Of a DNA stretch of 32,042 nucleotides, positions 1 to 32,042 are shown in pieces; the stretch's first letter is position 1, and the number at the start of each line of letters is the position of its first letter. The DNA is taken from assembly GCA_003208835.1 (NCBI GenBank), contig QCVD01000025.1, forward strand, positions 1 through 32,042, read 5' to 3'. This DNA comes from Synechococcus sp. AG-683-C23 (lineage in GTDB: Bacteria > Cyanobacteriota > Cyanobacteriia > PCC-6307 > Cyanobiaceae). Position numbers and translations under genes: made by a program. The notes below the pieces were generated by a model. The model was not told where the DNA came from. It saw only the letters and a program-made list of their open reading frames with translations, and ran no database searches.

Positions 1-1963
1 GCTCGGTGGCGTAGCCGAACATCTCGGCCAGGGGCACTTTGGCCGCGACTTTTGACGTGCCATCGTCAATTGCCTGACCTTCGACCTGTCCTCGACGGGA
101 GGATAGATCGCCGATGACGGAGCCAAGGAAATCCTCGGGGACTTCGACCTCGACCTTCATCATCGGCTCAAGAAGAACAGGATTGCACTTCTTGACCGCA
201 TCTTTGAAGGCCATCGAGCCTGCAATTTTGAAGGCCATTTCAGATGAGTCCACATCGTGGTAAGACCCATCAACCATGCTGACTTTGACGTCGATCAGTG
301 GGTAGCCAGCGATCACACCTGATTCGCAGGTTTCCTTCATCCCTTGCTCGGAAGGTTTGATGAATTCCTTTGGAACAATGCCACCAACAATTTTGTTCAC
401 GAAAACGAAACCTGATTCGGGTTCACCTGGCTCCATTTCGATCACAACGTGACCGTATTGGCCTTTACCACCGGTTTGACGGGAGAATTTCCCTTCCCCT
501 TTGGATGAGCCACGAATGGTTTCCCGGTACGAAACCTGAGGGGCGCCGATGTTCGCTTCAACTTTGAATTCACGCATCATCCTGTCCACCAGGATCTCGA
601 GGTGAAGCTCACCCATGCCAGCAATCACGGTCTGGCCGGTTTCTTGATCAGTGCGAACTCTGAATGTGGGGTCTTCTTCTGCCAAAGACACCAGGGCTTT
701 CGAGAGTTTCTCCATATCACCCTTGGTTTTCGGCTCAACCGCTACTGAAATCACCGGTTCTGGGACGAACAACGTCTCAAGAACAATGGGGTCTTCGGTT
801 GCACAAAGCGTGTCTCCGGTTGTGGTGTTCTTCAGGCCAAGCACAGCCCCAAGATCACCAGCCTGGAGTTGATCGACTTCTTCGCGATCGTCGGCCTTGA
901 GCACAACCAAACGCGAGATGCGCTCCTTGATCCCTTTCGTGGAGTTCATCACATAGCTGCCCTTTTCAAGGACACCCGAATACATCCGGATGAACGTGAG
1001 CTTGCCGTAGGGATCAGCCATGACTTTGAAGGCCAAGGCACTAAATGGAGCCTTGTCATCGGAAGGGCGAACGGCTTCAGTGCCATTAGGAAGAAGTCCC
1101 TGAATCGGTGGCACATCAATAGGGGCAGGGAGGTAGTCGACGACAGCGTCGAGCACCAGCTGGACACCCTTGTTTTTGAAAGCTGAACCACAGAGGACAG
1201 GAACCAAACCGTGCTTCACCACACCTGTGCGGATGCCCTGCTTGAGCTCGTCGTTGGACAGTTCTCCGGTTTCCAGAAACTTTTCGATCAACGCTTCATC
1301 TGTTTCAGCAACTTTCTCCATCAAGAAACCGCGCCATTCGGCAACTTGCTCCTTCATGTTTTCAGGGACATCGGTTACTTCGATGTCTTGTCCGAGGTCA
1401 TCTTTGTAGATGTGCGCCTTGTTCTCGACGAGGTCGATGATGCCGCTCAAATCACCTTCAGCACCGATTGGGAGCTGAATCGGAACGGCATTGGCTTTTA
1501 AGCGGTCCTGGATTTGTCCGTGAACCTTGAGAAAGTCCGCGCCTGTGCGGTCCATTTTGTTCACAAACACCATCCGAGGAACGGAATAGCGATCGGCCTG
1601 TCTCCAGACCGTTTCCGATTGTGGCTGAACACCGCCAACGGCGCAGAACACTGCGATCACCCCGTCGAGAACACGCATGGAGCGTTCAACTTCAATGGTG
1701 AAGTCGACGTGTCCAGGCGTATCAATAATGTTGACGCGGTGATCTTTCCAGCTCGTGGAAATCGCCGCTGCCGTAATGGTGATCCCTCGCTCCCGCTCCT
1801 GGGCCATCCAGTCGGTGACTGCTGCACCGTCGTGCACCTCACCGATTTTGTGCACCACGCCTGAATAGAACAAAATCCGTTCTGTCGTGGTGGTTTTGCC
1901 CGCATCAATGTGCGCGGCGATACCAATATTTCTAACGCGTTCCAGGGGAAAGGCGCGGGCCAC
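1..1963 (-). CDS. fusA: Elongation factor G, 3' end outside window
   Basis: Translational GTPase that moves tRNA and mRNA through the ribosome after peptide-bond formation; cytoplasmic. Read on the minus strand from a GTG at 1963 the protein begins [14 protein letters not shown] and has the P-loop AHIDAGKT near residue 20, the DTPGH switch-II motif and the VNKMD guanine-specificity motif, followed by domains II-V. About 654 codons are present; the usual length is about 690, so only the C-terminal end is missing at the window edge. The GTG start is chosen because it gives the usual EF-G N-terminus and no ATG lies nearby upstream. It is third in the str operon, 89 bases after rpsG. Identification is certain; only the start codon carries slight doubt. 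Confidence 0.97.
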
Positions 1964-2052
1964 AGGAGTACTCCGGGGGTGAAGCGTGAAAAGGCGGGCC
2001 GACTCTACATGTCAGCCATGAACAAACGTGTTGTTCGACTGGCCAAAAGGGC

Positions 2053-2523
2053 TCAGTAGCGGTAGTGGGCAAAAGCTTTGTTGGCTTCGGCCATTTTGTG
2101 CGTCTCTTCGCGTTTGCGAACAGCGCTTCCGGCTTCGTTGGCAGCATCCATTAGTTCGCCAGCAAGCTTCTGAGACATGCTGCGGCCGTTGCGAGCGCGC
2201 GAAAAGCTCACGAGCCAACGCAGAGCCATCGCCGTACCGCGCTCCTGACGAACTTCCATAGGCACCTGGTAGGTGGCGCCACCAACACGTCGTGCACGCA
2301 CCTCAACTAGAGGAGTGGCGTTCTTGACGGCCGTCTCGAAGAGTTCCAGTGGATCCCCGCCAGTGCGCTCGTTGATAAGACCAAACGCGTCAGAAAGAAT
2401 GCGCTGAGCCGTTGATTTCTTCCCGTGTTGCATTAGCCGAGCAACCATCATCGTTGCGAGTCGACTGTTGAACTGTGGATCAGGAAGAACTGGGCGCTTT
2501 ACAGCGGCGTTGCGGCGGGACAT
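2053..2523 (-). CDS. rpsG: 30S ribosomal protein S7
   Basis: Primary 16S rRNA-binding protein that nucleates assembly of the 30S head and lines the exit-site tRNA path. The 156-residue product starts [16 protein letters not shown], contains the conserved [11 protein letters not shown] and ALRWL segments, and ends in HYRY, as in bacterial S7. Length is exactly typical. It lies 48 bases after rpsL and 89 bases before fusA on the same strand, the standard str operon order. In other bacteria S7 represses this operon translationally; whether the rpsL-rpsG gap here forms such a site was not established. Confidence 0.98.
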
Positions 2524-2571
2524 AAAATCTCAGAATGTTTTGGTCAGAAATGAATAGAAGGTGATCTCAGA

Positions 2572-2946
2572 TCACTCTTTTGGAGACTTGGCGCCGTACT
2601 TGGAGCGGGATTGACGACGGTCTTTCACTCCGGAAGTATCGAGGGTTCCGCGAATGATGTGGTAACGAACCCCTGGCAAGTCCTTGACACGCCCTCCTCG
2701 AATCAGCACAACAGAGTGCTCTTGGAGGTTGTGTCCGATGCCACCGATATAAGCAGTCACCTCGAATCCTGAGGTAAGGCGCACACGAGCCACTTTGCGA
2801 AGAGCTGAGTTGGGCTTTTTCGGCGTGGAGGTGTAAACGCGAGTGCAGACACCGCGCCGCTCAGGACACGACTTCAAAGCTGGCGATTTCGTCTTGGCTT
2901 TGAGACGTGAACGCTCAGTACGGATCAGCTGTTGGATGGTTGGCAT
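2572..2946 (-). CDS. rpsL: 30S ribosomal protein S12
   Basis: Decoding-centre protein of the 30S subunit, controlling accuracy of codon recognition. The 124-residue product has the usual start MPTIQQLIR, the [17 protein letters not shown] loop and the [13 protein letters not shown] loop, which together hold the lysines changed in streptomycin-resistant mutants. Both loops are wild type here. It is the first ribosomal gene of the str operon. Upstream are about 70 bases before the stop of a HesB-like gene on the same strand, so the operon promoter is either in that short gap or further upstream. Confidence 0.98.
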
Positions 2947-3019
2947 CGAGGGTCGGTGTGCGGCCGGACACCCGACCTAATTCGACAGTCCAACACGATA
3001 CCGGGTGATGGGTTGGTTA

Positions 3020-3346
3020 CTAGCGACGGCTGAAGGCACTTCCACAAGCGCACGGTTCGATTCCCTTCGCTGCTCGGATCAGAAATCCGCCCCCGCTGAG
3101 GTCGCCTCGATAGTCAAGGCAAAGATTCTTGAGAATTCTTACCTGCCCTTGAGGTGCGTGCAGGGTGATGCCATCGGCCCGGGCAATGGCGATCCCAGCA
3201 AGATGGCCTGGGCGGATTCGGATGATGTGCTGAGCGCACTCACCGGGGATGACGTCCAAGTGCATTTTTCCTGGGGTCCCAGCGACTGCAGCTTGACGTC
3301 CTAGCTCGGCAGCTGCTGCTGCGGTTAATCGCAGATTGGCAGCCAT
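3020..3346 (-). CDS. HesB/IscA-like iron-sulfur assembly protein
   Basis: Small protein (108 aa) resembling A-type Fe-S carrier proteins (IscA/SufA/HesB), which hold or pass iron or Fe-S clusters. What is seen: a short N-terminal helix segment, a beta-rich middle, the family signature LDYRGDLSGGGF, and the C-terminal CACGSAF motif matching the CxCGxSF signature. The first conserved Cys normally sits in a GCSG context; here it is a single Cys in PGECAQ, so this is a divergent member. ATG at 3346 is preferred over the TTG two codons upstream. It precedes rpsL on the same strand. Cluster binding is inferred from the two C-terminal cysteines. Confidence 0.75.
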   Translation of the reverse strand: MAANLRLTAAAAAELGRQAAVAGTPGKMHLDVIPGECAQHIIRIRPGHLAGIAIARADGITLHAPQGQVRILKNLCLDYRGDLSGGGFLIRAAKGIEPCACGSAFSRR

Positions 3347-3383
3347 GTGCAAGAGATCAATGACACATCAGTTTTGCAGGTGT

Positions 3384-5153
3384 TCATGAACGTATGAGCC
3401 CGAGACCGTTGTGAACCCTTGGAGTACTGCCCCGTCCGTTCATGACCGTTTGATTGCCCACCACCAGGGTTGTGGAGCTTCCCCCATCCAGGTTCAGAGC
3501 ATCTGTGAAGCCAAGTTGTTGGGCTGCCAGGGCTGTTTCGAGCAACGTGGGATCACTGGCTGCAGCCCCATGCACGGTGAGCATCCACTGGCCATAACGT
3601 CCTTGCGCCACCACGGTGCGTGGTGCTGTGAGGCGCAGGAAGCTTGGACTGAACGTCTCGCTTTGACCGTCCAGGACGATGCGTCCTTGTCGCATCAAGA
3701 GCGGCCCCCCGCCCAGCACGTTGGTGTGTAAGCCGAGCTCTGATCGAGACCACATAAAGAGCTTCACCCGATCGCCGCTGTTTGCAGGGAGCGCCGCACC
3801 GCCTCGGGCAACAATTAAATCTGTTCCCGTTGGAATTGGGACGCCCCGACGCAGCGAGGTCGGTCCCCATTCTTGTTCCACACGACCGCTTCGAATCAGG
3901 AGAGCCTCCTCGTTGCCACTGAGGGCGCGGTACCTTGATCCCCAGCCGGGTGTGTAGCGGCTTAGGCCCTTTTGAACATATCCGCTGTTCAGAAAGCCAA
4001 GTCGCCAACGTTTGGCACTGTTCACTTGGAGTTCTTGCTGGAGGTGAAGCCGCCCGAAGTGAAGGGTGCTATCACGGCTCCAAGCGATCACGCCACGGTT
4101 CAGGATTGGTCCGGATAGCCAGGTGCCATCGCGGCGCAGCGCTCCCAGGGGAAGTTGATTGATGCGGTTGAAAAACCCGCCATTAATGGCAGCGAGTGCT
4201 TTGGCAGATCTGGACAGTTCGGGAAGGAAACTCAGCCCTTGCTGCCGGCCTTCTTTGGCTAAGGGCTGGAGCCTTAATCCCAGTGATTTGAGCCTTCCTC
4301 CAACGCGGAAGATCCGCAGTGGTTTGACGCCAACGTTGATGGTGCGTTCCTCCATAACGAGGCCCTTCTGCATGAATGGAGCCAGCGCGGCATTGTCTTG
4401 GGGAAGCTCGCCTCGTGACTGCACTGCCACGTTGCGATTCCCCACTCCATCAAGCACCAGTCGCCATGGTTTGGCCAAGCTCAAACTGCGTAAACGGATG
4501 GCCTGGCCCTGCAGTCTCAACAGCTGGCCATCTTGGATGGGATCCAAGCCAAGTTGCTTGAGAATATTCCGCTGCCGTGTGGTGACTCGAAGAGCGAAGG
4601 CCAGATCAGTCCCGATCCGTTGCGCAAAAGTCGGCCCATCGAGATCCAGCACGAGGCGCCCTGCGGTGGCTCCTTTGCCCCGTCTTAAGCCTTGAAGTGC
4701 ATTCGAGGGCAGGCCGAGGGTCAAGGTCTCTCGCTTGCGCTGGGTTGAAACCCCGACGCTGGTCAACGAATCTCCAACGTCAAACCCCACTTCGTCCCCG
4801 AGGGCGCGGGTGTCGAGCTCACGTGAAGCCACTGTTCTCCCGAACCATTCCAATTCATCCCCCTGAGTGCCGGCCTGGCGTCTAAAGCCCAACCGTGCTT
4901 CGAGAAAGTCAAGGGGCAGCCACAGCTGATCGGGGTGAGTGCTGCTGTTCCCTCGCCATTCCCAGGTTGATTTGACGCGTTCACGGCCAATGTCAACCGT
5001 ATGACCTTTTTTTGGGGCGATGGCACGAATTTGCGGCAGAGGCTCAGGCGGTGGAGTAATGGGGAGCATGCGGTTATCGGGTGCGGAATGTCGCCTGCCT
5101 AGGATCATCAAACGCGTTGGATTCTGCAGGCGATGTCGTTGCAGTCCACGCAT
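3384..5153 (-). CDS. NAGPA-domain (phosphodiester glycosidase-like) protein
   Basis: Contains a C-terminal domain (about residues 270-589) of the phosphodiester glycosidase/NAGPA family, shown by AINGGFFNR, GPILNRGVIAWSR, the late NLDGGSSTTLV motif and the NGRGSTPRVHNGLG end. Members act on exopolysaccharide or exposed sugar phosphodiesters; the substrate here is unknown. The first about 270 residues form a basic region without a recognised domain and no clear signal peptide. The outermost ATG (5153) leaves only 11 bases to the divergent gltB start. An internal ATG at 5069 (protein begins MLPITPPPEPLPQ) gives about 95 bases of shared promoter space and may be the true start. Confidence 0.75.
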   Translation of the reverse strand: MRGLQRHRLQNPTRLMILGRRHSAPDNRMLPITPPPEPLPQIRAIAPKKGHTVDIGRERVKSTWEWRGNSSTHPDQLWLPLDFLEARLGFRRQAGTQGDELEWFGRTVASRELDTRALGDEVGFDVGDSLTSVGVSTQRKRETLTLGLPSNALQGLRRGKGATAGRLVLDLDGPTFAQRIGTDLAFALRVTTRQRNILKQLGLDPIQDGQLLRLQGQAIRLRSLSLAKPWRLVLDGVGNRNVAVQSRGELPQDNAALAPFMQKGLVMEERTINVGVKPLRIFRVGGRLKSLGLRLQPLAKEGRQQGLSFLPELSRSAKALAAINGGFFNRINQLPLGALRRDGTWLSGPILNRGVIAWSRDSTLHFGRLHLQQELQVNSAKRWRLGFLNSGYVQKGLSRYTPGWGSRYRALSGNEEALLIRSGRVEQEWGPTSLRRGVPIPTGTDLIVARGGAALPANSGDRVKLFMWSRSELGLHTNVLGGGPLLMRQGRIVLDGQSETFSPSFLRLTAPRTVVAQGRYGQWMLTVHGAAASDPTLLETALAAQQLGFTDALNLDGGSSTTLVVGNQTVMNGRGSTPRVHNGLGLIRS

Positions 5154-5164
5154 TCGTCCGGTAG

Positions 5165-8100
5165 ATGTTTATGTCTGAAGCCATCCGTCCCTCAGCTTGG
5201 CCATACAGCGACAGCGCGGCTCCTGATGCCGTTGCTGGCGAAAAGGACGCTTGCGGTGTTGGTTTTCTTGCCCAGCTTTCAGGGGAAGCCAGTCATTGGG
5301 TGTTGCAACAAGCCCTGCGGGGACTGAGATGCATGGAACATCGCGGTGGTTGTGGCGGCGATGGTGATTCCGGTGATGGCGCCGGCATCTTGTGTGGGAT
5401 TCCATGGGATTACTTCAAAACGATTTGGCCGGAAGCGAGCGCAGCCAAGGGGCTTGGCATGATGTTCATGCCAAAGGATCCGGTCAGCCGTGCCGCAGTG
5501 CGCGCCTGTTGCGATGCCGAAGCGATCGCTCTGGGTTTGTCGCCCCTTGGCTGGCGAGGTGTTCCGATTGACGCATCGGTTTTAGGAGAGTTGGCACGGC
5601 AGACCGCCCCCGTGATTGAGCAGTGGTTGTTGGGTGGAACGGAGGATGGTGATGCCCTCGAAGCCCTTTTGCTCCGCCTTCGCAGGCGAGTTGGTGCTCG
5701 CGCGCGTCAGGAGTTGGGTTCCGATCAAACTCAGGATTTTTATATCGCCTCCCTGAGTAGTCGCACTGTTGTCTACAAGGGAATGGTGCGTTCAGAGGTG
5801 TTGGAGCGGTACTACGCCGACCTTCGTGATCCACGTTTTGAGGTGAGCTTTGCGGTTTACCACCGTCGCTTCAGTACGAACACCCTTCCGCGTTGGCCAC
5901 TGGCGCAGCCCATGCGATTGCTGGGTCATAACGGCGAAATCAATACGCTCCTGGGGAATCTCAATTGGGCGAAGGCATCGGAAGCCAATCTCGAGAACGT
6001 TTGGGGGGAGGCGTCTGCTGATCTGATTCCTGTTGTGAATCCATCGTTCAGTGATTCGGCGAATCTCGACGCAACGTTGGAGTTGATGGTGCGCAGTGGC
6101 CGCTCCATCACTGACAGCTTGATCACGTTGGTGCCGGAGGCTTTTCGCAATCAGCCAGACCTCGATCGCCGTCCCGATGTGACAGCGATGTATGAGTTCA
6201 ATGCGGGGATTCAAGAGCCCTGGGATGGCCCTGCGCTGCTGGTGTTTGCTGATGGCAAACGGGTTGGAGCGACGTTGGATCGCAATGGTCTAAGACCAGC
6301 GCGTTGGTGCACCACCAGCGATGGTTTTGTGATCATGGGTTCAGAAACCGGTGTGGTCGATTTAGACGACAAAACCATCGTCCAGAAAGGCCGATTGGGC
6401 CCTGGTCAAATGCTGGCCGTGGATTTAGAGACCGGTCAACTCCTCGATAACTGGGCTGTCAAGGAAGATGCTGCCCAACGTTTTCCGTACGCCGACTGGT
6501 TGCGTCAACACCGCTCTTCTGTACCAGCGCAGCCTTGGGTTGAGGAGCGCCGCATTGGAGAACTCGATCTTTTGCGTTTGCAGACTGCGATGGGCTTCAC
6601 AGCTGAAGACCTCGATCTAGTGATCGAGGACATGGCTGGCCTTGGCAAAGAGCCGACCTATTGCATGGGAGACGACATTCCTCTGGCGGTTTTGTCTGAT
6701 CGGCCCCATTTGCTGTACGACTACTTCAAACAGCGTTTCGCACAAGTCACAAATCCACCCATTGATCCGCTTCGCGAGAAGTTGGTGATGAGTCTGGAAA
6801 TGCATCTGGGTGAGCGTCGTCCCGCATTGAAGCCTGAGGCCAAGGCAGCTGCGGTGATTCACCTCGACAGCCCCTTACTGAGCGAAACCGAGTTGGCAGC
6901 CCTGTCTCAGCAAGGCCTGCCGGTCAAGACGCTGTCAACTCAAGTGGCCGTTGAAGCCTGTGCTGGCGGATTAGGTGATGCCCTAAAAGATCTTTGTGAC
7001 AACGCTGAGCAGCTAGTTCGCAACGGGGCACAAGTGTTGGTGTTGTCGGATCGTGTACGGGCTGATGGCCAACCCTCCGAGCTCAGCGCCACAACTGTGG
7101 CGATGCCCGCCTTGCTGGCCGTTGGAGCGGTTCACCACCACCTACTGCGCCAAAAGCTGCGGCTGCAATGCTCCTTGGTTACCGATACGGCGCAATGTTG
7201 GAGCACCCATCACATGGCTTGCCTGATTGGCTATGGGGCGAGTGCTGTTTGCCCATGGCTGACTTGGGAAACGACCCGTCATTGGTTGGAGCATCCCAAA
7301 ACTCAAAAGCGAATGGAGCAGGGCAAACTTCCGGCCCTCGATGCAGTCAAAGTTCAAGAGAACGTGCGCGCCTCGCTTGAGAACGGCTTGCGCAAGATCC
7401 TGTCGAAGATTGGAATTTCCTTGTTAGCGAGCTATCACGGTGCGCAGATTTTCGAGGCCATCGGCCTGGGTGCCGACGTGATCGAGATGGCGTTTTCGGG
7501 TACCACCAGTCGTGTGGCCGGAATGACCCTTGCCGAATTAGCCAACGAAACCCTGTCGTTGCATGCCAAGGCTTTCCCCGAACTCAACCGCACCAAGCTC
7601 GAATTTATGGGTTTCGTGCAATACCGCTCGGGTGGTGAATTTCATCTGAACACTCCAGATATGTCGAAGGCGTTGCACGCTGCGGTGAAAGCTGGCCCGG
7701 GTTACGACCACTTCTCCACGTTCAAGACATTGCTGGAGAACCGTCCAGTGACCGCGTTGCGGGATTTATTGGAGTTCAAGCTCGCCCCAACTCCGCTTCC
7801 CCTCGATCAGGTGGAAAGCGTGGAAAGTTTGTTCGGCAGATTTTGTACCGGTGGGATGAGTCTTGGTGCTTTGTCGCGGGAGGCCCATGAGGTCCTTGCC
7901 GTGGCCATGAATCGTATCGGTGGCAAGAGCAATAGCGGTGAAGGCGGAGAAGATCCAGCCCGTTTCCAGGTGTTGAGTGATGTTGATGTAGAGGGCAGGT
8001 CCGTTGCCTTTCCCAGCATCGGAGGTTTGCGCAATGGCGACACCGCAAGTTCGGCGATCAAGCAGATCGCATCCGGACGGTTTGGGGTTACGGCCGAATA

Positions 8101-9772
8101 CCTGCGTAGTGCCAAACAGCTAGAGATCAAGGTGGCCCAAGGTGCCAAACCTGGGGAAGGCGGGCAGCTGCCTGGTCCGAAGGTCGATAACTACATCGCC
8201 TGGTTGCGCAACAGCAAACCTGGTGTGGCTTTGATCTCTCCGCCTCCGCATCACGACATTTATTCAATTGAAGACCTCGCTCAGCTGATTCATGATTTGC
8301 ACCAGGTGCATCCCAAGGCCCCAGTTAGCGTCAAATTGGTGTCTGAAATTGGGATCGGCACCATTGCGGCTGGAGTGGCAAAAGCCAACGCCGATGTGAT
8401 TCAGATTTCTGGACATGACGGCGGCACAGGAGCGTCACCGCTCAGTTCGATTAAGCACGCAGGTAGCCCTTGGGAACTGGGCCTCACCGAAGTACATCGT
8501 TCTCTGCTGGAGAACGGCTTGCGTGATCGAGTTCTGCTTCGGGCCGATGGTGGCCTGAAAACAGGCTGGGACGTTGTCATCGCAGCCATGTTGGGCGCCG
8601 AGGAATTCGGCTTTGGCTCTGTAGCAATGATTGCTGAGGGCTGCATCATGGCCCGCGTTTGCCACACCAATAATTGCCCGGTCGGTGTCGCCACTCAGAA
8701 AGAAGCCTTGCGAAAGCGCTTCAAGGGAGTGCCAGAGCATGTGGTGAACTTCTTTTGGTTTGTGGCAGAGGAGGTTCGCCAGCTGCTGAGCCTGTTGGGC
8801 ATGGCCAAGCTTGAGGATTTGATCGGTCGAAGCGACTTGCTTCAGCCCCGTGCTGTTGATCTGGCGAAAACCAGCTGTGTTGATCTATCCAGCCTGCTGG
8901 CTCCGATTGTCGGTTCTGAAGATCGCTCTTGGCTCACCCATAGCGCTACGGCCCACGGCAATGGCCCCATCCTTGAGGATGACTTTCTAGCCGATGTTGA
9001 GTTGATGGCGGCCGTTGAGAATCACAGCGATCTGAGTCGTACCACTGAAATCATCAACACCGATCGCAGTGTTTGTGCTCGTTTGGCTGGGGAGTTGGCC
9101 CAGCGCCATGGCAATCGTGGTTTCAAGGGCCAGCTCGATCTCACATTTCGTGGTGCTGCCGGACAAAGCTTTGGTGCGTTCCTCGTTCAAGGGATGAATG
9201 TGCGTCTCGAAGGAGAAGCCAACGATTACGTGGGCAAAGGGATGAATAGTGGTCGAATCACCTTGGTCCCGAGTGAGGGCACCTCAAAGCCTGGCGATCA
9301 GGTGATTATTGGTAATACCTGTCTCTATGGGGCAACGGGCGGTGAGTTGTTTGCCTATGGCAGAGCCGGTGAACGCTTTGGTGTTCGCAATAGCGGTGCG
9401 AAAACCGTTGTGGAAGGCGCCGGTGATCACTGCTGTGAATACATGACGGGTGGTGTTGTGGTGGTGCTCGGGAGTACGGGGCGCAATATCGGCGCGGGTA
9501 TGACGGGTGGAGTTGCTTTCTTGTTGGATGACACCGGTGGTGTTACGCCTCGAGTGAATCCAGAAATTGTTGAAGTCTGTGCTCTAACCACCGGAGAACA
9601 GGAAGCCGTACTCAAGGATTTGTTGGAGAGCTATCTGGCGGCGACTGGAAGTGAAAAAGCGTCTGCTCTCCTGTCGGACTGGGCATCTGCCAAGGCTCGC
9701 TTCAAGGTGCTGGTGCCCCCGAGTGAACTGGCGGCCATGGGTCTTGCCGAGAAACAGGCCGTGGCGGCCTAA
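5165..9772 (+). CDS. gltB: Glutamate synthase large subunit, ferredoxin-dependent type
   Basis: Converts 2-oxoglutarate and glutamine to two glutamates, the second step of ammonium assimilation; cytoplasmic. The 1535-residue protein has, in order, an N-terminal amidotransferase domain whose catalytic Cys30 (EKDACGVGF) becomes N-terminal after removal of a short propeptide, a central domain, the FMN synthase domain (GGKSNSGEGGEDP, QISGHDGGTGASP), the [3Fe-4S] cysteines at about 1160, 1166 and 1171 (CHTNNCPVGVATQ), and the GXGXG beta-helix. No gltD (NADPH subunit) gene follows, which with the length suggests the ferredoxin enzyme, also named glsF. ATG at 5165 or two codons later at 5171 could be the start. 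Confidence 0.95.
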   Translation: MFMSEAIRPSAWPYSDSAAPDAVAGEKDACGVGFLAQLSGEASHWVLQQALRGLRCMEHRGGCGGDGDSGDGAGILCGIPWDYFKTIWPEASAAKGLGMMFMPKDPVSRAAVRACCDAEAIALGLSPLGWRGVPIDASVLGELARQTAPVIEQWLLGGTEDGDALEALLLRLRRRVGARARQELGSDQTQDFYIASLSSRTVVYKGMVRSEVLERYYADLRDPRFEVSFAVYHRRFSTNTLPRWPLAQPMRLLGHNGEINTLLGNLNWAKASEANLENVWGEASADLIPVVNPSFSDSANLDATLELMVRSGRSITDSLITLVPEAFRNQPDLDRRPDVTAMYEFNAGIQEPWDGPALLVFADGKRVGATLDRNGLRPARWCTTSDGFVIMGSETGVVDLDDKTIVQKGRLGPGQMLAVDLETGQLLDNWAVKEDAAQRFPYADWLRQHRSSVPAQPWVEERRIGELDLLRLQTAMGFTAEDLDLVIEDMAGLGKEPTYCMGDDIPLAVLSDRPHLLYDYFKQRFAQVTNPPIDPLREKLVMSLEMHLGERRPALKPEAKAAAVIHLDSPLLSETELAALSQQGLPVKTLSTQVAVEACAGGLGDALKDLCDNAEQLVRNGAQVLVLSDRVRADGQPSELSATTVAMPALLAVGAVHHHLLRQKLRLQCSLVTDTAQCWSTHHMACLIGYGASAVCPWLTWETTRHWLEHPKTQKRMEQGKLPALDAVKVQENVRASLENGLRKILSKIGISLLASYHGAQIFEAIGLGADVIEMAFSGTTSRVAGMTLAELANETLSLHAKAFPELNRTKLEFMGFVQYRSGGEFHLNTPDMSKALHAAVKAGPGYDHFSTFKTLLENRPVTALRDLLEFKLAPTPLPLDQVESVESLFGRFCTGGMSLGALSREAHEVLAVAMNRIGGKSNSGEGGEDPARFQVLSDVDVEGRSVAFPSIGGLRNGDTASSAIKQIASGRFGVTAEYLRSAKQLEIKVAQGAKPGEGGQLPGPKVDNYIAWLRNSKPGVALISPPPHHDIYSIEDLAQLIHDLHQVHPKAPVSVKLVSEIGIGTIAAGVAKANADVIQISGHDGGTGASPLSSIKHAGSPWELGLTEVHRSLLENGLRDRVLLRADGGLKTGWDVVIAAMLGAEEFGFGSVAMIAEGCIMARVCHTNNCPVGVATQKEALRKRFKGVPEHVVNFFWFVAEEVRQLLSLLGMAKLEDLIGRSDLLQPRAVDLAKTSCVDLSSLLAPIVGSEDRSWLTHSATAHGNGPILEDDFLADVELMAAVENHSDLSRTTEIINTDRSVCARLAGELAQRHGNRGFKGQLDLTFRGAAGQSFGAFLVQGMNVRLEGEANDYVGKGMNSGRITLVPSEGTSKPGDQVIIGNTCLYGATGGELFAYGRAGERFGVRNSGAKTVVEGAGDHCCEYMTGGVVVVLGSTGRNIGAGMTGGVAFLLDDTGGVTPRVNPEIVEVCALTTGEQEAVLKDLLESYLAATGSEKASALLSDWASAKARFKVLVPPSELAAMGLAEKQAVAA

Positions 9773-9794
9773 CCAAGAGTTACGGAATCACCGG

Positions 9795-10103
9795 GTGGCT
9801 TGGTTCGTCAAGACAGAAACATTCACGGCAGAAACCGCTGCTCTCACGTTCGAGCAGCGTCGACCTTTCTTGGAGGCGCATCGCAACTGGCTTGCTCAAC
9901 AGTTTGGGCTTGGGCGATGCATTCGCAGTGGCTTTTTAGTGGATGCCAAGCGCTGTCCTGGGGGAGGAGGGCTGCTGATGTTCCAAGCGTCGTCGTATGC
10001 CGATGCCCTGGACTGGGTGAGCCAAGATCCAATGATCGTGGCCGGACTTGTGGTTTGGCAGCTTCAAGAATGGATCCCTGTTACCGGGGATGACTGGCCA
10101 TGA
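9795..10103 (+). CDS. YCII-domain (YciI-like) protein
   Basis: Small soluble protein of about 102 residues. The ferredoxin-like fold of the YCII family is suggested by the early [20 protein letters not shown] helix, a GFLVDAK strand, a glycine-rich turn, the [18 protein letters not shown] segment (usual form ...A..w...DPf...gl) and the final strand WQLQEWIPV. The reading frame is open further upstream inside gltB, but similarity only starts near the GTG at 9795, 23 bases after the gltB stop, so this GTG is taken as the start. It probably shares the gltB transcript. Its 3' end overlaps the convergent lipA gene by 23 bases. Function is not known; some family members bind or dehalogenate small aromatics. 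Confidence 0.75.
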
Positions 10104-10950
10104 GCCGTTGCACTTCTCCAGCGTGATAGCTGCTGCGCGTGAGTGGACTGCTCACCACTTGGAGGAATCCCAACTCGTCTTCCCCACTGCGGCGATAAAA
10201 CTCGAATTGGTTTGGCGTGACAAATCGGTCGACTGCCAAATGCTTGGGTCCAGGGGAGAGATATTGCCCGATGGTGACAATGTCGACCCGATGGGTGCGT
10301 AGGTCGTTCAAGACCTCGATGACTTCGTCATCAGTTTCTCCCAATCCCACCATGAGGCCTGATTTTGTGTAGACCTTGGGCCAGCCCTCTCGAACGCGTT
10401 GCAGCAATTCCAGGGAGCGTTCATAAATCCCTTGGGGCCTTGCCCGTTTGTACATCCTTGGGACGGTTTCAATGTTGTGATTAAGCACATGGGGTGCTGC
10501 TGTCATCACGGTGGCCAGAGCATTCCAGTTCCCGCAGAGATCGGGGATCAGTAATTCAATGGTGGTGAGCGGAGACCGCTGCTTCACCTGTTCAATACAC
10601 GCCACAAATTGAGAGGCACCGCCGTCGAGTAGGTCGTCACGATTGACGGATGTGATCACAACGTGGCTTAGGCCAAGGCGGGCTACTGCTTCACCGAGAC
10701 GTTGCGGTTCGCTTGGATCGAGTGCCCGGACACTTTTATCGAAGTCGATATCGCAGTAGGGACAGGCGCGGGTGCATCCCGGACCCATGATTAAAAATGT
10801 GGCTGTTCCACCGGCAAAACATTCGCCGATATTCGGGCAGCTTGCTTCTTGGCAGACCGTGTTCAAATTAAGGTCTTGCAGTAAATCCGCAACGGCACCA
10901 ATCCGCTCCCGCTGCGGGGCTTTGACGCGCAACCACTCGGGCTTGAGCAC
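10081..10950 (-). CDS. lipA: Lipoyl synthase
   Basis: Radical-SAM enzyme that inserts two sulfurs into protein-bound octanoyl groups to make lipoyl cofactors of 2-oxoacid dehydrogenases and the glycine cleavage H protein. Both clusters are visible: the auxiliary cluster cysteines 33, 38, 44 ([12 protein letters not shown]) and the SAM-cluster cysteines 59, 63, 66 ([11 protein letters not shown]). The C-terminal RSSYHA supplies the Ser ligand of the auxiliary cluster. Length 289 aa is typical. The start is a GTG at 10950; no other start was found upstream in the frame. The tail overlaps the convergent YCII gene. Cyanobacteria often have two lipA genes; which copy this is cannot be told here. 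Confidence 0.96.
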
Positions 10951-11020
10951 AGCTGAGTCTGGGTCAACCCCGACCCTAAACGGCCTTGTTGACCTGGTGT
11001 TGTCTTTTAAGGTGGTCTAA

Positions 11021-11094
11021 CGGGATGTAGCGCAGCTTGGTAGCGCACTTCGTTCGGGACGAAGGGGCCGCAGGTTCGAATCCTGTCATCCCGA
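11021..11094 (+). tRNA. tRNA-Pro (anticodon CGG)
   Basis: A 74-base cloverleaf. The acceptor stem CGGGATG pairs with CATCCCG, with discriminator A. The D arm is GCGC...GCGC; the anticodon stem CTTCG/CGAAG encloses the loop TTCGGGA, giving anticodon CGG with G37 as usual for proline tRNAs. The T arm has GGTTCGAATCC. CCA is not encoded. It stands alone between two minus-strand genes and marks the junction between core genes and a more AT-rich accessory block. Confidence 0.96.
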
Positions 11095-11190
11095 TTGCAG
11101 AATTAAGTAATCCTGACTCTTGATTGATTTGGGCAATATTCGGTTGTGATTTGGCTGATAAAATATTCCTACTTAAGTCGAATTGGATTG

Positions 11191-11478
11191 TTACTCTAGC
11201 CATAACCTTTTAAAGATATTTGGGGCTGATTCTCGAGCCTTCATGGATTCTTCTCGAATGAATATAATGCAGGACTTGGATCCATCAAAGGCTTTCTTTT
11301 TGATCACAAGTTCAAAGGCTTGTTGTAAATTCTTGCCTCGGGATAATTCTGCATCCATGATTTTGATCGCCTGTGCTGGATTGCACTGACCCATGGCTGA
11401 AGATGGTTGTCCTGATGAGCCGGAATAGAGCAATGATGTAATCAAGGTTGATCCTAGTAGTCGGCCTAGGCGTGTCAT
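11191..11478 (-). CDS. Small secreted protein of unknown function
   Basis: A 95-residue frame starting at an internal ATG (11478). N-terminal MTRLGRLLGSTLITSLLYSG is basic then hydrophobic, resembling a signal peptide, followed by a soluble part with two cysteines (QCNPAQAI and SKSCIIFI) and a helix-like middle (KNLQQAFELVIKK). The frame is continuous upstream with the C-terminal piece of a decayed porin, so it could be mere read-through, but the character changes abruptly at this Met from barrel-like to signal-like sequence. No good ribosome binding site is seen. I do not recognise the family. It could be a real short gene that lost its separation from the porin remnant. Confidence 0.45.
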   Translation of the reverse strand: MTRLGRLLGSTLITSLLYSGSSGQPSSAMGQCNPAQAIKIMDAELSRGKNLQQAFELVIKKKAFDGSKSCIIFIREESMKARESAPNIFKRLWLE

Positions 11479-13093
11479 GCGCAAGATGCGTAACAGTTTT
11501 TTATGAAAAGATTGGGCAAAAACTACTTTGAATTTGTAGAATTTTTCAAAAGCTAAATGTAATTTTGCAAGACCTTCCAGTTGTTGAAAAGTTTCTCCTC
11601 TAGGAGTGTCTTGTCCCAATGGGCGAGAAAGATAAAACAAGGCTGGGGTCACCGTTGTGGCATCTCTCACGTTCACCTGAAGCCATACCTCCCAAATGAA
11701 CTGGCCATCGTCTGGTGTGTCGTCACCCTTGAGATTGGTGGCGAAGACAGGTTCACCCACGGCGATACCGGCGCTATGGCCATTATTAAAAATGTTGTTC
11801 CATTCCAGCCCTGCCGTCCAGGATTGACTGGTCTGAACATCGCTGTTGTGGGATGAATCACTCAGGTTGATGCCCCACCCCGCTGAGATTGAGGGAAACC
11901 CAGCTTTGATCCAACACTTTCCAGGATCCTCCTAGCTACAGGGTATGGGTCATGCCTTTGCGATTCATCGTCTTTTGGACCAATGGGCTGGCATACGTGA
12001 CGAGATCATTGCCATTTTGGATCGCGGCATAAATCGCGGCAATGGTCCATGCCTCTCGCCCATAACCGATTTGTACCGTCCCAGTGCTCCCAGCCTGATT
12101 GGTGGCAATTCTCCCTTCGCTCGTTGTGCTTCTCGATCCGTTGGCTGCTACATAATTCGCGGCGAGTCGGAAGCCAGTGGGGTCATCCCAGCTGATGCCT
12201 GCTCCAGCGCCCAGGTTTTTGTTGTAAGCGGCTGGTGCACCATTCAGGGTTAGGACATCGAGAACGGCATCACTTGGGTAGAAGCTCGGCCAGATGCCCA
12301 ACATGTCTTCCTGACCCACTCGTGGACCTGCGGTCACAGTGAGCTGCGATCCGATGGGGAAGGAATAAAAAAATTTGTCGAGCGTTAACTGATTGGGCGT
12401 TTCTCCCTCTTGAAATGCGGTTTCCAGGGTGGAGAGTTCTATAGGGCCGGCTCCGCCAAAAACATTGTTGTCACCGTTGAAGTTGCCAGCGCGGAGCACG
12501 CTGGTGAGTTGGTCTTTCCCCGTGAAGCTCGTTCTGAGATTGAGTTGAAGGTCGTTGTTGAAGCTGGTGGCTCCGAATCTTTTGTTGCTGTGTTATGTCA
12601 GAGCATTGGCCGAGCCTCGAAATTGATTGGCACCCATCTCGAACGTCGCGACACCCTTGAGCTTGGTGGTGGTGGAGAACTGAGTTGCTTCCAGTTCGCC
12701 AACGCGAGCTTCGATGCCGTCAACGCGTCCGCGGAGGGTGGCGAGTTCGGTTTCGAATTCTGAGATCAGACGACGCAGTTGATCGGTGACTTCAGTGACG
12801 CGGTCGAGACATGCGTTCAGCAGTGCTGCAGCCTCGTAACGGGTCATCGCCCGGTTGCCACGGAAAGTGCCGTTGGGGTAACCAGCGACGCAGCCGTACT
12901 GCTCAACCAAATTGCTGAGCGCCTGATAGGCCCAGTCGGTTGGATAAACGTCGGACGACTGCGCCGCGACGTCAGAAACGCCATTGATGTTGAGCTCAGC
13001 AGCATTGGAGGCTCTGCTCTTGAGATCAGTCGTCGAGGCGAGAACACTTAGGGCAGCAGAGGCTATGAGTACTCTCCGAATTAATCCCATCAC
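11479..13093 (-). pseudogene. Decayed SLH-OprB outer-membrane porin
   Basis: Remnant of a porin paralogous to the intact one at 22448-23983. The first part (13093 to about 12600) encodes a signal peptide, an SLH domain (YPTDWAYQALSNLVEQYGC) and a coiled coil. An in-frame TAA at 12593-12595 interrupts it; the barrel then continues in the same frame (LRTSFTGKDQL, LRAGNFNGDNN) to a TAG at 11936-11938. Near 11905-11935 the match moves to another frame (AGFPSISAGWGINLSDSS) and runs through the last strands without a recognisable porin stop. So there are at least one nonsense codon, a second stop and one frameshift. A stretch in the N-terminal part is almost identical to the intact gene, suggesting recent gene conversion or recent duplication. 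Confidence 0.85.
12654..12955 (-). repeat. Near-identical porin repeat, copy 1
   Basis: This 302-base stretch inside the porin pseudogene aligns without gaps to 23541-23842 with four mismatches counted by eye. It covers the SLH domain and coiled-coil linker. Sequence outside the segment diverges on both sides, including a roughly 30-base length difference near the signal peptide. The two copies are in the same orientation, 10.9 kb apart. Confidence 0.95.
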
Positions 13094-13115
13094 CGTTTAA
13101 ACAAAATTGTTAGAT

Positions 13116-13146
13116 AAAAAAACCTCCTTATCGAATGACAAGGAGG
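13116..13146 (-). terminator. Rho-independent terminator of the hupE-like gene
   Basis: On the minus strand a perfect 7-bp stem, CCTCCTT/AAGGAGG, with a 10-base loop is followed directly by seven T. It lies about 40 bases after the hupE-like stop and just before the start of the porin pseudogene, insulating the two. Confidence 0.85.
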
Positions 13147-13184
13147 AGATCGTACGAAGTTCGTTTGTATCAATATCGGCGGTG

Positions 13185-13817
13185 TTAGTCGATTAGTGCC
13201 ACCCAAGCAAATGCAATCCCAATGCCGATCCAGATCCCAGCACCGAGACGTCGTCCTTGCTCTCCAAGGCGATTGATCACGGTTTTCGATAATGAGCAAA
13301 CAAGGGCTAGCAGAACACCTTGGCCAATCAGTAAGCCCAAGAAATAGGTCAGCAGAGGAGTTGGCTCTGCCCCAACGATGGTGCTTCCCAGAAGAAAGCC
13401 ATGCAGTCCGAAGAGTGGCAAAAGCCAGGTAGCTGGTGCAACTGAAAGAGCAATGAACCCCTCAGCCACCAGGCTTAACGACACAAGAGCTTCAGCCCAC
13501 GGCGCCACCGCATCGGGTAGGGGGATGAACTGCGAGATCAGGCTGCCACCCAAGCCAATGGCCAGCATTGGCAGGATCCAAGCAATCGGTCGCTTGAGGC
13601 CGATGAAGCTGATGGCCAGCAGAAAGAGCAAATGATCTGGCCCCAGCAGTGGATGTCCGATACCACTTGCTAGACCTGTCCATCCGGTGAGCTGGCTGCT
13701 GTCCCCCATCCCAAAAGGGTGATGAGCGAAGGCGGGGCTTCCGAGAAGAAGCAGAGGAATAATTCCTAGGGCAGCCCATTTGATCGGCCGCTGGCAGGCC
13801 TTGATTGAAAGAGTCAA
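13185..13817 (-). CDS. HupE/UreJ-family permease, probable cobalt transporter
   Basis: Inner-membrane protein of 210 aa with an N-terminal signal-like segment ending in SPAFAHHPFGMG and about six hydrophobic helices. Family signatures are HHPFGMGD after the signal and GIGHPLLGPDHLLFLLAI with clustered His/Asp likely to bind metal. HupE/UreJ proteins move nickel or cobalt. Because the gene is preceded by a cobalamin riboswitch, cobalt import for B12 synthesis is the best reading. The start is TTG at 13817; it is supported by GAGGA (13825-13829) at good spacing and by the signal peptide beginning there, and no ATG or GTG is available. A terminator follows at 13116-13146. Specificity for Co is inferred from regulation. 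Confidence 0.85.
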   Translation of the reverse strand: MTLSIKACQRPIKWAALGIIPLLLLGSPAFAHHPFGMGDSSQLTGWTGLASGIGHPLLGPDHLLFLLAISFIGLKRPIAWILPMLAIGLGGSLISQFIPLPDAVAPWAEALVSLSLVAEGFIALSVAPATWLLPLFGLHGFLLGSTIVGAEPTPLLTYFLGLLIGQGVLLALVCSLSKTVINRLGEQGRRLGAGIWIGIGIAFAWVALID

Positions 13818-13824
13818 AGGTCGA

Positions 13825-13966
13825 TCCTCGTCGGTTGAAGTTCTGGCGGGCGTTCTGACTGACGACTCTTGAGGAGACGCTTCACAGCTGCGGGACAGCG
13901 ACGGATTTTCACCGCTCTTTCCCCGTTTCCATCAGCAGCTGATCACTGCTGAAACCAGAAATCTCA
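13825..13966 (-). promoter_or_regulatory. Cobalamin (B12) riboswitch
   Basis: On the minus strand the leader contains the B12-aptamer core: GGTGAAAATCCGTCGCTG followed by TCCCGCAGCTGTGA (about 13879-13912), preceded by a GGAAACGGGGAA element and a CAGCAGTGATCAGCTGCTG arm. After the core, TCCTC (13871-13875) is complementary to the ribosome binding site GAGGA (13825-13829) of the hupE-like gene, so B12 binding probably blocks translation. The aptamer is recognised by its box sequences; the switching mechanism is inferred. Confidence 0.92.
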
Positions 13967-14290
13967 CATTAAGGGCAGCTCATGCGTTCGCCATGAATGC
14001 TTCTTAAGCGTTGGCACACGCTTTTCGCTCATTCATTACACGTGGATGTGGAATGCATTAACGGAAGTTTTCGTTGAGAGCACATGCTTTCTCGATTACG
14101 GATTTACTAGCGCCATGCTGAGAATTCAGGGCGACGCTCAGCTGTTGAAAACACTCCTTCTCGAGTCGTTATGCGAGCCCCTGTCTCAATTTCAACACAG
14201 TAAAACTCAAGATCGGGCTCTTATTGAGAATGACTTGCATTTTCAGCAACCCAGCAGTACTGTTGCAACCAATTCTCAATCGCAATAGTT
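13967..14290 (+). other. Intergenic region between riboswitch and crp-like gene
   Basis: A 324-base stretch between divergent transcription units. It must hold the promoters of the riboswitch transcript (minus) and of the CRP-family gene (plus). A frame of 80 codons at 14046-14288 has no recognisable features and is judged spurious. No clear operator or terminator is seen. Confidence 0.5.
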
Positions 14291-14893
14291 GTGACGGCTT
14301 CTGCCTACCGCTTCTTGCCTGACGATTCGGTCGCTCCGATGTCGATGCCTCGCCAGCAGACAGTTTTGCTCGACCCGGCTGGTCGTGAGCAAGCCACTGT
14401 TCTTGAAGTCATGGAAGGGGTTTGTCGTGTGTATTGCCCATGCGAAGAAACCGAGGGGATGACTCTGGCGTTTCTTCAATCTGGTGATCGCCTTCGGACT
14501 GATCGACTGTGTAGTGATGGTGCATGCGTCGAAGCATTGACAGCTCTCAAGTTTCGGAGAGACGCCGTAAGTGCAGATGAGCTTGGTATGGATGCCGTCA
14601 ACGAATGGACGTTGCAGCTGTTGCGCGTTCGCCACCTAGGCCAGGCTGAACAGCGCTTGCATGCTCTGTTGGTTCTCTTAGTGAATCGACTGGGGATGAG
14701 ACGCAGTGATTGTTTTCAACTGCCTTTTCGTTTGACTCACGAACGGTTTGGTGAGCTCATCGGTGCCACTCGTGTGACAACAACTCGTTTGCTGTCCAAA
14801 TGGCGTCAATCGGATCTTGTCGAAATGTCGTCGATCGACCTCACAACGAGGCTTTCTCCATCCCTAGTGGAGTCTTCTCCCCTGACTTTTTGA
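14291..14893 (+). CDS. CRP/FNR-family transcription regulator
   Basis: 200-residue DNA-binding regulator. The N-terminal about 110 residues are a degenerate cyclic-nucleotide-type beta-barrel (VLEVMEGVCRVYCP) without the RSA phosphate-binding motif of cAMP-binding Crp. A dimerisation helix follows (NEWTLQLLRVRHLGQAEQRL). The winged helix-turn-helix is LTHERFGELIGATRVTTTRLLSKWRQSDLV. The start is a GTG; an ATG 16 codons later is an alternative. The small gene at 14899 starts 5 bases after its stop and is likely co-transcribed. It is a paralogue of the regulator at 24343. The effector is unknown; it lies beside iron and B12 genes, which does not prove a role there. Confidence 0.85.
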   Translation: MTASAYRFLPDDSVAPMSMPRQQTVLLDPAGREQATVLEVMEGVCRVYCPCEETEGMTLAFLQSGDRLRTDRLCSDGACVEALTALKFRRDAVSADELGMDAVNEWTLQLLRVRHLGQAEQRLHALLVLLVNRLGMRRSDCFQLPFRLTHERFGELIGATRVTTTRLLSKWRQSDLVEMSSIDLTTRLSPSLVESSPLTF

Positions 14894-14898
14894 TCATC

Positions 14899-15189
14899 AT
14901 GAGTCTTCAAACGATGGGACTTCTTGGTGACTTGTGTAGGGAGGCTGAGTATCTCTGGAAAAGATTAGCCACAGTTCAAGTTGCTTTAGAGCGCTGCAAT
15001 AATTCTGGGCTTCGGCGTCGGTTTTCTAGAGAGATCAATGCCCACATTCAACGCTGCCTAGAGATGCAGGCTGTTGTTAACGGGATCGAAGTTTTTGGAT
15101 TATCGAAATCCTGCCAGCTATGTTTGTTGAAAGAGCTCATTGATAGGTCGGTGAATGAAAACTATGCATTCTCAATTTCAAGCCATTGA
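14899..15189 (+). CDS. Small conserved-looking hypothetical protein
   Basis: A 96-residue protein starting at ATG 14899, 5 bases after the CRP-family gene. The frame is open upstream inside that gene, but the ATG at 14899 (MSLQTMGLLGDL) gives a compact protein. It is mostly helical in appearance, basic, with four cysteines, two close together (SKSCQLCLLKEL). I do not recognise it. Tight spacing suggests it is made together with the regulator. Confidence 0.6.
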   Translation: MSLQTMGLLGDLCREAEYLWKRLATVQVALERCNNSGLRRRFSREINAHIQRCLEMQAVVNGIEVFGLSKSCQLCLLKELIDRSVNENYAFSISSH

Positions 15190-15546
15190 CAACTCAAGTT
15201 CTTGATTTCTGATTAATCCGATTTCAGATAAACAGATATTTTGAGTAGATGTCTGGCTTTGAGTAATACTTATTTGTCAGAATAATATAGCTTTCTGGTT
15301 TTTGTAGCTCAAATTTATTAGTTCAATCCTTAGGCCAATATTCATTCATTCGTCGTCGTGTCCGCATATTTTTGCAGGGAATTGAAAAGCTTTGCGTTCA
15401 AAGTTGTTCGTGGAATTGTCTGCTTTTCAAGCTTTAGGGTCGCAATTCTTTTTGTTAAATTGAATAAAAAGATACTGGAATATGTTCATAGCAAGCATCA
15501 ATATGGCCCTCGAATATTTATGTTGGTTTACTGCTAGAGGTAAGTT
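15190..15546 (+). other. AT-rich intergenic region
   Basis: A 357-base AT-rich stretch between two small plus-strand genes. No frame of note, tRNA or strong hairpin with a T tract was seen. It probably carries the promoter of the 76-residue gene downstream. Confidence 0.5.
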
Positions 15547-15777
15547 ATGAGCCCCACTGATAATGTTGTCTTAGAAATATTTGTTGATCACATCGAGGCT
15601 TCGTCGCTTGAGCGTAGGCGCTGGCTCACTCGGGTTAGAACAGCAGGGTTTGATCAAGCTCTTGTGGAGTTTGCAGAGTTGCTGATGGAGCCAGGCAATT
15701 CCTGGCTTGTCAGAAAATGGGACCGAATAGAGAGAGCGATTGTGGAACCCTGCGGACCACAATTCAATCTCAACTGA
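15547..15777 (+). CDS. Small hypothetical protein
   Basis: 76-residue soluble protein with an amphipathic helical look (LERRRWLTRVRTAGFDQALVEFAELL). It is preceded by AGAGGT at suitable distance from the ATG, which supports translation. No domain recognised. It lies upstream of flavodoxin with about 120 bases between, so it is probably separately transcribed. Confidence 0.55.
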   Translation: MSPTDNVVLEIFVDHIEASSLERRRWLTRVRTAGFDQALVEFAELLMEPGNSWLVRKWDRIERAIVEPCGPQFNLN

Positions 15778-15793
15778 GCGTCTTGCTTGCTGA

Positions 15794-15813
15794 AATAATG
15801 AGAGAATCATATG
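15794..15813. promoter_or_regulatory. Possible Fur box upstream of flavodoxin
   Basis: AATAATGAGAGAATCATATG, about 80 bases before the flavodoxin start, resembles the 19-base Fur consensus with one extra base (ATAATGA...AATCAT halves). Flavodoxin is a classical iron-starvation gene, so a Fur site is expected here. The match is imperfect. Confidence 0.4.
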
Positions 15814-15895
15814 TAGTAATAATGACTCCCAAATGCATCACACGAAAACAAGGGGGTTGAGGCAAAGGCCAGAATAAATGGGTTCATTTAATGTC

Positions 15896-16405
15896 ATGAC
15901 TTTTACCATTTTTTTTGCGACTTCAACCGGTAAAACGGAAGACGTAGCAGACCGCTTGAAAGAACTTCTTCCAGGTGCAGAAGCTAAAGATGTTGATAAT
16001 CTTGGCTCTTCTGACGAACTTGTTGCGGCTGATGCACTCGTTTGCTGCGTTCCGACATGGAACACAGGCGCTGACGAAGGAAGGTCTGGAACGGCATGGG
16101 ATGATCTTGCGCAAGAGATTCCAAATCTTGATTTCGCCGGCAAATCCGTCGCTATTTTGGGCTTAGGTGATTCCTCTGGCTACTCAGATTTTTTCTGCGA
16201 TGCCATGGAAGAACTCTATACAGCTTTTCTTCAATCTGGTGCAAAGTTAATTGGTAAGGTTCCTACCGCTGGCTATACCTTTGATTCATCGAAGAGCGTT
16301 ATAGATGGAAAATTTTGTGGTCTTCCGATTGATGAAGATAATGAATCTGAGCTGTCAGATCAACGCCTAACAGCTTGGGTTCAACAGATTAATAGTGAGG
16401 CATAA
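15896..16405 (+). CDS. isiB: Flavodoxin (long chain)
   Basis: FMN electron carrier that replaces ferredoxin between photosystem I and its partners under iron limitation. The 169-residue protein has the FMN phosphate loop FFATSTGKTEDVAD at the start, the PTWNTGADEG isoalloxazine loop, and the LGLGDSSGYSDFFCDAM loop; the extra strand loop after about residue 120 makes it a long-chain type. ATG at 15896 gives the family-typical N-terminus; another ATG at 15878 adds six residues. A possible Fur site lies upstream. It converges with a thioredoxin-reductase-like gene 53 bases away. Identification is firm; iron control is inferred. Confidence 0.94.
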   Translation: MTFTIFFATSTGKTEDVADRLKELLPGAEAKDVDNLGSSDELVAADALVCCVPTWNTGADEGRSGTAWDDLAQEIPNLDFAGKSVAILGLGDSSGYSDFFCDAMEELYTAFLQSGAKLIGKVPTAGYTFDSSKSVIDGKFCGLPIDEDNESELSDQRLTAWVQQINSEA

Positions 16406-16427
16406 ACTTACTTTTTGATCGAGAAGA

Positions 16428-16464
16428 CGATAAAGATCTTGTGATTCATCCAAGGTCTTTATCG
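16428..16464. terminator. Hairpin between convergent genes
   Basis: A 13-bp stem (CGATAAAGATCTT with AAGGTCTTTATCG, one G-T pair) with an 11-base loop lies between the flavodoxin stop and the stop of the reductase-like gene, overlapping the latter's last codons. There is no long T tract on either side, so it may end or stabilise both transcripts rather than act as a standard terminator. Confidence 0.55.
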
Positions 16465-17418
16465 GTGAACCCAGTCCACCCGAATTTCCTTGCGCTGGTT
16501 TAAGTATTTGTCTATTGACATTGCAGCAATACATCCATCAGAGCAGGCGACGACGGCTTGCTTGAATGGAGTATTCCTAATATCGCCAATCGCCCAAACA
16601 CCATCAATAGTGGTTTTCATATTTTCATCAACTTGAACCCCACCTTCTTTGTTCAAAGGGATCTGTCCCTGTAAGTATTCAGTAATTGGCATGGATCCAC
16701 TTGAGTAAACGAACACCCCATTGGTTTGTAGTGTTTGCTGCTCTTGCTGTCCACTCTCTAATACCTTGATTTGATTGACTCCTGAGTCATCTCCTTCAAT
16801 CTCCATCAATTGTGTTCGCTTCCACCACTGCACGTTTGGTGAACTCATCAATAGCTCGACACCCTGTGCTGATGATCGGGGCTTGCTTTTCGTGATCCAG
16901 TGGACTTTAGATGCAAACTTGACTAATACCAAAGCTTCATCAATTGCTTCTTGATTAGATCCATAAACAGCAACTTCTTGTTGCTTATAGAAAGCACCGT
17001 CACATGTCGCACAATAACTAACGCCTCTACCCAGGTACTCATTTTCACCGGGCAATGTCGATGCACGTCCCATTGCTCCCGTTGCTAAAACGAGAGTCTT
17101 TCCCCTGAATGTTCCTTCGGGCGTGTACACAATTTTTTTATCAGAGCTTAAATCAATCCCATAGACTTGAGCTTGTTGATAGTCAGCTCCATACTCCACA
17201 GCTTGATCTCGCATCGACTTCAATAGATCACCACCTGATGGGGATCCGCTGACTCCTGGATAATTTGCGATTTGATGGGTGATAGCTAAGGCGCCCACCG
17301 CGGGATTTTTATCAAGTATTTGAGTTTTGATTGATGATCGTGCTGTGTATAGAGCGCACGCACATCCGGCGGGACCTCCGCCAATGATGAGGACGTCTGT
17401 GTCGATGAAATCAGTCAT
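16459..17418 (-). CDS. Thioredoxin-reductase-like flavoprotein without usual NADPH motif
   Basis: 319-residue FAD disulfide oxidoreductase of the low-Mr thioredoxin reductase fold. Seen: FAD motif GGGPAG (13-18), redox pair Cys136-Ala-Thr-Cys139, and the C-terminal FAD motif WAIGDIRNTPFKQAV. The NADPH domain is altered: where GGGxSAxEEA is normal there is VYGSNQEAIDEA (151-162), and the HRRxxxR motif that grips the NADPH 2'-phosphate is replaced by WITKSKPRSS. It therefore resembles pyridine-nucleotide-independent relatives (FFTR, DTR, DDOR groups). Flavodoxin next door is an attractive electron donor, but that is inference. Its start overlaps the stop of the upstream hydrolase gene by 8 bases. 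Confidence 0.85.
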   Translation of the reverse strand: MTDFIDTDVLIIGGGPAGCACALYTARSSIKTQILDKNPAVGALAITHQIANYPGVSGSPSGGDLLKSMRDQAVEYGADYQQAQVYGIDLSSDKKIVYTPEGTFRGKTLVLATGAMGRASTLPGENEYLGRGVSYCATCDGAFYKQQEVAVYGSNQEAIDEALVLVKFASKVHWITKSKPRSSAQGVELLMSSPNVQWWKRTQLMEIEGDDSGVNQIKVLESGQQEQQTLQTNGVFVYSSGSMPITEYLQGQIPLNKEGGVQVDENMKTTIDGVWAIGDIRNTPFKQAVVACSDGCIAAMSIDKYLNQRKEIRVDWVHR

Positions 17419-18196
17419 TTTTGGAGATCTTGGTAGGCAAGTAGTCGTTTTTAATTGTTAAACTCTTATTCATTCCGTCTTCAGGAATCATGTCTAGAAA
17501 TGATTCAATTACATTTGTAGTTTGATTTGCTTGTTGGTATTGGAAGAAATGACGAGCACTTTCCATTGAGCGATAGTGATCACCAGGTTTGAGTTGTTCT
17601 TCCCATCGTGTTTTTGCATTCCGATCAACGACAAAGTCATTGTTCCCATTGATAACAAGGGTGGGGACATCTGATGCCTTAATGCTTCCTAACCTGATCT
17701 GAGAAGCGATAGACCCAAAAATATATTCTTCATCTAAGCATTTGGCGAGAAGTGATGCGAAGATAGGGTATTTTTTGGAGAGATTGCTTCCAAATAGGTG
17801 AGAAGATAGATGAAGTAATATTTTTTCTCGGCTGCATGGAAGCTGGCTTCTCATTTTTAGATAATGAGATGTCCATTGGTTTGTTATTGCAGTATCAGCT
17901 GATAGCAAGGTTGTCGAATGTGCCGCTTCAGGATATTTACATGCAAATAAATGAGCTATAGTTCCACTGATGCCATGCCCCATTAAATGGTATTTTTCCC
18001 TTCCATTATTTATTGTCTCAAGCATTAGTGAATGTATCGTTTCAATACTGCATGCTTCATCTAATTCATGTTGGAAAGACCAACGTTTTATGGGTCTATT
18101 TTTAACTAGCCTTCTTGTCAGCGGTTGATTAAAGCAATGAAGAGTCGGCTGTAGATCAATCCACAGAATCGTCGATAGACTCATTATAAATGCCAT
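17411..18196 (-). CDS. Alpha/beta-hydrolase-fold protein lacking nucleophile Ser
   Basis: 261-residue protein of alpha/beta-hydrolase type. The nucleophile elbow reads LMGHGISGTIAHLFA where active members have GHSxGG; the Ser position is Gly75, with a Ser two residues later. The acid strand (TLVINGNNDFVVD) and the late His (ESARHFFQY) are kept. So it may be inactive as an esterase, or use another chemistry, as in cofactor-free relatives. ATG at 18196 and ATG at 18184 are both possible starts. The stop overlaps the start of the reductase-like gene by 8 bases, implying translational coupling and a joint role. No signal peptide. A 12-bp palindrome lies 19 bases upstream. Confidence 0.75.
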   Translation of the reverse strand: MAFIMSLSTILWIDLQPTLHCFNQPLTRRLVKNRPIKRWSFQHELDEACSIETIHSLMLETINNGREKYHLMGHGISGTIAHLFACKYPEAAHSTTLLSADTAITNQWTSHYLKMRSQLPCSREKILLHLSSHLFGSNLSKKYPIFASLLAKCLDEEYIFGSIASQIRLGSIKASDVPTLVINGNNDFVVDRNAKTRWEEQLKPGDHYRSMESARHFFQYQQANQTTNVIESFLDMIPEDGMNKSLTIKNDYLPTKISKND

Positions 18197-18214
18197 TTTT
18201 ATAAGTATGCTCGC

Positions 18215-18226
18215 CCGCCTAGGCGG
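18215..18226. promoter_or_regulatory. Perfect 12-bp palindrome upstream of hydrolase-reductase operon
   Basis: CCGCCTAGGCGG is its own reverse complement and stands out as GC-rich in an AT-rich gap, 19-30 bases before the hydrolase ATG. Without a loop it is not a terminator; an operator for a dimeric regulator is one reading. Confidence 0.4.
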
Positions 18227-18280
18227 CGGTTATACCGTTCTACATTTTGATGTTTCTAATGATACCCCTAATGGTGTCAT

Positions 18281-18478
18281 TCAGGCCGCTTCTTCTTTGA
18301 TTTGTATCGCACCATTTCTTATTTTTGATTCCAGGTACTTAATCAGCTTCTGCTCTGATTTGTCGGCTGTCTGGTAAAGCCTTAGCGTCAATAAATAGGC
18401 TGTTTGTGTAATTTTTCTAGAAGTCATTGACGCAAGATAAATATCAATAACTTTTGATTGATTGATTGCTTGAATCAT
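18281..18478 (-). CDS. Small hypothetical protein coupled to histidine phosphatase
   Basis: 65-residue helical, charged protein ending KEEAA. Its ATG overlaps the stop of the upstream histidine phosphatase gene (ATGA), the classical arrangement for coupled translation, which supports it being real. No signal peptide or domain recognised. Confidence 0.6.
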   Translation of the reverse strand: MIQAINQSKVIDIYLASMTSRKITQTAYLLTLRLYQTADKSEQKLIKYLESKIRNGAIQIKEEAA

Positions 18479-19158
18479 TGCTTTGTGCCCCGGTTTGATT
18501 GAAGCTTAATTAAGTCTTGTGGGTGAATTGATCCCAGTATACTGAAGTTTTGGCTTCCTTTTGGTTCGATAATAAAGAGGACTCCCATGGGTTCTGGATA
18601 AATTCCCGTGACGGCTTCAAATGGGTCGTCATGACCCACTAAAACCAGATTATTTCCTTGATCTACTGATTGAGAAAGGAGGGGTAAAAGCCTCTTTCGA
18701 TAAGTTGCATTGTCACTTTCTGTACACACTTCGCATGGAAGAAAATTAAGTGATTTGTTCATTTTATGCTCTCCGAATGAAAGTTGTGCAGTATCTATGG
18801 CTCGACAATATTCGCTCGATATGGCACTCCCTATGGGTATTTCATGATTCCGAAGTGAATTCCCGATTTGAGTGGCTTCTAGTCGACCAACTGCACTAAG
18901 CTGTCTTTGTGTTGAACAGTCATCAAGTGATAATTCAGTAGACGCTTGGTCAGCCCAATCTGTCTTTGTTGTTGCATGCCTCATATAGATGATCTTCCCT
19001 CCTTTTTTGAGTTCTTCGATCAAGCTATAAGTTGATTGATTTTTAGCCTCATCAAAGTTTTGGTGTGCTTTACCTTCTGGATTGATTAAAAGAGTTGAGA
19101 GTAAAAAAAATGTTAATGTACCTTCTCTAAGCCATTGCCATGAAGCGTGAAGGCTCAT
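18475..19158 (-). CDS. Secreted histidine phosphatase superfamily protein
   Basis: Protein of about 227 residues (numbers below count from a TTG three codons upstream). A hydrophobic N-terminal segment (TLTFFLLSTLLIN) looks like a signal peptide or anchor, so it probably works in the periplasm. The histidine phosphatase core is visible: MRHA with catalytic His64 (usual RHG), the LSAVGRLEATQIG segment, Arg122 in SSEYCRAIDTA, and the second His179 in LVGHDDPFEAVTG. The third RHG residue is Ala rather than Gly, as in some members. ATG at 19158 is chosen over the TTG at 19167. It overlaps the next small gene by four bases. The substrate is unknown. Confidence 0.82.
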   Translation of the reverse strand: MSLHASWQWLREGTLTFFLLSTLLINPEGKAHQNFDEAKNQSTYSLIEELKKGGKIIYMRHATTKTDWADQASTELSLDDCSTQRQLSAVGRLEATQIGNSLRNHEIPIGSAISSEYCRAIDTAQLSFGEHKMNKSLNFLPCEVCTESDNATYRKRLLPLLSQSVDQGNNLVLVGHDDPFEAVTGIYPEPMGVLFIIEPKGSQNFSILGSIHPQDLIKLQSNRGTKQ

Positions 19159-19315
19159 CTCGCTCAATAATACTCATTTGACAATTAAAATCGTAAATCC
19201 CGAAGCTCAGTATGCTGTAAATATTGAGAGCATTCCACGTATGGATTGATTTAATTTGGATGTGCGAAATGATGCATAGCAGATTTTCTCTGAATAGGGT
19301 TATTCTTAGCCACAT

Positions 19316-19351
19316 AAAAAAGATCTTGCATAGATGAAGTATGCAAGATCT
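19316..19351 (-). terminator. Rho-independent terminator of ferritin gene
   Basis: A perfect 12-bp inverted repeat (AGATCTTGCATA/TATGCAAGATCT) with a 7-base loop is followed on the minus strand by a run of T. It lies 27 bases after the ferritin stop. Confidence 0.9.
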
Positions 19352-19377
19352 ATGGTTGGTTGAATAGTGTTTAAACT

Positions 19378-19965
19378 TTAATCTTTGAGTGTGGCTGGTT
19401 GATGTTGGCCCTGATAAAGCTCGTTATCGATCACTAATAATGCAGACTTGTCATCTCCTGCAAAGCGGACACGACCCAAGAGATATGCAAACTCATTCTC
19501 TGCCTGAGTTTGTTGATCAACCATGGGATCTAAGAAGACAGTCGTTCTTACATCTGATGCATGTTCGCCAAGTGCATACAGTTGATGCAGGGAGGCTGTG
19601 ATGTCGGCTTCCATCAGAAAAGATGTTGCGAAAACTTCGGCCGGAGATTCCCACACTTGATTCGGTGCCTCAAGCGCTTGTAAATCGACCGATTGTCCAC
19701 GGGCGATTAAATACTCTGCAAATTGTGCGGCGTGGCTATGTTCGCTTTGTGATTCTTCGCGGAAATAGCGAGCAAATCCTCTAAGTTCACGCTCTGCAAA
19801 CCAGATCGCTGCGGCGAAATAGTTGGCATGGGCCTGACGCTCCATGTTGAGATGATGCTGCAACCCAGCGAGTAAATCCTCTGCTATCGGCTCGGCAAGA
19901 GCGCGGCCAGCAGGCCCTGTGAGAACAGTGCTGAGTGCAGTTTTCGCGGCAGTTGATTGGGTCAT
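19378..19965 (-). CDS. Ferritin
   Basis: Iron-storage protein, expected to form a 24-subunit shell that oxidises and stores iron. The 195-residue chain has a four-helix-bundle pattern with ferroxidase ligands in place: Glu42 and Tyr49 in NMERQAHANYF, Glu75 and His78 in SEHSHA, Glu119 in FLMEAD, and a Gln/Glu cluster in QQTQAENEFAYLLGRV. The N-terminus is about 15 residues longer than in many bacterial ferritins. It resembles cyanobacterial ferritins of the SynFtn type. A near-perfect Fur box lies about 90 bases upstream and a terminator follows. No haem-binding Met typical of bacterioferritin is seen. Confidence 0.92.
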   Translation of the reverse strand: MTQSTAAKTALSTVLTGPAGRALAEPIAEDLLAGLQHHLNMERQAHANYFAAAIWFAERELRGFARYFREESQSEHSHAAQFAEYLIARGQSVDLQALEAPNQVWESPAEVFATSFLMEADITASLHQLYALGEHASDVRTTVFLDPMVDQQTQAENEFAYLLGRVRFAGDDKSALLVIDNELYQGQHQPATLKD

Positions 19966-20049
19966 TTTCAGGCTTACTGTCTAACGTTTGAATAACATAA
20001 CTCATTGCATCGCTATTGCATGTCTTAAGTGTTGATTTCACCCCGTTTA

Positions 20050-20119
20050 CTGATAGTCATTATCAACAGATTATCGACACTGATTGTCATTAGCGAATTG
20101 TTGCCGCTAGTTGTCGTTA
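20050..20119. promoter_or_regulatory. Fur box with tandem degenerate repeats before ferritin
   Basis: TGATAGTCATTATCA at 20051-20065 matches the 7-1-7 Fur consensus TGATAATnATTATCA at every position but one. Two weaker copies follow: CTGATTGTCATTA from 20080 and CTAGTTGTCGTTA from 20107, so the core recurs every 27-30 bases. The array fills the gap between the iron-binding-protein stop and the ferritin start, about 85-155 bases before the ferritin ATG. Confidence 0.7.
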
Positions 20120-21130
20120 GCGCCATCCATTATTTGCCATAATTTGAATGGCTAGTTTTTGCGATTCTCCAAGCTTGCTGATTGATACGTTATCTGGATT
20201 GAATCGACCAAATGCCTCTAGTTGGCTCGACGTTCCAAAACCATTTAAAGGATATTCGTATGTTGGTCCAGCAATTGAGGAGCTGCCTTTGGGCGATGTT
20301 AGATAAGTAATCAATGCAATGGCTTCATTTTTGTTTTTGGCAGACTTTGCCATGCCGGCAGCACTAATGTTCACATGGGCAGGATTTGGCATGATTAGCT
20401 TGATTGACTTGGTTAGTTGCTGATCATTTTTTCCACTTGCACCCGCTTGCATCCGGGCTAAGTAATAATGATTAACCACACCTACTGCACACTTTCCCTG
20501 TCCTACAGCTCTGATCAATGATGTATCTCCGCCGAAAAATGGTTGATTGACATTTGCGACCATATTTTTAACCCAGTTTGTTGCATTAGTTTGCCCTTTT
20601 AAGACAATTTGATCTGCCACAAGAGACTGATTATATACGTTTTTGCGTTTGCGAAGGCATAGCTTTCCTCTCAGATTTGTTTTGGCTAGGTCTGCGTATG
20701 TTTTGATGCTATTTGGATCAACGAGCTTTGGATTAGCAATGATTGCTCTCACACGACGCGTGAGGCCAAACCATTGGTTCCCTGGATCTCTATATCGTGC
20801 TGGAACATTCTTTTTGATTTGTTCTGATTGAATGGGCGCTAATAGTCCTTCTTTTGCGGCATTGTTAATACGAGCAGCATCCACAAGTAAAATGACGTCT
20901 GCATTTGAGTTCTTTCCTTCGCGTTTCAGTCTTTCAATTAGAGTGATGCCTGTTGCTTCAATTAATCGAACCTTAATCCCAGTATTTTCGCTAAATTTTT
21001 TAAAAACCTGACGATCAGTGTTGTAGTGCCGACCTGAGTAAACGCGAACTTCTTTGGAGAGGCCAGGTAGTGTGATGGCTAGCGGCATTCCTAATGCCAA
21101 GACAGCCAGCAAAAACGATGATTTACCCAT
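20117..21130 (-). CDS. idiA: Ferric iron ABC transporter, periplasmic binding protein (IdiA/FutA)
   Basis: Substrate-binding protein that captures Fe3+ in the periplasm and hands it to an ABC permease; in cyanobacteria IdiA/FutA also protects photosystem II under iron stress. The 337-residue protein has a signal peptide (MGKSSFLLAVLALGMPL...), the start of the mature domain EVRVYSGRHYNTD, and the iron-binding tyrosines expected in NHYYLARM and GPTYEYPLNG. The ATG at 21130 is preferred to the GTG one codon upstream. No permease or ATPase gene is adjacent, as is common for this family. It is divergent from a PiuC-type gene, 124 bases apart. Confidence 0.93.
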   Translation of the reverse strand: MGKSSFLLAVLALGMPLAITLPGLSKEVRVYSGRHYNTDRQVFKKFSENTGIKVRLIEATGITLIERLKREGKNSNADVILLVDAARINNAAKEGLLAPIQSEQIKKNVPARYRDPGNQWFGLTRRVRAIIANPKLVDPNSIKTYADLAKTNLRGKLCLRKRKNVYNQSLVADQIVLKGQTNATNWVKNMVANVNQPFFGGDTSLIRAVGQGKCAVGVVNHYYLARMQAGASGKNDQQLTKSIKLIMPNPAHVNISAAGMAKSAKNKNEAIALITYLTSPKGSSSIAGPTYEYPLNGFGTSSQLEAFGRFNPDNVSISKLGESQKLAIQIMANNGWR

Positions 21131-21254
21131 CACAGCACTTAGTTTTTAAGATCTTATTGATTGACCGGCTTCAGGTCTGTCGAATGTTACGCCCTTGAGT
21201 GAATCAAATGATACAAGACCTTTTGGCTGTCTTTAGTGGTTTCTTTCTTTCACT

Positions 21255-21923
21255 ATGGATTTTCTGACATCGGAACTTTTCGGCCCTGAACAGACGCGCC
21301 AAATGTACGGTGAATTGAGCAACAGTGAGTCGATATGGCTTGATGGGCGACTCACTGCTGGAGAGCATGCAGCCCTTGTTAAGCACAATCGTCAACTTGA
21401 ACCCTCCTCGGCGTTGGCAACGTCGATTGCCGAGATCGTTGAGCAAACAATCATCGCCAGCCCTCTCCTGAAGAGTTACGCACTGATTCGTAAGGTCCAT
21501 AGCATCCTGATTTCACGAAGCGAAGCAGGAGACGGATATGGATGGCATGTTGATAATCCATTTTCTAAACATGGACGTCGTGATCTTTCTTTTACTCTTT
21601 TTTTGAGTGATCCTTCTGTTTATGATGGGGGAGAACTTACTTTTCAGCTTTTACAGGGTTCGAAAGAGATTCGTCTTCCTGCTGGTCATATCATTCTTTA
21701 TCCGAGCTCATCCTTGCACTGTGTTCAACCGGTCACTCGTGGTGCACGACTGGTCTGTGTTGGTTGGATTGAAAGTTATATTCAATCTTCTGAAGATCGA
21801 TCGATGTTATTTAATTTAGATGCTGGGGCTAAAGGATTGTTGGCTCGGCACGGACGTTCTGACGAACTGGATTTAATCTTTCAATCGTATGCCAATGCTG
21901 TCAGGCGTCTTTCTGGGCGGTAA
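21255..21923 (+). CDS. PKHD-type Fe(II)/2-oxoglutarate dioxygenase (PiuC-like)
   Basis: 222-residue oxygenase of the PKHD hydroxylase group. The iron-binding facial triad is visible as His98, Asp100 (GWHVDNPF) and His155 (SSLHCVQPV), with Arg165 as the likely 2-oxoglutarate contact. The DLSFTLFLSDP and YDGGELTF strands complete the double-stranded beta helix. PiuC-type genes are widespread next to iron uptake genes, and here it is divergent from idiA. The natural substrate is not established. A clear Fur box is not seen in the 124-base shared promoter region. Confidence 0.9.
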   Translation: MDFLTSELFGPEQTRQMYGELSNSESIWLDGRLTAGEHAALVKHNRQLEPSSALATSIAEIVEQTIIASPLLKSYALIRKVHSILISRSEAGDGYGWHVDNPFSKHGRRDLSFTLFLSDPSVYDGGELTFQLLQGSKEIRLPAGHIILYPSSSLHCVQPVTRGARLVCVGWIESYIQSSEDRSMLFNLDAGAKGLLARHGRSDELDLIFQSYANAVRRLSGR

Positions 21924-22006
21924 AGTGCTTTTTGTTACCTCATTAAGTGCTTGATGCTGTCTTTTTCCGGCTTGACCTTTTCATAATAGTTTTTTATCCA
22001 TTAATT

Positions 22007-22240
22007 ATGGCCAAGAGTTCGCCCGTATCTGTTTTTCTTGCTGCCACATCATTGCTGGTGGCTTCCGCCTCTGCTGGTCTCGTTGCTCAAGCTAACCCTG
22101 CTGGCGGTCTTACAGAATGGTCTACTGATCAGTCGGTGGATGAAAAAAGTATTCCCGATGCTGATGCCCGTGCCTTGAATAAAAAGGCTATGGAAGAGGA
22201 TGTTTGCGTTCCTATCGGAGAAGGTGAAAACTGCTGGTAG
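22007..22240 (+). CDS. Small secreted protein of unknown function
   Basis: 77-residue precursor starting at ATG 22007. A clear signal peptide (MAKSSPVSVFLAATSLLVAS...) ends near AQA/NP, leaving an acidic mature peptide of about 45 residues with two cysteines close to the C-terminus (CVPIGEGENCW), likely a disulfide. The frame is open 20 codons further upstream but that part is not signal-like. A terminator follows. Not recognised. Confidence 0.65.
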   Translation: MAKSSPVSVFLAATSLLVASASAGLVAQANPAGGLTEWSTDQSVDEKSIPDADARALNKKAMEEDVCVPIGEGENCW

Positions 22241-22295
22241 TTTTCACCGGCCTTTGAGAGCTGCTATTTTGCAGATCTCAATAATTGATTTATGG

Positions 22296-22315
22296 GCGCC
22301 TGAGGGCGCTTTTTT
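22296..22315 (+). terminator. Rho-independent terminator
   Basis: A 5-bp GC stem (GCGCC/GGCGC) with a TGAG loop is followed by six T on the plus strand, 55 bases after the small secreted gene. Confidence 0.75.
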
Positions 22316-22385
22316 GATGATCAACATTTTAAACCTGATAGATCTAATTTAATGGTTATTATCTGATTTCTTTGATTTGTTTTGC

Positions 22386-22415
22386 AAAAAAAAAGCGCCC
22401 ACTAGGGGCGCTTTT
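22386..22415 (-). terminator. Rho-independent terminator of the porin gene
   Basis: A GC-rich stem (GCGCCC/GGGCGC) is flanked by nine A on the plus-strand left side, giving nine T after the stem on the minus strand; four T follow on the plus strand too, so it may work in both directions. It lies about 35 bases after the porin stop. Confidence 0.88.
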
Positions 22416-22447
22416 GTGAAATCAACTAACTAAAGCTAGTTGTCAAA

Positions 22448-23983
22448 TCAGAATTTGAAGGTTGTTTGTACAAGAGCTCCAAACTTATTAGATCCATCAA
22501 CGTCAACGGTTTGGTTTTTGTCGTAACCGGCATTAGACCAGAACACAGCAGGCTTGATGCTGACGTTGTCTGTGACTTTGTAGTCATACCAGACTTCAAA
22601 CGCGAAGTTTTCGTCTTCTGGATCACTATCACCTTTGACCTCAGTTGCGTAGCTGGAGTAGCTACCAACTGCAGCTCCCAGTCTGTTGCCTTCGATGAAT
22701 ACATCATCCCAGCTCAGACCAACCATCCAGCCGAAGGTGTCTTCGACGGATCCTTTCGCGTCTGCATCAGAAGTACCAAAATCAATACCACCACTAATGG
22801 TTGGTACAAGTCCGGATTCTTCTGGTGACCAGTAGCTACGAAGTCCGAAGACGTTTAAAGCTTCGTCTTGATTCTTGGCCGCTGGTGTTGAATAACCCAT
22901 GGCTGGATCAGAACCGTCTGCACCCTGTTTGTGTGCAAAAAGGCCAGAGATATACCATTTGCGGTTGCCGTAACCGACTTGGCTTAGGAAGTAGCCATCA
23001 GTTGCCGAACCAAACATACCCTTGGTGGAATCACTGCTGGCGCCTTCACCGCCATCAGCAACGTAGTTGGCAGCAACGTTAAAAGCAGCTTCACCCGGAG
23101 CTACGTTTTGACGCCATTGGATACCTGCGCCTTGACCCGTGCTGGCACCCATAAGTGCGCCATAACCACCAAGCTTGAATGCTTTCAAGATTGGTTTGTA
23201 GCGAGTAGGTGTCTCAACCATGTAGTAGTTCTCAACCAAGGCACCAAGGGTTACCTTGAACTCCTCACCAACTGGGAATGAATACCACAGTTTGTCGACT
23301 TTCAGAACATTGTCGCTTGACTTCTGATCCGATAATTGTGAGTCCTTCTCACCCCAAACATTTGACATGTTTCCTGTTCTCAATCTCGTGTAAAGAAGAT
23401 CTTTACCCGTGAATGATGTATTCAGGTTGAGGGTGTAGCGGTAAGACATGCTTACGTTGTCATTTTCGCAGCTGCCTCCATCTTCGTTGCAGTCATTACG
23501 GTCCTCATAAGAGACACCACCAAGGAAGAAGTCGGCTTGTCCCTTGAGCTTGGTGGTGGTGGAGAACTGAGTTGCTTCCAGTTCGCCAACGCGAGCTTCG
23601 ATGCCATCAACGCGTCCGCGGAGGGTGGCGAGTTCGGTTTCGAATTCTGAGATCAAACGACGCAGTTGATCGGTGACTTCAGTGACGCGGTCGAGACATG
23701 CGTTCAGCAGTGCTGCAGCCTCGTAACGGGTCATTGCCCGGTTGCCACGGAAAGTGCCGTTGGGGTAACCAGCGACGCAGCCGTACTGCTCAACCAAATT
23801 GCTGAGCGCCTGATAGGCCCAGTCGGTTGGGTAAACGTCGGAGAATTGGGTAACGCTGGTGACTTGGTCGGCAGAAGCCGCGTAGTCAGAAACGCCGTTG
23901 ATGTTGAGCTCAGCGGCATTGGCGCCGGAGGCCAGAAGGCCTAGGGCAGCAGGAGCCACCAGCAGTTGCTGGAAAAGTTTCAT
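22448..23983 (-). CDS. SLH-domain OprB-type outer-membrane porin
   Basis: 511-residue outer-membrane channel of the cyanobacterial SomA/SomB type. It has a signal peptide ending ASGANA/AEL, an SLH domain (about 45-110: YPTDWAYQALSNLVEQYGC, AMTRYEAAALL) that attaches to cell-wall polymers, a short coiled coil (LRRLISEFETELATLRGRV), then a beta-barrel of alternating strands ending in TTFKF with the terminal Phe needed for outer-membrane insertion. The terminator at 22386-22415 ends it. Its position beside idiA, ferritin and flavodoxin suggests, but does not show, a role in iron or small-solute passage. A decayed paralogue lies at 11479-13093. Confidence 0.92.
   Translation of the reverse strand: MKLFQQLLVAPAALGLLASGANAAELNINGVSDYAASADQVTSVTQFSDVYPTDWAYQALSNLVEQYGCVAGYPNGTFRGNRAMTRYEAAALLNACLDRVTEVTDQLRRLISEFETELATLRGRVDGIEARVGELEATQFSTTTKLKGQADFFLGGVSYEDRNDCNEDGGSCENDNVSMSYRYTLNLNTSFTGKDLLYTRLRTGNMSNVWGEKDSQLSDQKSSDNVLKVDKLWYSFPVGEEFKVTLGALVENYYMVETPTRYKPILKAFKLGGYGALMGASTGQGAGIQWRQNVAPGEAAFNVAANYVADGGEGASSDSTKGMFGSATDGYFLSQVGYGNRKWYISGLFAHKQGADGSDPAMGYSTPAAKNQDEALNVFGLRSYWSPEESGLVPTISGGIDFGTSDADAKGSVEDTFGWMVGLSWDDVFIEGNRLGAAVGSYSSYATEVKGDSDPEDENFAFEVWYDYKVTDNVSIKPAVFWSNAGYDKNQTVDVDGSNKFGALVQTTFKF
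23541..23842 (-). repeat. Near-identical porin repeat, copy 2
   Basis: Second copy of the 302-base stretch described at 12654-12955, in the same orientation, with four mismatches and no gaps. It encodes the SLH domain and coiled coil of the intact porin. Confidence 0.95.
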
Positions 23984-24342
23984 TAGTTCCTCACACAGGA
24001 ATGCTCAATTTTTTTGAGCAGACTTAGTTTGCGTTGTGAAGAAGGTATTCGTCGTAACAAAACCATACGCGTCGGTGTGTCATTTGATCGCTTTTTGGGT
24101 TCTGTTTGTCGTTTCTGGGGCTTCACGCTTTGTCTGGCGTCGTTATGGGTGTGCTTTTTAATTCGCCAAGGAGTGCTTTTCTTTCATTTGACTACCGCCC
24201 TTGATTTTGGCAGGGTCATGCTCTTGTAATTTAGAAATCAAGGGCAGAACTTGAGGCGAATTACTCTGTGGATGATTTTTCAGCTTCTAAAATTCTTTTG
24301 AAAAAGCCTAATAAGAAGAAAGGTTGTAAAAAATCAAAGTGT
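23984..24342 (-). other. Intergenic region upstream of the porin
   Basis: A 359-base gap holding the porin promoter and probably a long leader. A plus-strand frame of 71 codons at 24014-24229 is Phe/Leu/Cys rich with no convincing start signal and is judged spurious. No clear operator was recognised. Confidence 0.45.
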
Positions 24343-24966
24343 TCAAAGTGGAAGGGCAATTCCTGTCGCTGTGGTCGAGATTAATTGGTAATCTTTTACG
24401 ACGAGTTCACCTTTCATTTCGTCGATCGAAATAACCCCTTTCTCTTTCAGTACCCCCAACGTTCGGCTGACTGTCGAACGAGTGGCCCCGATCATTTCGG
24501 CGAGACGTGAATGGGACAGTAAAAATTCAAGTTTGTATCCCTCTAGAGTTCGGATTCCAAGCTTTAGGATTAAGAGCCTGAGCAATGATTTGAGTCGTTC
24601 TTCTGTTTTTATTGGATGTCTTACCTTATAAAGTTGAAAAATCCATTCTTGCAGAAAATCATCACTTGCTGTATAAATTTTTTGTTCGTTGTTGATCTTG
24701 ATTATGGATTCTGCGATGGCTTCGATTTGTATATTTTCAGAATTGGGATGGTGAAAAGTTCCATTGTCTAGAGAGGAAATTAGCGCCACTGTGATTTCTG
24801 GATTGATTTCGCTTGCAACGGTTGATAAGCGAATGATCCCTTGCTCCACAAATATTGTTGTCGACCAGTTGTTATTAGGCCTGCTGAGGATAAGCCTCTG
24901 CCCTGCTTGAAGAACACATGAATCCTGCGGTCTTGAGAGTGATCTATTGCTTGTACTTATTGCCAT
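24343..24966 (-). CDS. CRP/FNR-family transcription regulator
   Basis: 207-residue regulator with an N-terminal effector barrel (TTIFVEQGIIRLSTVAS), a long helix (LQEWIFQLYKVRHPIKTEERL) and a clear helix-turn-helix (LSHSRLAEMIGATRSTVSRTLGVLKEKGVI). The barrel lacks the cAMP phosphate-binding signature, so its effector is unknown. It shares the KVRH/RVRH-x-x-x-x-E-R-L segment and overall layout with the regulator at 14291. It lies on the same strand as, and upstream of, the intact porin, with 359 bases between. Control of the porin is possible but only inferred. Confidence 0.88.
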   Translation of the reverse strand: MAISTSNRSLSRPQDSCVLQAGQRLILSRPNNNWSTTIFVEQGIIRLSTVASEINPEITVALISSLDNGTFHHPNSENIQIEAIAESIIKINNEQKIYTASDDFLQEWIFQLYKVRHPIKTEERLKSLLRLLILKLGIRTLEGYKLEFLLSHSRLAEMIGATRSTVSRTLGVLKEKGVISIDEMKGELVVKDYQLISTTATGIALPL

Positions 24967-25484
24967 TCAAGCTTGTAGCAATTGGCATAACAAGAAGTGC
25001 CGAGAGCTATAGCTCGTTGTCCTTTGACCGTCATTAATACTTATGTACTGAAAGTAGCCAGCATGCTTTTGCCACGACTTGCGATTCCATTTCTATTTTT
25101 AATTGTAGCTTGCGCGTTCTGCTCTGTGAGATATGAGCCATTTCGTTCTGATTCAGGCTCTAGCAGCCAATTGACGTCTCGGTTATCCACATGGTTTGGG
25201 ACGAGTCAACTTGCTTGAGTAATTCCATGTGCTCGTTTGTTATTGCCTGAGCATTCTCATGATTTCCGGCTAAAGAATGCATTGATATTCTGTTTAGGCA
25301 CCAATTTCTAATGTCTGTTAAATGGTGAGTTCTTGCAAAAGAACGTTCATATTCGAAGATTTGCATGGTCTATTCTTGCTTTATATCTATAATTGCTTTG
25401 TAATTGTTTCTTGGCTTTTTAAATCTTGCAGATGCTGGTGATATTTGTTGCTTCTCCTTCGCTTCAATTGTTTGTTTGTACCGA
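24967..25484. other. Gap with two doubtful small frames
   Basis: A 518-base stretch between the regulator and cbiG-cobJ. On the plus strand a frame from ATG 25063 to 25218 encodes a hydrophobic N-terminal segment (LLPRLAIPFLFLIVACAFC) that could be a membrane peptide or lipoprotein. On the minus strand 25160-25366 encodes a soluble 68-residue frame. They overlap at 25160-25218, so at most one is likely intact. No RNA gene seen. Confidence 0.45.
25160..25366 (-). CDS. Possible small hypothetical protein
   Basis: A 68-residue soluble frame beginning MQIFEYERSFARTHHL, with a helical, charged composition and balanced amino-acid use that looks more protein-like than a random frame. No motif or good ribosome binding site is seen. 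Confidence 0.35.
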   Translation of the reverse strand: MQIFEYERSFARTHHLTDIRNWCLNRISMHSLAGNHENAQAITNEHMELLKQVDSSQTMWITETSIGC

Positions 25485-27146
25485 TTATTTTAGCTCGGCT
25501 CCTGGATAGCCTCTTGGCGTCACCATGCGCCCATCTTTGCTGTAACTGCTGCTGTTCCCGATCAGTAGAACAGTCAGCATGTCGATCTGTTGCGGGTTAA
25601 GGCCGCCAAGAGTTGTGATCCGAATCTCTTCTTCGTGTCGTCCTAGCTGTCGAGCGATCGCAACTGGAGTGGTTTCCTGTCGATGTTGAAGCAAGATTGT
25701 CTTGGCCTTTGCCAATTGCCAATCCCTCCCTTTCGAACGCGGGTTATAGAGAGCAATAACAAAATCTCCGAGCCCTGCTCCTTGGATGCGTTGTTCAATC
25801 ACGTCCCAGGGTGTGAGTCGATCGCTGAGACTAATGGTGCAAAAGTCATGCATCAATGGTGCGCCTGTCTTCGCCGCCGCGAGCTGCAGAGCTGAAATGC
25901 CAGGATGCACTTGGAAGTGAGGTCTAGAGGCTTCTGGTTTTTGAAGCCATAGTTCGAGCGCCAGACCTGCCATGCCGTAAATCCCACTGTCGCCTGATGA
26001 GATCAGAGCAACTTTTGCTCCTTGGCTGGCCAGCTCAAGTGCTTCTGAGCATCGATCCCACTCTTTGGTGAGTTGCCCATCGAATCGAACTTGATCCGGT
26101 CGTCGCAATGGTTCCAGCAAATCCAGATACAGCTCGTATCCCACCCACGCCGTACAGCGTTTTAACGCGCTGCTTGCAGCACCACTCATTAGAACCGGAT
26201 CTCCGGGACCACTCCCAATGAGGTGGAGCTCTCCTTGATTCGCCGCTATTGGAGCCGCACTTTCGGCAATGGCGATGGTGACGGCTCCCTGCTCAGAGTC
26301 GTTCGCATGGTGAATGCGTTTGCTTTGACGGAGAGTCCCGCTAACCCCCACCGTGAGCAGAGCAGCAGCTTCCGCGACTGATGCCGTACCCATTTCTAAA
26401 TACACCGCTTGAGACGGAGTTGGTACAGAAACAACGGTTAGGTCTTCAGCTGTATGGGTGCGTAATGGCCAGTCGTAATTTTGACAAAGAGCGAGCAGTG
26501 CTGGCTCATCAGCTTTGCGATCTGCAGTTGTCAATCCGGCAACTGCTTCGATTGCCAATCCCGCTTCATCGAGGGCTTGGTGAAGCGCACGATCAATAAG
26601 GCTCTCGCTGGTGCTGCGTTCGCAGCCCACCCCGATCCAAAGCGTCGGCGGATGCCATGAGCAACCACCGACGCTTTGGGGGCCGATGAAAAGGTCCCAA
26701 TCGTCTGTCTCAACGAGCTCGAGCCCGGGGCTAGCAGAGGTCTTCAGCCAATGTTGATGGCCGCTGGTTTGTCTGATTTTTAAGGGCTTTTTGTCGGCTT
26801 GATCTTTCATGAGTTGGCGCCATGCTTCCACCGTTCCGCTGCGGCGCCAACCCCAACCTTTTCCAAAACAGTCGATGGGAAGGCGTTGCTCGTGGGAGCA
26901 AGCGCCTGTGATAACTGCTGTGCCTCCGATTTTTGCGGCTAGTTCCAGGGCCTGTTGATCTGCCCCACTGCTATGCCCACCAAGAAGTGGGACGACGTAG
27001 TTCCCTCTTGGGTCAACGACCAACACCGCAGGGTCGATGCTCTTTCCTTGAATCAGCGGGGCAATTAACCGTGTTACGGCCCCTATCGATCCCACGACAA
27101 GGATGCCCTGGCCTTGTTGCCATTGATGGGCAAGCTCAGACTTCAA
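25485..27146 (-). CDS. cobJ: CbiG-CobJ fusion: cobalt-precorrin-5A hydrolase and precorrin-3B C17-methyltransferase
   Basis: Bifunctional B12-synthesis enzyme of the corrin-ring part of the pathway. Residues 1 to about 300 are CbiG (VGSIGAVTRLIAPLI, DPRGNYVVPLLGGHSSGAD, then LWIGVGCER and the LTTADRKADEPAL region), which opens the ring lactone. Residues about 305-553 are a SAM-dependent methyltransferase of CobJ/CbiH type (GELHLIGSGPGDP, ISSGDSGIYGMAGL, VHPGISALQLAAAKTGAPLMHDF, ALYNPRSKGRDWQL). The furthest upstream ATG/GTG/TTG codon is TTG at 27146, but CbiG-like sequence (NINFAGFGLSSSSDALL) continues upstream in frame for about 45 codons, so the true start may be non-standard, e.g. CTG at 27266. 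Confidence 0.93.
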   Translation of the reverse strand: MKSELAHQWQQGQGILVVGSIGAVTRLIAPLIQGKSIDPAVLVVDPRGNYVVPLLGGHSSGADQQALELAAKIGGTAVITGACSHEQRLPIDCFGKGWGWRRSGTVEAWRQLMKDQADKKPLKIRQTSGHQHWLKTSASPGLELVETDDWDLFIGPQSVGGCSWHPPTLWIGVGCERSTSESLIDRALHQALDEAGLAIEAVAGLTTADRKADEPALLALCQNYDWPLRTHTAEDLTVVSVPTPSQAVYLEMGTASVAEAAALLTVGVSGTLRQSKRIHHANDSEQGAVTIAIAESAAPIAANQGELHLIGSGPGDPVLMSGAASSALKRCTAWVGYELYLDLLEPLRRPDQVRFDGQLTKEWDRCSEALELASQGAKVALISSGDSGIYGMAGLALELWLQKPEASRPHFQVHPGISALQLAAAKTGAPLMHDFCTISLSDRLTPWDVIEQRIQGAGLGDFVIALYNPRSKGRDWQLAKAKTILLQHRQETTPVAIARQLGRHEEEIRITTLGGLNPQQIDMLTVLLIGNSSSYSKDGRMVTPRGYPGAELK

Positions 27147-27281
27147 ATCGGCATCATGCGGAATGACGCGTTCGATGTGGCCATAAGAAGCGAGTCTTTG
27201 TAGGAGAGCGTCGCTGCTAGAGGAGAGGCCAAAGCCCGCAAAGTTGATATTCGAGGGGGTAGTCAGGGCTTCAGGAACTGT

Positions 27282-28796
27282 TCAGGGCTTTCGCAAGCTG
27301 CCGTCGTCATTCAGCAACTCTCGTGCTGATCCTCCCAGGCGACTGGTCGGTACGAGGCGCTCTTCTGATGCCGAAGGAACAGGCATGGATGGCTTGTCAC
27401 GTTGATGGCGTGGCGCTTGATCTGATGCCCTTGGCTCATTTGGGGGTGCGATCTCCTCACTCACAATGTCCTCCTTGACAACGTCTTCATCCATAACGTC
27501 CTCCCTGACACCGTCCTCCCTGACATCGTCGGGGGCTTGTTTATAGGCCGATTCATCTGTCTGTTCTGGTGTGTCCTGCTCATCGACCAACGCATCATTC
27601 CTGGAACTTGATGTGGGATCAGATTCGATGAGAGTCGTGGCCCCCTTTTTGTTGTCTGCAGCTTTTTCCGTCTCTGGCGCTTTTGCTGCCTCCGGCACAT
27701 TTTTGGCGCCGGATGTTGACTCGATGTCTGAATCCGGTTTGGCGTCGTCCCCGTTAAGCGATTCGGACACTGCTTTTGCTGATGAGACTGGTTTTGCTTC
27801 TGGTTTTGTTGCTCTATTCAGTAATGGCTCAGGTTTGTCTATTGCTTCTGGTTCTAAGTCTGCGGAAGGGATGCGAGGTGCTCCGCTAAGCCGTGTGAGC
27901 TCTTCCTCAGTTAGTTGGGCTTTGAGCCACGTCGGGGATGTCGCTTTTTGGCCTGATTGATGGATCAGCCTGTTGTTGAATTCAGGCGTGATCGGCTCGC
28001 CCACTCCGTTCAGGAGCTCCATTTGCACCAAGTTTCCACGGCTGGAGGAATTCCCCTTCAGCCAAAGTGCTTCTTGGTGATCCACCAAAAAACTGTCTCC
28101 ATCAACGCTGAGTCGCAACCGCCAGCGACCGTCACCATCACGCAGGTTTTGGAGGGGAGCATTCCAAATAAGCCAATCCAAAAGCAGTGGTTGCAGGGCT
28201 GGATCTGCCGAATTCGTCACAGGAACAAGCCATGGCGCGTTGCTGCCTGGCTGCGTCCCTTCCATGCGTTGCCATAGATGGAATCGTCCCTGAAGGTTGG
28301 CGCCAGGAGTTTTCACGGCCTCGCCCCAGGGGTATGCAGCCCAAGCGCTGAAGCGATGGCTCCCTGGAGCGAGATCGTTCAGCCTCACACTCACTCGATT
28401 GGCCTCGAGTTCGTGTAGCTGACGTGGCGGTTGATTGTCGATTTGGACCACAACGTGTGGTCCAAGACCCAGTTGGTCATCTCGACAGATCGGCCAGTTT
28501 TTCACGTCCAAAATGAGTTCAACTGTGTCGGCGTTGATCACGCTGTCGTCAGTTGGGGTGACGAGTCGCAGATTCGGTTGATAGCGCTGCAGTTTTTCGC
28601 GCAGTTGTTGAACGGCGCCAGGGGGAGCGACTTCTTGTAACCGTTCCGATGGTGGCTTGCTCTCCATGGATGTTTGCTTATTGACGCCCCCACGGAGCGG
28701 CCAGGTTGGCAGGGCCAACCCTGCAACTGGCATGCCTGTGATGAGCAGTATCGCCATCAGAAACGCCATGAATGGCATTAGGCCTGGGCGTGACAT
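27282..28796 (-). CDS. Signal-anchored unknown protein with acidic repeat tail
   Basis: 504-residue protein I do not recognise. An N-terminal hydrophobic segment (MPFMAFLMAILLITGMPVAG) acts as signal or anchor. Residues about 60-290 look like a folded periplasmic beta-rich domain (LRLVTPTDDSVINADTVELIL, LAPGSHRFSAWAAYPWGEAV) resembling the Ig-like chaperone/adhesion-type folds of extracytoplasmic proteins, a guess only. Residues about 320-480 are Pro/Glu/Asp/Lys-rich and probably disordered, including five consecutive pentapeptides of the VxEDV type. Its stop TGA lies in the same frame as the downstream cbiG-cobJ frame, which opens directly after it. Divergent from psaA. Confidence 0.7.
   Translation of the reverse strand: MSRPGLMPFMAFLMAILLITGMPVAGLALPTWPLRGGVNKQTSMESKPPSERLQEVAPPGAVQQLREKLQRYQPNLRLVTPTDDSVINADTVELILDVKNWPICRDDQLGLGPHVVVQIDNQPPRQLHELEANRVSVRLNDLAPGSHRFSAWAAYPWGEAVKTPGANLQGRFHLWQRMEGTQPGSNAPWLVPVTNSADPALQPLLLDWLIWNAPLQNLRDGDGRWRLRLSVDGDSFLVDHQEALWLKGNSSSRGNLVQMELLNGVGEPITPEFNNRLIHQSGQKATSPTWLKAQLTEEELTRLSGAPRIPSADLEPEAIDKPEPLLNRATKPEAKPVSSAKAVSESLNGDDAKPDSDIESTSGAKNVPEAAKAPETEKAADNKKGATTLIESDPTSSSRNDALVDEQDTPEQTDESAYKQAPDDVREDGVREDVMDEDVVKEDIVSEEIAPPNEPRASDQAPRHQRDKPSMPVPSASEERLVPTSRLGGSARELLNDDGSLRKP
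27463..27537 (-). repeat. 15-base tandem repeat coding for VxEDV pentapeptides
   Basis: Five consecutive 15-base units (27463-27537, core ACRTCCTCCCTG-like on the plus strand), the last one degenerate, encode an acidic pentapeptide array. Units differ at several bases, so it is not freshly expanded. Confidence 0.75.
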
Positions 28797-29200
28797 GGCG
28801 TGTCAGTGCAATGAGTTTATTTTGACGGGCGGAACGCCATTGAACAGAGTTCTTATCAAACAGGACGATTAATTGAGTTGAATTGTATGAAACAAGCTCT
28901 GCCTTTCTTAATTTTGCTGGCCTGCTGGGATTCTACAGAGCCCTGTCACTGACTGGTTAGCGGCAGGATTGAACCTTTGTAACTCCGGTGGCGGAATGGT
29001 CGTGGTCCGCTCCTATGCTTTTTTCAGCGGTCCCCTCTTTGGGGCCCCAGCTTCAGTGCAGTAAAGGGGTTTCGGCTTCCTTTCATGCATTGACGCCCGA
29101 CCATTGTTCCCTTGCGGAGCTGTGTTCGGGGCCCCGACGAGCTTCGGTTCGTCGGAGGGGTGGCCCACCACCTCGATCCCGTCCCTCGAGGAACGACTCG
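28797..29200 (+). other. psaA promoter and leader region
   Basis: A 404-base gap before psaA. It carries at least three hairpins on the plus strand: GCGGA/TCCGC at 28991-29010 followed by a six-T run at 29019-29024; GGTCCCC/GGGGCC at 29029-29046 with a single bulged T; and CCGACGA/TCGTCGG at 29134-29155 about 45 bases before the psaA start. The psaA frame is open back to 28988, but that extension lacks PsaA homology and is taken as leader. Promoter elements were not assigned. Confidence 0.6.
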
Positions 29201-31504
29201 ATGACCATCAGCCCACCTGAACGTGGGAGTGACGCGAAGAGCCAGGTTGAAAAGGTTGACAATCCAGCAACCTTTGAATTGTTCGGCAAGCCCGGACATT
29301 TCGACCGAACTCTCGCGAAGGGTCCCAAAACCACAACTTGGGTTTGGAATCTTCACGCCAACGCTCACGATTTCGACGCTCATACGAGTGACCTCCAAGA
29401 GGTCTCTCGGCGAATCTTCTCAGCTCATTTCGGCCATCTGGCCGTCATCTTCATCTGGCTGAGCGGCGCTTTCTTCCACGGCGCACGCTTTTCCAACTAT
29501 TCCGGATGGCTTGCTGATCCCACCCACGTGAAGCCCAGTGCTCAGGTGGTGTGGCCAATCTTCGGCCAGGAAATCCTGAACGGTGACATGGGAGCCGGTT
29601 TTAACGGCATCCAGATCACTTCAGGTCTCTTCCACGTTTGGCGTGGATGGGGCATCACCAGCGAAACTCAACTCATGGCTTTGGCCATCGGTGCGTTGGT
29701 GATGGCCGGACTCATGCTTAACGCTGGAGTTTTCCATTACCACAAGGCAGCGCCAAAGCTGGAGTGGTTCCAGAACGTGGAGTCCATGCTGAACCACCAC
29801 CTGGCAGGTTTGCTGGGTCTTGGCTCGCTGTCATGGGCAGGGCACCTCATCCATGTGTCCCTCCCTGTCACCAAGTTGATGGATGCCATTGATGCCGGCG
29901 AACCGCTGGTCTTAAACGGCACCACCATCGCCTCGGTGGCTGACATCCCTCTCCCCCATGAGTTCTTTAACCAGGACTTACTGGCACAGCTTTATCCAGG
30001 CATTGGTTCTGGTGTTTCCGCTTTCTTCTCAGGTAACTGGGCCGCTTACGGGGACTTCCTCACCTTCAAAGGTGGGTTGAATCCAGTAACAGGAAGCCTC
30101 TGGATGACCGACATCGCTCACCACCATGTGGCGATTGCTGTCTTGTTCATAGTTGCCGGTCATATGTACCGGACCAACTGGGGCATTGGTCATTCAATTA
30201 AGGAAATTCAGGAGAATCAGAAGGGCGATCCCCTCCTGTTCCCTGCACCGAATGGTCACGATGGGCTCTATGAGTTCATGACCACCTCCTGGCATGCCCA
30301 GTTGGCCGTGAACCTGGCAATGCTTGGTTCGCTGAGCATCATCGTTGCTCAGCACATGTATGCGATGCCTCCTTACGCGTACATGGCGGTTGACTACCCG
30401 ACTCAAATCGGATTGTTCACCCATCACATTTGGATTGGTGGCTTCTTAATTGTTGGTGGAGCGGCCCACGCCGCTATTGCCATGGTTCGTGATTACGACC
30501 CGGCAAAACACATCGACAACGTGCTCGATCGTGTGCTCAAGGCTCGCGATGCGATCATTAGTCACCTCAATTGGGTGTGTATCTGGCTCGGAGCCCACAG
30601 CTTCGGCCTTTACATCCACAACGACACCATGCGTGCCCTGGGACGTCCTCAGGACATGTTCAGCGATAAGGCGATTTCAATTCAGCCAATTTTCGCTCAG
30701 TGGATCCAAAACGCACACGCGGCAGCGGCGGGTAGTACTGCTCCCAACGCTCTTGCTGGTGTGAGTGAAGTGTTTAACGGTTCTGTTGTGGCTGTCGGCG
30801 GAAAAGTCGCAGCTGCTCCAATGCCCTTAGGCACCGCTGACTTCATGGTGCACCACATTCATGCCTTCACGATTCACGTGACGGTTTTGATCCTGCTGAA
30901 GGGCGTTCTGTATGCCCGTAGCTCTCGTCTGATTCCAGACAAGGCAAACCTCGGGTTCCGCTTCTCCTGCGACGGCCCTGGTCGTGGCGGTACATGTCAG
31001 GTGTCGGCTTGGGACCACGTGTTCCTTGGCCTGTTCTGGATGTACAACTCTCTCTCGATTGTTATTTTCCACTTCTCTTGGAAGATGCAAAGCGACATTT
31101 GGGGGACAGTGAATGCGGATGGTTCTGTTGCGCACATCACCAACGGGAACTTCGCTCAGAGCGCCATCACCATCAATGGTTGGTTGCGTGATTTCCTGTG
31201 GGCTCAGGCCGTACAGGTTATCAACAGCTATGGATCGTCCACCAGTGCCTACGGAATCATGTTCCTAGGTGCTCACTTCATCTGGGCTTTCAGCCTGATG
31301 TTCCTGTTCAGTGGCCGCGGCTATTGGCAGGAGTTGATTGAGTCCATTGTTTGGGCCCACAACAAGTTGAAGGTGGCTCCCGCCATCCAGCCCCGTGCTC
31401 TCTCCATCATCCAAGGCCGTGCAGTGGGTGTTGCCCACTACCTCTTGGGTGGTATTGCGACCACTTGGGCTTTCTTCCACGCCCACATTCTTGTGGTCGG
31501 CTGA
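29201..31504 (+). CDS. psaA: Photosystem I P700 apoprotein A1
   Basis: One of the two core subunits of photosystem I in the thylakoid membrane, binding most chlorophyll and the electron-transfer cofactors. The 767-residue protein has eleven hydrophobic helices and the Fx iron-sulfur cysteines at 590 and 599 ([10 protein letters not shown]). The start [11 protein letters not shown] is the conserved PsaA N-terminus and is preceded by GAGGA at 8 bases spacing, so the frame's open extension upstream is discarded. psaB follows after 22 bases, forming the usual psaAB operon. A hairpin-rich leader precedes it. Confidence 0.98.
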
Positions 31505-31526
31505 CCTCACCTGACCTCTCCCTCTA

Positions 31527-32042
31527 ATGGCAACGAAATTTCCTTCGTTCAGCCAGGGTCTGGCCCAGGACCCGACAACCCGCCGTATTTGGTACGGGAT
31601 CGCCACGGCTCACGACTTCGAGAGCCATGACGGAATGACGGAGGAGCGGCTTTATCAAAAGCTCTTCTCCACGCATTTCGGCCATCTCGCGATCATCGGC
31701 CTGTGGGTTTCGGGAAACCTGTTCCACATCGCCTGGCAGGGCAACTTCGAGCAGTGGGTCGCCGACCCGCTGCACGTGCGCCCCATCGCTCATGCAATTT
31801 GGGATCCCCACTTCGGTCAAGGCGCCATTGACGCCTTTACCCAAGCGGGTGCTTCCTCCCCGGTGAATATTGCCTATTCAGGCCTTTATCACTGGTTTTA
31901 CACGATCGGCATGACCACGAATGCCGAGCTGTACCAAGGATCCATCTTCATGATGATCCTGTCGGCTTGGGCCCTATTCGCTGGTTGGTTGCACTTGCAA
32001 CCCAAGTTCCGCCCTTCACTTGCTTGGTTCAAAAACGCTGAG
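31527..32042 (+). CDS. psaB: Photosystem I P700 apoprotein A2, 3' part outside window
   Basis: Partner of PsaA in the P700 heterodimer. Only the first 172 residues are inside the window; they begin [16 protein letters not shown] and include the first helices ([26 protein letters not shown]), typical of PsaB. It starts 22 bases after the psaA stop and is read in the same operon. The remainder, including the Fx cysteines, is beyond the window. Confidence 0.98.

Follow-up and report, generated by a model that had tools for sequence, protein, structure and literature searches.

The light-dependent control of carbon fixation passes from ferredoxin to thioredoxin by way of an iron-sulfur enzyme, and to our knowledge the fate of this control after flavodoxin replaces ferredoxin in iron stress has been little tested. 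The closest described system to the one reported here is the pyridine-nucleotide-independent flavin thioredoxin reductase (FFTR) of Gloeobacter violaceus (structure 5J60; ferredoxin complex 6XTF), which has been shown to work with ferredoxin in an organism devoid of FTR, and in which a Trp of the C-terminal tail stacks on the FAD (PMC12796991). FTR performs the same task as FFTR but is an unrelated [4Fe-4S] heterodimer. FFTR, for which DTR is an older name, has been counted in 95 genomes of cyanobacteria, among them those of some Synechococcus in which FTR is present as well, and all studied Synechococcus are stated to contain FTR (PMC9025218). The FFTR of Prochlorococcus belongs to the same family: in the small, FTR-less genomes that we take for Prochlorococcus it is 59-67% identical to the enzyme studied here, and, unlike the latter and its closest relatives, it does not lie beside flavodoxin where this was checked. 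The DDORs (5N0J/5ODE; Slr0600, 5JRI) are a further point of likeness, having lost the NADPH site and possessing a CxxC and FAD; they have two flavins in each subunit.

At the level of gene clusters, Syn-eCAG_011 unites flavodoxin with a thioredoxin reductase in marine Synechococcus and is common in the low-iron ocean (PMC10119275). The gene composition of the module described below matches it when compared by gene type, and the two are very probably the same flavodoxin-FFTR module. Its enzyme is called a plain thioredoxin reductase there, and the section of PMC10119275 describing it mentions neither its identity as an FFTR, nor its electron donor, its hydrolase-like partner or any loss of FTR; the uninformative 'thioredoxin reductase' of ocean surveys would thus gain a precise identity. 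An iron chelator has been found to raise trxB and isiB transcripts (PMC9723758), the trxB in question not being tied there to this FFTR, and of the Synechococcus strains under comparison in PMC2441476 just four were noted to have isiB, ftrC/ftrV being in all. PMC12796991 mentions flavodoxin a single time, in the title of a reference, and in PMC8229018 it is a control protein unrelated to FFTR. A literature search, outside of which most subscription papers lay, showed us no paper that joins FFTR with flavodoxin, names the cluster enzyme an FFTR, puts flavodoxin forward as its donor or assays the two together, and none with the terms 'flavodoxin thioredoxin reductase' or 'flavodoxin-dependent thioredoxin reductase'.

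The window, that is, the whole stretch of 32,042 nucleotides from Synechococcus sp. AG-683-C23 that was analysed, carries the following features in and around the module:

14291..14893, plus strand: regulator of the Crp/Fnr type, on the flank of the module in most of the genomes of this genus
15547..15777, plus strand: small conserved protein upstream of flavodoxin, 76 aa here and 51-76 aa in relatives
15878..16405, plus strand: FldA-type flavodoxin of the long-chain kind, 175 aa; convergent with FFTR and its proposed electron donor
16406..16458, no strand: gap of 53 bases between the flavodoxin and FFTR stop codons
16459..17418, minus strand: FFTR, 319 aa, ATG start; CATC at aa 136-139, tail Trp at aa 316
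17411..18196, minus strand: protein resembling alpha/beta hydrolases, its gene overlapping the start of FFTR; as a rule the third member of the module
19378-19965, minus strand: ferritin, iron island on the other flank
20117-21133, minus strand: solute-binding protein, iron island
21255-21923, plus strand: Fe(II)-dependent dioxygenase, iron island
22448-23983, minus strand: iron-uptake porin, same iron island
24343-24966, minus strand: second Crp/Fnr-type regulator, same iron island

Ordinary thioredoxin reductases bear the NADPH signatures GGGxSAxEEA and HRRxxxR. The protein encoded at 16459-17418 has VYGSNQEAIDEA where the former is expected and ITKSKPRSS in place of the latter, and the NAD(P)H motif GxGxxA/G is absent, with YGSNQEAIDEA at that site; its relatives are alike in the alignment. 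The first-pass annotation had deduced a lost NADPH site next to an intact FAD motif and redox pair, and both deductions hold: the pyridine-nucleotide-binding residues are not kept, whereas GGGPAG (aa 13-18) and CATC are in place. C136, C139 and G13-G18 are invariant across all 16 aligned FFTRs, as are the tail Trp and, in the GR/KG motif for thioredoxin binding, both G130 and G132; this motif reads GRG at 130-132 in the window protein, and the position of the FF motif is FY, as it also is in the Gloeobacter enzyme. W316 aligns with W315, the conserved tail Trp of Gloeobacter FFTR, and CATC together with a tail DW is retained in 46 of the 46 FFTRs compared. The closest solved protein is the Gloeobacter FFTR itself (5J60/6XTF; 445.5 bits, E 9.7e-133, over the whole length), followed by ordinary thioredoxin reductases at 190.2 bits and below. 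An identity as NADPH-dependent NTR was rejected, the replaced NADPH motifs being joined by a score of 293.7 bits against the 343.45-bit cut-off of TIGR01292 (thioredoxin-disulfide reductase). A DDOR was likewise rejected: the protein scores 61.9 bits to 5n0j/5ode, which PMC8469568 names as DDOR, and 60.9 to 5jri, as opposed to 445.5 to FFTR 5J60, and it keeps the GRG, whereas a DDOR would lack GR/KG. Hence, judged by its sequence, the protein is an FFTR, a flavin thioredoxin reductase of the known ferredoxin-dependent family, sharing with its Gloeobacter counterpart 60-62% identity, the CATC, the FAD motif, the Trp tail and the missing NADPH motif; the earlier grouping with FFTR, DTR and DDOR families narrows to the first two, which are one, and loses the third at about 61 bits.

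Comparison of a predicted structure with solved ones had been proposed along with that grouping. The model (mean pLDDT 80.5, pTM 0.71) retrieves 5J60 and 6XTF as the top-ranked Foldseek matches at 60-62% identity, but superposes poorly on 5J60 (rmsd 14.8, TM 0.56) and fits many NTRs better (TM up to 0.71). With the Lactococcus enzyme it gives a TM of 0.67 in the FO form and 0.53 in the FR form. We read the poor fit to 5J60 as a rotated domain in the model and not as evidence on identity.

The convergent flavodoxin, 53 bases away as first annotated, exceeds the NCBIfam FldA threshold (250.3 bits; cut-off 172), and its bond with FFTR extends far beyond this genome. A survey of 34 genomes of the genus (thresholds of E 1e-60 for FFTR and E 1e-20 for flavodoxin) recovered FFTR in 20 and flavodoxin in the identical 20, with the two genes adjacent and convergent in 20/20, so that the linkage is not a matter of chance; neither was found in the remaining 14, seven of which are incomplete. 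Restricted to the 19 near-complete genomes, 12 have the pair and 7 do not. A draw of 300 genomes from the family contains FFTR in 137, and every flavodoxin in it with at least 69% identity to that of the window (32/32) stands beside an FFTR: 17 in the same genus, 12 in g34, two in g24 and one in g25, so that three further genera have the pair. Below these 32 the identity falls to 62% and lower. The suggestion that the neighbourhood be sought in other marine cyanobacteria was therefore answered strongly in the affirmative. Among named genomes, five of six FFTR loci of at least 62% identity have the pair; four of the five (L036, L038, L039, L041) duplicate the contigs of G014, G181, G148 and G019, which leaves L037 as the one addition, and the Hyella locus (L040) has FFTR and no flavodoxin within its 18.9 kb. 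The Synechococcus-type flavodoxin-FFTR module of L037 stands in a record whose title is Crocinitomicaceae bacterium RS467, probably a misbinned contig. Carriage of the module by phages was rejected: 74 phage records matched FFTR, all below 60% identity (33-36% in the eight matches listed, with one unlisted record tallied under Microcystis), and four matched flavodoxin at 36-40%.

The FFTR and flavodoxin form, with the small protein and the hydrolase-like protein, a module that comes and goes as a unit, the small protein being found in 24 of 35 module genomes and without a match in Pfam and NCBIfam scans. Since most genomes of the genus have the module embedded in an iron island, and its state changes often, it might be mere cargo of a flexible island, with adjacency arising from shared transfer and deletion and not from shared function. 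In all, 18 of 19 module surroundings within the genus include the Crp/Fnr regulator and/or the ferritin, solute-binding and dioxygenase flank, as far as the contigs reach, the other being a 10-kb contig (G019) without the Crp/Fnr regulator and with a phosphatase-like gene upstream, which L037 resembles. Yet the island genes remain after the module has left: of the seven near-complete genomes of the genus that lack the module, five (G007, G008, G013, G021, G033) retain the island, its flanks being the same but with no module between them; in the other two (G020, G024) no island surrounds their only related solute-binding gene. Conversely, ten g34 genomes have the flavodoxin, FFTR and hydrolase-like genes (G286, G306, G291, G296, G169, G243, G131, G152, G301, G106), and in their 20-kb stretches the regulator, ferritin, solute-binding, dioxygenase and porin genes searched for were not found; the module alone stays together. 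In G183 and G195 the phosphatase-like gene alone was found near the module among the neighbours searched, two g24 genomes have a solute-binding protein and ferritin near it in a different arrangement, and in G057 (g25) the hydrolase-like gene was not found beside flavodoxin-FFTR. We accordingly regard such hitchhiking as very improbable.

Mapped on a gltB tree of 40 hand-chosen genomes, in which gltB itself may have recombined, the presence of the module requires 10 changes, at least 9 of them forced by well-supported branches. In all eight independent pairs on this tree that differ in FFTR, this flavodoxin changes correspondingly (p 0.008, sign test), and one of the 40 genomes, G102, has FFTR without this flavodoxin. 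As the two genes touch, one deletion can remove both, and it is joint inheritance that is established by these pairs, not function. In an FFTR tree, a quick one with some long branches, a branch of 100% support separates the 35 module FFTRs from 11 others (nine Prochlorococcus-like genomes, G086 and Hyella), and the two sets share no residue at 14 positions. The flavodoxin tree places the Prochlorococcus-like flavodoxins far from the module ones, and four second, unlinked flavodoxins as one weakly supported group inside the latter. A further flavodoxin gene, 57% identical and unlinked, occurs elsewhere in the genome of the window, on a different contig (C26:15921-16424).

With rather more conviction than doubt, we posit that the module constitutes a flavodoxin-driven FFTR serving as an iron-free bypass of ferredoxin and FTR under iron stress. 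During iron shortage photosystem I would reduce the module flavodoxin, whose hydroquinone would dock at the ferredoxin site of FFTR, two such hydroquinones in turn reducing the FAD in two one-electron steps. The FFTR domain would then rotate, allowing the CATC disulfide to be reduced and the electrons to be passed to thioredoxin, which would be kept reduced without either ferredoxin ([2Fe-2S]) or FTR ([4Fe-4S]), and light control of carbon fixation and peroxide defence would be maintained in iron stress. Flavodoxin semiquinone/hydroquinone potentials are about -410 to -450 mV. With the FAD of the Gloeobacter FFTR at -448 mV (PMC12796991), flavodoxin would provide little driving force, and the transfer is feasible by a small margin. 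For the steps inside FFTR we follow the scheme put forward for the ferredoxin-driven Gloeobacter enzyme (PMC12796991), and flavodoxin is put in the place of ferredoxin on account of the linkage and of the consideration that a low-iron module should not depend on an iron-sulfur donor. According to work cited in PMC5322553, flavodoxin can serve FTR as a donor, if a poorer one than ferredoxin, and is therefore able to feed a thioredoxin reductase; by the same token FFTR is not the sole possible route from flavodoxin. Being convergent, flavodoxin and FFTR are not one transcript. A GC-rich hairpin is present in most of 33 flavodoxin-FFTR gaps (37-102 bases), though not clearly in this genome and its nearest three, and is perhaps a shared terminator.

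The demonstrated donor of the Gloeobacter FFTR is ferredoxin (PMC12796991), and the same carrier could drive the present enzyme, with flavodoxin neighbouring it only as another iron-free replacement useful under the same conditions. FFTR does work without flavodoxin elsewhere, as indicated by Prochlorococcus-like genomes (a label of our own inference), where both genes are at least about 220 kb apart on one contig (n = 23 among the matches listed, judged by eye), and by G058 and G086, where FFTR is present and flavodoxin was not found at E 1e-20 among the matches listed. The genome of the window, moreover, retains both FTR subunits, encoded elsewhere, and an NTRC-like gene (463 aa, with a thioredoxin-like C-terminus by eye), and so differs from Gloeobacter both in this complement and in the paired flavodoxin. 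Against a ferredoxin donor speak the strict adjacency of flavodoxin and FFTR, which survives changed surroundings, and the expectation from established knowledge that ferredoxin is scarce precisely when the module is useful. We therefore hold ferredoxin to be the less probable donor, an unlikely but serious contender.

The proposal of a flavodoxin-driven bypass gains from the history of FTR in these lineages. FTR beta is found in 173 of the 300 family genomes, absences of this gene, of FFTR and of flavodoxin in the draw being taken from the tallies and from a genome's not figuring among the matches listed; among the 196 that are near-complete, 84 have FFTR, 134 have FTR beta and 23 have both (12 of the same genus, 10 of g34, and G148), so that 195 of the 196 possess at least one. 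All the near-complete genomes without the module that were looked up in the genus of the window (7) and in g34 (11: G066, G206, G217, G227, G235, G251, G258, G264, G270, G276, G281) have FTR beta. In two complete g34 genomes with the module, the FTR catalytic gene has decayed at its syntenic site between sufB and sufR, where it is intact in the related G306: G296 (L136, L158) has lost about 175 bases, with a stop counted in the remainder, and G286 (L159) about 250 bases inside the gene, leaving a 41-residue N-terminal remnant; neither genome yielded a second subunit. Neither subunit was found in G057, nor in G015, G016, G017 and G018, which are 53-79% complete; in G015 and G017 sufB and sufR have no FTR gene between them except a 33-residue scrap in G017. 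The majority of module genomes still retain FTR. Decay of FTR in two module genomes is what would be expected were the module FFTR a working thioredoxin reductase, and suggests that it is one. Whether this distinct FFTR group with its own flavodoxin represents a mobile, wholly iron-free module for thioredoxin reduction, able to displace FTR outright, is in our estimate an evenly balanced proposition. We infer g34 and g25 to be kin of Synechococcus, and the FTR-less genomes with unlinked FFTR to be Prochlorococcus-like; if g34 is indeed Synechococcus, the decay in G286 and G296 departs from the statement on FTR in PMC9025218.

The first-pass annotation left the disulfide target open, having seen no thioredoxin gene nearby. 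That absence stands, as Pfam and/or NCBIfam scans of 24 different window ORFs gave no match to the thioredoxin family; the target itself is less open than it seemed, as FFTR reduces thioredoxin (PMC12796991), the gene for which need not adjoin. The same absence, the FTR and NTRC-like gene of this genome and the odd active site of the hydrolase-like protein that is usually upstream of FFTR would all accord with an FFTR dedicated to a non-thioredoxin partner, for instance a peroxiredoxin or indeed the hydrolase-like protein. The canonical hydrolase nucleophile elbow is GHSxGG. In this protein it is GHGISG, with glycine for the nucleophile serine in at least 95% of 34 rows, and from this replacement we suspect that it is perhaps not a hydrolase, or an altered enzyme. 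The invariance of both CATC cysteines and of G130 and G132 in 16/16 FFTRs, and the FTR decay described above, point instead to thioredoxin as the probable target in this organism, and leave a dedicated partner a highly improbable, nearly negligible prospect. If true, the flavodoxin-FFTR pair would be an iron-free answer to iron stress in abundant primary producers of the ocean, placing the light regulation of metabolism in its iron-poor regions on an iron-free track.

Scanning nine regions with a 19-position E. coli Fur consensus, and 300 shuffles of each, gave two Fur-like sites before ferritin (20046-20064 and 20076-20094; 15/19, 1/300 shuffles as good) and one before the Crp/Fnr regulator (14226-14244; 14/19, 3/300). 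No Fur box emerged ahead of flavodoxin with this consensus, the best site there being 11/19 with 113/300 shuffles as good, and inspection of a flavodoxin leader alignment by eye for an upstream motif yielded no single clear box. The Crp/Fnr-type regulator at 14291-14893 is a candidate iron regulator, and a cascade of Fur and then Crp/Fnr around the module is possible.

Several other elements of the window may be recorded. A cobalamin riboswitch (13828-13974, minus strand) precedes a HupE/UreJ-type protein (13185-13817, minus strand), which is perhaps a B12-regulated metal transporter. At 11191-13093 (minus strand) are three short ORFs, the upstream-most of which resembles the start of an iron-uptake porin, the gene possibly being broken here or in the assembly. 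Finally, at psaA (28988-31504) the Rfam psaA leader RNA (29012-29204) falls within the longest ORF, so that the true psaA start probably lies downstream of the listed GTG.
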